DNA of 64,000 nucleotides from Methylophilus sp. TWE2. GTDB lineage: Bacteria > Pseudomonadota > Gammaproteobacteria > Burkholderiales > Methylophilaceae. Below the pieces are notes generated by a model that was not told the origin of the DNA, did no database searches, and saw only the letters and a list, made by a program, of their open reading frames with translations. Numbering within the stretch: the first letter of the stretch is position 1; each line of letters starts with the position of its first letter. The position numbers were made by a program, and so were the translations under genes. This document shows positions 1-64,000 of this stretch, in pieces. Location of the stretch: positions 1,853,838 to 1,917,837 of the forward strand of contig NZ_CP012020.1 of the NCBI RefSeq assembly GCF_001183865.1, read 5' to 3'.

Positions 1-1232
1 TTCTCGGCAGCATTCAAGGCGCGGTAAGTGGTTTTGCCTGTGCTGTCCACGACCGGAATATGGTTGACCACCACAGCCACATGCAAGCGCTTGATACCGC
101 CCTTGGGCTGCTGGATATAGCTGACAGTCTTATCCAGCTCATAGTTGGTTGTCGTGTCTTTTTGTGTGTTTTGTGGCGGAGCAGGTGGCGGAGTCGGCGT
201 AGCACCCTCCTCGCCTGGCGCCTGCGCACCAGGAGCATTAATCGGTGCTGTAGACTCACCTGGAGGTTGGTTAGATAGCGCGCCTGGCACAGCACCGTTG
301 TTGCCGCTAGCGCTTTGAGACTCACGGCTTTGCGCACTACGGATCGCCATATCATCAGGCTTGGTATTGGGTTTATAAGACTCGTTGGCCTGCTCGGTCA
401 TGGAGAAATCAATTTCCGCACTGGTTTCCGCATGGACATTTCTGGCACCTACGATAGGCGTGATGATGGCCTCAACGCGGCGCGCAATGCTGTTTTGCAT
501 ACTTTCCACATACGCCATCTGCTCAGGGTCCAAACCGTTCTGCTTGATCTTATTGGCATTGTCAGATAGCAGATTGCCGTTCTGGTCTACCACGGTGACA
601 TGGTCGGCAGACAGATTAGGAACACTACTGGCAACCAGGTGTACCACGGCGGCGACTTGCTGTGCATCCAGGCGGCGGGCATTATGCAAGTTAAGCAAGA
701 CGGAAGCGGTTGGGTATTGTTGCTCACGGACGAATACACTAGGCTTGGGAATCGCCAAGTGGATACGGGCAGCCTGTACAGCCGAAATAGACTGGATACT
801 GCGTTCCAGTTCACCTTCGAGACCACGCTGGAAGTTCACCTGCTCGACGAACTGCGAGACCCCGAATTTTTGGTTCTCAAGCAATTCAAAACCGATATTG
901 CCGCCTTTGGGCAATCCTTGAGCAGCCAGTTTCAGGCGCGCCTGGTGTACTTGGTCAGCAGGGACCAGAATAGCGTTGCCACCTTCAGCAAACTGGTAGG
1001 GAATATTCAGCTTCTCAAGTTCAGCGACAATGGCTCCGCCATCTTTATCGGCAAAATTCGAAAACAACACGCGGTAATCCGGTTTCTGGCTCCACAACCA
1101 GAAGACGACCATGACAGCCACAATCGCAGCAATCCCCGCGACCAGCAACAGCTTCTGCCCCAGTTGACCGAACATATTCGGTGTACTGTTGGACTCATCA
1201 TTTGTCGTAAGTAAGGCAGCATCAGCAGCCAT
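1..1232 (-). CDS. fliF: Flagellar M-ring protein FliF (N-terminal part, cut by window edge)
   Basis: Reading the minus strand from the ATG at 1232 gives an uninterrupted frame of about 410 codons that leaves the window at base 1. It starts MAADAALLTTNDESN. A hydrophobic segment follows at roughly residues 27-46, then the FliF signature region: YRVLFSNF near residue 55, then LNIPYQF, LAAQGLPKGGNIGFELL and NFQRGLEGELERSI. FliF builds the membrane MS ring on which the flagellar rotor and export gate assemble. The residues near the edge are Pro/Ala/Ser-rich, like the variable middle of FliF; the second membrane helix and the FliG-binding tail lie outside the window. It is divergent from fliE across a 263-bp spacer, whereas in enteric bacteria fliF also runs away from fliE. 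Identification is firm. Confidence 0.95.
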   Translation of the reverse strand, partial: MAADAALLTTNDESNSTPNMFGQLGQKLLLVAGIAAIVAVMVVFWLWSQKPDYRVLFSNFADKDGGAIVAELEKLNIPYQFAEGGNAILVPADQVHQARLKLAAQGLPKGGNIGFELLENQKFGVSQFVEQVNFQRGLEGELERSIQSISAVQAARIHLAIPKPSVFVREQQYPTASVLLNLHNARRLDAQQVAAVVHLVASSVPNLSADHVTVVDQNGNLLSDNANKIKQNGLDPEQMAYVESMQNSIARRVEAIITPIVGARNVHAETSAEIDFSMTEQANESYKPNTKPDDMAIRSAQSRESQSASGNNGAVPGALSNQPPGESTAPINAPGAQAPGEEGATPTPPPAPPQNTQKDTTTNYELDKTVSYIQQPKGGIKRLHVAVVVNHIPVVDSTGKTTYRALNAAE

Positions 1233-1495
1233 CTAAACCTCCATGTTTACTACTCTTGGTATTTCGGCCTTTATCCACTGCGGGATTGCCAGGCCAGAAA
1301 CACTCTCCGGAACTTGAGCACCTGTTAAGGACAACTCACATGGATCACATTATGCGCTGACTCACTATTTTCAAATTGCCAAATAAGACGGATTAATGTT
1401 GCCTATTTTTCAGAGCAGTCCCGATAGTGGAATGCTAAAGTGTCTACCATGACGATTAAGGGCTTTATCTGCCCTGATAATGAAAGGAGACCACC

Positions 1496-1861
1496 ATGAA
1501 CGCAGGCGGTATTGATGCACAACGCATCACGTCCATGCTGGCACAATTACGTGCAGCGGCACAAAAACCTGAAGGCCTGGGTAACAGCGCAATTGCCACC
1601 CCTGTCCAGAAAACCAATGCAGCCAGCCCGACGAGCCAGGTCAGCTTCAGTGATGCCCTCAAGGCCTCACTGGACCAGGTCAACAATATGCAATTGCAGT
1701 CCGAAAAACTGGGCAAAGATTTTGCCATGGGCGATGACAGCGTCAGCCTGTCTGATGTCATGATTTCAGGCCAGAAAGCCAACATTGCTTTTCAGGCAAC
1801 CGTCCAGGTGCGTAATAAACTGGTCTCAGCCTATCAAGACATGATGAATATGCAGGTGTAA
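1496..1861 (+). CDS. fliE: Flagellar hook-basal body protein FliE
   Basis: A 121-residue protein, close to the usual 100-120 for FliE. FliE joins the MS ring to the rod and is exported by the flagellar type III system. The C-terminal half carries the family pattern: SFSDALKASLDQVNNMQ, then a DVMISGQKANIAFQATVQVRNKLVSAYQDMM-type tail (about residues 85-118). The N-terminal part is Ala/Gln-rich and unstructured-looking, with no cleavable signal peptide, as expected for a type III substrate. A clear ribosome site (AAGGAG, 7 bases before the ATG) fixes the start. It stands alone on the plus strand, divergent from fliF; the spacer 1233-1495 must hold both promoters, but I could not recognise a convincing sigma-54 or sigma-28 site there. 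Confidence 0.95.
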   Translation: MNAGGIDAQRITSMLAQLRAAAQKPEGLGNSAIATPVQKTNAASPTSQVSFSDALKASLDQVNNMQLQSEKLGKDFAMGDDSVSLSDVMISGQKANIAFQATVQVRNKLVSAYQDMMNMQV

Positions 1862-1919
1862 ACCTACCTCATCTATGGCTTCATCTATGCAATTGGATCC
1901 AGATCTTAATCTGGCTCAC

Positions 1920-2210
1920 TCAAACCGCAGGGGGTTCCCGCATTTCCCCTTGTTCCAGTTGATACAACCAGGCCAGTATTTCAGCGATTGCCTGGTATAA
2001 CTGTGGCGGGATATGGGTATCCAGTTCCACCTGCATCAACAGGCTTAACAAGGCTTGCGACTCATGCACATAAACCTCATGCTCTTTGGCAATGGCAATA
2101 ATCCTTTCAGCCAGTAAACCGTTCCCTTTTGCCACCACACGTGGTGCCAGATCACCAGCTTCATAAGCCAGGGCCACTGCAGACTGGGTGTAGGCTTTAT
2201 CCCGCTGCAT
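1920..2210 (-). CDS. Stand-alone FlhB C-terminal-domain-like protein (EscU/YscU/HrcU family)
   Basis: A small protein (96 residues from the ATG at 2210; an in-frame ATG at 2243 is possible but would overlap fliK by 47 bp). It matches the cytoplasmic C-terminal domain of the flagellar export switch FlhB: AVALAYEAGDLAPRVVAKG, then IAIAKEHEVYVHES and IPPQLYQAIAEILAWLY. The membrane part of FlhB is absent, and so is the NPTH self-cleavage motif, which is replaced by AYTQSAVAL. Such FlhB2-like proteins are often found beside fliK, as here (14-bp overlap with the fliK stop). Its job is not settled for the family; a role in export specificity or hook-length control with FliK is the natural inference. 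Confidence 0.85.
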   Translation of the reverse strand: MQRDKAYTQSAVALAYEAGDLAPRVVAKGNGLLAERIIAIAKEHEVYVHESQALLSLLMQVELDTHIPPQLYQAIAEILAWLYQLEQGEMREPPAV

Positions 2211-3330
2211 ATTGCCGCCTTTGTGCTTTTGTCTCATCCCCAAGAATCTGTAACGCCTCCAGTTTTAAACCGGCAGACTGTAGATTCATGGCTAACTGGC
2301 TACGACTGGCCTGCATAGTGCCGAGTGCCTGCGAATCACTAGGCTGCACACGTATGCTGAAACGTCCGTTGACCATCGCAATATTAACAGTCACTTCCCC
2401 CAGGTTGGGCAAATGCAAGGTCAGGTCGCTTTGCAGGCTATTCAATACAGGCTCATCTGAAGATTGCGGAGAACTTTCCTGCTCGTTGACCTGCCATTTC
2501 ATAGTTTGGCCAGGCCACACCTCGCCATGCCAGATCACGCGTTGCTGCTCGAGGACTTGCAGTTGCTGCGCCACCATTTCCGGAGGGGCAAAATGCGGTT
2601 TGTTTTGCGGTTCTTGCAGCAACTGGTGCCAGGGGCGGCTGCCCAAGGTCGCTTCTTTTAAATGGGACTCATAAAACAGGCCTGAATGATCCATGGCGTG
2701 CTTGAGGTCATTCGCTAGTACCTGCGGCTTCTGCGGACTATGACTGACCACGGCTTGCGCTTGCAGCGCTGAGGTTTGGTGGTCAAACGCCGACGAATTC
2801 AACCAGCGCTGCAAATGCTTGGCAGGACTACTCAACTCCACCAGACTGGCTTGCCCGGCAGCGGTTTTTGCCATGTCCTGCAAATGCTCTGCATGATCAG
2901 GCTGCGACATATCAGTCAACATAGCTGTTTGCCCCAGGTTTACTGGACCGCTGTGCGGATGATGAGGCTGCAGCCCCCATTTAACCTGCGGTAATCCCTC
3001 TTTACCTGCACTTTGTTGCGCCAGGCCAAGAAACTGCATCTGTAAGGTCTGCTGTTGTACCAGATGTGCGGGCAACTGCATTTGCACCAGCGCTGGCGGT
3101 TGATTGGGAAGCTGGATTTGAACCTTGAATTGTGCCAGTTCAGCGGCTTTGCCTGCACCGGCCTCTTTTTGTACGATCAGTCCGGTAAATTGCATGCCGG
3201 GACGCATGCGCTCCCACAAAGGCGCTTCGGATTGGGTGCCTTCTACGGGCAGAATCGAAGAAACAGCACGCAAGTTCTCTGCTTCATTGGCAATGAAACG
3301 TTGAGTGATCACTTGCGGGATGGGGAGCAT
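2197..3330 (-). CDS. fliK: Flagellar hook-length control protein FliK
   Basis: A 377-residue, Gln-rich, low-complexity protein with the FliK C-terminal domain near residues 250-350 (LTLHLPNLGEVTVNIAMVNG, then FSIRVQPSDSQALGTMQ). FliK is exported during hook growth, measures hook length and triggers the FlhB specificity switch. The long N-terminal region is poorly conserved, as usual in this family, so the call rests on the C-terminal domain and on position. It starts with ATG immediately after the fliT stop codon (no gap) and its end overlaps the FlhB-like gene, which suggests a translationally coupled flagellar operon fliS-fliT-fliK-flhB-like. Confidence 0.85.
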   Translation of the reverse strand: MLPIPQVITQRFIANEAENLRAVSSILPVEGTQSEAPLWERMRPGMQFTGLIVQKEAGAGKAAELAQFKVQIQLPNQPPALVQMQLPAHLVQQQTLQMQFLGLAQQSAGKEGLPQVKWGLQPHHPHSGPVNLGQTAMLTDMSQPDHAEHLQDMAKTAAGQASLVELSSPAKHLQRWLNSSAFDHQTSALQAQAVVSHSPQKPQVLANDLKHAMDHSGLFYESHLKEATLGSRPWHQLLQEPQNKPHFAPPEMVAQQLQVLEQQRVIWHGEVWPGQTMKWQVNEQESSPQSSDEPVLNSLQSDLTLHLPNLGEVTVNIAMVNGRFSIRVQPSDSQALGTMQASRSQLAMNLQSAGLKLEALQILGDETKAQRRQYAAG

Positions 3331-3663
3331 CTAGGTCACATCCGGTGGGATACGCGCATGCAACTGCGCGTCAAAGATCATATCGGTAATCCGGTGCATC
3401 ACTGGATACAGTAGATTGCGGATTTCTGCATCATCCGCCAGGATCTTCTGTACCAGCACTTGCTTACGGGCATGATATTCCGGTGCAAGACTTTCAGACG
3501 CCAGACGCATGTTCTGCTCCAGTGTCTTCACTACCTCAATCTTAAGCATGTAAGATTGTTCCAGTTCAGTCACCTTTTCCCAGGCATTCTGCCTGGCCGC
3601 AATAAGCATCTGCTCCATCAGTTTTGCAGCGGATTCATACGTATTAATCAGTGCCTGTGACAT
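3331..3663 (-). CDS. fliT: Flagellar protein FliT (FliD export chaperone)
   Basis: A 110-residue, mostly helical protein beginning MSQALINTYESAAKLMEQM. The size, the paired amphipathic helices and the motif ARQNAWEKVTELEQSYM near residue 25 fit FliT, which binds the cap protein FliD, keeps it export-competent and in some bacteria also restrains FlhDC. Position supports the call: it follows fliS by a single base and is directly fused to fliK downstream. FliT sequences are very divergent, so the name rests partly on synteny with fliD and fliS. Confidence 0.82.
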   Translation of the reverse strand: MSQALINTYESAAKLMEQMLIAARQNAWEKVTELEQSYMLKIEVVKTLEQNMRLASESLAPEYHARKQVLVQKILADDAEIRNLLYPVMHRITDMIFDAQLHARIPPDVT

Positions 3664-3664
3664 C

Positions 3665-4168
3665 TTAAGCTCCGGCAGTGGCCAGACGGCTGGCTTGCCC
3701 CATATGTTTTAATTCGTGAGTTTTCTGGGCAACCATCTGGCTTAACGCCATGTCTGCCTGGGCTGGTCTGGCAATCGCTGTTTTCTCCAGCGCTTCCCAG
3801 GCCCCTTTTAATTCCATCAGCAATTGCTGGATTTCCTGTACTTTTTTCACGTCCTGGCGCACGCTGGCTTCCATCAAGCTACGTGTCATGTATTGGTAAA
3901 GCTCATCCAGTTTTTGAGCAATATCACCGCCAGCACGCTTGTCCAGGCAGGCACGCAAACCACTGTCTACAATCGTCACCGCTTGGGTAAGGTATTGGCC
4001 TTTTTTTGCAATATCATGCTGCGCCATGGCTTGTTGAGCATGAATGCAGGCAGTAATGGCGCCATCATATAACATCACAATCAACTTCAATGGGCTGGCA
4101 TCCACCACACCGGTTTCCAACCCTACGCTGGCATAAGCATTGACACCTGATTTTTTCATCCCAAACAT
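3665..4168 (-). CDS. fliS: Flagellin export chaperone FliS
   Basis: A 167-residue protein with the FliS core: NAYASVGLETGVVDASPLKL at residues 10-29, then LIVMLYDGAI and LDELYQYMTRSLMEAS. FliS binds the disordered C terminus of flagellin in the cytosol and delivers it to the export gate. The family is usually 125-140 residues; this one has an extra Ala-rich C-terminal tail of some 30 residues (ARPAQADMALSQMVAQKTHE). The start follows a good ribosome site (GGAGT). It lies 79 bp after fliD and one base before fliT. Confidence 0.95.
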   Translation of the reverse strand: MFGMKKSGVNAYASVGLETGVVDASPLKLIVMLYDGAITACIHAQQAMAQHDIAKKGQYLTQAVTIVDSGLRACLDKRAGGDIAQKLDELYQYMTRSLMEASVRQDVKKVQEIQQLLMELKGAWEALEKTAIARPAQADMALSQMVAQKTHELKHMGQASRLATAGA

Positions 4169-4247
4169 TTTTTACTCCGTATTCTGCTTAAAAGCGCATG
4201 GTTAATATCAATTGCCAATCGCTCCCTGCAGACAACTACCGCTTTGA

Positions 4248-5927
4248 CTAACTGTTGGCGCTGATCGCAGCCAGTTGTGAAGTCAGGTTAGTACTTGTGG
4301 TTTGCAAACTACTGAGCAGGGCATCCAGCTTTGCATACTGGGCGCGGTAACGTGCTTCAATAGAAGGCAGCTTGGCATTAATATCATCGGCCTTTTTATT
4401 CAAATCTTTAATCGAAGAGTTCAATCCGTCTGTTTTTGTGGTCAATGGACCATCAGATTTCAGCCACTCTCCCAATACGCTGCTGAGCTCACCTGCCAGG
4501 CCTTTGCTAAACGTAATGGTGCCGCGGCTACCTGTCGCCGTGCCTGTCACACTGATTTGCAAGCCATAGCTGGCATTTCCGCCCGCGCCTGTTAGCACCG
4601 ATCCTGTGGTATTTGCCGTCACGCCATTGATGGTACCGATCGCGTTGATGCCATTTCCACCTAGCTGTGTGATGTTGACCGCATAGGTGCCCGACTGCGT
4701 ATCGGCTTTACTGCCCATAAACGTGACCTGGGAGTCAGTCGTCGTGGCAGACGGTGAAAACAGCTTGGCCACGTCACTCACATTATTGGTGATGGCTTTT
4801 TGTAATTTGGTACTGTCTAGCGATAATGAGCCATCCGAGCCCATACTCACCCCGATATCCGACAAGGTTTTATATGTCGTCGCTGTAGGCGAGGAGGCCG
4901 ATAGCATGGACTTAAGCTTCACCATCATATTGCGCGCCGTAGAGTCGCCAAGTAACACGCCATTGGCACTCGAACCCGCGGACACAAACTTGGTCAGGTT
5001 ACGCATACTGGTATTCAGCGAATTATAGGCATCCACGAAGCTTTTTACCGAACTCTCTATCGTCGTTGTATCTGTATCGACGCTCAGTGCATTGGCCGTG
5101 GAGGTGACCCCTTTCAGGGTCAGGGTCACGCCCTGGATGACATCAGAAACGGTATTGCTTGACTTGCTGATGCTCAAGCCGTCTACAGTAAGCAGCGCAT
5201 TCTTGGCCGCGACCAACTGGGTCATGCTATTGCTGGTTGCCAGCGGATCATAAGCCAACGCAGACAGGCCGGTGCTATCGGTATTATTACCATCATTATC
5301 CGCCACCGAAATCTTCAGGCTGTTTACCTCACCGGTATCCTTGGAGGTAATCACCAGTCGGTTGCCACTGCCATCATTGACGATGGAAGCGGTGACAGAG
5401 GCGTTTTTGGCATTAATCGCATCGCGTATCCCTGCCAGCGTATTGTTGCTGGAAGTGATGTCAATCTCGATATCTGATTTGCTGGCATTGGCGGTGAAAG
5501 AAGCTGGCGTACCGCCGTCAGCGGCGGTGTAGGTACCAAAAGAGATCGTCAGCTTACCTGTACCGATAATGTCTGTGGCGCTACTGTAAGCGGCAGAGGC
5601 AAGCTTCTGCGAAGTTGCCAATTGCGTGACGCTCACACTGTAGTTGCCCTTGACTCCCGTTCCATCAGCAGTCGCACTGATGGTGTTGCTATCAGAGGCA
5701 GTGACTGTTTGGGCATTGAATTTAGCTGCTGTGGCTAATTTGTCTACCGCGGTCTGAAAAGTACTTAATCCGCTTTTCAGGGTACTGTAAGCGGAAAGTT
5801 TGGTGTTGTAAGAGGATATCTTGGTTTTAATAGCGGTGAGAGGCTGCTGCTCGATCTGCATTTGAGCAGTGACCAACGAATCGATCGGCAGACCAGATGC
5901 GCCTGTAGAGGATACAATTGATGCCAT
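4248..5927 (-). CDS. fliD: Flagellar filament cap protein FliD
   Basis: A 559-residue protein, starting MASIVSSTGASGLPIDSLV. The N-terminal FliD domain (residues 8-105) has the usual IEQQPLTAIKTKISSYNTKL stretch, and the C-terminal domain (about 235-545) ends in a coiled-coil segment (LNSSIKDLNKKADDINAKL). FliD forms the pentameric or similar cap on the filament tip and folds incoming flagellin. The protein is Ser/Thr/Ala-rich and almost free of Cys, typical of exported axial proteins. It lies between flaG (33-bp spacer) and fliS (79-bp spacer), all on the minus strand, so co-transcription from fliC or flaG is likely. Confidence 0.96.
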   Translation of the reverse strand: MASIVSSTGASGLPIDSLVTAQMQIEQQPLTAIKTKISSYNTKLSAYSTLKSGLSTFQTAVDKLATAAKFNAQTVTASDSNTISATADGTGVKGNYSVSVTQLATSQKLASAAYSSATDIIGTGKLTISFGTYTAADGGTPASFTANASKSDIEIDITSSNNTLAGIRDAINAKNASVTASIVNDGSGNRLVITSKDTGEVNSLKISVADNDGNNTDSTGLSALAYDPLATSNSMTQLVAAKNALLTVDGLSISKSSNTVSDVIQGVTLTLKGVTSTANALSVDTDTTTIESSVKSFVDAYNSLNTSMRNLTKFVSAGSSANGVLLGDSTARNMMVKLKSMLSASSPTATTYKTLSDIGVSMGSDGSLSLDSTKLQKAITNNVSDVAKLFSPSATTTDSQVTFMGSKADTQSGTYAVNITQLGGNGINAIGTINGVTANTTGSVLTGAGGNASYGLQISVTGTATGSRGTITFSKGLAGELSSVLGEWLKSDGPLTTKTDGLNSSIKDLNKKADDINAKLPSIEARYRAQYAKLDALLSSLQTTSTNLTSQLAAISANS

Positions 5928-5960
5928 TTTTAATCTCCCAACCTTTATTTAAACGCGATA

Positions 5961-6305
5961 TCAGGCTGTTTGTCTCACCACCAGCCCACGTAATTTATCC
6001 AGCGTTTTACTGATGGCCAACACTTCCTCATTGGGAATCTGGCGCAATACCTGTTGTGTTTCGGTATCCACCACTTTCACAATGATACGGTCGGTATCCT
6101 CATCGATAGAAAACTCTATCGTTTGCAACGCCGGGGCTACATACTCATTTAACTTCTTCACTGCACCACTCAGTGCAGCTTTATCGTTCACATCTACGGC
6201 AGCGCCTTCAGAGGAAGCCTCAGCATATTTAACCAGCTTCAAACTGCTGGCTGCCCGGATTCCCTGTAATCCACCACCGACACCACTGACTGTTGAATCA
6301 CTCAT
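5961..6305 (-). CDS. flaG: FlaG family flagellar protein
   Basis: A 114-residue protein with the FlaG domain in its C-terminal two thirds: LNEYVAPALQTIEFSIDEDTDRIIVKVVD, read in pieces as EFSIDEDTDRIIVKVVD, then RQIPNEEVLAISKTLDKL. FlaG proteins sit between flagellin and cap genes in many bacteria and influence filament length, but the mechanism is not established. A strong ribosome site (AAGGAG) precedes the ATG. It lies 72 bp after fliC, with a perfect stem-loop in the spacer, and 33 bp before fliD. Confidence 0.92.
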   Translation of the reverse strand: MSDSTVSGVGGGLQGIRAASSLKLVKYAEASSEGAAVDVNDKAALSGAVKKLNEYVAPALQTIEFSIDEDTDRIIVKVVDTETQQVLRQIPNEEVLAISKTLDKLRGLVVRQTA

Positions 6306-6327
6306 GATGCTGCTCCTTTTACCTAGG

Positions 6328-6360
6328 CCAAATCCACAGGAGCTAGGCCTGTGGATTTGG
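6328..6360 (-). promoter_or_regulatory. Perfect 13-bp stem-loop between fliC and flaG
   Basis: CCAAATCCACAGG (6328-6340) pairs exactly with CCTGTGGATTTGG (6348-6360) across a 7-base loop. In the direction of fliC transcription it is followed by an A-rich, not T-rich, stretch, so it is not a standard intrinsic terminator. It probably protects or processes the abundant flagellin mRNA, or partly attenuates read-through into flaG-fliD. Confidence 0.6.
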
Positions 6361-6377
6361 CATTACCATCGGATGAA

Positions 6378-7175
6378 TTAACCTCTCAGTAATGACATCA
6401 CGTTGTTAGGTAACTGGTTAGCTTGTGCCAACATCGCAGTACCAGCTTGTTGCAGAATCTGTGCACGTGTCATCTTGGCGGTTTCTGCAGCAAAGTCAGC
6501 GTCAGTGATACGGGACTTAGCAGCTGCCATGTTCTCAGAAGCCACACCCAGGTTGTTCACTACGGAAGCGAAACGGTTCTGGTAAGCACCCAAGGTCGCA
6601 CGGTTAGTGTTCAAAGTTGTCAACTGTGCATCAATCGCAGTAATTGCTGATGAAGCTGCCGCCGCTGTAGACAAGGAACCAGCCAAGGAAGCCGCTGCAA
6701 CAGAAGCTACGCTGATGGTATCACCGCTGTCAGCACCAATCTGGAAGCTGTAACCTGTACCAAAGGCTGCCTGACCGTTAAATTTGGTTGCTGTACCCAA
6801 ACGAGTCAGTTCTGACTTCAATTGACCGAATTCTGTATTCAGGTTTGCACGGTCACCAGAACTGTAGGAACCGTTAGCAGCCTGTACAGCCAGTTCACGC
6901 ATACGTTGTAATGCGTCTGTTGCACTTGCCAAACCACCTTCTGCAGTTTGCAGGAAGGAAATCGCGTCGTTTGCGTTACGTGTTGCAACTTCCATACCGC
7001 GAACTTGTGAGTCCATACGGGTTGCAATCGCCATACCAGCCGCGTCGTCTTTGGCGCTGTTAATACGCAGACCAGAAGACAAGCGTTGAATAGAAGTATT
7101 CAGGCTTGACTGGTTAGCAGTCAGGTTACGTTGTGCGTTCAATGAAGCCAGGTTGGTGTTAATTACTGAAGCCAT
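6378..7175 (-). CDS. fliC: Flagellin (short form)
   Basis: A 265-residue flagellin. The N-terminal D0/D1 helices are canonical (LNAQRNLTANQSSL, then LSSGLRINSAKDDAAGMAIA at about 32-51), as are the C-terminal ones (NLGVASENMAAAKSRITDAD, then AGTAMLAQANQLPNNVMSLL). The variable outer domain is nearly absent, leaving a short Ser/Ala/Thr-rich linker at about 150-195 (SVAAASLAGSLSTAAAASS). Flagellin is the filament subunit, exported by the flagellar type III system with FliS. An excellent ribosome site (AAAGGAG) and a sigma-28 promoter about 110 bp upstream agree with strong, late-class expression. The Ser/Thr-rich linker is a possible site for O-glycosylation, which matters because sugar- and phosphonate-transfer genes follow nearby. 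Confidence 0.97.
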   Translation of the reverse strand: MASVINTNLASLNAQRNLTANQSSLNTSIQRLSSGLRINSAKDDAAGMAIATRMDSQVRGMEVATRNANDAISFLQTAEGGLASATDALQRMRELAVQAANGSYSSGDRANLNTEFGQLKSELTRLGTATKFNGQAAFGTGYSFQIGADSGDTISVASVAAASLAGSLSTAAAASSAITAIDAQLTTLNTNRATLGAYQNRFASVVNNLGVASENMAAAKSRITDADFAAETAKMTRAQILQQAGTAMLAQANQLPNNVMSLLRG

Positions 7176-7287
7176 GTTAAATCTCCTTTAGAGTCGTATA
7201 TCCAGTTAAGTGTCAAATCGTCATGTTACTTTCAACGTTGATCGCTATTTACCACTTAATGTTTGCTATCTAGCGTTGTTAGTTGTG

Positions 7288-7314
7288 TTATCGACCGCTT
7301 GCGAAATTTCTTTA
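7288..7314 (-). promoter_or_regulatory. Sigma-28 (FliA) promoter of fliC
   Basis: On the minus strand, TAAAGAAA (-35, 7314-7307) and GTCGATAA (-10, 7295-7288) are separated by exactly 11 bases. The enterobacterial FliA consensus is TAAAGTTT-N11-GCCGATAA, so 13 of 16 positions agree and the spacing is right. Transcription would start near 7280, giving a leader of about 105 bases before the fliC ATG. Confidence 0.85.
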
Positions 7315-7679
7315 ATACTTGTTGCAAATTTCTTTTTCGATCAATCATGCACTTGAAACTATTTACGACCCCTCCACCAAAATCTTTAGCCTTTAATCAA
7401 AAACTGCACAAAATTGTTTATACCAATGCATTCTATAAAAAGAAACGCCATCACTATTAACCGAGCTAAACAGAGAATCAGTCTTAATTCGGCTTTTAAA
7501 CACACCCTTAGCCAACAAGCATTCATGCCACCCATCTCTCATAAGATATAAGGCCCCTTTTCCGCGCTTATCTACAAATCATTCCAAAGCAAAGCCATCC
7601 ATAATCAGGCTATCCATTTCGCATACCTTATATATAGGCCTTATATATCTAGGTAGCAAAGATTATGAAGGAGTTTTGC
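7315..7679. other. AT-rich intergenic region between fliC and the phosphonate operon
   Basis: No convincing gene is visible in these 365 bp. The end nearest the phosphonate operon contains a TATATA-rich stretch (7629-7651) that may hold the operon promoter, followed by the ribosome site AAGGAG at 7668-7673. The region is clearly more AT-rich than the genes around it. Confidence 0.5.
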
Positions 7680-8978
7680 ATGGCATCCGTTTATGTAGGT
7701 ATGACTGTAGACATTCTGCACCATGGCCATATCAATATTATTGAGCAGGCGAGGAAGTATGGCGACGTGACGATTGGCCTTTTGTCAGACGCAGCGGTGG
7801 CAGACCATAAACGCCTGCCCTACCTGACCTATGAACAGCGCAAACAGATCGTCAGCAATATTCGTGGTGTAGTGAATGTCGTGCCGCAGGAAGAATGGGA
7901 TTACGCGCCTAACCTGCTCAAATACAAACCAGACATCATGGTGCATGGTGATGACTGGCTGGAAGGTCCTTTGGTGCCCTACCGTGACCGCGCCCGTGCA
8001 GCGCTGGCTGAATATGGTGGCCACCTGATCGAGATTCCTTATACACGCGGTGTGTCTTCCAATGAAATGTTGAGCCAGATCCAGGCCCTTGGTACCACAC
8101 CGGATATCCGTCGCCGCACCTTGAAACGCCTGCTGACGGTCAAACCGCTTTCACGCTTTATTGAGGCACACAACCCGATCTCGGCATTGATTGCCGAACA
8201 CGTCACAGCACAGCGCAATGGCAAAACCTGCCAGTTTGACGGATTCTGGTCCAGTTCATTAACGGATTCCACCGCGCGTGGCAAACCTGATATTGAAGCA
8301 GTGGAGATCAACAGCCGCTTATCCAATATCAATGACATCTTTGATGTCACCACCAAACCTTTAATTATGGACGCCGATACCGGCGGCAAACTGGAGCATT
8401 TTGAGCTCAATGTGCGCAGCATGGAACGCCTGGGTATTTCTGCCACCATCATCGAAGACAAGATCGGCCTCAAAAAGAATTCTTTGTTTGGTAATGAAGT
8501 ACCGCAATTGCAGGACGAGATCGAGCCTTTCTGCGAAAAAATCGCTGCTGGGCGCGCTGCGCGTGTCAGCGATGATTTTATGGTGATTGCGCGTATCGAG
8601 AGCCTGATTCTGGAAAAAGGCATTGCCGATGCCGTGCAACGCGCACAAGCCTACGTCGGTGCGGGTGTAGACGGCATCATGATTCACAGCCGCCAGAAAA
8701 CGCCAGACGAAGTCTTTGAATTCGCCAAGATTTTCAAATCAGAGTTCCCAACGACGCCTTTAGTGTGTGTGCCCACCAGTTACAACACCGTGACGGAAGA
8801 AGAACTGGCCTTGCGCGGTTTCAATCTGGTGATTTATGCCAACCACATGATGCGTGCGGCCTATCCGGCCATGCAAAATGCGGCCATGGAAATCCTTAAA
8901 AACGGCAGGACCGCAGAAATTGAGTCCAGCCTGATGTCGATTAACGATGTACTGGAACTGATCCCAGGCACTAAATAG
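7680..8978 (+). CDS. Cytidylyltransferase-phosphoenolpyruvate mutase fusion
   Basis: A 432-residue two-domain protein. Residues 1-135 form a small nucleotidyltransferase of the glycerol-3-phosphate/ethanolamine-phosphate cytidylyltransferase fold: the HxGH motif is in DILHHGHINII, and YTRGVSSNEML stands where the family has its RTEGISTT-type motif. Residues about 165-432 are PEP mutase of the isocitrate lyase superfamily: MDADTGG, the diagnostic EDKIGLKKNS, and ARIES. PEP mutase turns phosphoenolpyruvate into phosphonopyruvate, the first C-P bond-forming step of nearly all phosphonate pathways. The start is set at 7680, six bases after AAGGAG; an ATG at 7665 overlaps that ribosome site and is unlikely. 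First gene of a tight six-gene operon. A cytidylyltransferase fused to the committed enzyme suggests the end product is a CMP-phosphonate. Confidence 0.92.
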   Translation: MASVYVGMTVDILHHGHINIIEQARKYGDVTIGLLSDAAVADHKRLPYLTYEQRKQIVSNIRGVVNVVPQEEWDYAPNLLKYKPDIMVHGDDWLEGPLVPYRDRARAALAEYGGHLIEIPYTRGVSSNEMLSQIQALGTTPDIRRRTLKRLLTVKPLSRFIEAHNPISALIAEHVTAQRNGKTCQFDGFWSSSLTDSTARGKPDIEAVEINSRLSNINDIFDVTTKPLIMDADTGGKLEHFELNVRSMERLGISATIIEDKIGLKKNSLFGNEVPQLQDEIEPFCEKIAAGRAARVSDDFMVIARIESLILEKGIADAVQRAQAYVGAGVDGIMIHSRQKTPDEVFEFAKIFKSEFPTTPLVCVPTSYNTVTEEELALRGFNLVIYANHMMRAAYPAMQNAAMEILKNGRTAEIESSLMSINDVLELIPGTK

Positions 8979-9005
8979 GCGTCACCAAATAAGCGGGAGA
9001 CCAAC

Positions 9006-10181
9006 ATGATACATGCCGAGGACTTTTTAAGCGCGTTGCAAGCCGAACAGGTACAGTTCTTTGCAGGCGTCCCTGACTCGTTACTCAAAGAGCTATGCGC
9101 CTGCTTTTCAGACAAACTGGCCGCAGGCCAGCATGTGATCGCAGCCAATGAAGGTGGCGCCATTGGGTTGGCCATCGGTCAATACCTGGCAACCAGACAA
9201 CCGGCCCTGGTCTATATGCAAAATTCCGGCCTCGGCAATATCGTCAATCCAATTGCGTCATTGGCAGATCCACAAGTCTACGGTATTCCTATGTTGCTAG
9301 TCATCGGCTGGCGTGGCGAACTCGATGAACATGGCCAGCAGATCCACGACGAACCCCAGCATGTCAAACAAGGGCAGATCACCCTGTCTCAGCTGGATGT
9401 CATGGATATTCCATACCAAGTCATGACCAGCGAGATCGAATCTGCCCATGCACAAATTCAGACATTATTGAATCAGGCCATTGAGCGACAAGGCCCGGTT
9501 GCCCTGGTGGTACGCAAACAGAGCTTTGCGCCCTACAAAAAAGCAGAAACAAAACCTGAACCGGTCGCCACACTGACTGAGAAATTGCCCACACTGGAAA
9601 GCCGCGAACACATGATCCAGCAGATCGTCTCCGCATTACCAGCAGAGGCGGCAGTGGTGGCCACCACAGGCATGGCTTCACGCGAATTATTTGAATACCG
9701 CAAAGCCCAGCAGGCCGGACATAGCCGTGACTTCCTCACGGTAGGCGGCATGGGGCATGCTTCACAGATTGCCTGCGGCATTGCCTTGGCGCAGCCAGAC
9801 CGACAAGTCATTTGTATTGATGGCGATGGCGCTATGCTGATGCATATGGGCAGCCTGACCATCAGTGCACAGCAATCTAATCTGCTGCATATCGTATTAA
9901 ACAATGGTGCCCATGATTCCGTCGGTGGGCAGCCTACCATCGCCGCACAATTACCATTGGCTGAGATTGCCAGTGCTGCGGGTTATGCGCGGGTCTTCAG
10001 TGTTTCTGGGACAGAAGATCTAAAAACTGTGTTGCAACAGGCAGTGCACAGTAGAAAAAGCAGCTTTATAGAAGTGCTGTGCCGTAAGGGCGCACGTGCA
10101 GATCTGGGTCGTCCAACGCGCACCCCTACACAAAACAAACAAGACTTCATGCAGTTTTTAAACGAGGTGGAATATGCCTGA
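9006..10181 (+). CDS. aepY: Phosphonopyruvate decarboxylase
   Basis: A 391-residue thiamine-diphosphate enzyme, typical length for the family. The N-terminal PYR-type domain has QFFAGVPDSLLKELCA and the catalytic-Glu region AANEGGAIGLAIGQYLA. The C-terminal PP-type domain has the ThDP/Mg motif, GDGAMLMHMGSL followed by NNGAHDSVGGQPT at about residues 275-310. It decarboxylates phosphonopyruvate to phosphonoacetaldehyde, the irreversible step that pulls the unfavourable PEP mutase reaction forward. It lies 27 bp after the PEP mutase gene and overlaps the aminotransferase gene by 8 bp. The symbol aepY is used for this enzyme in phosphonate-containing glycan clusters. Confidence 0.93.
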   Translation: MIHAEDFLSALQAEQVQFFAGVPDSLLKELCACFSDKLAAGQHVIAANEGGAIGLAIGQYLATRQPALVYMQNSGLGNIVNPIASLADPQVYGIPMLLVIGWRGELDEHGQQIHDEPQHVKQGQITLSQLDVMDIPYQVMTSEIESAHAQIQTLLNQAIERQGPVALVVRKQSFAPYKKAETKPEPVATLTEKLPTLESREHMIQQIVSALPAEAAVVATTGMASRELFEYRKAQQAGHSRDFLTVGGMGHASQIACGIALAQPDRQVICIDGDGAMLMHMGSLTISAQQSNLLHIVLNNGAHDSVGGQPTIAAQLPLAEIASAAGYARVFSVSGTEDLKTVLQQAVHSRKSSFIEVLCRKGARADLGRPTRTPTQNKQDFMQFLNEVEYA

Positions 10182-11163
10182 AGCCACCATTCATAGCCAT
10201 GTCGCTGCGCAAAATGCACGCAAAGCGCTGTTCACAGCGGGGCCTGCCAGTTTGCTGGAGGAAAACCTGCTCGGTCTGCGGCCCTGTTTTGGCCGTGGTG
10301 ACCAGGATTACAGCCAGGTAGATGAAGCTGTGCTCACCGCACTGAAAACCATGACCGGCCACGCCCAAATTGCGCGTTTGCAAGGTTCTGCCAGCCTGGC
10401 GCTTGAAATTGCCAGCCTGAACTTCCTGTATGGCAAGGTATTGGTCGTAGATAGCGGCTATTACGCCCAGCGCCTGGTCAGCTTCGCACAAATGGCGCAA
10501 CGCAATGCCGGCCAGGTCTCATCAGTTACGGTCTGCGACTGGCAGGAAATCACTACCGCCAATGGCAACTACGACTGGGTCGTCGCTTGCTATACCGAAA
10601 CTAGTGCCGGATTATTGTTACCCATAGGCGATTTACGCACCCTGGCAGACCGCGTGGGCGCCCAGTTGATGCTGGACGCGACTGCCTCTATCGGCCTGGA
10701 AGCCGATCACGGGCTGGCAGAGGTCATTGCCTACAGTTCTTGCAAAGGCCTGTTTGGCCTGACAGGCGCCTCATTTATTGCCTTTAACCAATTACCTAAA
10801 AACGAAATCGATTCGTTTTACCTCAGCCTGGCCACACACCTCGATCGGCGCATGACGGGTCCCTACCACGCCATCGCCTCTTTATACGAGGTGCTACCCA
10901 AACATGCTGATTTACGCGAGGCTGTGTTTATCAACAAGGCCAGGATGCTAAAAAAAATTGCATCTTATGCCACGCATCCTATGCCCTACCAACCCGCCTT
11001 ATGTACTTGGGTCGATGCCAAGGTAACCAGCCAGGATGCACGTGCAGTGCTATACCAACCTCGCGGCATCAGCCATGGTAGCGTGGTATGTCATTTGGGA
11101 GAGGCGCATCTGGGCAGCCAGGCACGCGGCGATATTCTTGATTTACTGGAGTTACAGCCATGA
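10174..11163 (+). CDS. Class V aminotransferase, probably 2-aminoethylphosphonate:pyruvate transaminase
   Basis: A 329-residue PLP enzyme of fold type I. It begins with the family's TAGPASLLEE-like segment (compare TPGP in PhnW). LMLDATASIGLEAD near residue 165 supplies the cofactor-binding Asp, and SSCKGLFGLTGASFIAF near 190 the Schiff-base Lys. In this context it should aminate phosphonoacetaldehyde to 2-aminoethylphosphonate (AEP). It is shorter than PhnW (about 365 residues), with a trimmed C-terminal domain, so the substrate is inferred from the two genes before it rather than from sequence alone. Overlaps: 8 bp with the decarboxylase, 4 bp (ATGA) with the next gene. Confidence 0.8.
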   Translation: MPEATIHSHVAAQNARKALFTAGPASLLEENLLGLRPCFGRGDQDYSQVDEAVLTALKTMTGHAQIARLQGSASLALEIASLNFLYGKVLVVDSGYYAQRLVSFAQMAQRNAGQVSSVTVCDWQEITTANGNYDWVVACYTETSAGLLLPIGDLRTLADRVGAQLMLDATASIGLEADHGLAEVIAYSSCKGLFGLTGASFIAFNQLPKNEIDSFYLSLATHLDRRMTGPYHAIASLYEVLPKHADLREAVFINKARMLKKIASYATHPMPYQPALCTWVDAKVTSQDARAVLYQPRGISHGSVVCHLGEAHLGSQARGDILDLLELQP

Positions 11164-11573
11164 CGGCACCACAAAAACGCATTATGGTCGATATGTCCGC
11201 CACGCTGATCCACCATGGCCATGTCCGCCTGTTAAAAGCCGCCAAACAATTGGGTCATGTCATCGTCGCCCTGACCACGGATGAAGAGATTCGCAGCAAA
11301 AAGGGCTACGAACCCGAACTCAATTATGCGGCGCGCGCAGAGGTGCTTCTAGCCATGCGTGATGTGGACGAAGTGGTCCCCAGTCCATGGCTGCTAGACG
11401 ATGCTTTTTTAGCGTTGCACCAGATTGATTTACTGGTACACGGTCACGATAACAGCAACCCGATTGCAGCCGAAAAATTACATATCCTGCCGAGAACCGA
11501 GGGCATCAGCAGTACGCAGCTGCGTGCCCGCGTGCTCAAGGCAGTCAGTCAAAAAATGGAAGCGAACGTATGA
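11160..11573 (+). CDS. Stand-alone cytidylyltransferase
   Basis: A 137-residue nucleotidyltransferase with both hallmark motifs of the TagD/PntC-like group: HxGH in ATLIHHGHVRLLKAAK at about residues 15-30, and RTEGISSTQLRARV at about 111-124. Enzymes of this fold transfer CMP from CTP to a small phosphorylated alcohol or a phosphonate. It is a second such domain in the operon, besides the one fused to PEP mutase. One could make CMP-AEP and the other a related donor such as CMP-N-methyl-AEP, CMP-hydroxyethylphosphonate or CDP-glycerol; the sequence does not decide. It is joined to its neighbours by ATGA overlaps on both sides, so tight translational coupling is likely. Confidence 0.85.
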   Translation: MTAPQKRIMVDMSATLIHHGHVRLLKAAKQLGHVIVALTTDEEIRSKKGYEPELNYAARAEVLLAMRDVDEVVPSPWLLDDAFLALHQIDLLVHGHDNSNPIAAEKLHILPRTEGISSTQLRARVLKAVSQKMEANV

Positions 11574-12268
11574 GTAACCTTTGGCAAAACATTTGGGAAA
11601 AACGCAGCTTGCAACCGCAACATGCCATCACGCTGGATACGCTGATTGCATTGGACGGTTTTGATAGTGGTGCAGGCAAAATCGCCCTGCCCGACTGGCA
11701 GGAATATACCCACCGCATCAGCGAAAAACTGGGCATGCAGTCCGGTGATTCTGTCTTTGAGGTCGGTTGCGGTGCTGGAGCCTTTTTATATGCTTTGCGT
11801 CAGCAATATCCGCTTAGAGTTGGCGGGCTGGATTATGCAGCCGGATTGATTCAAGCGGCTCAACAAGCCATGCCGGATGGCGACTTCAGTGCACAATCGG
11901 CACAAACCATGGCCATTGATCCTCAATACGATTTTGTCATTGCCAATAGCGTATTTCATTATTTTGACGAAGCGATGGCCGCAGAAGTGTTTAATGCCAT
12001 GTGGCAAAAAGCCAAGGTTGGCGTCGCCATACTGGATATCCCACATGCCGCGACTAAAGAGGAATGTGAACGTGCCCGCCGCGATGCGCTGAGCGAGGCA
12101 GAATATGAAGAAAAATACCGCGGCTTGCACCATACCTATTACAACCCAGACTGGTTTGCCAATCAATTGCCGGGCAAACCTCACCAGGTATTTGAAAGCT
12201 GCGTGCCTAATTATGCACAAAGCCAATATCGTTTCAGTGTCATTTTCTCAAAACGCTTGCATGGATAA
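11570..12268 (+). CDS. Class I SAM-dependent methyltransferase
   Basis: A 232-residue protein with the Rossmann SAM-binding motif VFEVGCGAGAFLYAL at about residues 61-75, an acidic motif-II end in VGGLDYAAGLI, and YDFVIANSVFHYFDE as motif IV. The acceptor cannot be read from the sequence. Because it sits inside the phosphonate operon (ATGA overlap upstream, 6 bp to the next gene), likely acceptors are the amino group of AEP (N-methylation) or the CMP-linked head group. Alternatives are sugar O-methylation on the glycan that receives the phosphonate. Confidence 0.82.
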   Translation: MSNLWQNIWEKRSLQPQHAITLDTLIALDGFDSGAGKIALPDWQEYTHRISEKLGMQSGDSVFEVGCGAGAFLYALRQQYPLRVGGLDYAAGLIQAAQQAMPDGDFSAQSAQTMAIDPQYDFVIANSVFHYFDEAMAAEVFNAMWQKAKVGVAILDIPHAATKEECERARRDALSEAEYEEKYRGLHHTYYNPDWFANQLPGKPHQVFESCVPNYAQSQYRFSVIFSKRLHG

Positions 12269-12274
12269 ACCATC

Positions 12275-13666
12275 ATGACGAATACAAATTCACGTCGCCC
12301 CGTGTTCACCTTCTTTTATACCGACAATTGTGAGCGCCAGGCGTTAGCGCCTGTGGCCGATGAAATGGCCAACCGCGGTTACCCGGTACAATGGAGTATG
12401 GACTCGAAGCAATATGCCGAAGTCGGTGTGTATTGCGAGCACGCCTGTAAACCCAATGCCGGTTTCTCAGTCGTGTTACTGCATGACTTGGCGCAGCGTC
12501 ATGATATCTGGCCACACTTCTGGCATTACGAACCCTGGACGGCATTTGACATGGGTATCTTGCCGGGACCCGCTTGGGTGGAGCGTTGGCAAACACAAGC
12601 CAACTTCAAACAAGCACGACCCAAATTGGGGATGTTTGATCTGGGCTGGCCCAAAGCAGACCTGGTGTACCGCAACCAGGAAACCTTCAAGCAGGAAGCG
12701 CAAAAGTTGCGCGAACAACTGGGGCTCAAATACGAGCATTCCATCCTCTATGCGCCTTCATGGGAAAACCACGGCAAGCAGGACGAGTTTGTGCAAAGCC
12801 TGAAGGACCTACCGGTCAACCTGTTGCTAAAACAGGCCCCCTGGTCAGAAAAATACCGCTGGGTACTGAACAATATTGACGAGATGGATGCCTTGCACAG
12901 AAACTGCGCAGACAACGTGTATGTGATAGACCGTGAAATCAGCATCATGTACTGCCTGGGCCTGGCCGATGTGATGGTCTCGGATGAGTCCAGCGTACTG
13001 ACCGAAGCTTTGCTACTGGATGTGCCGGGCATTGCCGTGACCGACTGGCTGATCCCGGATACCAACCCACCGCGCCACGCCAGTGTGCCCTATGATTACG
13101 TGATTAAAACAGTGAGAGCAGACCTGCGCAAAACCGTAGAACACGTGCTGCAGCACTCTGCGGAGTACCAGCAGCAAATCGCGTTCAACAAACAGCACCA
13201 GTTTGCCCATTTAGGACAAAGTGCCACCTTAATTGCAGATAATATCGAAGCAGCCTTGTCTGGTGAGACTGAATTACCGACGCCAGCTATCAAGGCGCAA
13301 GTCGATATCGACCGCATCACCTACCAGCATGCCGAGAAACTGGCCGCCGAAGGTGACCTGCAACTCTCTACCCAGATGATGCTGGAACTGATTAAAAAAG
13401 ACAGTGGCTGCTGGGAGCCGTATAACGACCTGGGCACCCTATTGGTCAATCAGGGGCAACTGGAAGATGCTGAACTGCTACTCGAAAAAGCGGTGCTGCT
13501 GGCACAGGAAAATCCTACCATCCCATTGAGTAACCTGACCGAAGTGTATTGTCTGCAACAAAAGGCCGACAAGGCCTTAGCTACCCTAGCTAAGCTCAGC
13601 AAATATACGCCTAACCCTGGTGGCTCAATCCCGCATATCCGCCGTTGCATGGAAACCATGTTTTAG
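12275..13666 (+). CDS. CDP-glycerol glycerophosphotransferase-like transferase with TPR tail
   Basis: A 463-residue protein. The first ~330 residues resemble the catalytic domain of the CDP-glycerol:polyglycerophosphate transferase family (TagB/TagF type). It has YAPSWENHGKQDEF, where the family has its first conserved segment, and VSDESSVLTEALLLDVPGI at about residues 232-250, the analogue of the family's D-SS motif. Residues about 350-455 form TPR-like helices (YNDLGTLLVNQGQLEDAELL). Members move a phospho-alcohol from a CMP carrier to an acceptor. In this operon the natural donor is CMP-AEP, so it would be the enzyme that decorates a glycan or protein; the TPR part may recruit the acceptor. 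Donor and acceptor are inference. It ends the operon, followed by a strong terminator. Confidence 0.75.
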   Translation: MTNTNSRRPVFTFFYTDNCERQALAPVADEMANRGYPVQWSMDSKQYAEVGVYCEHACKPNAGFSVVLLHDLAQRHDIWPHFWHYEPWTAFDMGILPGPAWVERWQTQANFKQARPKLGMFDLGWPKADLVYRNQETFKQEAQKLREQLGLKYEHSILYAPSWENHGKQDEFVQSLKDLPVNLLLKQAPWSEKYRWVLNNIDEMDALHRNCADNVYVIDREISIMYCLGLADVMVSDESSVLTEALLLDVPGIAVTDWLIPDTNPPRHASVPYDYVIKTVRADLRKTVEHVLQHSAEYQQQIAFNKQHQFAHLGQSATLIADNIEAALSGETELPTPAIKAQVDIDRITYQHAEKLAAEGDLQLSTQMMLELIKKDSGCWEPYNDLGTLLVNQGQLEDAELLLEKAVLLAQENPTIPLSNLTEVYCLQQKADKALATLAKLSKYTPNPGGSIPHIRRCMETMF

Positions 13667-13682
13667 GTTTACACTACTCACT

Positions 13683-13711
13683 AAAAAATCCGGCCTCGTG
13701 CCGGATTTTTT
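13683..13711 (+). terminator. Intrinsic terminator of the phosphonate operon
   Basis: AAAAAATCCGGC (13683-13694) and GCCGGATTTTTT (13700-13711) form a perfect stem with a 5-base loop and T-tract. The flanking A-tract makes it potentially bidirectional. Confidence 0.9.
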
Positions 13712-13743
13712 ATGGCCTTTAACGCTGCGAGTCACATATAAAA

Positions 13744-13771
13744 AAAGCATGCACATTTCTGTGCATGCTTT
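13744..13771 (-). terminator. Intrinsic terminator of the giant glycosyltransferase gene
   Basis: AAAGCATGCACA (13744-13755) pairs with TGTGCATGCTTT (13760-13771) around the loop TTTC; read on the minus strand the stem is followed by seven T. It lies 18 bp beyond the stop codon of the 2.5k-residue protein. Confidence 0.85.
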
Positions 13772-13789
13772 ATGCCGATTACTCACAGA

Positions 13790-16700
13790 CTAAGTAAACA
13801 GCTGACGCACTGGCAACTCTGCACGCGTAAACTCAGCGGTTAAACCGTTCACTTGATGCTCAGGGGCACCTTGCGTCATATTTTGCAGGCGGTTGAACAC
13901 ACTGATAAAGGCCTGCAACTGGTCATCCCTATAGTGGTATCCATTGAGTTCCAGCACCGCCAACGTCAAGCTGCCAATATTGCCTGGAGTGCCGGCATGT
14001 GGTTTGGCGCAACTGCGAACGCGATGCAAGGTGAGGAACAAGCCACGTAATGCTACAAATGCCACAGGCAAAGGAATCGCAAAATCCCACTCCAGGTCAA
14101 AGAAATGTCCCTGCCCGCTCTTGTCCATGACAAAGTTAGTGGGGGTGGCATCAAAATACTGCGAAGGCAATAATGCTGAATACCCCGCAAATTCTGGCAA
14201 GGTCTTGCCAGCATTGAGGGTAGCAGCTTCCAGGCCTTTCAGCCAGGGCGAAGCCCAAGCGGCCAGGTCTTCTACACGCCAGCCAGGACGGTTCATGAGC
14301 TGGGTGAGTTTATCCATCCACAACTGACCGCCATGATAAGGCGCCTGCTCCCAGGCAGCCTGCAGCAATCGTGCTGTTTCGCCGGTATTGCGGGTACGCG
14401 TCACCACCCCCTGCCCGTCATACACGAACTGGGTTTCCTTGCTAAATACCGCCTGGCGCTGGCTGCCATAATGCGCGGCCAATACTTCAGGATGTAACTT
14501 AGCAGACTGGCGTTGCGGGTAAGCCACAAACATAAATGAGTTGGCGACATCTTCTACCAGATTGTTACGTGCAATCACTTGCCAGGCATTTTCCAGCGAG
14601 AATGTTGGATGGCGTGGGGATTGCCTGTCATGCACGACAGAACCTGCCGCCAGTGCACCAACATCCCAGCCAACTGCACGATGTGCCTGGTTAAAACCTT
14701 CCGGGTAAATCACGCTGACCGGGGTTTTGTAGTCAGGCAATGGCACATACAATTCAGTGGTTTCAAAACCGGCACTGCGGATCAATGCATCCAGCTCCAC
14801 GCGGCCAAAGGTAATCGGGCTGGTTGTGCTGTAAGAATCATTGATGCCGTACATGGCCTGTCCCATATGGTCTTCAGGCGCACCGCAGAAATATTTGAGG
14901 CCAAGCTGATTTTCAATGGCGACAATCAGCATGCCATCTTCTTTAAGGAAAGACTTGGCAGTCTGCAACAGGAAGCGCAAAGGATCGGGTTCCTTGACAT
15001 ACACCTGGGCATATTCAAGCACGCCGATCAACGTCACCACATCAAATTTCTCGTCCGTTTCAAATGACTGGATCAAATCAGAATAAATCGTCACATTCTT
15101 GAGATCTGCGCACCGCTGGCCAATGACGCGGGCACGGTTCGGGCTACCTTCCAGCGCAACTACCTCACCGCCCAGCTCACCCAGGAAGCGCGTGATCGCA
15201 CCACAACCCGCGCCAAGCTCCAGAATCTTGCCGTTGGCAATCTTGTCTGCAAACGGGCGTAACAAATTGGCACGCTGTGACGTCAAATGGTAGTAGCTAG
15301 GCCAATCTGTCGCTTTGGCTGACAACTCAGTAGAGAATACGCTCTTGTCACGGGACTGGCGGATCATGTCGTACAAACGCTGTTCTGCATTGCCGACATC
15401 CTGATAGCCAAAGGCTTCGGTTTGCGCACGCTGGTAGAAGTTATCTTCAGCACGGTAAATATAGGGGCCTTTACTGCCCTTGGCCGCAGCGCCAGTTGGG
15501 GTTACAGCCTGGCGATACTTTAGCTGCAAGGCATCCGCATCTGCGGTGGCCAGGCCGTTCTGGCGGGCAAAAGTAATCACATCCAGCACCTCGCTGCTGG
15601 GTGCTGTCAAGGACAATACTTCAATATAAGCCTGCCAGTAAGCGGCCTGCTGAGGTGCCAGGATCACGGCTTGCTCCAGCAAAGGCAATGCGTCTGTGGT
15701 TTTACCAGTCTGCGTCGCTAGCAAGCCCAGCTGGAAATAAGTCGGTGCATGTTTGGCGTCAATATTCAAAATTTCCTGATAAAGGCTCATCGCCTGTGCA
15801 GACTCGCCTTTCTCCTGCATTTGTACCGCCAGTTGAAACACCTCTGCAATCGAATCTTTCAATTCATTGGCTTGAGGAGTTGGGTTGAGTGTTGTGTTCA
15901 TAGAATAACCTTTATCAGGGGTTTCAGTCACAGAGGTGACAGGAGAGTTCGAAGAAATTGCAAATGGTGTAGCCGCTTGGCCTTGGCACCAGGTTTGCCA
16001 CATATGGCGTAGCGCTTGTGATAATGCTTGCGCCAACGGCGCTGGTTGCGCCAGTGGCGAACCGGCAAAGCGTGGGCGCAACTGCGCGCGCAGGCTTGCC
16101 AGGGCTTGTAAATCAGAAAGTACAATCTGTGCTTGTTGAAGAAGATGCTGCGACTGATCTGCCACCCAGTCTTGTAATCCCAGATGTTGCATCAGAGCCA
16201 TGGCACCGCGACTCGCCAGTCGGTCACCCGCCACGCATAGGGTAGGCACACCCATCCATAAGGCATGTGCGGTCGTCGTCACGCCATTTGACGGGAAGGT
16301 ATCCAGGCACACATCTATCAGGTGATACTGTTTCAAATAACCCGCCATGTCTGTGCGCGGGAAAAATGACAGACGGTCTGCTGTGATGCCAGCCTGGGTA
16401 AACCAGTCTTGCAGATGGTTATAACTACCTGCCTCACCCATGCCGCCCAACACCATGCGGCTACCTGGATGAGCTTGCATCAATGAGGCCCAATGCTCAA
16501 CCGCGGTATGGGTAATTTTGTTCGGGCGGTTAAAGCAGCCAAAGGTTAAATAACCATTAGTTAATGCAGGCAGGTCATTCACTGCTGGTGCTTGCGGATG
16601 CGGCTCAAACGGTGCATTCACAGGTAATTGAACCAGTTTCTCGCTGAACTGCTGATCAAACTGACCAGGCGGCAACAAGGCGCTATCGGCCAGGTAATAA

Positions 16701-19700
16701 TCGATGGCAGCCAGGCCTGTACTATTGAGGTAACCCAGCCAGCTGACCTGCACAGGCGCTGGTTTTCTGGCAAAAGCCAACAAACGGTTACCTGAGGTGT
16801 GGCCAGACAAGTCAATTAGGATATCAATGCCATCTTCACGGATGCAGTCAGCCAGTGCCTCATCAGACAAATTTGCAACGACACGCCACTGTTTGAAATA
16901 AGGCCGCATCTCGGTTGTGACTTCATCTTCTAGCGTGTAATTGGCGTAAGCAAACAATACCAGCGTGTTATCTTGTGCCAGGGCAGGCAATAACGGCAGC
17001 AGGAAATGCGCAACCGAGTGTGCCCGTAAATCTGCAGAGACAAACCCTACACGTAATGGACGCTTGGCATCTCGCGAATTGGCGTGTTGTTGCCAATGTG
17101 TTTTCAGAGGAGTTTCGTATAACTCGGCATAGGCGGCATGGGCTTGCTCTAAGGCGGCAGTATCTACGCTTTCAGCATGGGTCATGCAAAACAGCAGGTT
17201 ACTGAAACAGTCCGCATACTCAGGCTTGATCAGCAAGGCCTGCTTGAATTGCTGAATCGCTTGTTCGACTTCACCCAGGTCTTTGAGCACTATGCCCAGA
17301 TTGTTATAGGCCGCCGCATAGTCAGGCTTAAGCTGGATGGCATTCCTGAAAGCTTCAGCCGCTGCCACCAGATCATTCTGCGCTTTGAGCACCAGGCCAT
17401 AATAGCAATGCTCCTCTGCATCCCCGGCATTCAGCAACAGTGCTTGTGCAGCGGCGTCACGCGCATCCTTTTTCTGGATCATGAGCACATCAGCCAGCAT
17501 TTTCCAGCCACCAAGCCAGGCGGGATACTCTTGCAGCAAGGTTTGCAAGGCTTGCTCCATCTGTGCGTAGTCTTGCTGCTCAAACAGTTTGAGAATCGCC
17601 TCTTGTTGCTGGATTGAAGGGTGTGTATTTGGTGCAGCTTCCGGCAAAGCGATCTGCCATTCCTGCATCAGGGCTTGCAATGCTTGTGCATGCTGGCCAT
17701 GACGGATAGCGGTTGCCACCACTTGCTCCAACGCGGCCTGTTCATGGGTAGTGTGTAAGGCTGTGAGATAGCTGCTCAACAATTGCCATTGTGCAGGCGC
17801 CAGAGCATATGCTTGGGCAAAGTGTGCGATAGCTTGTGTCTGCTGGCCTGTGTGCCATTCAATCAGGCCCAGGTTATGCATCGCTAGCGCATGCTGGGCA
17901 TCCACCGCCAGAATTTCCTGGTAAAGCTGTTTGGCAGTGGTGAAATCCCCCTGTTGCTGTGCGGCTGAGGCCAAGTCGAACACTTCTGCCATGGAGTCTT
18001 GCAAGGCGCTAGAAGCCGGTTGCTCAACCGTTACAGGCTCCCATTTCTGACGGTAGCTCAGGTAGGTTTCACGCCAGCGTGCACTACCAAACGCGCCGCC
18101 ACTTTGGTGGGTCATACGCACAGGCCATACGCCTAGCTTCAAGCCAGCCTGCGTAGCTGTACGGCAGAAGTCAAGATCATAGAAATGAAATTCGAATTGG
18201 GGATCAAAACGTACGCCACTTTCTAATAGCGTTTTCTTTTGCGCCGCAAGGAATACACCATCCATAAGCTGGCAATCACCAGCAGCATCGCCATAACTGG
18301 AAGACGGCCCAAACGCGTGCATGCCATGGCTGACTGCACCGCGCAGGTATTTGGCATCGTCCCAGGTGAACTGCAAATCAATAAAGCACCAGCCAGGCTG
18401 GCCAGGTTGTATGCGTGCGTTACCAGCCACGCCGATCACATCAAAGTGTGTGAGCCCACGTTGTATGGTTTGTACAAAGGTATTTTCATCGAGCCAGACA
18501 TCGTCGTGGATCAAGACCAGCAGCGCATTCTCTGGCGCGGCTGCGATGGCCGCATTAAATACCTCGGACAAGCCCCGCGTATTTTCATAGGCAACTACTG
18601 GCACCAGGCGCTTATCTTGCTGCATATGGCGCTTGAGTGAACGGCCCAAGGCTGAGTCACGCCAGAAAGCGGTTTCGGTCATGCGGGTAGCACTGACGAC
18701 CCAGACGGGCTCACTGCCGGAAAAAGCTTCTTGCACGGGTGCCTTTGCCAACAATTGCTGTGGCTTTAAGGCAGGCAGCACCTGTTGCCACAGGCCAAAC
18801 AGCAATTGTTCAAAATCCTGCGCAAACTGTTTGGCATTCATTAATGGCGAAGCCAACACCTGTGCGCGCAAAGTTGCCCTTAGTAAGGACAAGGCATCCA
18901 GATCACTGGCGAAGGTAATTGCCTTGTGCACATACTCTTCCCGTGTGTTGGCAATCCAATCCGGCAAACCGGCACAATGCATAAAACTGGCACCCTGACG
19001 GGCAATCAGCGTATCGCCAAGCAACGTCACGGTAGGCACACCCATCCACAACGCTTCGCAGGTGGTCGTACCGCCCGTAAACGGGAATGTATCCAGAATC
19101 ACATCAATCTGGTGATGATTACGCAGGTATTCTTCCCTTGCCACCATCCCGTACAAGGTGCAGCGTGTGGCTGCAATGCCATATTTTGCCAATCTTGCCA
19201 GGGCCTGTTCGCAGATCAATTGATCGCTGAACGCCTTGGTTTGCCAGAACAATCGGGCGTTGGGCAGTGCTTGCAGGATTTCGCCCCAGCAGGCCAATAC
19301 CTCATCGCTGACTTTGCTGTAATTCTGGAAACAACCAAAGGTGACCGCACCGGTACTCAGTGCTGGTAAAGGATTCACTTCAATCTCAAACGGCGGCGCA
19401 GTGAAACACATGCGTGTGTGTGGCAGGTGCACCACCTGCTCGGTAAATTGTTTGGCTACGTCGGCATTGATACTGACTGGATCGGCAATCACATAGTCCA
19501 TGACTGGCAAACCGGTTGTCCCCCAGTATCCCAGCCATGTCGCCTGCACTGGGGCAGGTTTATGGGCAAAAATAGGTAGACGTGTACCGCCAGATAAACC
19601 AGACAAATCCAGCAGGATATGGATGCCGTCTTCACGAATATGTTTGGCTGCCTGGGCGTCGGTGAGGCCAGCCAGCGAACGCCACTGGTTACATAAGTCT

Positions 19701-21280
19701 TTGAGTTCGTGCGAGAAGGCATCTTCACGGCCATCTGTGGAATATCCATAAATCTCCAGTCGGCTGGCATCAAATGTCTGCAACCACTGGTGCAGGAAGT
19801 AACCAACGGGGTGTTTACGTAAATCGGCAGAAACCAGGCCAATACGCAAGCGCTGCTCCTGGGCATGCACTTGCCAGCTATCGTAAGGCGTCACTTCCTT
19901 CATCATGGCCGCGCCCAGCCTATGAGCGTAATCCAGGCTCTCATTGAGCGGCAAGGTATTGCTGTAACTATTGGCAAACAGCAGGTTTCTGAGTGCCATC
20001 ATATGGCCAGGTTCAATGACGAGTGCTTTTTGCAGGGTACGGATGGTGGTCTCAATCTGCCCCATATCCAGGTAGACATTGGCCAGGTTGATGTAACCTG
20101 CCATAAATTCAGGATGAATCCGCAAGGCTTGTTCTAGTTTAGCAATCGCCTCTGTGTAGCGGCCCAGCATGCGCAGGCTGATACCATAATTACTCAAAAC
20201 ACTCTCAGAGTCCGGCAACTGCTCCAGGGCTTTTTCAAAGTGCTGGCAAGCCTTGTCAAAGGCATTCCTGGCGTTCTCGATCAGGCCCAGGTTGGCTTGT
20301 ACATAAGGGTTATCCGGATCAGCTTGCAACGCTTTGTGGCAATAAGCTTCAGCCTCAGCATATAAATGCTGGTTGAACATTTCAGTGGCCAGGTTATTGA
20401 GTGCCTCTGCGCTGAAATCCTGTTTCAGCATGATCTGGTCAATATAAGCCTGGTACTCCCGCATGCGGTGGGTTGCGCGATAGAGTCTGGCCAGGTTTTT
20501 CAATAATGATAATTCGGCAGGATCCAATGCCAGGCCAGCCAATAACCACTGTTCAGCCTCTTCTGTATCACCGTGTTGCAAATACAATGCACCCAGATGG
20601 CTATAAGCCTGTACATAGTCGCGCTGGAGAGCGATGGTCTGCTGAAAAGCATCCATCGCTTCTGTGGTATTGCCCAATTGCTCCAAGGCCACCGCCATAT
20701 TGAAAAAGATGACGGCATTATCGGGTTCAATCTCCACCGCTTCACGGTAATATTGAATCGCTTCCAATGGCTTTTCTGCTTCATGCAGCAAGGTCGCCAG
20801 TTCAAAATTGACACGGCCATCCTGCTGATGAATATTCAGGCCACGGCGCAACACTTTTTCTGCCTCTTTCAATTTCCCTGTCTGTTTCAGCACGCTAGCC
20901 CAGTTAGCATAGGCCTGGCTGAAAGCGGGGTTTAACTTGAGTGTCTGGCGATAATATTTGATGGCTTGGGCATCGTCTTGCAATTGTGCATAGACATTGG
21001 CCAGGTTATAAAGGACCTCGGCATCTTTTTTCAGGCACTTGCTTGCTTGCAAAAACGCCTCAGCGGCGGCCGTTAAATGATCTTGTTGTTGATACAGGCT
21101 GCCAAGTAACTTCCAGGCCAAGCCTTCTTCAGGAAACTCACGCGTAATCTTTTGCGCCAGCGTCAGGCACTGCACCCACTCGCCCTCCTTCCAGGATTGC
21201 ATCAGCGCTTGCATCCAATGGCTGCAATCCTGCGCAGTTGCGGCAGCTGTCGATTGCAAATGGCCCGGCGAGTGTTTCAT
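13790..21280 (-). CDS. Giant multidomain glycosyltransferase: TPR-GT41-GT2-TPR-GT41-TPR-methyltransferase
   Basis: A single frame of about 2496 residues. TPR array at about 30-430; first GT41 (OGT/SPINDLY-like) domain at 475-830 (RIGLVSADLRKHPVGYFLH, then GGTTTCEALWMGVPTVTLLG); GT2-like domain at 855-1080 (LIHDDVWLDEN acidic motif); second TPR block to 1390; second GT41 domain at 1400-1760 (RVGFVSADLRAHSVAHFL, then GVTTTAHALWMGVPTLCVAG); third, short TPR block at 1800-1910; SAM methyltransferase at 1990-2190 (ILELGAGCGAITRFLGEL); then about 300 residues with a kinase-like DATPTNFVMDKSG and FFDLEWD pair. Start uncertain: ATG at 21280 chosen over TTG at 21316, neither with a good ribosome site. 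GT41 enzymes O-glycosylate proteins, and TPRs bind the acceptor. Likely a flagellin or surface-protein glycosylating machine, convergent with the phosphonate operon; the acceptor is inferred. Confidence 0.88.
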   Translation of the reverse strand: MKHSPGHLQSTAAATAQDCSHWMQALMQSWKEGEWVQCLTLAQKITREFPEEGLAWKLLGSLYQQQDHLTAAAEAFLQASKCLKKDAEVLYNLANVYAQLQDDAQAIKYYRQTLKLNPAFSQAYANWASVLKQTGKLKEAEKVLRRGLNIHQQDGRVNFELATLLHEAEKPLEAIQYYREAVEIEPDNAVIFFNMAVALEQLGNTTEAMDAFQQTIALQRDYVQAYSHLGALYLQHGDTEEAEQWLLAGLALDPAELSLLKNLARLYRATHRMREYQAYIDQIMLKQDFSAEALNNLATEMFNQHLYAEAEAYCHKALQADPDNPYVQANLGLIENARNAFDKACQHFEKALEQLPDSESVLSNYGISLRMLGRYTEAIAKLEQALRIHPEFMAGYINLANVYLDMGQIETTIRTLQKALVIEPGHMMALRNLLFANSYSNTLPLNESLDYAHRLGAAMMKEVTPYDSWQVHAQEQRLRIGLVSADLRKHPVGYFLHQWLQTFDASRLEIYGYSTDGREDAFSHELKDLCNQWRSLAGLTDAQAAKHIREDGIHILLDLSGLSGGTRLPIFAHKPAPVQATWLGYWGTTGLPVMDYVIADPVSINADVAKQFTEQVVHLPHTRMCFTAPPFEIEVNPLPALSTGAVTFGCFQNYSKVSDEVLACWGEILQALPNARLFWQTKAFSDQLICEQALARLAKYGIAATRCTLYGMVAREEYLRNHHQIDVILDTFPFTGGTTTCEALWMGVPTVTLLGDTLIARQGASFMHCAGLPDWIANTREEYVHKAITFASDLDALSLLRATLRAQVLASPLMNAKQFAQDFEQLLFGLWQQVLPALKPQQLLAKAPVQEAFSGSEPVWVVSATRMTETAFWRDSALGRSLKRHMQQDKRLVPVVAYENTRGLSEVFNAAIAAAPENALLVLIHDDVWLDENTFVQTIQRGLTHFDVIGVAGNARIQPGQPGWCFIDLQFTWDDAKYLRGAVSHGMHAFGPSSSYGDAAGDCQLMDGVFLAAQKKTLLESGVRFDPQFEFHFYDLDFCRTATQAGLKLGVWPVRMTHQSGGAFGSARWRETYLSYRQKWEPVTVEQPASSALQDSMAEVFDLASAAQQQGDFTTAKQLYQEILAVDAQHALAMHNLGLIEWHTGQQTQAIAHFAQAYALAPAQWQLLSSYLTALHTTHEQAALEQVVATAIRHGQHAQALQALMQEWQIALPEAAPNTHPSIQQQEAILKLFEQQDYAQMEQALQTLLQEYPAWLGGWKMLADVLMIQKKDARDAAAQALLLNAGDAEEHCYYGLVLKAQNDLVAAAEAFRNAIQLKPDYAAAYNNLGIVLKDLGEVEQAIQQFKQALLIKPEYADCFSNLLFCMTHAESVDTAALEQAHAAYAELYETPLKTHWQQHANSRDAKRPLRVGFVSADLRAHSVAHFLLPLLPALAQDNTLVLFAYANYTLEDEVTTEMRPYFKQWRVVANLSDEALADCIREDGIDILIDLSGHTSGNRLLAFARKPAPVQVSWLGYLNSTGLAAIDYYLADSALLPPGQFDQQFSEKLVQLPVNAPFEPHPQAPAVNDLPALTNGYLTFGCFNRPNKITHTAVEHWASLMQAHPGSRMVLGGMGEAGSYNHLQDWFTQAGITADRLSFFPRTDMAGYLKQYHLIDVCLDTFPSNGVTTTAHALWMGVPTLCVAGDRLASRGAMALMQHLGLQDWVADQSQHLLQQAQIVLSDLQALASLRAQLRPRFAGSPLAQPAPLAQALSQALRHMWQTWCQGQAATPFAISSNSPVTSVTETPDKGYSMNTTLNPTPQANELKDSIAEVFQLAVQMQEKGESAQAMSLYQEILNIDAKHAPTYFQLGLLATQTGKTTDALPLLEQAVILAPQQAAYWQAYIEVLSLTAPSSEVLDVITFARQNGLATADADALQLKYRQAVTPTGAAAKGSKGPYIYRAEDNFYQRAQTEAFGYQDVGNAEQRLYDMIRQSRDKSVFSTELSAKATDWPSYYHLTSQRANLLRPFADKIANGKILELGAGCGAITRFLGELGGEVVALEGSPNRARVIGQRCADLKNVTIYSDLIQSFETDEKFDVVTLIGVLEYAQVYVKEPDPLRFLLQTAKSFLKEDGMLIVAIENQLGLKYFCGAPEDHMGQAMYGINDSYSTTSPITFGRVELDALIRSAGFETTELYVPLPDYKTPVSVIYPEGFNQAHRAVGWDVGALAAGSVVHDRQSPRHPTFSLENAWQVIARNNLVEDVANSFMFVAYPQRQSAKLHPEVLAAHYGSQRQAVFSKETQFVYDGQGVVTRTRNTGETARLLQAAWEQAPYHGGQLWMDKLTQLMNRPGWRVEDLAAWASPWLKGLEAATLNAGKTLPEFAGYSALLPSQYFDATPTNFVMDKSGQGHFFDLEWDFAIPLPVAFVALRGLFLTLHRVRSCAKPHAGTPGNIGSLTLAVLELNGYHYRDDQLQAFISVFNRLQNMTQGAPEHQVNGLTAEFTRAELPVRQLFT

Positions 21281-21520
21281 AAAAGAGAAGTCCAAAGATT
21301 TTCTCTTATTATTCAAAACTATGAAGCAGATGCATCGCTTAAAAAAAGCGGAAAAAACCAGTTATCTTCACTGTTCGCCTGATGCGCATTTGAATGGTAT
21401 TGCCCGCTAAGCCGCATGGATATTGGCCCCATGGGCAAAAAAGGAGGTTAGGCTGTGATTGATGCAAGAAAATGATTATTCAAGAAAAGATGGAATCCAC
21501 CGTAAATGTTGGCCAGCATA

Positions 21521-21551
21521 AAAAAACCTCCGAAGATATCGGAGGTTTTTT
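21521..21551 (-). terminator. Intrinsic terminator after the HTH regulator gene
   Basis: AAAAAACCTCCG (21521-21532) and CGGAGGTTTTTT (21540-21551) form a perfect 12-bp stem with a 7-base loop, abutting the stop codon of the regulator gene; it could work in both directions. Confidence 0.88.
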
Positions 21552-21800
21552 CTAGGCAACCTGCTCTTGCGGCACCGGAATATCAGGCTCCCAGCGCACC
21601 AAGGTATACAGATCACATTGCAAATAAGCACACAGCTTATTCAAATGGTCGGTGCTAGCATTGTAGGTCTGGTCTTTTAACATGCGATGCAATGTCATGC
21701 GGCTGATCCCGCTGGCATCTGCAATTTCGGTAATGGTGATGGTTCTGCCCCACTCTAATTGTTTTTTTAAAATAACCGTCTTTAACTCTACGTAAATCAC
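21552..21800 (-). CDS. Small Xre-type helix-turn-helix regulator
   Basis: An 82-residue DNA-binding protein. A helix-turn-helix lies at about residues 20-45: ITEIADASGISRMTLHRML, with the pattern of Cro/C1 family members. The C-terminal part (HLNKLCAYLQCDLYTLVRWE) is the usual end of short Xre regulators. The start is placed at a GTG (21800) with AGGA nine bases upstream; the TTG at 21815 lacks a ribosome site. No toxin or other partner gene adjoins it, so it may be a stand-alone or autoregulating repressor. A perfect inverted repeat (21847-21869) upstream is a candidate operator. Confidence 0.8.
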   Translation of the reverse strand: MIYVELKTVILKKQLEWGRTITITEIADASGISRMTLHRMLKDQTYNASTDHLNKLCAYLQCDLYTLVRWEPDIPVPQEQVA

Positions 21801-21846
21801 ACAACTTCCTGACAACTTTTGATTGTTCGCGTTTTACTACCGCTTT

Positions 21847-21869
21847 GCTAAACTTGGGTAAAGTTTAGC
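21847..21869. promoter_or_regulatory. Inverted repeat upstream of the Xre gene, candidate operator
   Basis: GCTAAACTT (21847-21855) and AAGTTTAGC (21861-21869) are perfect 9-base arms around GGGTA. It lies 47 bp before the chosen GTG start of the HTH gene, where a promoter operator would be expected. The rest of the spacer 21870-22061 shows no gene. Confidence 0.5.
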
Positions 21870-22061
21870 TGACGCATAGATGCTGGAGATTGACCAATAT
21901 CAATCCCTCCTCAAAAACGCAATGACCTGAGGACAACCAACATTATACAATTTTATAAAGTGTTGGCGATGAGTGAAATGACGCATGTCATACTGATTTG
22001 GTTCACGCAATAGAGGATGACTTTACACGCTTTAATGCGAATACATTTTTAAAGGCTAAAA

Positions 22062-22940
22062 TTAACGTTTTCCCCTACCCAATACTTGCGAATAGGCACG
22101 CGTCAGTTCCGCGCCCATCAGGAATATCTGCGCTGAGTAATAGACCCAGATCAATAACACTAAAATAGACCCAGCCGCCCCATAAGCACTGGAAAAGGCA
22201 CTGTTGCCGATGTAGATGCCGATCAGCCACTTGCCGATGGTAAACAAGACCGCCGTTATCACAGCGCCTATCCACACTTCTTCCCATGCAATGTGGGCGC
22301 GTGGCATGGTTTTGTAAATCATGGCAAACATGCCGGTGGTCAACGCAAAACTGAATAAGGTATTTAGCACGCCTGCAATCAACATCCAGCCTGTAAACAT
22401 CGGCGACCACCATTTGCTAATGGCGGCCAGCCCGGCACTAAATACCAATGACACCATCAACAGAAAGCCTATCCCCAGAATCATGCCAAACGATAGCAGT
22501 CGCACACGCAATAAGTGCCATAAGCCGCTGCCTTCGCGCACAGGCGCTTTCCAGATACGGTCTAACGAATCCTGCAACTCACCAAACACAGAAGTCGCCC
22601 CTACAAGTAATAACACCACACCAATCACCGTTGCAGCGATGCCTTCGGTGGGATGACTCACGCTCTCTAGCAGGGTTTGTATCGCCATGGCTCCGCGTTG
22701 CCCCATCAGACTATGCAATTGGCCGATAATCTCGCCACGTGCTGCATCCTGGCCAAACACGAGGCCTGCAATTGAAATCACAATCAACAACAGCGGTGCA
22801 ATCGAAAATAGCGTGTAATAAGCCAGCGCAGCGCCCATGCTTTGCGCGTAATCGTCACGCCATGCATTAAAGGCTGTTTTAAAAAGAAGCCAGATTTGTT
22901 TAATCGACATGCCAGAAACGCTTTTCATTACTTTGTCCAT
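22062..22940 (-). CDS. YihY/BrkB-family inner-membrane protein
   Basis: A 292-residue polytopic membrane protein with about six hydrophobic helices and the family's N-terminal hallmark QSMGAALAYYTLFSIAPLLL at residues 34-53. The loop DSLDRIWKAPVREG and the C-terminal YYSAQIFLMGAELTRAYSQ are also typical of YihY/BrkB (formerly misnamed ribonuclease BN). The molecular role of the family is unclear; a transport or envelope function is assumed. The gene stands alone, with several possible ATG starts; the outermost at 22940 was taken. Confidence 0.9.
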   Translation of the reverse strand: MDKVMKSVSGMSIKQIWLLFKTAFNAWRDDYAQSMGAALAYYTLFSIAPLLLIVISIAGLVFGQDAARGEIIGQLHSLMGQRGAMAIQTLLESVSHPTEGIAATVIGVVLLLVGATSVFGELQDSLDRIWKAPVREGSGLWHLLRVRLLSFGMILGIGFLLMVSLVFSAGLAAISKWWSPMFTGWMLIAGVLNTLFSFALTTGMFAMIYKTMPRAHIAWEEVWIGAVITAVLFTIGKWLIGIYIGNSAFSSAYGAAGSILVLLIWVYYSAQIFLMGAELTRAYSQVLGRGKR

Positions 22941-23076
22941 CTTGAGTGACTAATGCTTTGCAAATAACATAAGGATAGTAAATTCTGAGGAGGAGGTGCA
23001 TCAGTTCATGCCGCGCTAACATGTCAGAAAGGGCTGACGAGCGGTCTAATTTTTTGAGCTGGTTGACTGGAAATGA

Positions 23077-23109
23077 AAAAAGGACTTAGAAAAGCTCTAA
23101 GTCCTTTTT
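23077..23109 (-). terminator. Intrinsic terminator of the tRNA cluster
   Basis: AAAAAGGACTTAGA (23077-23090) pairs with TCTAAGTCCTTTTT (23096-23109) around AAAGC. On the minus strand it lies six bases after tRNA-Leu and ends in a T-run. Confidence 0.88.
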
Positions 23110-23114
23110 GATAC

Positions 23115-23201
23115 TGGTGCCCGGAGCCGGAATCGAACCGGCACAGCCGTTAAGCCGAGGGATTTTAAGTCCCTTGTGTCTACCAGTTTCACCATCCGGG
23201 C
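23115..23201 (-). tRNA. tRNA-Leu (UAA)
   Basis: On the minus strand the 87-base sequence starts GCCCGGATGGTGAAACTGG and ends CCGGGCACCA. It has a long variable arm, the T-loop GGTTCGATTCC, and the anticodon loop CTTAAAA with anticodon UAA. The CCA end is encoded. Last member of the four-tRNA group. Confidence 0.97.
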
Positions 23202-23270
23202 GAAGTCTGACAAGTTTTGTATTCTAACACCTGATCAGCTTTGCATAGCATGGGTGTTTAAAGAGGAATA

Positions 23271-23346
23271 TGGAGCGGGAAACGAGTCTCGAACTCGCGA
23301 CCTCAACCTTGGCAAGGTTGCGCTCTACCAACTGAGCTATTCCCGC
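23271..23346 (-). tRNA. tRNA-Gly (GCC), copy 1
   Basis: A 76-base minus-strand cloverleaf: acceptor GCGGGAA with TTCCCGC, D-arm AGCTCAGTTGGTAGAGC, anticodon loop TTGCCAA (GCC), T-arm GAGTTCGAGACTC, encoded CCA. It appears identical to the copy at 23487-23562, with tRNA-Cys between them. Confidence 0.97.
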
Positions 23347-23351
23347 ATATC

Positions 23352-23425
23352 TGGAGGCGCGAGCCGGAGTCGAACCGGCCTAAACGGCTTTGCAGGCCGC
23401 GGCATAACCGCTTTGCTATCGCGCC
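23352..23425 (-). tRNA. tRNA-Cys (GCA)
   Basis: A 74-base minus-strand cloverleaf: acceptor GGCGCGA with TCGCGCC, discriminator T, encoded CCA, and anticodon loop CTGCAAA giving GCA. It lies five bases before tRNA-Gly copy 1 in the direction of transcription. Confidence 0.97.
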
Positions 23426-23460
23426 AGAACCAACAACATAAAAACAACTTATGTTAAAAA

Positions 23461-23479
23461 GGGAAAGCTGCGCTTTCCC
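23461..23479 (-). terminator. Terminator-like hairpin between tRNA-Gly copy 2 and tRNA-Cys
   Basis: GGGAAAGC (23461-23468) and GCTTTCCC (23472-23479) form an 8-bp stem with a 3-base loop, followed on the minus strand by TTTTTAACAT. It could end part of the tRNA transcripts or act as a processing signal. Confidence 0.6.
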
Positions 23480-23486
23480 CAGAATT

Positions 23487-23562
23487 TGGAGCGGGAAACG
23501 AGTCTCGAACTCGCGACCTCAACCTTGGCAAGGTTGCGCTCTACCAACTGAGCTATTCCCGC
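23487..23562 (-). tRNA. tRNA-Gly (GCC), copy 2
   Basis: Same 76-base sequence as the copy at 23271-23346 (anticodon GCC, encoded CCA). It is the first gene of the minus-strand cluster Gly-Cys-Gly-Leu, which follows pgsA on the same strand. Confidence 0.97.
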
Positions 23563-23715
23563 GTATTTCCTTGCGTCATGCGTCGTAAGGAAGCTGGCAT
23601 TTTAATGATTTTAAGACCGGTGTCAAGGAAGATTTTGAAAATAATGTTTCTTTTTATACTTGCTTTTTAAGGGCTTCTAACAATTCAAGTTGCTCATATT
23701 TTTTACTCGTGTGCC

Positions 23716-23822
23716 AGACAAGGCGCGATTAAAAAATTTGCGAGCACGCGATTCAAGCATTGCCTGCTTACCCCATGATATGGGCAACGCCGTATTGCGA
23801 CGGAAATTGAATTGATAGAAGT
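23716..23822 (-). repeat. Dispersed intergenic repeat, copy A
   Basis: A 107-bp element lying directly after the pgsA stop. Its ends match, in opposite orientation, the element at 30711-30816: AGACAAGGCGCGATTAAAAA at one end and GCAACGCCGTAT, GCGACG, then ATAGAAGT at the other. The middle differs and carries a small palindrome (CCCAT-GAT-ATGGG). No coding sense is visible. Confidence 0.75.
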
Positions 23823-23827
23823 ACTGT

Positions 23828-24409
23828 TTAGATGGTTTCGCGTATTGCCGGCCACGCTGCACGCAGGTAATACCCCATAGAAACCAGGGTCAGCAAAGCG
23901 GCAATCACGATCAACCATTCGCCCAGCCATTGTATATTTACCCCAAACAGCGGGTCGTACCAGAGTAGCAAAATAATGGCGACCATTTGTGCGGCGGTTT
24001 TGATTTTACCGACCATAGCAACGGCGACATTGGCACTTTTACCGATGCTGGCCATCCATTCGCGCAAGGCACTGATGGCAATCTCACGGCCAATAATAAT
24101 TAGCGCCACCACGGCACCAACCCGATGCAATTCAACCAACACAATCAGGGCTGCGGCCACCATGAGTTTGTCTGCAACCGGGTCAAGAAAGGCGCCAAAC
24201 TTCGACATCTGGTGATATTTGCGTGCCCAGTATCCGTCCAGCCAGTCAGTCAGTGCCGCCAGGATAAACACGCTAGCAGCAGTTAAATTCACCCAATGTG
24301 CGGGCATTGCATCAGGCGTCACGGCATTCGCTGGCAGGTAAAAGATGCCAACAAACACCGGAATCATGGCAATGCGCAACAGGGTAAGTATATTCGGGAT
24401 ATTCCACAT
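23828..24409 (-). CDS. pgsA: CDP-diacylglycerol-glycerol-3-phosphate 3-phosphatidyltransferase
   Basis: A 193-residue membrane protein, the normal size for PgsA. It begins MWNIPNILTLLRIAMIP, the standard N terminus, and carries the CDP-alcohol phosphotransferase motif DG-x2-AR-x8-G-x3-D-x3-D within DWLDGYWARKYHQMSK, then FGAFLDPVADK (about residues 60-86). It makes phosphatidylglycerophosphate, the precursor of phosphatidylglycerol and cardiolipin, in the inner membrane. It follows uvrC by 29 bp on the same strand, the uvrC-pgsA-tRNA order common in beta- and gammaproteobacteria. Confidence 0.96.
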   Translation of the reverse strand: MWNIPNILTLLRIAMIPVFVGIFYLPANAVTPDAMPAHWVNLTAASVFILAALTDWLDGYWARKYHQMSKFGAFLDPVADKLMVAAALIVLVELHRVGAVVALIIIGREIAISALREWMASIGKSANVAVAMVGKIKTAAQMVAIILLLWYDPLFGVNIQWLGEWLIVIAALLTLVSMGYYLRAAWPAIRETI

Positions 24410-24438
24410 GTTATTTTTGATGGCTGAATACTAAGGAC

Positions 24439-26238
24439 TTAATGCAATCGCTCGTAAATGGTTTGTGCCAGGGCTAGGCTAATGCCTTCCACTTGGGCAA
24501 TCTCGTCTATGCTAGCACTTTTTATCGCATCCAGGCCACCAAATCGCGTCAACAAAGCTTTGCGGCGCTTGGCCCCTACCCCTTCAATCTCTTCCAGGCT
24601 GGAGGTAATCCGGGCTTTGGCACGTTTGGCGCGGTGACCGGTGATGGCAAACCGGTGCGCCTCATCACGAATTTGTTGCAGCAAGTGCAAGCCTGGGTTG
24701 TCCACGGGTAAATTCAGCATTTCACCGGTATCCGAGAAAATCATGGTTTCAAGACCGGGTTTGCGCTCTTCGCCCTTTGCAATGCCAATCAGCAAAATGT
24801 CGTCGAGACCCACCTCTTGCATGACTTCCATCGCCACACCCAACTGGCCTTTGCCACCATCAATAAAAATCAGGTCTGGGCGCTTGCCTTCTCCCGCCGC
24901 GACTTTGCGGTAACGGCGCGTCAGCACATCGCGCATGGCCGCATAATCATCGCCTGGCGTGATACCTGTGACGTTATAGCGGCGATATTCGCTGTTTTGC
25001 ATATCACCACGGTCAAACACCACGCAACTGCCCACCGTCGCTTCACCCATGGTATGGCTAATATCAAAGCATTCAATGCGCTCGGTGTTCTCGGCCAGGT
25101 TAAGTGCCTCACGCAACGAGACCAAACGTGCCTGCTGATTGGCCGAAGTCGCCAGCCGTTGTTGTAGCGCCAACTCAGCATTGGTCTGCGCCATCTTGAG
25201 CCAGACTTTTTTATCGCCAATCGCATTGGTCAGCACGCGGATTTTGCGTTCGGCCTGCTCACTGAGCATGGTTTCGAACTCGGTTTTGTCGATCTCCGCC
25301 CCGCACACCAGCAACGGCGGCGTGTTTTGCGCCACATAATACTGGGTAATAAACGCCTCTACCGTTTCTACCAGCTCGGCATCCTGCGCGTTCTTGGGGA
25401 AAAAGCTCTTGTCGCCCAAATGGCGTCCACCCCGGATCATCACCAGGTTAATGCAGTGCTGGCCCTCAATCTCAGCGCAGGCAATCACATCCGCATCACT
25501 CACGCTAAAGTCACTGACAAACTGCTTGGCCTGCACCTGGCGCAAGGCCTGAATACGGTCACGCAACACCGCTGCCTGTTCATACTCCATCGCCTCGGCA
25601 GCGGCATTCATCCCATCCGCCAAAGAATCCATCACCTCACTGGTTTTACCGAGCAGAAACAGCGCCGCGTGGCGCACATCACTCGCATAATCCTCCTGCG
25701 AAATCAGGTTCACGCATGGCGCGGTACAACGTGCAATCTGATACTGCAAACAAGGCCGCGAACGGTTAGCAAACACCGTGTTTTCACAGGTGCGCAGCTT
25801 AAACACCTTTTGCAGCAGCTGTATGCTCTCGCGCACCGCTGGCGAGCTGGGGAAAGGCCCAAAATACTGATGCCCCTTGCGCTGCGTGCCCCGGTGAAAT
25901 GCCAGCCGCGGAAACGCATCGCTTGTGAGGCTAATATAGGGATAAGACTTATCGTCGCGAAACAACACGTTATAACGCGGCATGATGCTCTTGATAAGGT
26001 TATTCTCAAGCAACAAAGCCTCCGCCTCAGAGCGCGTAACGGTTGTCTCAATATTGGCAATCTGCGACACCATCATTTTGGTACGCGGACTGGCGAGGTT
26101 TTTATTAAAGTAACTCGAAACCCGCTTTTTTAAATCTTTGGCTTTACCTACATAGATCACAGTATTTTCCGCGTTGAGCATGCGGTAAACACCAGGCAGA
26201 TTGGGTAGGTTTTTGAGGATGGGCTTCGGGTCAAACAT
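24439..26238 (-). CDS. uvrC: UvrABC system protein C (excinuclease subunit)
   Basis: A 599-residue protein, full length for UvrC. The N-terminal GIY-YIG nuclease (residues 10-95) has LPGVYRMLNAENTVIYVG and the conserved RTKMMVSQIANIE stretch. A UVR motif follows at about 200-235, then the RNase H-like 5'-incision domain (ECFDISHTMGEATVGSCVVF, then FIDGGKGQL), and a C-terminal helix-hairpin-helix pair (LEEIEGVGAKRRKALLTRFG). It makes both cuts around bulky DNA lesions after UvrA/UvrB loading. It precedes pgsA. Confidence 0.98.
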   Translation of the reverse strand: MFDPKPILKNLPNLPGVYRMLNAENTVIYVGKAKDLKKRVSSYFNKNLASPRTKMMVSQIANIETTVTRSEAEALLLENNLIKSIMPRYNVLFRDDKSYPYISLTSDAFPRLAFHRGTQRKGHQYFGPFPSSPAVRESIQLLQKVFKLRTCENTVFANRSRPCLQYQIARCTAPCVNLISQEDYASDVRHAALFLLGKTSEVMDSLADGMNAAAEAMEYEQAAVLRDRIQALRQVQAKQFVSDFSVSDADVIACAEIEGQHCINLVMIRGGRHLGDKSFFPKNAQDAELVETVEAFITQYYVAQNTPPLLVCGAEIDKTEFETMLSEQAERKIRVLTNAIGDKKVWLKMAQTNAELALQQRLATSANQQARLVSLREALNLAENTERIECFDISHTMGEATVGSCVVFDRGDMQNSEYRRYNVTGITPGDDYAAMRDVLTRRYRKVAAGEGKRPDLIFIDGGKGQLGVAMEVMQEVGLDDILLIGIAKGEERKPGLETMIFSDTGEMLNLPVDNPGLHLLQQIRDEAHRFAITGHRAKRAKARITSSLEEIEGVGAKRRKALLTRFGGLDAIKSASIDEIAQVEGISLALAQTIYERLH

Positions 26239-26470
26239 GACGGCATTTTAGCATCATGAGATTTGTGTGGGTTCAATATGCATGCAGCCATTAAATCTCT
26301 TACTTACAACAAAACTCAAAGTAAAGACTCGTGCACCGGTTTGTGAGACTCGCAAGATCTCTGCTTTAAATAACTCACCATATCAAACGTATGCTCGTTT
26401 GATTGTTGTAGCCAATTAACATCTTCTAAAAGTTAGGTACATGTGTCTACTATTTTAAGGCAAGTCCACA

Positions 26471-26495
26471 GTCCCGCTTGAATGATGGGTTAGGG
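26471..26495 (-). repeat. Half attC site at the array end
   Basis: On the plus strand GTCCCGCTTGAATGATGGGT continues to TTAGGG, the same arm as in the three full sites, but the partner arm (AACGTTTGAA) is not found in the spacer 26239-26470. The array appears truncated here. The rest of that spacer holds no recognisable gene. Confidence 0.7.
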
Positions 26496-27011
26496 TTTAG
26501 AAACGTGACCACAAATGCCCCCTGAGATTACGCCTATTAAAGCAATAACAATTAATAGCATTAAAGATTTTGTACTGCCAAATATAACAAGTATTGGTAA
26601 AACCCCCAGTAGGCCAGACAGTGCGCCATAGAGTAATTCTTGATAACGTTTTGATTTACTGTAACTTGGCATTAATGAGTTAAATATTAACCCAGCCAAA
26701 GAAGCTGGGATTATTCCGATTAAGTAGGCAAATATAATAATTATGAAGCCATCTTTATGTGCAGTAGGTGAAATTAGTAAAAAGGGTACTGCCCCAATAA
26801 GCGGCCCAAAAAAAGCAAAAGTTATAAAAACCCTTCGCTTTGAATGTGCAAAAAACAAATAGTTTTTTGTTTTGGCTGTACTTGCACAACTAACAGAATT
26901 ACTTAGAAGACTTTTACAGTTTGGACAGATGTTAAACTGACTCGCTAAATCCCAAGACTTGTCTGATTCAGGAATAATGAGACGACACTTCTCACATGTA
27001 ACTATTCTCAA
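26490..27011 (-). CDS. Cassette gene: zinc-ribbon membrane protein of unknown function
   Basis: I do not recognise a named family. From a TTG at 27011 (seven bases past the attC core) the product is about 173 residues. Two CxxC pairs near the N terminus (CEKC and CPNC, about 25 residues apart) suggest a zinc ribbon. Four hydrophobic segments follow in the last 115 residues (for example FGPLIGAVPFLLI, then LLYGALSGLLGVLPILVIFG). The frame stays open through the attC upstream as far as 27113, but that part is attC sequence, not protein. The start is uncertain because no ATG is available near the core site. Confidence 0.6.
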   Translation of the reverse strand: MRIVTCEKCRLIIPESDKSWDLASQFNICPNCKSLLSNSVSCASTAKTKNYLFFAHSKRRVFITFAFFGPLIGAVPFLLISPTAHKDGFIIIIFAYLIGIIPASLAGLIFNSLMPSYSKSKRYQELLYGALSGLLGVLPILVIFGSTKSLMLLIVIALIGVISGGICGHVSKP

Positions 27012-27017
27012 ATTGAG

Positions 27018-27084
27018 CCCTAACGTTTGAATTGAGCGGCCTGCGCGGCTTTTCGCGCAGGTCCGCTCGAATGATGGGTTGGGC
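27018..27084 (-). repeat. attC recombination site
   Basis: A 67-bp site bounded by CCCTAAC (27018-27024) and GTTGGGC (27078-27084). The inner arms AACGTTTGAATTGAGCGG and CCGCTCGAATGATGGGTT can pair with bulges, and the centre is a strong hairpin (CCTGCGCG with CGCGCAGG). It is the attC of the DUF2971 cassette. Confidence 0.88.
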
Positions 27085-27093
27085 CATGGACGT

Positions 27094-28050
27094 TCAAAAG
27101 AATGGCTCCTCAACCAATTCGGACGGACTGACTTTAACCGTCACGCCGTATTTCTCGTTTACGTCATTAACCAAGCGGACAAACCAAGGCGGCGCCTTGG
27201 GAGACAAGAAGACTTCTTCGATAAGAACTTCAAGAGCGCACGGCACAATCTTTCCGAGGTCTTGGCACTCGAAGTCCAGAAGCAACGCTCTAACTTCTCT
27301 TTCGTGCTCGAAGGATTTTCGCTTTCGCCAGAATGCATCATTGACGCCGGCGTAGTTCTTTTTCAGGTCGATGTATTTGATGCGGCCAATGTCTATCGAT
27401 GGGTCTCGACCGAGGGACACGTATAGGCTCTGATATGAAGTTCGGACAGCTACAGCGTTGGCAAGAAAGCTAGAGTAGAGGCGCCACATCGCCTCAGATT
27501 CGTGTTCGCTTTCATGCCAGCAACTGACAAAGGTCCTTCTCTTATGAGCTTCGCCGCCCGCTTCCAGATCACTCAGAAGCCTTTGAGCTTGCTCGTCCAC
27601 TTCGCTGTCTGATAGCTCGCACTTGTATCCCTCAGGAGGGTTTTTGATTGCTGAGCGGAAGAACTCCAAGTAGTGCGAATCCCACTTCGCCTTATTCTTC
27701 TTGAGTCCCTTCGCACCTTCGAATATGTCTTCAAAGCAGTCAGTGCGCGTGAAGTACAGGCCACGAGAGGAAAGTAGGCTCACATATTTTGTGAAGTCCA
27801 TGTAACGCCATAACTTACTGGATTGCTCTGGCACATCGTAAGGTCGTGGCGAGAAGTAATGCCTGACAGCTGTCTCTTTGAGCTTGTTAATGCAACCGTC
27901 GCATACATACAGAGGGCTATCGTCGTACCCATAACCAAGGTGTGACGTATCACCCTCCCTAAAGGAATGGCCGCAAGATACGCAGTGGTCATGGTTCTCG
28001 AATGACAGACGGCGAAGCTCCGTCGTAAGCCTATTTGTCATCTGCTGCAT
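27094..28050 (-). CDS. Cassette gene: DUF2971 family protein with zinc-finger-like N terminus
   Basis: About 318 residues from the ATG at 28050 (another ATG lies at 28041). Residues about 25-60 hold CVSCGHSFREGD and YVCDGCINKLKE, a likely zinc-binding pair. From about residue 85 on it matches the DUF2971 pattern: LWRYMDFTKYVSLLSSRGLY, then FTRTDCFEDIFEGAK, then CWHESEHESEAMWRLYS. DUF2971 proteins are common in mobile and defence-associated regions, but their function is not established. It lies between two attC sites, which delimit it as one cassette. Confidence 0.8.
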   Translation of the reverse strand: MQQMTNRLTTELRRLSFENHDHCVSCGHSFREGDTSHLGYGYDDSPLYVCDGCINKLKETAVRHYFSPRPYDVPEQSSKLWRYMDFTKYVSLLSSRGLYFTRTDCFEDIFEGAKGLKKNKAKWDSHYLEFFRSAIKNPPEGYKCELSDSEVDEQAQRLLSDLEAGGEAHKRRTFVSCWHESEHESEAMWRLYSSFLANAVAVRTSYQSLYVSLGRDPSIDIGRIKYIDLKKNYAGVNDAFWRKRKSFEHEREVRALLLDFECQDLGKIVPCALEVLIEEVFLSPKAPPWFVRLVNDVNEKYGVTVKVSPSELVEEPFF

Positions 28051-28065
28051 AGCGATCTCGTGAGG

Positions 28066-28123
28066 GCCCAACGTTTGAATTAAGGGGCGCCGTTAGGCGT
28101 CCCGCTTGAATGATGGGTTAGGC
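28066..28123 (-). repeat. attC recombination site
   Basis: A 58-bp site from GCCCAAC (28066-28072) to GTTAGGC (28117-28123), both perfect RYYYAAC/GTTRRRY cores. The centre GGGGCGCC-GTTA-GGCGTCCC forms a hairpin. The TAA stop of the next cassette gene lies inside the GTTAGGC core. Confidence 0.92.
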
Positions 28124-28678
28124 TTCATTGTGTGGGGCATCACTCACGCGAGTTAAATCCATGTGACTAACTGCCCACTTTTCGAATGAAGCGCGTAAAT
28201 CTTGTTGTGGACCCTCCTTGGCAACAACATATGCACAAGCCATGTAGGCGCCCACAGTTCCCGTATAAGCTTCAAGTACTGATAGGGCGTCGCGTTTCTC
28301 CAATTTGTCCCCGCGGACCTTTTCCAAGAATTGAACCAACGGTAGAAGTTCGTTCTCCGAAATTACAGTGCGAATGTTGTGACCGAGTTTATTTCGAAGT
28401 GCGTTTAGGTGCTTCAGGCTCGCCATGAAGTTGTATTGCTCTGGGAGTTCCCAAGACTCGATAATAGAAAGTTTTTGGCTGAATGTGAGTCGGGCATTTT
28501 CAATAGAAAGGCCTGAGCGCATATTGGCTCCTACAAAAGCTTCAATATAGTTTTCTAAAACTAAATGACAGCACAGAAGATAACCAACGGTTGTGTAACT
28601 AATATCTGAAATCTTGTCCCACGTAACAGAACCTTCAATAAGAGGACCAACTAGCGGAGGAAGTGGTGGCAGTTTCAT
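28118..28678 (-). CDS. Cassette gene: possible HEPN-domain protein
   Basis: A 186-residue, mainly helical protein starting MKLPPLPPLVGPLIEG; its ATG is three bases from the upstream attC core. The motif LNALRNKLGHNIRTV at about residues 90-104 contains R-N-x-x-x-H, the signature of HEPN nucleases and HEPN-like binding domains, and a preceding helix LVLENYIEAFVG fits the first HEPN helix. HEPN proteins are often toxins or RNA-cleaving defence factors, but no antitoxin partner is visible, so this could equally be a non-catalytic MltR-like protein. I do not recognise a specific family. Confidence 0.55.
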   Translation of the reverse strand: MKLPPLPPLVGPLIEGSVTWDKISDISYTTVGYLLCCHLVLENYIEAFVGANMRSGLSIENARLTFSQKLSIIESWELPEQYNFMASLKHLNALRNKLGHNIRTVISENELLPLVQFLEKVRGDKLEKRDALSVLEAYTGTVGAYMACAYVVAKEGPQQDLRASFEKWAVSHMDLTRVSDAPHNEA

Positions 28679-28681
28679 ATA

Positions 28682-28792
28682 GCCTAACGTTTGAAGTAAG
28701 GGGCTGGCGACAATGCTGGCTCAACCCTCGTTATTAATAATTGCTTATTCAAAGCGCAATTTCGCCAGTCCCGCTTGACTGATGGGTTAGGA
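28682..28792 (-). repeat. attC recombination site (long form)
   Basis: A 111-bp site from GCCTAAC (28682-28688) to GTTAGGA (28786-28792). The outer arms AACGTTTGAAGTAAGGGGCT and AGTCCCGCTTGACTGATGGG match the other sites of the array, while the middle is longer and AT-rich, with GGCTGGCGA and TCGCCAGTC pairing. Confidence 0.9.
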
Positions 28793-29542
28793 CTATTCAA
28801 TTACTGATACCCTATCAGTAACGCACAAGTGAGCTGTTTTAGTTTTTTGCAACTTTTCGACTAGCTGATTTCTCAAAATCTCCATTTCCTCACCACTTTC
28901 AATAAATGCAAGCTCTTTTGGGTGAAGAAGGGTTACTACTAATAACTTTACAAACCCAAAGGGAGTGTCAAAACCTTTGGGAATAGTTTTTGCTGGAAAT
29001 CCAATCACTAATCCCACCTCATCTTGCTCATTTCTGAACAGTGAAGGGGCTTCAGGAATAGGCAAGATGGTTGAGACTGTTTCATACCGTTCAATCAGTT
29101 GGTCAAAACCACCATGATAGGCTACGTTCTGACTCACTTGATGGACTAAGTCAAAGAGCCATGAACCTGAAATATTCTCAATCGTGCCTACCATTTCAGC
29201 GCAAACCTCAACTCGAAAACCAAGTGGAATTTTTTCATCTTCAAACGGGTCACATAGGCCATCACTTACAATAATGATTGATTCTGGGCGCCTAATAACT
29301 TTCCAAGCTTGGCGCAAGTTGGGCCAACTAGGGCCTCCCATAAAGGCGGGATTAATAAGAGGTGCTATTACGTCGGAATCAACATCCCCCAGAGTTTTGT
29401 AAAATGCGTCTCGTGCTTCGTAAGTAGCCTGAAAAATAGCTTCAGTGTCTGTATTAGCTTCAACTTCAGAGATGGACGGATTTAAGTCATCTTCGATAGG
29501 AGCTTCGTTGTTTCGGCGTAATAGTTTATCTAACCATTTCAT
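28793..29542 (-). CDS. Cassette gene: suppressor-of-fused-like protein (tentative)
   Basis: A 249-residue soluble, acidic protein. After a charged N terminus (MKWLDKLLRRNNEAPIEDDL) the segment IIIVSDGLCDPFEDEK, then LGFRVEVCAEM, and later FGFVKLLVVTLLHPKELAFI recall bacterial SUFU-domain proteins, often linked to toxin immunity or contact-dependent systems. The resemblance is judged by eye only. Its stop codon abuts the attC at 28792, and its ATG lies seven bases from the TCCTAAC core at 29549-29555. It is the outermost cassette on the side where attI would be expected. Confidence 0.5.
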   Translation of the reverse strand: MKWLDKLLRRNNEAPIEDDLNPSISEVEANTDTEAIFQATYEARDAFYKTLGDVDSDVIAPLINPAFMGGPSWPNLRQAWKVIRRPESIIIVSDGLCDPFEDEKIPLGFRVEVCAEMVGTIENISGSWLFDLVHQVSQNVAYHGGFDQLIERYETVSTILPIPEAPSLFRNEQDEVGLVIGFPAKTIPKGFDTPFGFVKLLVVTLLHPKELAFIESGEEMEILRNQLVEKLQKTKTAHLCVTDRVSVIE

Positions 29543-29717
29543 AGATAGTCCTAACGTAATGTAGACACCGAAATCGGTGTATATCCTGAAGCAGAGCTAT
29601 TGTTAACATCAACCATTGCTTTCAATAACGCTTTGTTTATATTTATCAATTTAATAATCAGCAGCAAAAATATTTGCTCAGCTTAGTAAGAAAACACACC
29701 CAACTAAAAGCAACAAG

Positions 29718-29897
29718 CTACCCTAACAACTCCCCACCTATCGCCCAATCCTCATACTCAACCTCTTCAAACACGATATAAGTGTAATTAGCTGCTTTAT
29801 GTGCATGCTTTTGCAGGGTTTCAGTAATCTCTTTGGCAATTTGTTTTTTCTGCTCTTTGGTGACAGAGCCGGCTAGTTTGACGTTGACATAAGGCAT
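29718..29897 (-). CDS. 4-oxalocrotonate tautomerase family protein
   Basis: A 59-residue protein. It begins MPYVNVKLAGSVTKEQK; removal of Met exposes the catalytic Pro-1 of this superfamily. The following pattern (KQIAKEITETLQKH, then TYIVFEEVEYEDWAIGG) has the usual beta-alpha-beta layout, and Phe/Trp positions match the DmpI/XylH-like group. A strong AAGGAG site precedes the ATG. The substrate is unknown: many such small tautomerases are orphan. It lies 39 bp after the cation-efflux gene on the same strand. The AT-rich spacer 29556-29717 upstream of the array contains no gene. Confidence 0.88.
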   Translation of the reverse strand: MPYVNVKLAGSVTKEQKKQIAKEITETLQKHAHKAANYTYIVFEEVEYEDWAIGGELLG

Positions 29898-29936
29898 ATT
29901 GACGCTCCTTTTGTGGTTGATTGAATAATCTTTAAA

Positions 29937-30668
29937 TTAGTGGTGATGACCTGCACCGCCGCGAAGAATATCTCTGATGAGGTTGAGCGTGACCACGAGC
30001 AGCAGTACTGAAATCAGGATAGACAAGATGGGGTCTATGCTCATCCAGCCGGTAAAGTAGATGACCACCCCCGCGACCACGGCGGTAACCGAGCCGAGTA
30101 AGTCGCCTAACACATGCAAGAAGGCGGCGCGGTGATTTAAGTTTGCATCACCGCCATGATGTTCATGTTGATGGTGCATGTGCTTGGCAACAACGACGTT
30201 AACCAGTAAGCCTACAAGGGCAATAATGCTGACATAACCGCCTGCGACTGGCCGCGGGTTTTGCAGGCGTTCGATGGCTTCGTAGACAATCCAGCCAGTG
30301 ACCAGCAGCATGGAGACGGCGTTGATCATGGAGACCCTACGCTCAGTTTGCTTGGAGGCTGGATGCCCGGTACGTGCCTGATGGGCTGCCCACATCGCCA
30401 GGCCAAGTGCCAGCACATCAAACAGCATGTGCCAGGCGTCACTGAGCAAGGCTAGCGATTGTGTCCACCAGCCGCCGACAAACTCGACCACGGTAAAGAT
30501 GGAAATCGCGAGAAATGGCAGCGAGAACGGATTGCCATGTTCGTGATCATCATGGCTATGCGCATGGTCATGGCTGTGGTCATGCCCGTGATTATCTGCG
30601 TGATCGTGACCATAAGGGCAGCGACCAGATGAGTGGGAATGTTCGTGAGGTGTATGGCTAGGTTTCAT
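29937..30668 (-). CDS. Cation diffusion facilitator (zinc/cobalt-type efflux) transporter
   Basis: A 243-residue CDF protein. The first ~45 residues are strikingly His-rich (HDHADNHGHDHSHDHAH), a metal sensor or buffer seen in ZitB/CzcD-type exporters. Six transmembrane helices follow. The metal-site helices contain LALLSDAWHMLFDVLALGLA (H and D of site A), then HLLGD-like HVLGDLLGSVTAVVAG. It is short: the cytoplasmic C-terminal dimer domain present in most CDFs is missing, and the protein ends at RGGAGHHH. Likely Zn2+/H+ antiport at the inner membrane; the metal is inferred. Confidence 0.92.
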   Translation of the reverse strand: MKPSHTPHEHSHSSGRCPYGHDHADNHGHDHSHDHAHSHDDHEHGNPFSLPFLAISIFTVVEFVGGWWTQSLALLSDAWHMLFDVLALGLAMWAAHQARTGHPASKQTERRVSMINAVSMLLVTGWIVYEAIERLQNPRPVAGGYVSIIALVGLLVNVVVAKHMHHQHEHHGGDANLNHRAAFLHVLGDLLGSVTAVVAGVVIYFTGWMSIDPILSILISVLLLVVTLNLIRDILRGGAGHHH

Positions 30669-30710
30669 GGTTGCATGCTAATGCAAATTAGCTGTTTTTC
30701 ACAATAGGGC

Positions 30711-30816
30711 ACTTCTATAAATTCAATTTACGTCGCGATACGGCGTTGCTCGCAAAAAACTCTTTCTTACATATTGCTTATATGCTGCGTCAGATTTTTT
30801 TAATCGCGCCTTGTCT
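30711..30816 (+). repeat. Dispersed intergenic repeat, copy B
   Basis: A 106-bp element in the spacer between the divergent cation-efflux and rlmJ genes. In reverse complement its ends match copy A (23716-23822) almost base for base over about 20 bp on the AGACAAGGCGCGATT side and about 40 bp with three mismatches on the other. The middle is unrelated and contains CATAT-AAGCA-ATATG. Confidence 0.75.
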
Positions 30817-30935
30817 AGCTCATGAATTCTAAACGTAAGCAACTTGATTTTATAAAAGCACCCTATCGACTTTCCGACATAAAACAGTCTCTGTTGAAAA
30901 ATCTGGGATAATGCTGGCTTGTAGAGAAAATCACC

Positions 30936-31772
30936 ATGTTAAGTTACAGACACGCCTTTCATGCTGGCAATCATGCCGACGTTTTAAAACACTGGATGTT
31001 CACCCTGGTGCTGGATTATTTTAACCAGAAGGATAAGCCTTACTGGGTGATTGATACCCATGCGGGCGCCGGGCTGTATCGCCTGGATAGCAGCGTGGCG
31101 AATAAAACGGCGGAATACTTGGATGGCATTTTGCGTTTGCAGCAAAGCGAGGCGCCTGAGGCTTTTAAGGTTTATCTGGAGGCTGTGGCGGCGGCAAATC
31201 AAGATCAGACCAAGCTCTACCCGGGTTCACCCTGGCTGGCAAGTCATTTGATTAACCCGGTGGATAAATTACGCTTATTTGAGTTGCATCCGGCCGATGC
31301 GGCTTTGCTGGAACAGCAATTTTCAGCACAAAAACGGCAAATCACCATTCAACCGAAAGACGGCTTTGAAGGCATCAAGGCCTGTTTACCACCGCCGACT
31401 AAACGCGGTATTGTATTGATTGACCCGCCCTATGAAGTTAAAGACGATTACTCACGCGTGGTCAACTGTATTAAGGACAGCCTGAAGCGCTTTGCTACCG
31501 GCACTTACCTGATATGGTACCCTCGCCTGCAAAGGCCTGAGCCGCAACAAATGATAGACAAGCTACGCAGCCTGGATACCGATTACCTGCATGTCACGCT
31601 GGATGTGCAGAAACCCGCCGCCGATGGCTTTGGTATGCACGGTAGCGGAATGTGGGTGATTAACCCGCCGTGGACACTGCGTCAATCCTTAGAGCCGCAT
31701 CTGGATTGGCTGGCCAAGACCCTGGCGCAAGATACAACAGCACGTGCACATTGCGAGGGTCGCCAGCGTTAA
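30936..31772 (+). CDS. rlmJ: 23S rRNA (adenine(2030)-N6)-methyltransferase RlmJ
   Basis: A 278-residue protein, the normal RlmJ length. It begins with the invariant MLSYRHAFHAGNHADVLKH, has the SAM-binding region VIDTHAGAGLYRL at about residues 38-50, and the N6-adenine catalytic motif IDPPYEVKDDY at about 161-171. RlmJ methylates A2030 of free 23S rRNA. The 3' end overlaps the convergent gene by 4 bp. Confidence 0.96.
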   Translation: MLSYRHAFHAGNHADVLKHWMFTLVLDYFNQKDKPYWVIDTHAGAGLYRLDSSVANKTAEYLDGILRLQQSEAPEAFKVYLEAVAAANQDQTKLYPGSPWLASHLINPVDKLRLFELHPADAALLEQQFSAQKRQITIQPKDGFEGIKACLPPPTKRGIVLIDPPYEVKDDYSRVVNCIKDSLKRFATGTYLIWYPRLQRPEPQQMIDKLRSLDTDYLHVTLDVQKPAADGFGMHGSGMWVINPPWTLRQSLEPHLDWLAKTLAQDTTARAHCEGRQR

Positions 31773-32884
31773 TAGCGGATTCTGGCCCTATGCTGCACAT
31801 CCAGCTCAGTGTCTAAAGAGACTGTGAAGGTGTGGACGGCGATAGTTTGCCGGGTGGAGGTTTGTATGCGCACACGCCACTCGCCGGCTGTCACGTTGCT
31901 CTTATAGGTGTAACCCCTATAGCCGCTATCACGCCCGCCAGTCAATGAGAACCCTGGTGTGGAAACACTGACCCACTCCCCGCCGACTTTCTTCTGCCAG
32001 TCATGTAACAATTTGGTCTGCAAGCCCTGTGGAGCAAACACTGCCGAGAAACACACCAGCTTTTGGCCTGGTTGCAGATAAAAATGATCGCTATCGACAC
32101 GCCAGAATTGCCACCAGGGAGATTTTTCAACCGTCATCCAGTAGCCTTCAGGGGTTTTCTCCAGTTCATAAGCTATGACCACGGCCTGCTTGACCAGCGG
32201 CACGGGCGGAATCATGTCGGCACGATAGGCCAGCATAAGCAAGCCTGCGATCAACCATACTGGCCAGATACGCCCGACATGTCGCGGTGCACGCTGGTAT
32301 AACACATAGGTGACCGTCGCGCCGAGCAAGGTACTCAAATAAAACCAGATGGCATGTACGCTGCCAAATACAAACGGAAAGGCAAAATTGCACCAAAGGA
32401 TGGAGCACAATCCAAACATGCTCCAGCACAGGCTGAACCGGCGGTATTCACCTTCCATGAATTCATTGGCAACCAGCAATACCCCTAATATCAATGTGAC
32501 GACCCAGGCCAGTCCATAACTTGAACTCTTGAAATAAAGAATAAACAAGGCGCTCAACAGGCTGCCAAACAAAAACTGTAATATCCAGTATGGCCAATCC
32601 TGGACTGGCCAACTGGAAACACGGTTTTGCAGCCACTGCCAGTTTAATAGCCGTTCACCCAACCGCCTGACGGAAGAATAGGGTTCAGCCAGCTGGTGCA
32701 TGAGCAGCGCTGCCACCAACAAATACAAGGCAAAGATCACCATATCAGACATGGCTACCTTTTTGCCGATGGTAATGGCATCCCAGACAAAGCCGCCCAC
32801 AAAAAATGAGATGGGCAATATCATCCGGCTACGCGCCAGCAAACGTGATAGCCTGCCAGGTGATGAGTGATCAGAAATGGTCAT
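31769..32884 (-). CDS. Membrane protein with C-terminal DUF2914-type domain
   Basis: A 371-residue protein. The N-terminal ~240 residues hold about seven hydrophobic helices (for example FALYLLVAALLMHQLAEP, then WVVTLILGVLLVANEFMEG). The soluble C-terminal ~130 residues contain LVCFSAVFAPQGLQTKLLHD, W-x-x-V-S and GEWRVRIQTSTRQTIAVH, like the DUF5924/DUF2914 pair. The soluble part should face the periplasm. The function of the family is unknown. It is convergent with rlmJ, and no partner gene adjoins it. Confidence 0.78.
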   Translation of the reverse strand: MTISDHSSPGRLSRLLARSRMILPISFFVGGFVWDAITIGKKVAMSDMVIFALYLLVAALLMHQLAEPYSSVRRLGERLLNWQWLQNRVSSWPVQDWPYWILQFLFGSLLSALFILYFKSSSYGLAWVVTLILGVLLVANEFMEGEYRRFSLCWSMFGLCSILWCNFAFPFVFGSVHAIWFYLSTLLGATVTYVLYQRAPRHVGRIWPVWLIAGLLMLAYRADMIPPVPLVKQAVVIAYELEKTPEGYWMTVEKSPWWQFWRVDSDHFYLQPGQKLVCFSAVFAPQGLQTKLLHDWQKKVGGEWVSVSTPGFSLTGGRDSGYRGYTYKSNVTAGEWRVRIQTSTRQTIAVHTFTVSLDTELDVQHRARIRY

Positions 32885-33104
32885 GCAGATAAAGCACTAT
32901 GGAATACAGGACGTCGGCATTTTTATCATAGATAACGCCAACGACAATAGTATTTTGCACCCTAAAAAGTAAACTTTCTTTGATAATCAAATTTAGCCTG
33001 TTAAACTTTAAATTATCTTAAGAAAAGTCCGTTAACTATCAATATAGGTTAGATTTCGCTTTGCGAAACGCTAGCTAGCGGCAACCCCTCATCGATTATC
33101 AAGC

Positions 33105-35327
33105 ATGCGAGATTTAATCAGACAGTTAAAACAGAAAGTCACAGAGATAAAGTCTGTCAGTAATGAAACTGAACAGGCTTTAATCCGTGTTGTTTTTGTC
33201 AGTTTTATCACGCTCTATCTTTTCTTCAATCACAGCAGTTATGAACCGATCTTGCTGTGCTTGGTTTATCTATGCTTTGGCTTCCTAATGTTATATAACA
33301 TCCTGAAGGATCCGGAGAAAAATGAAAAGCGGCAATGGACGGCTATGATTATGGATATCACTGCCACGTCGTTGGAGCAAATGATTTCAGGCGCCATGGC
33401 CGGCGTGTTTATTGGCGTTTACCTGTGGCTGATTATTGGTTATGGCTTGCGCTATGGTACCAAGTTTTTTAAAGGCTGTTATTTGTTTAGCCTGATTGGT
33501 TTTGGCGTGACGCTTTACCTCAACCCTTATTGGGTGGAGCACCAGCATTTGGCTTATGGCTTCTTCCTCACCCTTTTGCTGATCCCTCCACATACCTTGC
33601 GCCTGCAAATCAGCCTGGAAAAAGCGACCAAGGAAGCCGGCCAGGCTAACGAAGCCAAGACCAACTTTGTTTCCAACATCAGCCATGAAATGCGCACCCC
33701 GCTAAACGGGATTATTGGTGCCAGCGAGTTACTGGCGCAAACCAAACTGGATGGCAAGCAATCCGAGCTGTTAAAAATGGTAGGCACCTCAGCCTCCAGC
33801 CTCAAAAAACTGATTAACGATGTGCTGGATATCAGCAAGATTGAAAAAGGCAAGGTAGAGCTGGAAGACATCACTTTCTTCCTGCCAGACCTGGTTCAGC
33901 GATTGCAACTGATGTTCCAGCTTGAGGTGGGGCGAAAACAGTTATGGCTGAGATTTGATCTTGGCCCAGAAACAGAACGCCACTATGTGGGTAGCCTGCA
34001 CCATATCGAGCAAGTACTGGTCAACCTGATTGCCAATGCCATCAAGTTTACACAGCATGGCGGTATTGATGTCACGATCAGTGATACCAACCAGCTGACT
34101 TTCCGCATTCGTGATACTGGCATAGGCATTAAAGCCGAAGTTTTGCCGATGATCTTTGACAGCTTCACCCAGGCAGATAGCAGCATCACCCGACGTTACG
34201 GTGGCACTGGTTTAGGCACTTCGATTGCCAAACAGCTGGTTGAGGTGATGGGTGGCAATATCGAGGTTTCCAGCCAGGTCAATGTGGGGACTACCTTTGT
34301 GGTCAATTTGCCACTGATGCACGCAGCAGCACCGGCACAGCCTGTCAAAGACGAAATCAATCTGGATAGTCAGTCAAATGTGGTGCCGCTGAGTAGCCAT
34401 AACAAGTTCCGCAAGAAAATTCGCGTACTGATTGCGGATGACAATGTGGTCAACCGGTTAATCCTGAATGAAACCTTGCAAAAAATGCACTGTATCGTCA
34501 AGGCCGTTGAGAATGGCGATGATGCCCTGGATGCGTTGGAGCATCACCAGTTTGACCTGATGATACTAGATTACAACATGCCGGAAATGAACGGCCTGGA
34601 AGTGTTTAACATTTACCATGCACTACCGGGCAGCAAACCGTTGAGAACAGTGATTCTCACCGCGGATGCCACAAAAACGACACAAGAGCGCTGTTTACGT
34701 GCAGGCGTATATCAGGTGCTGACCAAGCCAGTCGTCTCGCGGCAAATCCAGACCTTGATAGAAGCGATTGCCAGCACGATAGACACTGAGCAATCCGCAC
34801 AAACCACGCCCGTCCGCCGCAAAAAATCCAAGCCGGCAGAAACGCGGGCTGCGTCTGCTATCGCAGATCAAAAGTTTGTGGACGCAAGATCTCCTGACTC
34901 ACCCATGAGGTCTTTAAAGCCAAAATCTGCCCCCCTCATTGCCAGCCTACCCCCCACTGTGGAACCATTGCTGGACGATGAGCGCATGGCTCATTTGCTC
35001 AAGCTGGGTGGCAGTGAAGCTTTTCTCCACAAATTGATTACAGAGTTTTTAGAGACTACCGATGAATTGATGCGTTCACTGGGCACGCATTGCATGGACC
35101 TTAACTTTGAACAAGTGCATAAGCTGGCACACATATTGGCAGGCGAGTCTGCCAATATGGGCCTGATTCCTTTGAGTAAACACAGTCGTCGCCTGCTGGG
35201 GTTAAGCATGGAAGATGCCCAGACCATTTCCGGCCTATATCAAGCCGTGGCAGATTGCTATGATGAGACACGCGTACAGTTGCAACACCAACGTAGCAAG
35301 CTCTCACCCAAACGCTCCAACAAATAA
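33105..35327 (+). CDS. rpfC: RpfC-like hybrid sensor histidine kinase (DSF receptor type)
   Basis: A 740-residue hybrid kinase laid out like RpfC. A short cytoplasmic start is followed by about five membrane helices (residues 25-165), HisKA with FVSNISHEMRTPLNGIIG (phospho-His near 194), HATPase (about 290-405; VNLIANAIKF, then DTGIGI, then GGTGLG), a receiver domain (438-555; DYNMPEMNG, phospho-Asp near 487), a charged linker, and an Hpt domain (about 625-735; HKLAHILAGESANMGL). RpfC senses diffusible signal factor through its membrane input domain and in Xanthomonas both controls RpfG and restrains RpfF. Its tail-to-tail neighbour is an rpfF-like gene only 27 bp away, which strongly supports the call. 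No rpfG is present in the window. Confidence 0.87.
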   Translation: MRDLIRQLKQKVTEIKSVSNETEQALIRVVFVSFITLYLFFNHSSYEPILLCLVYLCFGFLMLYNILKDPEKNEKRQWTAMIMDITATSLEQMISGAMAGVFIGVYLWLIIGYGLRYGTKFFKGCYLFSLIGFGVTLYLNPYWVEHQHLAYGFFLTLLLIPPHTLRLQISLEKATKEAGQANEAKTNFVSNISHEMRTPLNGIIGASELLAQTKLDGKQSELLKMVGTSASSLKKLINDVLDISKIEKGKVELEDITFFLPDLVQRLQLMFQLEVGRKQLWLRFDLGPETERHYVGSLHHIEQVLVNLIANAIKFTQHGGIDVTISDTNQLTFRIRDTGIGIKAEVLPMIFDSFTQADSSITRRYGGTGLGTSIAKQLVEVMGGNIEVSSQVNVGTTFVVNLPLMHAAAPAQPVKDEINLDSQSNVVPLSSHNKFRKKIRVLIADDNVVNRLILNETLQKMHCIVKAVENGDDALDALEHHQFDLMILDYNMPEMNGLEVFNIYHALPGSKPLRTVILTADATKTTQERCLRAGVYQVLTKPVVSRQIQTLIEAIASTIDTEQSAQTTPVRRKKSKPAETRAASAIADQKFVDARSPDSPMRSLKPKSAPLIASLPPTVEPLLDDERMAHLLKLGGSEAFLHKLITEFLETTDELMRSLGTHCMDLNFEQVHKLAHILAGESANMGLIPLSKHSRRLLGLSMEDAQTISGLYQAVADCYDETRVQLQHQRSKLSPKRSNK

Positions 35328-35354
35328 GCCGGGCACCTTCACCATGTTCACTCA

Positions 35355-36326
35355 CTATTGATTCACTACCTGGGGCTGCGGCGCATTTGGGATAGGCTCA
35401 GCTTCACTGGTACTAGCAATTGTACTTTCTTGATTGTCGGGGAAAAGACGTGACTGGGCGCGGTAGAACCTGTCCATCACCTTCAGATCGCGCTCAGTCA
35501 ACCGCAAGGCATTCTCAACCCACACCTCCACGATATCCTTGAGTTCGTCATAGCTTAACGGATTGATCCTGGCCTTGGCTTTTTGCGCAGATAAAAAGCC
35601 TTCTGCGCGCTTGTTATTCTTATGGATAAACTCATGCACAGCCTGCTCGCCCTCACCATCCTCGACAACGATATCAATCAACCCCATCTCCAGGCACTCT
35701 TCAGCGGTATAGCGCTCACATCCCAGAATCATCTTGTCTGCGACAGCCATACCAGCCTTGCGTGCAATAAAGCTATATGCCCCCATACCCGGAATCATGT
35801 TAAAGAACAGCTCAGGAAAGCAAAATACCGCTTGTTTTTCAGCAATCAGCAGGTCACTGGTGAGGGCTGCTTCTATGCCAGCGCCTAACACTTCGCCTTG
35901 CAGCAGGGAGATTTTTGTCACATGGTCCAGCTGGAAACGAAATGCGCGTTGTGCCACCACATCAATACTGAGTTTGGCATAGGCCTGTAATTGCGCCCTG
36001 TCTTGCTGGCGGATAGCCGCAGCCATTTTTTGTAAATCGCCGCCCATATTGAAATAGCCTGGGGTCGCCGAGGCAAAAACAGAATAGCGGATTGGCAATA
36101 TCGTCTCCGCATCCGTCTGCACATAGCCGCCGCTGCGCTGGATATCGGCATGGTGCTCATGCAGATTCATCAATAAATCATGATTAATGCAGGGAATACG
36201 CTGAGGTTGATGCAAATAACTCCACAGTGCTTGGCGTTCAGCATCAAAACGGCAAAAGACCTGACCGTAATCATGTGACTGTAAACGTTGTTGATAATTA
36301 ACCAGGCCTTGTTCGAACGGTTTCAT
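35355..36326 (-). CDS. rpfF: RpfF-like DSF synthase (crotonase superfamily)
   Basis: A 323-residue enoyl-CoA hydratase/thioesterase-like protein; the ATG at 36326 follows AAGGAG, so the longer TTG-started frame to 36416 is rejected. LLQGEVLGAGIEAALTSDLL at about residues 144-163 and CFPELFFNMIPGMGAYSF at about 171-188 carry the two catalytic Glu positions of RpfF. RpfF removes water from 3-hydroxyacyl-ACP and releases a cis-2-unsaturated fatty acid, the DSF signal. The C-terminal helices (VENALRLTERDLKVMDR) also fit RpfF rather than ordinary crotonases. Convergent with the rpfC-like gene, as in Xanthomonas. The chain length of the signal cannot be predicted. Confidence 0.87.
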   Translation of the reverse strand: MKPFEQGLVNYQQRLQSHDYGQVFCRFDAERQALWSYLHQPQRIPCINHDLLMNLHEHHADIQRSGGYVQTDAETILPIRYSVFASATPGYFNMGGDLQKMAAAIRQQDRAQLQAYAKLSIDVVAQRAFRFQLDHVTKISLLQGEVLGAGIEAALTSDLLIAEKQAVFCFPELFFNMIPGMGAYSFIARKAGMAVADKMILGCERYTAEECLEMGLIDIVVEDGEGEQAVHEFIHKNNKRAEGFLSAQKAKARINPLSYDELKDIVEVWVENALRLTERDLKVMDRFYRAQSRLFPDNQESTIASTSEAEPIPNAPQPQVVNQ

Positions 36327-36486
36327 GAGTTTCTCCTTGGACATTGAAAATCTGTTGAGTGAATCAGGGAATTGACGTATGTGCATCATAGACGTCAGCC
36401 AATACATCATAATCAAAACAGAACTGTGCCGTCAGGAGAGTTCTCAGGATTTACAGTTGCAAGGATATTTCCGGCCGTAAAAACAA

Positions 36487-36510
36487 CAAAGGGAGCTCAC
36501 GCTCCCTTTG
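36487..36510 (-). terminator. Intrinsic terminator of acnB
   Basis: CAAAGGGAGC (36487-36496) and GCTCCCTTTG (36501-36510) form a perfect 10-bp stem with a TCAC loop, followed on the minus strand by TTGTTTTTA, 21 bp beyond the acnB stop. Confidence 0.85.
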
Positions 36511-36531
36511 ATCATGCCTTCAATACAACAG

Positions 36532-39111
36532 CTACGCCGTTTCTTTAATTGGAATGATTTTCTTCACATTTTCTAGCGAGCCAGCATATTGGGTCATCTG
36601 GTTAAAGTTGAGGTATTTGTAAATCTCTGCCGTGTTGGTCAGCTTGGTGCCCAAGGTATCCAGGTACTCTTGCATGGTTGGGATACGACCCAGTTTGGCA
36701 CAAACCGCTGCCAGTTCAGCAGAGCCCAGGTAAACACGGGCATCTTTACCCATACGGTTATCAAAGTTACGGGTAGAGGTCGAGAACACGGTCGCCTTGT
36801 CAGCCACACGTGCCTGGTTACCCATACACAGTGAGCAGCCTGGTACTTCCGTGCGTGCACCAGCGACACCAAAAGTTGAGTACACGCCTTCGGCTCGCAA
36901 TTGTGCTTCATCCATACGTGTTGGTGGAGCAATCCATAAACGGGTCGGGATACCACCAGCCCCTTCAAGGACCTTGCCAGCCGCGCGGTAGTGACCAATG
37001 TTGGTCATGCAACTACCAATAAAGACTTCGTCAATCTTGTCGCCCACCACAGCAGATAATGGCTTGATATCATCCGGGTCATTCGGGCAAGCCACCAGTG
37101 GTTCTTTAATCTCACTGAGGTCAATTTCGATGACGTGCGCATATTCGGCATCAGCATCAGGCTGCAACAGTTCCGGTTTTTCCAGCCATGCTTTCATGCT
37201 GGCAATGCGGCGCTCCAGCGTGCGTGCATCCTGGTAGCCATTTTCTATCATGTTCTGCATGAGCACGATATTGGAGTTGAGGAACTCAATCACCGGCTCT
37301 TTATTCAACAGCACAGTACAACCGTTGGCTGAACGCTCAGCCGAAGCATCAGCCAGCTCAAACGCCTGCTCCACCTTAAGGTCGGGCAATCCTTCGATTT
37401 CCAGTACGCGGCCGTTGAATACGTTTTTCTTGCCCTGCTTGCCAACAGTCAGTGTGCCTTCCTGGATGGCTGCGTAAGGAATCGCATTCACCAGGTCACG
37501 CAAGGTAATGCCTGGCTGCATTTGGCCTTTAAAGCGTACCAGCACTGATTCAGGCATATCCAGCGGCATGGCGCCAGTAGCTGCCGCAAACGCCACCAAA
37601 CCAGAACCAGCCGGGAAGCTGATGCCAATCGGGAACCGGGTATGCGAGTCACCGCCAGTACCCACAGTATCCGGCAGGATCAAGCGGTTCAACCAGGAGT
37701 GGATCACGCCATCACCTGCGCGCAAGCTGACGCCGCCACGGCTGGACATAAATTCAGGCAACTCATGCTGCAATTTGATATCGACTGGTTTCGGGTAAGC
37801 CGCCGTATGGCAGAAACTCTGCATGACCAGATCGGCACTAAAGCCCAGGCAAGCCAACTCTTTCAGCTCATCACGTGTCATCCCGCCCGTGGTGTCTTGG
37901 GAACCTACAGTGGTTGCTTTAGGTTCGCAATAGGTACCTGGGCGCACGCCCATACCTTCTGGCAAACCACAGGCACGACCCACCATTTTTTGCGCCAAGG
38001 TGTAGCCTTTACCAGTATCTTTGGCAGGGATGGATTTAATAAAGATGTCCGTGTCACCCAAGCCCAGCGCTTTACGTGCATTGGCAGTCAGGCCACGGCC
38101 AATAATCAATGGGATACGGCCACCTGCACGCACTTCATCCGGCAAGGTGATTGGATTCATTTCAAATGTGGCCAATACTTCACCTGCCTCAGACAATACT
38201 TTGCCTTCAAATGGCTTGATCACAATCACGTCACCGGTGTTCAGTTTAGAAACATCACACTGGATAGGCAAAGCGCCTGAGTCTTCTGCAGTGTTAAAGA
38301 AAATCGGTGCAATCTTGCTACCAATCACCACGCCGCCTGTGCGCTTGTTGGGGATGTAGGGAATATCGTCGCCCATCCACCATTGTACGGAGTTGATGGC
38401 CGATTTACGGGAAGAACCTGTCCCGACCACGTCGCCAACATAGGCCAGCGGCAAGCCTTTTTGCTTCAGGCCCTCAATCACTTTGAGCCCATCAGACATG
38501 CGGTTGATCAGCATGGCTTTGGCGTGTAATGGGATATCCGGACGGCTCCATGCATCTTGCGCTGGACTCAGGTCATCAGTATTGGTTTCACCATCCAGCT
38601 TGAACACCACCAGTTTGATTTCTTCAGCCAAAGCAGGCTTGTTGGTAAACCATTCGGCATTGGCCCAAGCCGTCATCAAAGCCTTGGCATGCGGGTTACC
38701 TGCCTTCATTTTGGCGTCGACATCATGGAAAGCGTCAAACATGAGGATGGTTGTAGACAAGGCCTTGACAGCATTCGCGGCCATTGGGGTATCCAGCAAA
38801 GCCACCAGTGCCTGGACGTTGTAGCCCCCCAGCATGGTACCTAACAGCTGTACGGCTCTTTCTGCACTGACTAAAGGTGAAATCGCAGTGCCATTTGCAA
38901 CATCTGCCAAAAAGGCCGCTTTGACATAGGCCGCCTGGTCAACACCTGCAGGAATACGGTTTTCCAGCAGATTTAACAGCAAGGCTTCCTGCCCGGCGGG
39001 AGGAGATTTTAATAACTCGACCAATGCAGCGACTTGTTCCGCATTGAGGGGTAAAGGAGGTAGATTTTGCGAGGCGCGTTCTTTTACGTGGGTTTCGTAT
39101 ACTTGTAACAT
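36532..39111 (-). CDS. acnB: Aconitate hydratase B / 2-methylisocitrate dehydratase
   Basis: An 859-residue AcnB, full length. The N-terminal HEAT-like domain begins [20 protein letters not shown]. The three [4Fe-4S]-binding cysteines lie in [14 protein letters not shown] and [16 protein letters not shown] near residues 700-770. AcnB interconverts citrate and isocitrate and hydrates 2-methylaconitate to 2-methylisocitrate. Because the prp operon in this window has prpB, prpC and prpD but no acnD or prpF, AcnB is the natural enzyme for the last hydration of the methylcitrate cycle. It is a single-gene unit with its own terminator. Confidence 0.97.
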
Positions 39112-39307
39112 GATGTAGGCTCTATCAATAAAACAAAGTCGGGGGATGGGCCAGCGCTTATCTGTAACGACATGACCAGAGGCTGACCGCGAGGATTTCT
39201 TCTTGTTTGATTATAATCCAGTCCATAGGCCAGAATGTTAACTGCTTGTAACATTCCGGCAATTGATGCAAATGACAGCCGCCGACAGCAACAAAACAAC
39301 ACTACAG

Positions 39308-39631
39308 TCAGGGGGTACTGTCTCCATATAACTCTTTGGCAAATGGGGTACTACAGCTCTTACCGTAGGCGGAAGATTCCCATTTATCCAGCAATTCTTT
39401 TTGATAGCCTTTGCCATGCTGTTTCTCCAGATAGGCACGCACCTCAAACACATCGGCAAAACCGTTGTGATCAGTGTCCATCATGGCGACCTGATCTTCC
39501 AGGCTAGGGCCACTGTACCGGCCTGTACTATCAGTGAAGTATTCCAGCGCAGATTCGGCATGCACGGGCAAACTCAATACTATGGCCAAGCCAACTGCGA
39601 ACCCAATTACCCCAGTATTCATTTTTATCAT
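39308..39631 (-). CDS. Small periplasmic EF-hand protein
   Basis: A 107-residue protein from the ATG at 39631 (GGAG five bases upstream; a GTG at 39637 is less likely). Residues about 1-26 are a Sec signal peptide ending at PVHA-ES. The mature part contains one canonical calcium loop, DTDHNGFADVFE, at about residues 52-63, followed by the short helix VRAYLEKQH. The two cysteine-poor ends and the single EF-hand resemble small periplasmic EF-hand proteins of methylotrophs. The function is unknown; it may bind calcium or, given the lifestyle, lanthanides, but nothing in the loop proves that. Confidence 0.8.
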   Translation of the reverse strand: MIKMNTGVIGFAVGLAIVLSLPVHAESALEYFTDSTGRYSGPSLEDQVAMMDTDHNGFADVFEVRAYLEKQHGKGYQKELLDKWESSAYGKSCSTPFAKELYGDSTP

Positions 39632-39722
39632 ACTCACTCCATTTTGACGCTTAGTAGTATGACGTATCTTTCACCAATTCGTGCCCGGTCTCTGTGATTG
39701 CACTCACATTATCGGTAGCCAC

Positions 39723-41228
39723 TTATACCGCTTGCAACGCAATGGTTTTTTTCCATAGTGCCGGACCGGTCTGGTGTACGGACTCACCATCCGCACTCAC
39801 TGCCACCGTCACTGGCATATCCACCACTTCAAATTCATAGATGGCTTCCATACCCAAGTCTGCAAAAGCCAGCACGCGGGATTTTTTAATCGCCTTGCTG
39901 ACCAGATAAGCGGCACCACCCACCGCCATCAAGTACACCGACTTGTGCTTGGCAATCTCTGCCAAGGCCTCTTCGCCACGTTCGGCTTTGCCAATCGAAC
40001 CCAGCAATCCGGTATTCAGCATCATATCGGTATAGCTATCCATGCGCGTCGCCGTGGTCGGACCTGCCGGCCCCACGGCTTCGTCACGCACGGCATCGAC
40101 CGGGCCAACGTAATAAATAAACTTATTGGTAAAATCTACAGGTAGTGGTTCACCTTTGGCCAGCATGGTCTGGATACGTTTATGCGCAGCATCGCGCCCT
40201 GTCAGGATTTTACCTGTGAGCAACAAGGTATCTCCGGTTTTCCAAGTTTGCGTTTCCTCACGTGTCACCGTTTCCAGGTTCACGCGTTTAGCTTGCGGGC
40301 TGGGGGCCCAATCCACATCCGGGTAAACATCTGCACTCGGTGGCGTTAACTCAGCCACACCGGACCCATCCAGCGTAAAGTGCACATGACGTGTCGCTGC
40401 GCAATTAGGAATAATGGCCACGGGCAAACTGGCTGCATGGGTTGGATAATCCAGGATTTTCACATCTAATACCGTGGTCAGGCCACCCAGGCCTTGTGCG
40501 CCTATCCCTAGCTGATTAACCTTTTCATAAAGTTCCAGGCGCAATTCTTCAATGCGGTTTTGCGCACCACGTGCCTGCAACTCCTGGATATCAATCGGGG
40601 CCATCAATGACTCTTTAGCCAGCAGCATGGCTTTCTCAGCACTGCCGCCTATGCCTATCCCGAGCATGCCTGGTGGGCACCAGCCAGCGCCCATCTTGGG
40701 CACCACTTCCAGCACCCAGTCAACAATGCTTTCGTTAGGGTTGAGCATGACCAGTTTGGATTTATTTTCCGAGCCGCCGCCTTTGGCAGCCACCTGGACT
40801 TCGACTTTATCCCCCGCCACCATTTCAATATGCGTAATCGCGGGCGTATTGTCTTTAGTGTTTTTACGTGCCCCGGCGGGGTCATTCACGATAGACGCTC
40901 GCAGCGTATTGTCGGGATGCAGGTAAGCACGGCGTACGCCTTCGTTAACCATTTGCTCGATGGTCATGTCCCCCTCAAATTGCACCTGCATGCCTATTTT
41001 GACAAACGCCACCACAATGCCGGTATCCTGGCACAAGGGGCGTTTGCCTTCGGCGCACATACGGGAATTGGTCAAAATCTGCGCAATGGCGTCCCTGGCA
41101 GCAGGTGAGGCCTCTTTTTCATACGCCGCTGCCAACGCCCGGATATAGTCTTCCGGGTGGTAATAAGAGATGTATTGCAAGGCATCGGCAACACTCTCGA
41201 TAAAATCTTGGGTTTTAATCAGGGCCAT
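39723..41228 (-). CDS. fumA: Class I fumarate hydratase (iron-sulfur)
   Basis: A 501-residue one-chain class I fumarase. The N-terminal tartrate/fumarase alpha domain has NSRMCAEGKRPLCQDTGIV with a cluster cysteine, and later VPKMGAGWCPPGMLGIGIGG. The C-terminal beta domain has YYVGPVDAVRDEAVGPAGPT and TTATRMDSYTD. It hydrates fumarate to malate with an oxygen-sensitive [4Fe-4S] cluster. It lies 25 bp after the acyl-CoA synthetase gene on the same strand, and upstream genes on that strand encode Sdh and malic enzyme, so succinate can run through to pyruvate. Confidence 0.95.
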   Translation of the reverse strand: MALIKTQDFIESVADALQYISYYHPEDYIRALAAAYEKEASPAARDAIAQILTNSRMCAEGKRPLCQDTGIVVAFVKIGMQVQFEGDMTIEQMVNEGVRRAYLHPDNTLRASIVNDPAGARKNTKDNTPAITHIEMVAGDKVEVQVAAKGGGSENKSKLVMLNPNESIVDWVLEVVPKMGAGWCPPGMLGIGIGGSAEKAMLLAKESLMAPIDIQELQARGAQNRIEELRLELYEKVNQLGIGAQGLGGLTTVLDVKILDYPTHAASLPVAIIPNCAATRHVHFTLDGSGVAELTPPSADVYPDVDWAPSPQAKRVNLETVTREETQTWKTGDTLLLTGKILTGRDAAHKRIQTMLAKGEPLPVDFTNKFIYYVGPVDAVRDEAVGPAGPTTATRMDSYTDMMLNTGLLGSIGKAERGEEALAEIAKHKSVYLMAVGGAAYLVSKAIKKSRVLAFADLGMEAIYEFEVVDMPVTVAVSADGESVHQTGPALWKKTIALQAV

Positions 41229-41253
41229 TTTCTGTGTCTTTCAGACGGGCATT

Positions 41254-42903
41254 TCAACGGGCATTGCTTTTCTGATAGGCAATGGCAGGACTCACATCTT
41301 TACGCAAGATTTTACCATTTTTGGTCCGTGGAAACTCCTTGGCCAGGTAAACCATTTTAGGCGCCTTGTAAGCCGCCAGATGTTGTTTACCAAAGGACAT
41401 CAGCTCTTCGGGTGCGATTTCAGCATCCGGTTTAGGGATCACATAAATCACTACCAGCAGTTTGTCTTTTTCAATTTCTTCACCGACAGCAGCACAGTCC
41501 GCCACGGCAGGATGGCCTTTATATACACGCTCAATTTCATAGGGCGAAACGCGGTAGCCAAAGCTCTTGATAATGTCATCTTTACGGCCAAGGAACCACA
41601 GATAGCCGTCAGCATCGTATTTGGCATAGTCTCCGGTAAAGAAATAGCCATCGTGCTTATATTTGGCAGTCTCTTCCGGCAAGTTCCAATAGCTCAGGAA
41701 CAAGCCTGGGTCATTATCTGGCACGCAAATCATCCCCTCCTCACCTTCGGCCACGGGCTCGCGAGTTTCGGGATTCAGCAAGACAATCGCATGACCAGGC
41801 TGCGGGAATCCCGCCGAGCCAGCCCGGATCGGACGGAAAATACTTTGCGACAGGTAATAAGAAAACTCACTCATCCCAACCGCTTCATAAATATCCAGCC
41901 CGAAACGCTCACGCCATTGGCTCAACACCTCGTCAGACAAATGCTCTCCCGCGCTCATAAAATGGCGCACGCTGGGGATATCCACTTGTGTTGCTGTCGT
42001 TTTTTGTAGCAGCTGACGGTAAATCGTGGGCACACCAATAAAGATGGTTGCCTTGTGTTTGGCGATCAAATCCAGCCATTTTTGCGCATCATTTTTACCT
42101 TCGTGCACAATCACGGTCTTGCCCAGGTATAACGGATCCATCAGGCCGGTGCCCAGCACATAAGTCCAGTTAAACTTGCCGGAATGCATAATGCGGTCTT
42201 GCGCCGTCTCACTGTAATTAAACCAGTATTGCGCCGCTGGCTGGCGCCCAAGCAAAGCACGGTGCGCATGCAATACGCCTTTAGGATAACCAGTGGTGCC
42301 TGAGGTATACACCAGATAGGCCGGATCGTCACCGCGGGTAGCATAAGCAGGCGTCACTTGTTGCACGGCCTTTAATGCGGTCTCAAGAGACAACACATTG
42401 AACCCTTCGACAGGCACCATTTGATCGGTCAACTGGGTGAGCAACACATGCTTGAGATTGGGTGTTTGCGCAATATTCTGCTGCATTTTGGCTGACATGC
42501 CGGCCCAGGCTGCTGCATCCGTCACCAATACCACCGCACCGGAATCTTTTGCCAGATAAGCCACTTCTTCTGCGGTTAGCAAGGTGGAAGTGGGCACAGA
42601 AATCGCCCCGGTTTTCATCGTGCCTAAAAAGGCAGTCGGATAATCCAGGCTGTTAGGCAAGCGGATCAGGACACGGTCACCAGGCTGAACGCCTAAATCA
42701 CGCAACATCTGGGCAAACCGATCAGTTCTCTCCGCCAGCTCGGCAAAGGTAATCGTACCGGTACCAAACGTGTCGTCTTCCACAATCATGGCAATTTCAT
42801 CGGCTTTTGGCGTACCCATGTGACGATCACTGCACGCCACCCCGATATTGAAAAATTCAGGGATTTCCCATTGCCATTGTGGATAAGGGGCTAACTGTGT
42901 CAT
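41254..42903 (-). CDS. Acyl-CoA synthetase (AMP-forming), substrate uncertain
   Basis: A 549-residue ANL-superfamily ligase. The P-loop-like A3 motif is YTSGTTGYPKGVLHAHRAL at about residues 191-209; the hinge region is FTGDYAKYDADGYLWFLGRK with DDIIKSFGYR; the catalytic Lys is in FPRTKNGKILRKD near 530. The N terminus (EIPEFFNIGVACSDRH) is like benzoate- or medium-chain-type ligases rather than PrpE. It would activate a carboxylic acid with ATP and CoA. In this setting (mesaconyl-CoA hydratase, CitE-like lyases, methylcitrate cycle) a short branched or dicarboxylic acid such as mesaconate, or propionate itself, is plausible; this is inference. The ATG at 42903 follows AAAGG; a TTG two codons upstream is unlikely. 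Confidence 0.82.
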   Translation of the reverse strand: MTQLAPYPQWQWEIPEFFNIGVACSDRHMGTPKADEIAMIVEDDTFGTGTITFAELAERTDRFAQMLRDLGVQPGDRVLIRLPNSLDYPTAFLGTMKTGAISVPTSTLLTAEEVAYLAKDSGAVVLVTDAAAWAGMSAKMQQNIAQTPNLKHVLLTQLTDQMVPVEGFNVLSLETALKAVQQVTPAYATRGDDPAYLVYTSGTTGYPKGVLHAHRALLGRQPAAQYWFNYSETAQDRIMHSGKFNWTYVLGTGLMDPLYLGKTVIVHEGKNDAQKWLDLIAKHKATIFIGVPTIYRQLLQKTTATQVDIPSVRHFMSAGEHLSDEVLSQWRERFGLDIYEAVGMSEFSYYLSQSIFRPIRAGSAGFPQPGHAIVLLNPETREPVAEGEEGMICVPDNDPGLFLSYWNLPEETAKYKHDGYFFTGDYAKYDADGYLWFLGRKDDIIKSFGYRVSPYEIERVYKGHPAVADCAAVGEEIEKDKLLVVIYVIPKPDAEIAPEELMSFGKQHLAAYKAPKMVYLAKEFPRTKNGKILRKDVSPAIAYQKSNAR

Positions 42904-43024
42904 GTTCAAACCTTTCCAATCACTCTATGCACGCATGGTTGATGCGATGCTGTTATATGCATTTCTTTTGAAAATGCTTTTTTCAAACCTATCAATACGT
43001 TTAAATTCAGAATTTAGCGATGAA

Positions 43025-43118
43025 GTGCTAGGCGCACAGCGCGCAGAAAGCGGAATGTACTTAAAGTACATGAGCATTTCGAGCACTGCGCAACAACGCA
43101 ATTCGCCCGCGCAGCCAT
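43025..43118. repeat. Intergenic repeat-like element with central palindrome (C)
   Basis: In the 219-bp spacer between the CitE-like gene and the acyl-CoA synthetase gene, an AGGCGCACAGCGCG start and a GCGCAACAACGC end flank the perfect palindrome TGTACTTAAAGTACA (43056-43070). The plan resembles copies A, B and D, though the sequence match is weak. Confidence 0.5.
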
Positions 43119-43122
43119 TGAT

Positions 43123-44253
43123 TTAAAGCAAGATGCCATAAGGCCAGTTTTGGCGTACAACCTGCGCCGGCATCAACTGCAATACATGCAATGCAAATTC
43201 CATGTCACTCACCTTAAGCGCGCGTAATGCATGCGCTCTTAATAATGTCTGCAATGCCTTACCAAACATCGGCGGATCCAGCATCTCACCCTCAAACTTG
43301 ATCGCCCCACCCAGCAAGGCATCCGCTTCAATCGCTGCTTTCAGGATGGCCACTTTCTGGTTAATTTCAGTCGGTGAAGGGGTATATGCGGTTTTACACA
43401 AGTGGATATGGCCCGGATGAATCACCTGCTTGCCGGTGAGGCCCATGGCCGCCTCCTGGCAAGCGTGCTTGTACACCACACGCGACTCGTTATCGCCATG
43501 CAAATCCAGCCAGCGGCGCACATCGTGCGGCTCAACAAATTTATCGGGCATGATATTGCTGCCGATCAGTGTTTCCACGCCGCCGATCACGCCTTTACCG
43601 GCAATCCTCGCCTCAAAAATCAGCTGGTTGATAAAGTAGAACAACTCTTCAATCCAGTGCTCTGGCGTAATATGGATACCCAGCGCTTTGGAAAAATCGT
43701 GGATACCAAACACCACATGCTTCACAGTGTCGTATTGCATTAAATCCGGCGCAATCTTGAGCGACTTCGGGTGCTCAATAATCGGCTGTATGGTGATATG
43801 CGGATTGATACTGAGTAAAAAGCTGGATAAATCACGCACTTCCGCAGCACCGTAGGACTCACCCGCCTTTGCCAGCATGACGACGTCGATATACTCGCCC
43901 ATGTCACGCACCAGTTTCATGTCTTCTTCGTACTCATCGGTACGGAAAGAGTTGGCACGGATGGCGATGGTGACGCGTTCATTCACCTTGCGTAGCTTGG
44001 GTAGCTCCTGGCGCAGCAAGGTACGGCTCATTTCTTTTTGCCGGCAGCCATCTTCCAGGTCAAAAATCAGCGTATGCGCATTGGTAAAGTGCGCATGCTT
44101 GACCATGCGGTTGGCTGCCTGCTCCATATCCTCATAAATGCCCAGACTAGGCGCATATTTCACCGGCGGGTAATACAGCTGTATGCCTGGCCAGTAATCT
44201 CCCAACGCCCTGGCATCCAGCGCAATTGGTTCCTCTCCCATATGCTGACTCAT
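43123..44253 (-). CDS. HpcH/HpaI aldolase (CitE-like acyl-CoA lyase), long form
   Basis: A 376-residue TIM-barrel lyase. FDLEDGCRQKEM at about residues 64-75, IQPIIEHPKSL (metal Glu) at about 156-166 and FGIHDFSKALG (metal Asp) are the CitE/malyl-CoA lyase motifs, and GKQVIHPGHIHLCKTAYTPS is the typical late loop. Relatives cleave malyl-CoA, beta-methylmalyl-CoA, citramalyl-CoA or citryl-CoA. It is longer than usual (about 300-350), with an N-terminal extension. It is the last gene of the malic enzyme-sdhCDAB-sdhE operon, overlapping sdhE by 4 bp, so it should act together with C4 metabolism. The exact substrate is unknown. Confidence 0.78.
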   Translation of the reverse strand: MSQHMGEEPIALDARALGDYWPGIQLYYPPVKYAPSLGIYEDMEQAANRMVKHAHFTNAHTLIFDLEDGCRQKEMSRTLLRQELPKLRKVNERVTIAIRANSFRTDEYEEDMKLVRDMGEYIDVVMLAKAGESYGAAEVRDLSSFLLSINPHITIQPIIEHPKSLKIAPDLMQYDTVKHVVFGIHDFSKALGIHITPEHWIEELFYFINQLIFEARIAGKGVIGGVETLIGSNIMPDKFVEPHDVRRWLDLHGDNESRVVYKHACQEAAMGLTGKQVIHPGHIHLCKTAYTPSPTEINQKVAILKAAIEADALLGGAIKFEGEMLDPPMFGKALQTLLRAHALRALKVSDMEFALHVLQLMPAQVVRQNWPYGILL

Positions 44254-44537
44254 GCTGCTTCCTGTTCTGCCGAAGGTCGGCTGGCTCTTAGTTTTTCAAG
44301 AATGATGCTGGATTGCGCCATGCCAGGTTGTGGATTGACGCCCTGAACCAGATCCCAGAACACGTTATCGGGCAACTCAAGCAAGGCATCCAGCTGTTCC
44401 ATTTCAGCCAGTGTCAGCCCGCTAAAATGCTCACTGACAAACCGTTGCAAGACGATATCCAGCTCCAGCATGCCCCGACGGCAACGCCATGCCAGGCGCC
44501 GTTGCTCTGCTTCACGTAAAATTTCAGCATTTAACAT
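44250..44537 (-). CDS. sdhE: Succinate dehydrogenase assembly factor SdhE (flavinylation factor)
   Basis: A 95-residue protein of the SdhE/Sdh5 family. The signature RGMLELDIVL is at about residues 20-29, followed by LDALLELPDNVFWDLV. SdhE promotes covalent FAD attachment to SdhA. It lies 9 bp after sdhB, in the same operon, and overlaps the CitE-like gene. Confidence 0.95.
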   Translation of the reverse strand: MLNAEILREAEQRRLAWRCRRGMLELDIVLQRFVSEHFSGLTLAEMEQLDALLELPDNVFWDLVQGVNPQPGMAQSSIILEKLRASRPSAEQEAA

Positions 44538-44546
44538 CGTCCACTC

Positions 44547-45293
44547 CTATAACACCTTGATACCAAATATTTTCTTACCGGGTTTGGCTTCGCTGTGCGC
44601 TTTGGCTTTTTCAATCTTGAGGTCTTTAATCGCTGCAATGGCCGCGTTTGGATTCAGTTTTTTCGGGCAAACATCCGTACAGTTCATGATGTTGTGGCAA
44701 CGGTATAAACGGTATGGGTCTTCCAGATTTTCCAGGCGCGCGTCCTGTTCCTGATCACGGCTATCGGCAATAAACCGGTAAGCCTGCATGAGGCCGGCCG
44801 GGCCGACAAACTTGTCCGGGTTCCACCAGAAACTGGGGCAGGAAGTCGTGCAGGCACCGCACAAAATGCACTCATACAAGCCATCAAGCTTGGCCCGGTC
44901 CTCAGGGCTTTGTAAACGCTCAGTGTCTGGCGGCGTGTCATGGTTTTGCAGGTACGGCATCACTGAGTGGTAGTTATCGAAGAACTGTGTCATGTCGACG
45001 ACCAGATCACGGATTACAGGCAGGCCGGGCATGGGTCGCAGCACTACAGGCTCTTGCAACTCGCTCAATTTTGTAATGCAGGCCAGTCCATTTTTACCAT
45101 TGATGTTCATGGCGTCACTGCCACACACGCCTTCACGGCATGACTTACGCATACTCAGCGTTTCGTCCAGCTCTTTAATGCGCATCAGGGCGTCCAGCAG
45201 CATTTGGTCGCTGTCTTCCAACTGGACATCGTAGTCCTGCATATAAGGCTTTTTATCCACGTCGGGATTGAATCGGTAAATTGAGAAAAGCAT
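44547..45293 (-). CDS. sdhB: Succinate dehydrogenase iron-sulfur subunit
   Basis: A 248-residue protein with the three cluster motifs: CREGVCGSDAMNING for [2Fe-2S] at about residues 52-66, CILCGACTTSCPSFWWN at about 141-157, and CHNIMNCTDVCPKKLNP at about 198-214 for [4Fe-4S]/[3Fe-4S]. It carries electrons from the flavin of SdhA to ubiquinone. The start is one base after the sdhA stop. Confidence 0.98.
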   Translation of the reverse strand: MLFSIYRFNPDVDKKPYMQDYDVQLEDSDQMLLDALMRIKELDETLSMRKSCREGVCGSDAMNINGKNGLACITKLSELQEPVVLRPMPGLPVIRDLVVDMTQFFDNYHSVMPYLQNHDTPPDTERLQSPEDRAKLDGLYECILCGACTTSCPSFWWNPDKFVGPAGLMQAYRFIADSRDQEQDARLENLEDPYRLYRCHNIMNCTDVCPKKLNPNAAIAAIKDLKIEKAKAHSEAKPGKKIFGIKVL

Positions 45294-45294
45294 A

Positions 45295-47082
45295 TCAATA
45301 CACCCTTTTTTTCAATTCAAATGGTTCTACCGTCAGCGGTTTCAAACGCACGGGTTTGTAAGCCAGCTTTTGTTCATTGGCAAAATACAGCGAATGACTG
45401 AGCCATTGGGCATCATCGCGCTCAGGATAATCTTCACGTGCATGGGCACCACGGCTTTCCTGGCGGGCATTAGCTGCTTCCATAGTGGCGAGCGCAACCT
45501 GCATCAGGTTATCCAGCTCCAGTGCTTCGACACGGGCCGTATTAAAGACTTTGCTTTTATCGGTAATTCTTAAGTGCTGGGCGCGCTGGGCGACTTGTTT
45601 GATCGCATCAACACCGCCTTCCAGCAGATCAGGAAAGCGGAACACACCGCAGTGTTTTTGCATGGTTTGGCGCATGGCCAGACCCACTTCTGCCACCTTC
45701 TCCCCCTCGCTCGCACTTTCCAAGCGGTCCACACGCGCCAGCGTGGCATCCGCCACATTGGCTGGTAATGGCTTATGTGCTTGATTGGCAGCGATGTCTG
45801 CCGCCATTTTGTCACCGGCAGCTTTGCCAAAAACCACTAAGTCCAGCAGAGAATTAGAGCCCAGACGATTCGCGCCGTGGACAGAGACGCAAGCACATTC
45901 GCCGACGGCATACAGCCCATTCACTACGCGCTCAGATTGGCCATCGTGCACCACTACCTGACCATCCAGATTGGTCGGGATGCCGCCCATCATGTAATGT
46001 GCCGTAGGCACCACAGGGATCGGGTCATTCGTCGGATCCACACCGGCAAAGGTTTTGGCGATTTCACGGATACCAGGCAAGCGCTTGCTGATAATGTCTT
46101 CACCGAGGTGATCCAGTTTGAGGTAGACCGCATCTTTGTGTTTGCCTATGCCGCGGCCTTCTTTAATCTCAGTCGCCATGGCACGGGATACGACATCGCG
46201 GCTTGCTAGGTCTTTGGCACTGGGCGCGTAGCGCTCCATAAAGCGCTCGCCGTCACTGTTGACCAGGTAACCGCCTTCACCGCGTACGCCTTCGGTAATC
46301 AATACGCCAGCATTCAATACGCCGGTCGGGTGAAACTGCCAAAACTCCATGTCCTGCAAAGGCAAGCCTGCGCGTGCCGCCATACCAAGGCCATCCCCGG
46401 TATTGATATACGCATTGGTACTGGCCTGGAAAATACGCCCACCGCCGCCCGTCGCCAGCATGGTGGCCTTCGCGTGGATGACGTGGATATCACCGGTTTC
46501 AATTTCGAGCGCAATCACGCCCAAAACATCGCCATCAGCATCCCGAATCAAATCGAGTGCGAACCATTCAATCAGAAACTGGGTATTGGCTTTAACATTG
46601 CGCTGGTAAAGCGTATGCAACATGGCATGACCGGTACGGTCAGCCACGGCACAGGTACGGGAGATCGGGGTTTCACCAAAATTGCGTGTCATACCGCCAA
46701 AGGGGCGCTGGAAAATACGGCCATTTTCCAGGCGGTCAAACGGCATGCCAAAATGCTCCAGCTCGATAATCGCCTTGGCTGCATTGCGGCACATAAACTC
46801 AATCGCATCCTGGTCGCCCAGGTAGTCCGAGCCTTTGATGGTGTCGTACATATGCCATAACCAGCTGTCATCGGAGACATTGCCGAGCGCGGCTGCAATC
46901 CCGCCTTGTGCCGCCACCGTGTGTGAACGGGTGGGGAACACTTTGGAAAGTACGGCCACATCGGCACCGGATTCCGCCAGCTGCAGTGCAGCACGCAAGC
47001 CTGCCCCGCCGCCGCCGACAATAACGGCATCTACCTGATGATGCTGTAGTTTGCCTGCACCTGTCATATTAGAATCAGCCAT
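45295..47082 (-). CDS. sdhA: Succinate dehydrogenase flavoprotein subunit
   Basis: A 595-residue protein from the ATG at 47082 with AAGGTGA upstream; a TTG 27 bp earlier is rejected. The FAD dinucleotide-binding motif is [19 protein letters not shown] near residue 20. The FAD-linking His is in [19 protein letters not shown], and the substrate Arg/His region is [18 protein letters not shown]. It oxidises succinate to fumarate on the inner face of the membrane and hands electrons to SdhB. Confidence 0.98.
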
Positions 47083-47092
47083 GCTAGTCACC

Positions 47093-47446
47093 TTAAAAAT
47101 CCATCCCAAATAAAATCCATACCACAGCTAACCCATTGCCCCACACGGCGAGATTCACCAGCCATTGCAGCACTGCGCGAATACCCAAATGTGGCACATA
47201 ATCCCTGAACACATCGCGGACACCTAACCACGCATGCAGCAACATGCACACAAAAAACCAAGCCGTGAGCAGTCGCCACCAAAATGGCGCAAACAATGCC
47301 TGCCACTCACTGAAACTCTGTGGCGACAACCACATCATCCTCAACCAAAACAGCAGCAAAACCAGCGCCATAGACAGTGCGCACAACCGCTGGGTCAACC
47401 AGCGTCGCATCCCGGGATATTTGGCCGTTAGTAACTCAAACAACAT
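47093..47446 (-). CDS. sdhD: Succinate dehydrogenase membrane anchor subunit
   Basis: A 117-residue membrane protein with three hydrophobic helices and the haem/quinone-region pattern [20 protein letters not shown] at about residues 65-84 (H for haem b, D and Y for quinone). Its position between sdhC (10 bp) and sdhA (10 bp) completes the CDAB order. Confidence 0.93.
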
Positions 47447-47456
47447 GCTGGCCTCT

Positions 47457-47846
47457 CTACCAAATCGCCCAGATCACAAACAACATGGTCACCGCAACCA
47501 TCCACAAGACCACCCGGCTGGAAAAACGGGCTTTCTGCAAGGTGGTCATCCAGTGCACATCCATGGCCAGATGGCGAATCCCGGCATAAAAATGGTGGAA
47601 AAAAGCCGCTGCCAGCACAGTCACCAGCAACTTCACCGGCCATTGCTGAAACTGTGTCACGACCCTGGCGTAACCCTGAGCGCTGGAAAGAGACAAATAC
47701 AACGACCATAGCAACAGTGGCTGGATCAGGAACAGCAACACGCCGCTGGCGCGGTGCATAATCGACACCACGGCGTTCACCGGTAACCGGATCGTGAATA
47801 AATCCAGATTCTTCGGGCGCTGTTTCTTTTGCTTCTTAACAATCAT
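47457..47846 (-). CDS. sdhC: Succinate dehydrogenase cytochrome b556 subunit
   Basis: A 129-residue membrane protein: RPKNLDLFTIRLPVNAVVSI then MHRASGVLLFLIQPLLLWSL, the standard SdhC N terminus, and FFHHFYAGIRHLAMDVHW with the haem-ligand His at about residues 84-101. It anchors the complex and shapes the quinone site. It follows the malic enzyme gene by 6 bp. Confidence 0.95.
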   Translation of the reverse strand: MIVKKQKKQRPKNLDLFTIRLPVNAVVSIMHRASGVLLFLIQPLLLWSLYLSLSSAQGYARVVTQFQQWPVKLLVTVLAAAFFHHFYAGIRHLAMDVHWMTTLQKARFSSRVVLWMVAVTMLFVIWAIW

Positions 47847-47852
47847 GCCGGC

Positions 47853-49055
47853 TCACTCACCTGCTTTGGCGGCACGCGCAACTGCACCACCCACGTATTC
47901 CATCAAACGCGGATCAAATGGCTTGGGGATGATGTAGTCTTTGCCAAAAGACAATGACGTCAGTTGATAAGCTTCCAGCACTTGTGGCGGCACGGGCTCG
48001 CGCGCCAACTGGCTCAGTGCTTGCGCCGCAGCTACCTTCATCTGCTCGGTAATCTGTTTTGCCTGCGCGTCTAGCGCACCACGGAACAGGTAAGGGAAAC
48101 ACAAGGCATTATTCACCTGGTTAGGAAAATCACTACGGCCGGTGGCCATAATTGCATCATCCCGCAAGGCAAACACCTGGCTAGGCAATATTTCAGGATC
48201 AGGATTGGCCAAGGCAAAAATCACTGGTTTAGCTGCCATGGTGGCGACCAACTCGGGCGGCAAGCCATTTTTGGCAGACACGCCAATAAACACATCAGCG
48301 CCCTGCATAGCTTCTGCGAGTGTTTTCACCTTGCCAGCTTCAATCGCCAACTCACGGTTATTGTCATGCAAATCGTCACGGTCGCTATCCAGCACACCTT
48401 TGCGATCGACCATGGTGATATTGGTCGCGCCCATTAACTTGAGCAATTTTGCACAGGAGCAACCCGCCGCACCCGCGCCTAAAAACACAATCTTGGCGCG
48501 GGGCAACGTTTTGCCTTGGAGATCGAGTGCATTTAATAAAGCAGCTGCCACAATAACGGCCGTGCCATGCTGGTCGTCATGGAAAACAGGAATATCCAGG
48601 CGTTTCTTTAATTCATTTTCAATATAGAAACAGTGCGGAGCGGCAATATCTTCCAGGTTAATGCCGCCAAACGTAGGCGCAATATTGACCACGGTCTGGA
48701 TAAATTCATCCGGTGTCGCGGCATTGACTTCAATATCAAACACATCAATATCGGCAAAACGCTTAAACAACACACCCTTGCCCTCCATGACTGGCTTGCC
48801 TGCCAAGGCGCCCACATTTCCCAACCCCAACACGGCGGTGCCATCGGTAATGACCGCGATCAGGTTACCTTTATTGGTGTACTTATAAGCATTGGCCGGA
48901 TCCGCTTCAATTTCGAGCACAGGTGCCGCAACCCCAGGCGTGTAGGCCAACGATAAATCCTGCTGTGTCGCACAAGGCTTGGACGACTCCACGCTCAGCT
49001 TCCCAGGCTTGGGAAACTGGTGGTAATCCAGCGCGCGTTGCTTTAAATCGTCCAT
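47853..49055 (-). CDS. Malic enzyme (short, single-domain form)
   Basis: A 400-residue malic enzyme. SLAYTPGVAAPVLEIEADPA at about residues 34-53 carries the catalytic Tyr, VITDGTAVLGLGNVGALAGK follows with the conserved GNVG, and the NAD(P) fold has IVFLGAGAAGCSCAKLL at about 190. It lacks the C-terminal phosphotransacetylase-like half of MaeB. It oxidatively decarboxylates malate to pyruvate; NAD or NADP preference is not predictable by eye. First gene of the sdh operon, which is unusual and ties malate removal to succinate oxidation. Confidence 0.94.
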   Translation of the reverse strand: MDDLKQRALDYHQFPKPGKLSVESSKPCATQQDLSLAYTPGVAAPVLEIEADPANAYKYTNKGNLIAVITDGTAVLGLGNVGALAGKPVMEGKGVLFKRFADIDVFDIEVNAATPDEFIQTVVNIAPTFGGINLEDIAAPHCFYIENELKKRLDIPVFHDDQHGTAVIVAAALLNALDLQGKTLPRAKIVFLGAGAAGCSCAKLLKLMGATNITMVDRKGVLDSDRDDLHDNNRELAIEAGKVKTLAEAMQGADVFIGVSAKNGLPPELVATMAAKPVIFALANPDPEILPSQVFALRDDAIMATGRSDFPNQVNNALCFPYLFRGALDAQAKQITEQMKVAAAQALSQLAREPVPPQVLEAYQLTSLSFGKDYIIPKPFDPRLMEYVGGAVARAAKAGE

Positions 49056-49212
49056 TCATCAACCTCTTTCTTCAATGATGCAGTTACCTTGCACCTACAA
49101 GACCGTTCAAAACACATTTTGGCTAGGTGGATGATCGCAGCCATTACAACCAGTACAGCCCGCGATATCCAACTTGCGAAAATGCGCTTTCAAAAGTCAC
49201 GCCCTTTATTCA

Positions 49213-49313
49213 GAATGATTCAAAACTTCAGTAGCAAGGCGAATGAGCGAAGACAGTGCGAGTCGCACGGCAAGCGAAATTCAACGCCGCTAATGAAGAT
49301 TTTTCAATCATTC
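49213..49313. repeat. Intergenic imperfect palindrome (repeat-like element D)
   Basis: A 101-bp element between the malic enzyme and gntR genes, overlapping the gntR stop. The ends GAATGATT and AATCATTC are inverted, AAGGCG and CAACGCCG lie inside, and the centre GTGCGA-G-TCGCAC is a perfect small palindrome. The arrangement matches copies A-C. It may serve as terminator of gntR. Confidence 0.55.
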
Positions 49314-50042
49314 CAATTCACTCATATAGTGGTGGTCGTCCGTCAGACACAACCCCAAGCGCCACTCCATCGGTTTATCGCCATAAGTAAACGACACACG
49401 TTCTATGCTCAACAGTGGGTAGCCTTCTTTCAAACCCAGCGCCTTGGCGACTTCCGCGTCAGCAGCCACCGCCTTGATACGTTCTTCCGCGCGTATCATG
49501 CGGATACCGAACTGCGACTCATACATGCTGTACATGGAGCCATTGCTCTCCTCCACCTTGGCACGGTTCAATCCTTTGAAGGGTGCGGCTGGCACAATGA
49601 TGTGGTCATAAATTAAGGGGCGACCGGAAAACGTCAATAACCGCTTCACATCTATCGTCGTCGCGCCCGCTTTCATTTCCAGCACCTTACCAATATGCAC
49701 ACTGGCCTTGCTTTTAACGCAGGAAAGAAACTCGTTCTGCAGCATTTCTTTCTGGCCATTTTCTGCGGTCAGGCGCAAGAAGCGCAGCTTGACGTCATCC
49801 TGGTTATGCGTCGCAACAAAAGTACCCTTACCCTGGCGGCGGATCAGGATATTTTCTGTGGCAAGGCTATCAATCGCCTTGCGCACCGTGCCCTGGCTGA
49901 CCTTATATCTTTGCGCAAGATCAATCTCACTCGGAATCATATCTCCTGGACGCCACTCCCCACCAATCAGGCTTTGCGTGATCAACACCTTAATCTGGTC
50001 ATACAGCGGCCGGTAACTTGGTGACCCTAACTGCTTATCCAT
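49308..50042 (-). CDS. GntR/HutC-family regulator (UTRA domain)
   Basis: A 244-residue regulator from the ATG at 50042 (GGAG eight bases upstream; ATGs at 50060 and 50069 are possible). The winged HTH occupies residues 1-75: YDQIKVLITQSLIGGEWRPG, then DMIPSEIDLAQRYKVSQGTV, then RRQGKGTFVA. The UTRA ligand domain fills the rest (RPLIYDHIIVPAAPFKGL, then LGLKEGYPLLSIERVSF). It is divergent from the CitE-mch-CitE-prpBCD operon, and a perfect inverted repeat sits before that operon's promoter, so it very probably controls it, with a pathway intermediate such as methylcitrate or an acyl-CoA as ligand (inferred). Confidence 0.92.
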   Translation of the reverse strand: MDKQLGSPSYRPLYDQIKVLITQSLIGGEWRPGDMIPSEIDLAQRYKVSQGTVRKAIDSLATENILIRRQGKGTFVATHNQDDVKLRFLRLTAENGQKEMLQNEFLSCVKSKASVHIGKVLEMKAGATTIDVKRLLTFSGRPLIYDHIIVPAAPFKGLNRAKVEESNGSMYSMYESQFGIRMIRAEERIKAVAADAEVAKALGLKEGYPLLSIERVSFTYGDKPMEWRLGLCLTDDHHYMSELE

Positions 50043-50135
50043 AGATTCGACTCCGTTCATGATTCGCATTATTTATTCGCATCTGTGTAAGTTTTTTAAT
50101 TTATATCACAGCGCTTTTTTGTTGTCCACTATTTT

Positions 50136-50160
50136 ATATCTTATATAAGACATAAGATAT
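50136..50160. promoter_or_regulatory. Inverted repeat, probable GntR operator
   Basis: ATATCTTAT (50136-50144) and ATAAGATAT (50152-50160) are perfect 9-base arms around a 7-base spacer, and an overlapping perfect palindrome TCTTATATAAGA spans 50139-50150. It lies directly before the -35 box of the plus-strand operon and in the shared spacer with gntR. Confidence 0.72.
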
Positions 50161-50163
50161 TTG

Positions 50164-50192
50164 TTGACAGAGTTTTTTTATTCATGAATAAT
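50164..50192 (+). promoter_or_regulatory. Sigma-70-type promoter of the prp operon
   Basis: TTGACA (50164-50169) is followed after 17 bases by AATAAT (50187-50192). Transcription would start near 50199, leaving a leader of about 28 bases before the ATG at 50227. The upstream inverted repeat ends three bases before the -35 box. Confidence 0.75.
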
Positions 50193-50226
50193 GAATCTAA
50201 TTTCTTGCCGTAACAAAGGAAACCCT

Positions 50227-51108
50227 ATGTCATATGCACTCAGACCAAGGCGCTCGATGCTATATGTTCCCGGTTGCAATCAGCACTACCTGGAACGCGC
50301 ACGCACACTCGCAGCGGACTCCGTCATCCTTGACCTGGGCGACCCCATTTTGGTCGACGCCAAGATTCAGTCACGCCAAAATGTAGTCAATGCAGTCAAA
50401 CAAGGCGGCTACGGTAAAAGAGAAGTGGTTGTACGTGTGAATGACCTGCATTCCATTTGGGGCCATGACGATATTCAGGCCGTGGCGAACATTGGTGCCG
50501 ATGCCATTCTGTTCCCTAATATAGAATCGCGCGAAGATGTGTTGCAGGCACAACAGTTACTGGATGAGGCCGGCGGCAAAAATGTCCCCATGATGGTCAT
50601 GATAGAAAGTCCGCTCGCGGTATTGAATGCCAAGGAAATTGCCGCTGCATCAGAGCGCGTGATCTGTATGGTGATGGCGACCTCTGACCTGATTTCGCAA
50701 TTGCATGCCCGCGTCACCCATGAACGCTCCGCGATCCTGACCTCTTTATCACTGGTGATCCTGGCAGCACGCGCTTATGGCAAAGGCGTGATTGATGGCA
50801 TCACCTCCGACTTCAAGAATATGCATTCGTTTGAATACGCCTGCCGTCTGGGGCGTGATATTGGCATGGATGGCAAATCACTGGTGCATCCGGCTCAAAT
50901 TGCTTATTGCAACGATGCCTACACACCTCAACGTGCTGAGGTTGAGCATGCCAGGTTGATCATCAAGGCCCTGAAAGAGGCAAACGAGGCCGGGCGTGGC
51001 ACGGTCGTGGTCAATGACAAGCTGGTAGAGCATCACCATATCAAAGCGGCACAACGGCTGATACAGTTGGCAGAAGCCATCAGCGAACTGGAAGAAGAAT
51101 TTATTTAA
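50227..51108 (+). CDS. CitE-like acyl-CoA lyase with altered DLED motif
   Basis: A 293-residue HpcH/HpaI-family protein. The start is the ATG after AAAGGA; an upstream ATG at 50191 lies within the promoter. RPRRSMLYVPG at the N terminus, the metal Glu in MVMIESPLAVLNAKE (about residue 123), the metal Asp in MATSDLISQL, and DGKSLVHPAQIAYCNDAYTP (about 215-234) all fit CitE, citramalyl-CoA or beta-methylmalyl-CoA lyases. The usual DLEDAV motif reads ILDLGDPILVDAK here, so one conserved Glu is Gly. First gene of the operon, 39 bp before the mesaconyl-CoA hydratase-like gene. A role in cleaving beta-methylmalyl-CoA to glyoxylate and propionyl-CoA is the most sensible guess. Confidence 0.78.
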   Translation: MSYALRPRRSMLYVPGCNQHYLERARTLAADSVILDLGDPILVDAKIQSRQNVVNAVKQGGYGKREVVVRVNDLHSIWGHDDIQAVANIGADAILFPNIESREDVLQAQQLLDEAGGKNVPMMVMIESPLAVLNAKEIAAASERVICMVMATSDLISQLHARVTHERSAILTSLSLVILAARAYGKGVIDGITSDFKNMHSFEYACRLGRDIGMDGKSLVHPAQIAYCNDAYTPQRAEVEHARLIIKALKEANEAGRGTVVVNDKLVEHHHIKAAQRLIQLAEAISELEEEFI

Positions 51109-51147
51109 CCATCATGACACTATTGAGACGCCACACAGGAGGACACC

Positions 51148-52206
51148 ATGCAGACTAAGATTCATGCAGGACGTTTCTTCGAGGACTTCAAGCTACACGA
51201 AATGATCCAGCATGCCACGCCGCGCACAATCACCGCAGGCGATTGCTCGCTGTATATCGCATTGACTGGCGCACGTAATCCGTTGCACTGTAGCGAGCCA
51301 CTGGCGCAAGCCTTAGGCTATCGCACCACACCGGTGGATGACCTGCTGGCGTTTCATATTGCGTTTGGCAAAACCGTGCCAGATATCTCGGTCAATGCTG
51401 TGGCCAACCTGGGTTATGCAGATGTTCGGTTTATCCAGCCCGTTTACGTGGGCGATACACTCACCACTTCTAGCGAGGTCATTGGGCTGAAACAGAACTC
51501 TAACGGCAAAAGTGGCGTCGTCTGGGTACGCTCTACCACAGTCAACCAGCAACAGCAACCTGTGCTCAGCTGGATTCGCTGGGTCATGGTGCACAAGAAA
51601 AATCTGGATACATCAGCACCAGAAACTGTCATTCCCGAGTTACCAGAGTTTGTGAGCACTGAATCATTAGCCATCCCCGCCAACTTTAAGCTAGATAGCA
51701 GCCTGGCTAAGGCCACAGGTGGCCAATACTGGTGGGATGACTACGAAGTGGGTGAATGCATGCGTCATCCGTCCGGCCTGACGATTAATGAAAGTGACCA
51801 TACCATGGCCACACATTTATACCAGAACAATGCGCGCCTGCATTTTGATGCTCACCTCATGCAAAGTACACCGCAAGGCCAGTGTCTAGTATACGGCGGA
51901 GTGGTCATCTCGGCCTGCCGTGCGCTGAGCTACGAAGGCCTGGAAAACGCGATTGCGATTGTGGCCATTAATGGTGGCACCCATGCCAACCCGAGTTACT
52001 CAGGTGACACCATTTATTGCATGACCAAGGTACTGGACAAATGGTCCCTGCCTCACCAGGAGCTGGGCGCACTACGTTTACGTATGGTGGGCGTCAAAAA
52101 TATGCCACCTGCTACCCTTGAGAACATCAAAACCACGCAGGGCTACCACCCGCATGTGGTACTTGATCTTGACTATACCGTTCTTATTCCACGCAAAGGA
52201 AACTAA
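51148..52206 (+). CDS. Mesaconyl-CoA hydratase-like MaoC family protein
   Basis: A 352-residue double-MaoC (double hot-dog) protein. The N-terminal segment GRFFEDFKLHEMIQHATPRT, then ITAGDCSLYIALTGARNPLH, is close to what I know of mesaconyl-CoA hydratases (Mch) of the ethylmalonyl-CoA and 3-hydroxypropionate routes, which are about 340-350 residues. The second hot-dog half contains YEVGECMRHPSGLTINESDH, then ARLHFDAHLM. Mch interconverts mesaconyl-C1-CoA and beta-methylmalyl-CoA. It stands between two CitE-like lyase genes and in front of prpBCD (2 bp to the next gene), so a C5-CoA feeding propionyl-CoA into the methylcitrate cycle is likely. A strong AGGAGG ribosome site precedes it. Confidence 0.82.
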   Translation: MQTKIHAGRFFEDFKLHEMIQHATPRTITAGDCSLYIALTGARNPLHCSEPLAQALGYRTTPVDDLLAFHIAFGKTVPDISVNAVANLGYADVRFIQPVYVGDTLTTSSEVIGLKQNSNGKSGVVWVRSTTVNQQQQPVLSWIRWVMVHKKNLDTSAPETVIPELPEFVSTESLAIPANFKLDSSLAKATGGQYWWDDYEVGECMRHPSGLTINESDHTMATHLYQNNARLHFDAHLMQSTPQGQCLVYGGVVISACRALSYEGLENAIAIVAINGGTHANPSYSGDTIYCMTKVLDKWSLPHQELGALRLRMVGVKNMPPATLENIKTTQGYHPHVVLDLDYTVLIPRKGN

Positions 52207-52208
52207 AC

Positions 52209-53207
52209 ATGGCTGTTCATCCAAACCAAGCTCTTTTTGGCGGTGAGAAACCGTTTCCGGTCATTCCAGCTTGCGAGCATTTTGCCGGCAGCGAAAAACT
52301 GATACTGAAAGCCCTGTCCCTGCAAGATCCAGCCACGCCTAATGGTGTAGGCCCGGTATTTGATATTACCTGTGATTGCGAAGACGGTGCGGCCAGTGGC
52401 CAGGAGCAGGCCCATGCCGAGATGATCGTACGTGTGCTGAATTCTGAAGCCAACAAATACAGGATGGCCGGAGCGCGTATTCACGACTACACCCACCCGC
52501 ACTGGAAAAAGGATATTGATATCCTGGTCAGTGGCGCAGGCGAGGTGCTCAGCTATCTCACTATTCCCAAATGTACCGATATCGCGCAAGCACGGGAGAT
52601 GATCACCTATATTCAGCAGGTGGCGAAACAGCATGGCATTCGTCGTGAAATTCCGGTCCATATCCTGATTGAAACCCATGGTGCCCTGAGACAGGTACAT
52701 GAAATTGCGCAACTGCCCTGGCTGCAGGTGTTGGACTTTGGCCTGATGGACTTTGTCAGTGCCCATCACGGCGCCATCCCGGCCACAGCGATGCGTAGTC
52801 CAGGCCAGTTCGACCACCGTTTGCTGGCGCGCGCCAAAACCGAAGTGGTTTCAGCAGCACTGGCCAATGGCGTGGTCCCCGCGCACAACGTTACTCTGGA
52901 CCTGAAAAACGTGGAAGTCACTTACAGTGATGCCTCACGCGCACGCAATGAGTTTGGCTTTATGCGCATGTGGAGTATCTACCCCACCCAGATTCAGGCC
53001 ATCGTCGATGCCATGAAACCAAACTATGACGAAGTGACCGATGCCGCCAATATTCTGCTGGCAGCACAGGCCGCTGACTGGGGTCCGATCCAATATGCAG
53101 GTGAATTACATGATCGTGCGACCTACCGTTACTTCTGGGAAGTGTTACAAAAAGCCAAGCAAACGGGTGTGACCATGCCAGAAGATGCGGAACACGCATT
53201 CTTTTAA
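52209..53207 (+). CDS. CitE-like acyl-CoA lyase (second in operon)
   Basis: A 332-residue HpcH/HpaI-family protein, distinct from the first one. DITCDCEDGAASGQEQA at about residues 55-71, the metal Glu in HILIETHGALRQVHEIA, and the metal Asp in VLDFGLMDFVSAHHGA fit the barrel. The late loop reads FMRMWSIYPTQIQAIVDA instead of the common IHP-type, so it may be a different branch with its own substrate. Two lyases with one hydratase would allow both beta-methylmalyl-CoA and malyl- or citramalyl-CoA to be handled, as with Mcl in the 3-hydroxypropionate bicycle; this is inference. It starts two bases after the hydratase stop and is followed by a CACAGAG hairpin. Confidence 0.75.
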   Translation: MAVHPNQALFGGEKPFPVIPACEHFAGSEKLILKALSLQDPATPNGVGPVFDITCDCEDGAASGQEQAHAEMIVRVLNSEANKYRMAGARIHDYTHPHWKKDIDILVSGAGEVLSYLTIPKCTDIAQAREMITYIQQVAKQHGIRREIPVHILIETHGALRQVHEIAQLPWLQVLDFGLMDFVSAHHGAIPATAMRSPGQFDHRLLARAKTEVVSAALANGVVPAHNVTLDLKNVEVTYSDASRARNEFGFMRMWSIYPTQIQAIVDAMKPNYDEVTDAANILLAAQAADWGPIQYAGELHDRATYRYFWEVLQKAKQTGVTMPEDAEHAFF

Positions 53208-53214
53208 TACTCAG

Positions 53215-53303
53215 CCACAGAGATCATAGAGCGCACAGAGAAAATCCGAGATGTTTTTTATTCCGCTTAATGGACCTCTCTGTGCCCCCTGAGCTCTCTG
53301 TGG
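53215..53303. repeat. CACAGAG-type imperfect hairpin inside the prp operon, copy 1
   Basis: CCACAGAGA (53215-53223) pairs with TCTCTGTGG (53295-53303), and inside it GCACAGAGA (53233-53241) pairs with TCTCTGTGC (53277-53285). It fills most of the spacer between the second CitE-like gene and prpB. Same motif family as 55419-55492. Confidence 0.8.
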
Positions 53304-53324
53304 TAAAAAAATAAGGGTTTAACT

Positions 53325-54203
53325 ATGCAACAAATCACTACAGCAGGTGCACGTTTCCGCGCAGCGCTGGCAGCCGAAAAGCCGCTACAAATCATAGGCG
53401 CGATTAATGCCTACCATGCCATGCTGGCCACCCAATCCGGGTTTAAGGCCATCTATCTGTCTGGTGGCGGTGTCGCTGCGGGTTCTTTAGGTCTGCCTGA
53501 TCTCGGCATTTCTGGTCTGGAAGATGTGCTGGTAGATGTCCGCCGTATTACTGATGCTGTGGATACCCCATTGCTGGTCGATATTGATACCGGCTTTGGC
53601 GGCGCATTCAACATTTCGCGCACCATTAAAAGTGTCGCCAAGGCTGGCGCAGCCGCCGTGCATATTGAAGACCAGGTCAGTGCCAAACGCTGTGGCCACC
53701 GCCCCAACAAGGCAATTGTCAGCCTGGACGAAATGGTAGACCGCGTCAAAGCGGCGGTGGATGCCAAACCTTATGATGATTTTGTCGTCATGGCTCGCAC
53801 CGATGCACTGGCGGTAGAGGGTTTGCAATCCGCCATCGACCGCGCCTGTGCCTGTGTGGAAGCCGGGGCCGACATGATTTTTCCGGAAGCGATGACGGAA
53901 TTAGGCATGTATAGGCAGTTTGTAGATGCCGTCAAAGTCCCCGTATTGGCGAATATCACCGAATTCGGTTCTACGCCTTTGTTTACGGTAGAGGAGTTGG
54001 CCACCGCTGGCGTAGGCATGGTGCTGTATCCATTGTCTGCATTCCGTGCCATGAACCAGGCCGCACTCAAGGTCTATCAGGGGGTGCGCAAGGATGGCAC
54101 CCAGAAGAATGTTTTAGACCTGATGCAGACACGTGCCGATTTGTATGAGCACCTGGGCTATCACGCTTTTGAACAGAAACTAGACGCGCTTTATAAGAAA
54201 TAG
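53325..54203 (+). CDS. prpB: 2-Methylisocitrate lyase
   Basis: A 292-residue isocitrate-lyase-superfamily enzyme, normal PrpB length. It has [20 protein letters not shown], then [18 protein letters not shown], and the catalytic loop KRCGHRPNK at about residues 122-130 with the active Cys. It splits 2-methylisocitrate into succinate and pyruvate. It follows the CACAGAG hairpin, 117 bp after the CitE-like gene, and precedes prpC by 39 bp. Confidence 0.96.
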
Positions 54204-54242
54204 ATTCGTAACTACAAGATTGAGTGATTTAAGGAGGTTTTT

Positions 54243-55412
54243 ATGAATACCACCACTGATCCCACTATTCCTGCCACCGACGCCCCCAAACGCAAAAAAG
54301 GCGTGGCGCTGGCAGGCGTGGCTGCGGGCACCACGGCCATCTGTACCGTGGGGCATAGCGGTAATGACCTGCATTACCGTGGTTACGATATCATCGAGCT
54401 GGCTAAACATGCCACATTCGAAGAAGTCGCTTATTTGCTGATACACGGCGAGCTGCCCACCCAACCACAACTCACCGCTTATCATCAAAAGCTCAAAAAG
54501 CTACGCGGCCTGCCCAGTGCACTTAAAGCCGTACTGGAACAGATTCCAGCCAATGCGCATCCCATGGATGTGATGCGCACGGGTTGCTCAATGTTGGGGA
54601 CACTGGAACCAGAATCCGTTGACCGTAATATCGCGGGCGCACAGGCATTAGGTGACCGCCTGATTGCCTGTTTTGGCTCCATCCTCATTTACTGGTACCA
54701 CTTTAGCCACCGCGGTGTCCGTATTGAGGTGGAAACCGACGATGACTCTATCGCGGCACATTTCCTGCATATCCTGCATGGCAAAAAACCTTCCGAGTTG
54801 CATATCAAGGCCATGAACACCTCACTGGTGTTGTATGCCGAACATGAGTTCAATGCCTCCACCTTCACCTCCCGTGTGATTGCGGGGACTTTGTCGGATC
54901 TATATTCGTGTATCACCGGTGCCATCGGCGCCCTGCGCGGCCCCAAACATGGCGGCGCCAACGAGGCGGCCATGGAAATTATCGAGCGTTACCAGAATCC
55001 CGATGAAGCTGAGGCAGATATCAAGGCCCGCATGGCACGCAAGGAAATCATTATTGGCTTTGGTCACCCGGTCTATACGATTGCGGACCCCCGTAATGAA
55101 TCCATTAAAGCCGTCAGCAAGTCACTCTGTGAAGATGCCGGCAATATGAAGTTGTTCGATATCTCGGCCCGCATTGAAGAAATCATGTGGAACGAGAAAA
55201 AAATGTTTCCTAATCTGGACTGGTACAGCGCATCCAGCTATCACATGATGGGCATTCCTACAGGCATGTTCACGCCGATTTTTGTGATTTCACGCACTAC
55301 CGGCTGGGTTGCGCATGCCATAGAGCAGCGCATCGACAATAAGATTATTCGTCCGAATGCAGAATACAACGGCCCAGATAACCGGCCATTTGTGGCTTTG
55401 AAAAAACGTTAA
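54243..55412 (+). CDS. prpC: 2-Methylcitrate synthase
   Basis: A 389-residue citrate-synthase-family protein: [18 protein letters not shown] at the N terminus typical of PrpC, the catalytic His regions [20 protein letters not shown] and [16 protein letters not shown], and Asp in a [17 protein letters not shown] tail. It condenses propionyl-CoA with oxaloacetate. A strong AAGGAGG ribosome site precedes it. CACAGAG hairpins flank the prpB-prpC pair. Confidence 0.95.
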
Positions 55413-55418
55413 TTTTTT

Positions 55419-55492
55419 GCCACAGAGGACACAGAGAGCACAGAGAAAATCCTGCTTTTGACCTCCTCTGTACACTCTGTGTCCTCTGTGGC
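55419..55492. repeat. CACAGAG-type hairpin between prpC and prpD, copy 2
   Basis: GCCACAGAGGACACAGAG (55419-55436) and CTCTGTGTCCTCTGTGGC (55475-55492) are perfect 18-base arms around a 38-base centre that again contains CACAGAG and CTCTGT. The stem is followed by a T-rich stretch, so in the plus direction it could partly end transcription before prpD. Confidence 0.9.
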
Positions 55493-55520
55493 TTCATTTT
55501 TTTATTTGAAAGAATCTATT

Positions 55521-56981
55521 ATGTCCTCCCATATTTCTAACGTCCGCCCTGACCCCGACCAGGTGATTGTGGATATTGCAAATTACGTAGCAGATTTTGA
55601 AATCAAGTCCGATGAGGCTTATGACACGGCTCGAAACTGCCTGATGGATACCTTGGGCTGCGGTTTCGAGGCCTTGGATTATCCAGCCTGCACCAAATTA
55701 CTGGGGCCAGTCATTGCCGGTACCATCGTGCCCAATGGCGCCAAAGTACCTGGCACCTCTTACCAGCTGGACCCAATCCTGGCGGCCTTTAACATCGGCG
55801 CCATAATTCGCTGGCTGGACTTTAACGATACTTGGCTGGCAGCAGAATGGGGACACCCTTCTGACAACCTGGGTGGTATCCTGGCCTCGGCCGACTATAT
55901 TTCGCGTAAAAACGTTGCTGAAGGCAAGGCACCGCTGACCATGAAAGATGTGCTGACAGCGATGATCAAGGCACATGAAATTCAAGGCGTGCTTGCTCTG
56001 GAAAACAGCTTTAACCGTGTCGGCCTGGACCACGTCATCCTGGTTAAAATAGCTTCAACCGCTGTCGTCACCAAATTACTTGGAGGCAATAAACAAGACA
56101 TCATTAATGCCGTGTCTAATGCGTTTGTCGATGGCCAAAGTTTACGTACCTACCGTCATAGCCCCAACACTGGCTCACGTAAGTCCTGGGCTGCGGGTGA
56201 CGCGACTTCTCGCGCTGTGCGCCTGGCATGGATGACCTTGCAAGGTGAAATGGGCTATCCCAGTGCACTGACCGCTAAAACCTGGGGCTTTTATGATGTC
56301 CTGTTCAAGGGTAATGCCTTCAAGTTTCAGCGCCCTTATGGCAGTTACGTCATGGAACAGGTACTTTTTAAAATCTCCTTCCCTGCTGAGTTCCATGCCC
56401 AAACCGCTGTTGAATGTGCATTCCAGCTGAATAAAGAGGTTGGCAACCGTCTGCAATCACTCGACGACATCGCTAATATTGAGAAGATTGTCATTACTAC
56501 TCACGAATCAGCGATCCGTATTATCGATAAAACCGGCCCCATGAACAATCCGGCTGACCGCGATCACTGTATTCAATACATGGCTGCTGTCGGCTTGCTC
56601 AAAGGCAGCCTGACTGCGTTGGATTATGAGGATGAAGCGGCTGCAGATCCACGCATTGATGCTTTGCGCGATAAAATGACTTGTGTGGAGAAAGCAGAAT
56701 ACACGCGTGATTACCTTGATCCGGAAAAACGCTCCATTGCTAATGCCATCCAGATCTTCTTTAAAGATGGTACGCAATCTAGCAACATCGCAGTGGAATA
56801 CCCGATTGGTCATCGCCGCCGCCGCGGAGAAGGCATCCCGGAGCTGGTGAAAAAATTCAAGGTCAATCTGGCACGGCGCTTTGATACAACGAAGCAGGCG
56901 GAGATTCTGGCTTTATGCCAGGATCAAGCTAAACTTGAAGCCACAGCAGTCAACCAGTTTGTCGATATGCTGACCGTCTAA
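55521..56981 (+). CDS. prpD: 2-Methylcitrate dehydratase
   Basis: A 486-residue MmgE/PrpD-family protein (E. coli PrpD is 483). It has the family's [19 protein letters not shown] near residue 30, [19 protein letters not shown] near 95, and [20 protein letters not shown] near the end. It dehydrates 2-methylcitrate, and AcnB can finish the isomerisation to 2-methylisocitrate. The ATG at 55521 is chosen over an earlier in-frame ATG at 55458, which lies inside the CACAGAG hairpin. Last gene of the operon. Confidence 0.96.
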
Positions 56982-57008
56982 AAACATACAACTAGACGGC
57001 ATTCGAGG

Positions 57009-57030
57009 GGGCGCATTCAAGCGCCCTTTT
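57009..57030 (+). terminator. Intrinsic terminator of the prp operon
   Basis: GGGCGC (57009-57014), loop ATTCAA, GCGCCC (57021-57026) and TTTT, 27 bp after the prpD stop. Confidence 0.75.
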
Positions 57031-57069
57031 GATTGGGTTGAATCTTGATCAAGCCATTTTTGATCATAA

Positions 57070-57097
57070 AAAAAAGCGACCCGAAGGTCGCTTTTTT
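57070..57097 (-). terminator. Intrinsic terminator of the RTX adhesin gene (bidirectional)
   Basis: AAAAAAGCGACC (57070-57081) and GGTCGCTTTTTT (57086-57097) pair around CGAA; on the minus strand it ends in a T-run 16 bp beyond the adhesin stop, and it can also back up the prp terminator. Confidence 0.92.
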
Positions 57098-57113
57098 CAA
57101 ATCAAACTATTGA

Positions 57114-60100
57114 TTATTGATCAACAATCAGTTTTTGTTGTGACAACAGATTATTGATAATTGCCGCATCAGTGCTTTGACCAGAGGTCAGATCCACACC
57201 GCTCAACACAATCTGCTGGGTTGTGTTTCCACTGCTAAAGCTACCAGACACATTGTGGGCATCATTCGCAAAGCCACCATTTGAACTAATATGAATGATA
57301 GTATCGCTACCAGATTTCTCAAAGTGCATGTAGTTTTGCAGATTGTTTGGATTTTCGCCTTGTAGCAAATCACGAATATCCAGTACATCACCACCCTGTG
57401 CCACTGTCGCCTTGTTAAAGTCGGTAATCGTGTCACGTGCAGGATTACCAGCAACACCTTCATCACCGCTATCCCATTTGAAGACATCTACACCAGCACC
57501 CCCTGTCAGCGTATCGTTACCTTTACCACCAATCAGGATGTCATTCCCCTCATTACCATTCAGGGTATCGTTACCAGCACCACCACGTAGAATGTCGTTA
57601 CCAGCACCACCGTTGAGAGTGTCATTACCGTTGAAGCCATAGATAATGTCATTACCAGATGTACCGGTCAGAACGTTGTTGCCAGCATCTCCTCCAGTGA
57701 TCACATTACTGTTGCTTGCACTACTCAACAAATCAATATTGATCAAATTGGCTGATGTTGCAGAATCCTGCAGGTTTGTACTGTCGGTTGCAGTAATTGT
57801 AAAGCTTTGCAGCAAGCTTAGATCTACCAGTTGCTCATTAACCCTCACAGTCGACAAGAACTCGTTTAATGCCAGATTGTCAACAGTTCCGCCATCAGCA
57901 GCTGTAATGACCATTTTTCCGCTTGCGCCAAGTAAACCAAGGAACCCGTTATTTTGTGTGTAATTCACTGACAAGCCCAACTCATTAGCTACCGCTTGTG
58001 AGAAAGACATATAGGAAGAACCCAGAGTTACCCCAAGCAATGTGCTATACGCAATGGTCACATTTGTAATGTTGTTATTCACGTCACTTGCGGTGAATGC
58101 TTGACGGCTAGAGAAGTTAAGCAAATCAACATTCAACAAGCCAGGCAGTGTCAACAAACCAGATGCTCCCAAGGCATTACCCACCTCAGGCGCGACAGCT
58201 GGAGTTGGCACATAAGTGTTATTTTTAGCAACATTCAATGTCAAATCAGCGGTGCTAGTATCACCATCATTATCACTCAAAGTGTAAGTCACTTTGGTGC
58301 TGTCAACAGGCTGTGAGGTACTAGAAGTTGTAATCTTGATGTTATCTAGCAACCCACCAGTACTGTTTGTATCTACAGACTTGAACTCAATACGCATCTG
58401 GTTACCTGTACCTGTGAAGGTATATGAGAAATTACTCATTGTCAGGTTTTTAGTGTTGACTGTGTCAATCACTTTACCGTCTACAAGCACCTGGATCGCT
58501 GAGTCAGTACCTGAAGTGTAACCTGAGCGTGCTGCGTAATCAAAACTCAAGACAACAGTTTCATTTTTACCAGGGTTGATCAGCGTATAGATATTGCTAT
58601 CGCCCCTGAAGTTCTCAAGCTCAAGCACGTTGCCGTAGCTGCTTGACAAGCCATAAGTAGTACTTGGGTTAACTTCAATCTTGCCGCTTGGGTTATTCGT
58701 AAACCATCCTGCAGGCAGATCAGTATATTGACCATTACCACTTGCATTAAAGGTTGTATCTACCAAAGTGATCTTGGTCTGACCAGGCGTAAATGTGTAC
58801 TTACCGTTGTCCATGTCAACCACAAAGTTGCCTGAAGCAGTTTTCACAGTCAGCTCATGTGTGCTTGTGTTGTAGGTACTGTTATTTGTACCAGCCACTG
58901 TAACCGCACCTGTTTTAGCATCAAAGGTATAAGTCGTACCTTCAATAACAAGCGATTTCACGTAACCTCCATCAGCACCGAAACCGCCGCCATCAGTCAG
59001 TGAACCTGAAACTGGGGTAGCCACAGTCTGACTCAAAACTGCATCAAGTTGCGCAAAGTTAGCCACACGAATTGCATTAGTATCAACTTCCGTGATGCCG
59101 TTGTATGCAATCTGGTTCATACTGTTAGAAACTTGAGTATCTGAAACGCCACTTCCAATACCAAGTGCGTATTCATTAATATCATTAGCTTTCAGGAATG
59201 CCTCCCAAGCCTGTCTATCAGCATCACCTGTTTCACGCCCGGCATTGGGCTCACCATCAGAGAAGAAATAACCCACATTTTGTCCACCAGCAACTTTACC
59301 GCTGGAATTAAATGCTGATTTTGATCCATCTAATGCTGAGTCATAATTTGTCCCCCCTACCGCTGACAAGTTTGCAAGCACCTGTTTAGCTTCATCAATC
59401 GTTACCCATGTAGATGTTTTCTGAGAAGATCCATCAGCGAAGGTCACAATCATGACACGTACATCACCGCCTAAATTGGCATACTGATTAAGCAAGGTGT
59501 TGATAGAAGCTACCACACTATCCAGACGGGATGTGCCATTGACACCGTCTCTGATCGCCATACTGCCAGACACGTCAAGGGTCAACATGATATTGGTGCC
59601 TGCTGCACCATTAGCAGTGACGGTCTGATTCGTTGCCGTCGGTGCATCATCAGATACATTCACCGTTATAGAGCCAGTGGTTGTAGTGTCAGTATCTTTT
59701 GCGTTAACCCCAAACTTCAGAGCCAGAGAGTCCTCGCCTTGTGCTGGATGATCAATCGGACCTGACAAGCGCACTGCATAGTCACCTTTGTTATCAATGG
59801 TGACACGAATCACTTCTTGGCCATTGGCTGAACCAATCAATGTGCCTGTATTGTTACCAGACCAAGTAATGGCCACGCCGCCAGAAGTGTAATTTGTAGT
59901 TGGCGCGGTCAGGGTTACGCTTTGTAGATCACCATTAGGATCGGAGATACCCATACTACCTGAAGCAATCACATTCTGATCACCAGAGTCAATCAGTCCA
60001 TTTGGTAAGCCATCTTCAGAAACACTAGCTGTTGCGTCTAAGGTCACAAACACAGGTGACTGATTCAATGTATATGCATAGTTGTTACTTGGCACGCTCG

Positions 60101-63100
60101 GGTTGCCAGCATTATCAGTAGCTGTAACGGTGTAATTATGCAGTCCTTTATCGATGTTAGATGCCGGAGTGAATACCCATTTACCATCTTTATCGGCAGT
60201 GGTTGTTCCAACAATCGTACTACCATCAAAAATTGTCACCGTGCTACCTGCTTCGGCTTTACCACTTAACGTTGGTGTAGGATCATCAGCTACACCACCA
60301 CTTGGTACATTATCTTTAACTGGACCAAAATCATCAAAAATATTGTCAATTGTTGGTTTGTTAGGCGCAACCACGTCAACCGTGTAAGTTAATTGAGTTG
60401 TAGCTATACCAACGTTACCTGCAATGTCAGTTGTAGACACTTTTGCATCGATTGTTTTATCAGCATCTGCAACCAACTCTGAGCCTGGAACACTGACAGT
60501 GAAACCTAGTTTGCCATCTGGACGGGTAATGACCACGGTGTTGTAGTCTTTACCATTGATGGTCACCACCACTGGATCACCCAGTTTGGCTTCGCCACCA
60601 ACAGTACCAGTCACAGGCTGATTTACGCCTGGCTGAGACTCAGCGATGTTAATGATGCCATCACCACCAAAGTTAGCATCGAGCGCAATGGTTGCTGCTG
60701 GCGGAGTTAAATCTGTTGTGTAAGTGAGTTGAGTGGACTGGCTTGCAGTGTTACCAGCATTGTCTGTCACCGTCACACGCGCATCTATCGTCTTGTCTGC
60801 ATCGGCAACTAACTCAGAACCTGGCACGCTGACGCTGAAGCCTAATTTGCCATCCGTACGGGTAATAACCACTGTGTTGTAGTCTTTACCATTGATGGTC
60901 ACCACCACTGGGTCACCCAGTTTTGCATCTCCACCCACAGTGCCTGTCACAGGCTGATTTACGCCTGGCTGAGACTCAGCGATGTTGATGATGCCATCAC
61001 CACCAAAGTTAGCATCCAGTGCAATCTCCGCTTTCGGCGGGGTCAGGTCCAGGCTGTAAGTCAGCTGGGTAGACTGGCTTGCTGTGTTACCAGCATTGTC
61101 TGTCACCGTCACACGCGCATCTATCGTCTTGTCTGCATCGGCAACCAGTTCGTTACCTGCAACGTTGACACTGAAACCCAACTTGCCGTCTGGGCGCGTA
61201 ATCACTGTCGTTGCGTACTCTTTGTTGTTGATGGTCACAACCACTGGATCACCCAGTTTCGCGTCACCACCCACAGTACCAGTCACTGGGGTGATGGAAG
61301 TCGCTTTCGCTTCTTCAATGTTGATGATGCCATCACCACCAAAGTTAGCATCCAGTGCAATCTCCGCTTTCGGCGGGGTCAGGTCTACTGTGTATGTCAA
61401 TTGTGTCGATTGAGTGCGAGAGTTGCCAGCGTTATCACTTACAGTCACTTTGGCATCAATCGTCTTGTCAGCATCAGCAGCCAATTCATTACCTGCAACG
61501 TTCACACTGAAACCCAGCTTGCCGTCAGGACGTGTAATCACCGTCGTCGCGTACTCTTTGTTGTTGATCGTTACAACAACAGGATCGCCCAGTTCAGCAT
61601 CACCGCCAACAGTACCTGTTACGGCAATGGTTGTTGTTGCTTTTGCTTCTTCAATATTGATAATACCGTCGCCTGCAAAGTTCGCATCCAATGCAATCGT
61701 TGCAAACAGGTTAGGGTTGATCGCCAGTTTGTAATCTTGCGTATCAGTTGCTGTTGCACTATTACCCGCAGCGTTCGTTGTCGTCACGCTCGCAAATATT
61801 GTGCTGTCAGCATCTGCTGCCAAATCAGCACCTGGAACATTGATTGAGAACTTGCCGCCATCCAGCACGGTGCCAGTAAATGGCTTGTTGTTAATCGTCA
61901 AAGTAACGATATCACCAACCTTGAACTGTCCACTGACTGTACCCGTCACAGCAATTGATGCCGCGGTTGACTCAGCAACGTTCACGATACCATCACCAGC
62001 CACGTTTGCATCCAGGCTGATTGCCAACGCAGGTGGCAACAAGTTCACTGTGTAAGTTTGTGTGTCGGTTGCTGTTGCACTGTTACCAGCGGCGTTCGTT
62101 GTCGTTACGCTTGCAAATACTGTTGCATCAGGATCCTTCGCCAAGTCTGCACCTGGAACATTGATCGAGAATGTGCCATCGGTCGCAACTGCGCCTTTAA
62201 AGTCTTTACCATTAATTGTGACCGTCACAATGTCGCCAGCTTTAAACTGACCACTCACGGTACCAGTGACAGGAATTGCAGCGGCTGTAGATTCAGCCAC
62301 GTTCACAATACCATCACCAGCTACGTTCGCATCTAGGCTGATCGCTACTGCTGGTGGCGCGGTGTTCACAGTGTATGTCTGTGTATCAGTTGCTGTTGCA
62401 CTATTACCCGCAGCGTTCGTTGTCGTCACGCTCGCAAATATTGTGCTGTCAGCATCTGCTGCCAAATCAGCACCTGGAACATTGATTGAGAACTTGCCGC
62501 CATCCAGCACGGTGCCAGTAAATGGCTTGTTGTTAATCGTCAAAGTAACGATATCACCAACCTTGAACTGTCCACTGACTGTACCCGTCACAGCAATTGA
62601 TGCCGCGGTTGACTCAGCAACGTTCACGATACCATCACCAGCCACGTTTGCATCCAGGCTGATTGCCAACGCAGGTGGCAACAAGTTCACTGTGTAAGTT
62701 TGTGTGTCGGTTGCTGTTGCACTGTTACCAGCGGCGTTCGTTGTCGTTACGCTTGCAAATACTGTTGCATCAGGATCCTTCGCCAAGTCTGCACCTGGAA
62801 CATTGATCGAGAATGTGCCATCGGTCGCAACTGCGCCTTTAAAGTCTTTACCATTAATTGTGACCGTCACAATGTCGCCAGCTTTAAACTGACCACTCAC
62901 GGTACCAGTGACAGGAATTGCAGCGGCTGTAGATTCAGCCACGTTCACAATACCATCACCAGCTACGTTCGCATCTAGGCTGATCGCTACTGCTGGTGGC
63001 GCGGTGTTCACAGTGTATGTCTGTGTATCAGTTGCTGTTGCACTATTACCCGCAGCGTTCGTTGTCGTCACGCTCGCAAATATTGTGCTGTCAGCATCTG

Positions 63101-64000
63101 CTGCCAAATCAGCACCTGGAACATTGATTGAGAACTTGCCGCCATCCAGCACGGTGCCAGTAAATGGCTTGTTGTTAATCGTCAAAGTAACGATATCACC
63201 AACCTTGAACTGTCCACTGACTGTACCCGTCACAGCAATTGATGCCGCGGTTGACTCAGCAACGTTCACGATACCATCACCAGCCACGTTTGCATCCAGG
63301 CTGATTGCCAACGCAGGTGGCAACAAGTTCACTGTGTAAGTTTGTGTGTCGGTTGCTGTTGCACTGTTACCAGCGGCGTTCGTTGTCGTTACGCTTGCAA
63401 ATACTGTTGCATCAGGATCCTTCGCCAAGTCTGCACCTGGAACATTGATCGAGAATGTGCCATCGGTCGCAACTGCGCCTTTAAAGTCTTTACCATTAAT
63501 TGTGACCGTCACAATGTCGCCAGCTTTAAACTGACCACTCACGGTACCAGTGACAGGAATTGCAGCGGCTGTAGATTCAGCCACGTTCACAATACCATCA
63601 CCAGCTACGTTCGCATCTAGGCTGATCGCTACTGCTGGTGGCGCGGTGTTCACAGTGTATGTCTGTGTATCAGTTGCTGTTGCACTATTACCCGCAGCGT
63701 TCGTTGTCGTCACGCTCGCAAATATTGTGCTGTCAGCATCTGCTGCCAAATCAGCACCTGGAACATTGATTGAGAACTTGCCGCCATCCAGCACGGTGCC
63801 AGTAAATGGCTTGTTGTTAATCGTCAAAGTAACGATATCACCAACCTTGAACTGTCCACTGACTGTACCCGTCACAGCAATTGATGCCGCGGTTGACTCA
63901 GCAACGTTCACGATACCATCACCAGCCACGTTTGCATCCAGGCTGATTGCCAACGCAGGTGGCAACAAGTTCACTGTGTAAGTTTGTGTGTCGGTTGCTG
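57114..64000 (-). CDS. Giant RTX/Ig-repeat adhesin with VWA domain (C-terminal part, cut by window edge)
   Basis: At least 2295 residues, open at the right edge, so the N terminus is missing. From the edge inward: a series of ~107-residue Ig-like domains (VAISLDANVAGDGIVNVAES, then FSINVPGADL) to about 61740; four related domains (LDANFGGDGIINIEEA) to about 60420; a different Ig-like unit and a linker; a von Willebrand A domain at about 59050-59600 with the metal motif LTLDVSGSM and FFSDGEPNAG; further beta-rich segments; RTX calcium repeats at about 57480-57700 (GNDTLNGGAGNDILRGGAGN); and a C-terminal type I secretion region ending LSQQKLIVDQ. Such proteins are exported by a type I system and hold cells to surfaces or to each other. 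No secretion genes or LapD/LapG-type regulators are in the window. Confidence 0.92.
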   Translation of the reverse strand, partial: ATDTQTYTVNLLPPALAISLDANVAGDGIVNVAESTAASIAVTGTVSGQFKVGDIVTLTINNKPFTGTVLDGGKFSINVPGADLAADADSTIFASVTTTNAAGNSATATDTQTYTVNTAPPAVAISLDANVAGDGIVNVAESTAAAIPVTGTVSGQFKAGDIVTVTINGKDFKGAVATDGTFSINVPGADLAKDPDATVFASVTTTNAAGNSATATDTQTYTVNLLPPALAISLDANVAGDGIVNVAESTAASIAVTGTVSGQFKVGDIVTLTINNKPFTGTVLDGGKFSINVPGADLAADADSTIFASVTTTNAAGNSATATDTQTYTVNTAPPAVAISLDANVAGDGIVNVAESTAAAIPVTGTVSGQFKAGDIVTVTINGKDFKGAVATDGTFSINVPGADLAKDPDATVFASVTTTNAAGNSATATDTQTYTVNLLPPALAISLDANVAGDGIVNVAESTAASIAVTGTVSGQFKVGDIVTLTINNKPFTGTVLDGGKFSINVPGADLAADADSTIFASVTTTNAAGNSATATDTQTYTVNTAPPAVAISLDANVAGDGIVNVAESTAAAIPVTGTVSGQFKAGDIVTVTINGKDFKGAVATDGTFSINVPGADLAKDPDATVFASVTTTNAAGNSATATDTQTYTVNLLPPALAISLDANVAGDGIVNVAESTAASIAVTGTVSGQFKVGDIVTLTINNKPFTGTVLDGGKFSINVPGADLAADADSTIFASVTTTNAAGNSATATDTQDYKLAINPNLFATIALDANFAGDGIINIEEAKATTTIAVTGTVGGDAELGDPVVVTINNKEYATTVITRPDGKLGFSVNVAGNELAADADKTIDAKVTVSDNAGNSRTQSTQLTYTVDLTPPKAEIALDANFGGDGIINIEEAKATSITPVTGTVGGDAKLGDPVVVTINNKEYATTVITRPDGKLGFSVNVAGNELVADADKTIDARVTVTDNAGNTASQSTQLTYSLDLTPPKAEIALDANFGGDGIINIAESQPGVNQPVTGTVGGDAKLGDPVVVTINGKDYNTVVITRTDGKLGFSVSVPGSELVADADKTIDARVTVTDNAGNTASQSTQLTYTTDLTPPAATIALDANFGGDGIINIAESQPGVNQPVTGTVGGEAKLGDPVVVTINGKDYNTVVITRPDGKLGFTVSVPGSELVADADKTIDAKVSTTDIAGNVGIATTQLTYTVDVVAPNKPTIDNIFDDFGPVKDNVPSGGVADDPTPTLSGKAEAGSTVTIFDGSTIVGTTTADKDGKWVFTPASNIDKGLHNYTVTATDNAGNPSVPSNNYAYTLNQSPVFVTLDATASVSEDGLPNGLIDSGDQNVIASGSMGISDPNGDLQSVTLTAPTTNYTSGGVAITWSGNNTGTLIGSANGQEVIRVTIDNKGDYAVRLSGPIDHPAQGEDSLALKFGVNAKDTDTTTTGSITVNVSDDAPTATNQTVTANGAAGTNIMLTLDVSGSMAIRDGVNGTSRLDSVVASINTLLNQYANLGGDVRVMIVTFADGSSQKTSTWVTIDEAKQVLANLSAVGGTNYDSALDGSKSAFNSSGKVAGGQNVGYFFSDGEPNAGRETGDADRQAWEAFLKANDINEYALGIGSGVSDTQVSNSMNQIAYNGITEVDTNAIRVANFAQLDAVLSQTVATPVSGSLTDGGGFGADGGYVKSLVIEGTTYTFDAKTGAVTVAGTNNSTYNTSTHELTVKTASGNFVVDMDNGKYTFTPGQTKITLVDTTFNASGNGQYTDLPAGWFTNNPSGKIEVNPSTTYGLSSSYGNVLELENFRGDSNIYTLINPGKNETVVLSFDYAARSGYTSGTDSAIQVLVDGKVIDTVNTKNLTMSNFSYTFTGTGNQMRIEFKSVDTNSTGGLLDNIKITTSSTSQPVDSTKVTYTLSDNDGDTSTADLTLNVAKNNTYVPTPAVAPEVGNALGASGLLTLPGLLNVDLLNFSSRQAFTASDVNNNITNVTIAYSTLLGVTLGSSYMSFSQAVANELGLSVNYTQNNGFLGLLGASGKMVITAADGGTVDNLALNEFLSTVRVNEQLVDLSLLQSFTITATDSTNLQDSATSANLINIDLLSSASNSNVITGGDAGNNVLTGTSGNDIIYGFNGNDTLNGGAGNDILRGGAGNDTLNGNEGNDILIGGKGNDTLTGGAGVDVFKWDSGDEGVAGNPARDTITDFNKATVAQGGDVLDIRDLLQGENPNNLQNYMHFEKSGSDTIIHISSNGGFANDAHNVSGSFSSGNTTQQIVLSGVDLTSGQSTDAAIINNLLSQQKLIVDQ
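61739..64000 (-). repeat. Tandem array of a 642-bp unit (3.5 copies seen)
   Basis: Bases repeat with a period of 642 from about 61739 to the window end; each unit encodes two 107-residue Ig-like domains (A and B types). The stretches I compared at 62062, 62704 and 63346, and at 61742, 62384 and 63026, are identical base for base, which points to recent expansion or gene conversion. The array continues past the edge, so its true length is unknown. Confidence 0.92.

Follow-up and report, generated by a model that had tools for sequence, protein, structure and literature searches.

Among the closest described counterparts of the locus reported here, as far as the available portions of the cited accounts extend, is the type A cluster cd0240-cd0244 of C. 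difficile 630, which likewise lies beside fliC (PMC10714395). In that pathway, as in the scheme proposed below, flagellin first receives a sugar, after which a nucleotidyltransferase, the methyltransferase CD0243 and the TagF-like phosphotransferase CD0244 attach an N-methylated amino compound via its phosphorus; the role proposed for CD0244 is the transfer of phosphothreonine from CDP-threonine onto flagellin GlcNAc (PMC10714395). The flagellin GlcNAc of C. difficile also carries some 2-aminoethylphosphonate (2-AEP), reported as an ion near m/z 126.03, and the accessible part of that study states that pepM was not found there (PMC8861647). A related arrangement occurs in P. aeruginosa PAO1, where, as of 2014, type A orthologues were found clustered at the flagellar locus in that strain only (PMC4441256); its b-type genes PA1088-PA1091, like those of the present locus, place a methyltransferase, a nucleotidyltransferase and a phosphotransferase at the flagellar locus, with glycosyltransferase and phosphotransferase united in one protein (PMC11833859).

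Two further systems concern phosphonates proper. The Pnt pathways, exemplified by Treponema denticola PntC, share with this locus a PepM-nucleotidyltransferase fusion and rely on CMP-AEP as the activated donor, PF01467 being fused to 23.6% of PepM proteins (PMC6697681). In Prochlorococcus SB, a PepM-dependent phosphonate is proposed to reside on a protein-linked glycan, as is proposed here (PMC8931226).

Organization of the locus

The locus occupies positions 7680-21280 of the window (the whole 64,000-nucleotide stretch that was analysed) and belongs to the 3.08-Mb single-contig genome of a methanol-consuming bacterium of the genus Methylophilus, near M. methylotrophus. Its gene order is fliC, then pepM-ppd-AT-CT2-MT-PT, then a convergent giant TPR-GT41 gene, the AT-CT2-MT reading frames overlapping by a few bases. 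Every element named in an initial annotation of this DNA was recovered at its position, including the flagellin locus on one side of the operon and the convergent giant on the other. The features are as follows.

6378..7175, minus strand: fliC, flagellin of 265 aa (Pfam/NCBIfam flagellin), proposed acceptor
7288-7314, minus strand: sigma-28-like promoter of fliC, 1 mismatch, surrounding region conserved
7680..8978, plus strand: pepM, PEP mutase with N-terminal Fom1-like cytidylyltransferase domain (TIGR02320, PF01467, motifs)
about 7686-8084 and about 8121-8972, plus strand: cytidylyltransferase (CT) and mutase domains of pepM, respectively
9006..10181, plus strand: ppd, phosphonopyruvate decarboxylase (TIGR03297)
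10174..11163, plus strand: AT, divergent AEP-transaminase-like aminotransferase, proposed to convert phosphonoacetaldehyde to AEP (TIGR03301 below cut-off, PDB 7e7g)
11160..11573, plus strand: CT2, stand-alone cytidylyltransferase, proposed CTP:AEP cytidylyltransferase (PF01467)
11570..12268, plus strand: MT, SAM-dependent methyltransferase, proposed to N-methylate AEP or CMP-AEP (Methyltransf_25)
12275..13666, plus strand: PT, TagF-type phosphotransferase with C-terminal TPR, proposed CMP-AEP:glycan phosphonotransferase (PF04464)
13790..21280, minus strand: giant TPR-GT41 protein (PF13844, 357.8 bits; TPRs; Methyltransf_12)
about 18782-19873 and about 15956-17086, minus strand: GT41a and GT41b domains of the giant, respectively
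about 13793-15463, minus strand: C-terminal methyltransferase and kinase-like-motif domain of the giant

The start of pepM is most likely the ATG at 7680, behind a conserved AAGGAG. A search of the pepM strand upstream of the gene found no sigma-28-like site with two or fewer mismatches. The exact palindrome ATACCTTATATAAGGTAT lies 5' of the pepM ribosome-binding site in five Methylophilus genomes (G093, G120, G110, G081 and G036), and window 7622-7655 holds a longer, imperfect version of it; a role as an operator is possible.

Predicted phosphonate synthesis, activation and methylation

The first two enzymes of the operon bear out their annotation as PEP mutase and phosphonopyruvate decarboxylase. 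PepM scores 409.1 bits against the curated model TIGR02320 (cut-off 319.55) and carries EDKIGLKKNS, an instance of the EDK-x5-NS signature, together with HHGH and YTRGVSS, while Ppd reaches 483.1 bits against TIGR03297 (cut-off 312.5). The third enzyme had been called a class V aminotransferase, a label that held in part: AT matched no Pfam family at E 0.001, scored 70.5 bits with TIGR03301, far under the AEP-transaminase cut-off of 360.8, and resembled the AEP transaminase of PDB 7e7g at E 1.5e-12, so that the label denotes a weak similarity to AEP-transaminase models. PhnJ was not found in the genome, and AEP therefore looks like an end product. Elsewhere in the window, at 53358-54122, a second gene of the PEP mutase/isocitrate lyase superfamily scores 116.9 bits, under the PepM cut-off, and is probably methylisocitrate-lyase-like.

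As annotated, two cytidylyltransferase domains are present, both PF01467, one at the PepM N-terminus and the other being CT2, three genes downstream; thus a nucleotidyltransferase accompanies PepM, as in Pnt pathways. The PepM-fused domain is nearest to PDB 5x3d (158 bits), which we take to be the CT domain of Fom1 from fosfomycin synthesis, and the best PDB match of CT2 is an ethanolamine-phosphate cytidylyltransferase (67 bits). Both retain HxGH and T-x-G-[IV]-S-S, presumably the functional motifs of CT domains. The best evidence that CT2 may activate AEP comes from locus L050, where a CT2 relative (65% identical) is fused to an aminotransferase that exceeds the TIGR03301 cut-off (379.8 bits). 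Taken together, the PepM, Ppd and cytidylyltransferase families lend support to the annotated AEP-type phosphonate synthesis with cytidylyl activation. Two nucleotidyltransferases recur in every cluster type examined for number, as two PF01467 proteins or domains in Methylophilus and L050 (L050:9467-13412) and as two PF12804 counterparts in L066 (L066:4573-9245) and L067 (L067:4686-9279). The second one per cluster counts against the reading preferred below, since one would do.

MT belongs, as annotated, to the SAM methyltransferases (Methyltransf_25), with a weak PDB match to phosphoethanolamine N-methyltransferase, and in both P0050 and P0098 an MT domain is joined to a PT-like sequence as a fusion.

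Phosphotransferase and glycosyltransferase

The description of PT as a CDP-glycerol-type phosphotransferase with TPRs is upheld by a PF04464 score of 29.1 bits (gathering score 22.1) and by TPR matches. The best PDB matches in a profile search were Cps3D (2.8e-9), TagF (4e-4) and TarL (0.019); the predicted structure (pLDDT 90.7) has TagF as its top Foldseek match (E 9e-12), and by VIA-align the model fits UDP-GlcNAc 2-epimerases equally well as TagF. From its family and the linked cytidylyltransferases, we infer that PT uses a CMP-linked donor. The PT of M. methylotrophus DSM 46235 is 99% identical to that of the window. A second PF04464 protein is encoded in the genome at G000:C1:1115908-1116783, in an open frame of 1022 aa.

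The giant, whose most likely start is the ATG at 21280 and not the TTG farther upstream at 21316, comprises TPRs, two GT41 domains (PF13844 lying behind the TPRs) and a C-terminal methyltransferase domain by Pfam. Its GT41a domain is closest to the bacterial TPR-GT41 protein 5djs (252 bits) and to SPINDLY (250 bits). In its C-terminal part (13793-15463), the methyltransferase is followed by a DxTPxN...DLEW motif, which in our reading resembles kinase loops; whole-length WbdD matches are weak.

Proposed pathway

What is observed is which genes are present, the families they belong to, and their conservation, linkage and fusions. From these we infer the following pathway, including each of its reactions, the position that is methylated and the molecule that serves as acceptor. 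PepM and Ppd would convert PEP to phosphonoacetaldehyde, from which the divergent aminotransferase would form AEP, and CT2, the PepM-fused CT domain or both would yield CMP-AEP. MT would, probably, N-methylate the amine of AEP, either ahead of activation or following it. While flagellin is still in the cytosol, before its export, the TPR-GT41 giant would place on its Ser/Thr residues one or more sugars, to which PT would then transfer (N-methyl-)AEP from CMP, leaving a phosphonate diester. Our preferred reading, to which we assign a probability of roughly 0.6 on sequence evidence, is thus that the locus is a flagellin-glycan island with a phosphonate-capping cassette, in which a GT41-installed sugar on flagellin is capped by (N-methyl-)AEP. 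Its logic would be that of the type A and b-type flagellin systems of two unrelated pathogens, C. difficile and P. aeruginosa PAO1, with a C-P aminophosphonate replacing phospho-N-methylthreonine.

Conservation in the Methylophilaceae

Full-length PepM was found in 14 of 150 family genomes, namely 11 of the genus (the window's own included), two of Methylotenera (g7) and one incomplete g10 genome. All 11 genus genomes that have a complete pepM (the window's and 10/10 others, 22 searched) preserve the order fliC-pepM-ppd-AT-CT2-MT-PT-GT41; with a related arrangement in Methylotenera, this answers the suggestion of the initial annotation to look for this gene order in other Methylophilaceae. In six Methylophilus comparisons, the PepM protein is 91-99% identical, with its fused CT domain as conserved as the mutase, against 31-60% at four-fold sites of the locus outside fliC. 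Because the order recurs in ten other genus genomes and PepM is conserved against diverged four-fold sites, the locus is not a chance assembly. Of 22 genus genomes, 13 have PT, and exactly these 13 also have the C-terminal domain of the giant (Fisher p 2e-6), a co-occurrence that is not independent because the genomes are related; in two of these 13 the cluster lies on short contigs. A search for fliC succeeded in 20 of the 22 genomes.

Variation around fliC extends to relatives that lack the operon. Among 21 of these, GT41-like genes lie within the fetched stretch around fliC in ten, often a short way upstream of it in the same orientation and in several cases ending less than 1 kb from it; FdtA with FdtB sugar genes occurs near fliC in eight, and ten, a number of which are at contig ends, have neither at fliC. 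FdtA/FdtB were sought in the window and in operon-bearing loci of Methylophilus, Methylotenera and Andreprevotia, and none was found there; among the operon-bearing loci searched, FdtB-like matches (31%) appeared in L067 and L068 only. These neighbourhoods resemble interchangeable modules of a single flagellin-glycan island. In one Methylophilus relative (L070:8559-15132), three fliC copies have FdtA/FdtB amino-sugar genes among them.

Related loci and alternative acceptors

Sixteen PT loci were compared, two of them on short contigs, and counts refer to the 14 untruncated ones. All 14 carry pepM and ppd, and 11, in Methylophilus, most Methylotenera and Andreprevotia, also keep fliC.

In Methylotenera (L048, L049, L064), a TPR-GT41 gene precedes the operon and the giant's C-terminal part follows it as its own gene. 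The Methylophilus giant therefore joins genes that flank the operon elsewhere, which ties it to the operon as had been supposed. Immediately after the C-terminal gene comes fliC in L048 and L064; in L049 (genome G027) it lies 22 kb from the cassette. Methylotenera G102 (L051:8566-9523) retains only fragments of pepM, CT2 and PT, between both remaining GT41 parts, and such loss of the cassette with retention of the glycosyltransferase fits a cap added late.

The link to fliC, which the annotation had taken as its guide to the target, survives this rearrangement and recurs beside a very different PepM in Andreprevotia sp. IGB-42 (L066), only 34% identical in the mutase and fused at its C-terminus to PF12804. 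There the order is PepM, Ppd, AEP transaminase (362 bits against the TIGR03301 cut-off of 360.8), a second PF12804 gene, MT, a 2061-aa PT protein, fliC, flaG and fliD, with MT 51% and PT 60% identical to those of the window and the 2061-aa protein uniting PT, the giant's C-terminal domain, RgpF and GT2 domains.

A PepM type similar to that of L066 occurs in a Pseudomonadota MAG (L067) and in Accumulibacter (L068), where PT and the C-terminal partner are also present; at E 1e-10, L068 gave no match to MT. These two cassettes adjoin ABC2-membrane and Wzt-like (Wzm/Wzt-like) polysaccharide ABC exporters and glycosyltransferases, no fliC lies within about 10 kb, and the flagellins are on other contigs; the cassette is therefore not confined to flagellin. 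Synteny with an unrelated capsule or lipid locus, which the initial annotation had named as grounds for abandoning its proposal, is thus seen in part, in two loci, against 11 of 14 that keep fliC. The same pair lends weight to the strongest alternative, that the cassette places AEP on a surface polysaccharide or LPS and its proximity to fliC is incidental or shared. According to the available part of one account, the targets of most phosphonate clusters are believed to be surface glycans and lipids (PMC6697681), and a second PF04464 protein exists elsewhere in this genome. We nevertheless regard that alternative as unlikely, given the retention of fliC, the GT41 protein glycosyltransferase as partner, the differing islands beside fliC in relatives, and Pfam scans of the operon, giant and immediate neighbours in which no flippase, polymerase or exporter was seen.

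Less likely still is that the giant and the cassette modify some other exported or cytosolic protein through general O-glycosylation. GT41 enzymes are not specific to flagellin, and G102 keeps its GT41 gene and C-terminal partner on a different contig from fliC. In Prochlorococcus SB, moreover, phosphonate occurs in the protein fraction (PMC8931226, as far as available). Against this stand the GT41-like genes near fliC in operon-less relatives and the recurrence of fliC linkage in Andreprevotia. A diffusible phosphonate, or a CMP-phosphonate other than CMP-AEP, is brought to mind by the Fom1-like CT domain and the divergent aminotransferase, but is highly improbable given the AEP transaminases above the curated cut-off at equivalent positions in L066 and L050 and the glycan enzymes PT and GT41.

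Phosphonate capping of a flagellin glycan thus remains the preferred reading, with several points against it in the sequences: the exporters of L067 and L068, the distance of fliC in G027, the sub-cut-off AT, the lack of a sigma-28-like site at pepM and the tie of the PT model with epimerases. An extended form, for which the balance is about even, would hold that the encoded N-methyl-AEP, activated with CTP, caps a GT41-installed flagellin sugar by means of a TagF-family CMP-phosphonate transferase; that the cassette is one exchangeable module in a glycan island that varies beside fliC, and has been built up around two PepM types that differ greatly; and that a further step is contributed by the methyltransferase with kinase-like motif at the C-terminus of the giant.

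Comparison with known systems

If the preferred reading is true, PF04464 would include a new kind of CMP-phosphonate transferase, phosphonate chemistry would reach motility organelles, and type A logic could, it seems, be built with a non-hydrolysable C-P bond. The source of the 2-AEP on C. difficile flagellin is not known, as far as the available account goes (PMC8861647); a culturable genus without pathogenicity, Methylophilus, appears to encode the full route, which makes phosphonate-decorated flagella directly testable.

The claim of the initial annotation that no system of this kind had been described was too strong, precedents being 2-AEP on flagellin (PMC8861647) and the type A (PMC10714395) and b-type (PMC11833859) pathways. 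Differences from each are nonetheless evident in the accessible portions of these accounts. In the Pnt pathways LicD-like phosphotransferases have been noted and wall glycans serve as targets, unlike the PF04464 transferase, GT41 and fliC of the window, and the available text makes no mention of flagella (PMC6697681). Prochlorococcus SB is assigned an en bloc route that is lipid-linked and uses PglC, Wzx and PglL (PMC8931226); the window proteins scanned showed none of these. The PAO1 b-type pathway uses GT2 where the window has GT41, builds deoxyhexose-phospho-N,N-dimethylthreonine and, in the part available, is described without a PEP mutase, unlike the window (PMC11833859).

Like the type A and b-type clusters, the window joins fliC to a glycosyltransferase, a nucleotidyltransferase, a methyltransferase and a TagF-like phosphotransferase. 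The phosphoserine-phosphatase-like maker of phosphothreonine (CD0241/PA1089) was not found among the six operon genes; type A, as described, draws phosphothreonine from CD0241, whereas the window has PepM, Ppd and an aminotransferase, which would form a C-P bond. CD0242 resembles sugar nucleotidyltransferases and CT2 is of the PF01467 class, while the core sugar is added by CD0240 in type A and, by our proposal, by GT41 here. In the literature searched, no system combined PF04464 and GT41 with an encoded PepM route. A resemblance of CD0244 to TagF (3l7m) and to UDP-GlcNAc 2-epimerase has been described (PMC10714395), and PT matches both of these folds as well. Because PT shares these resemblances, and in view of the PAO1 and 2-AEP precedents, the window may be read as a C-P analogue of the type A pathway: AEP on flagellin is already known from C. 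difficile, and this locus would be a variant in which the PepM route is encoded.
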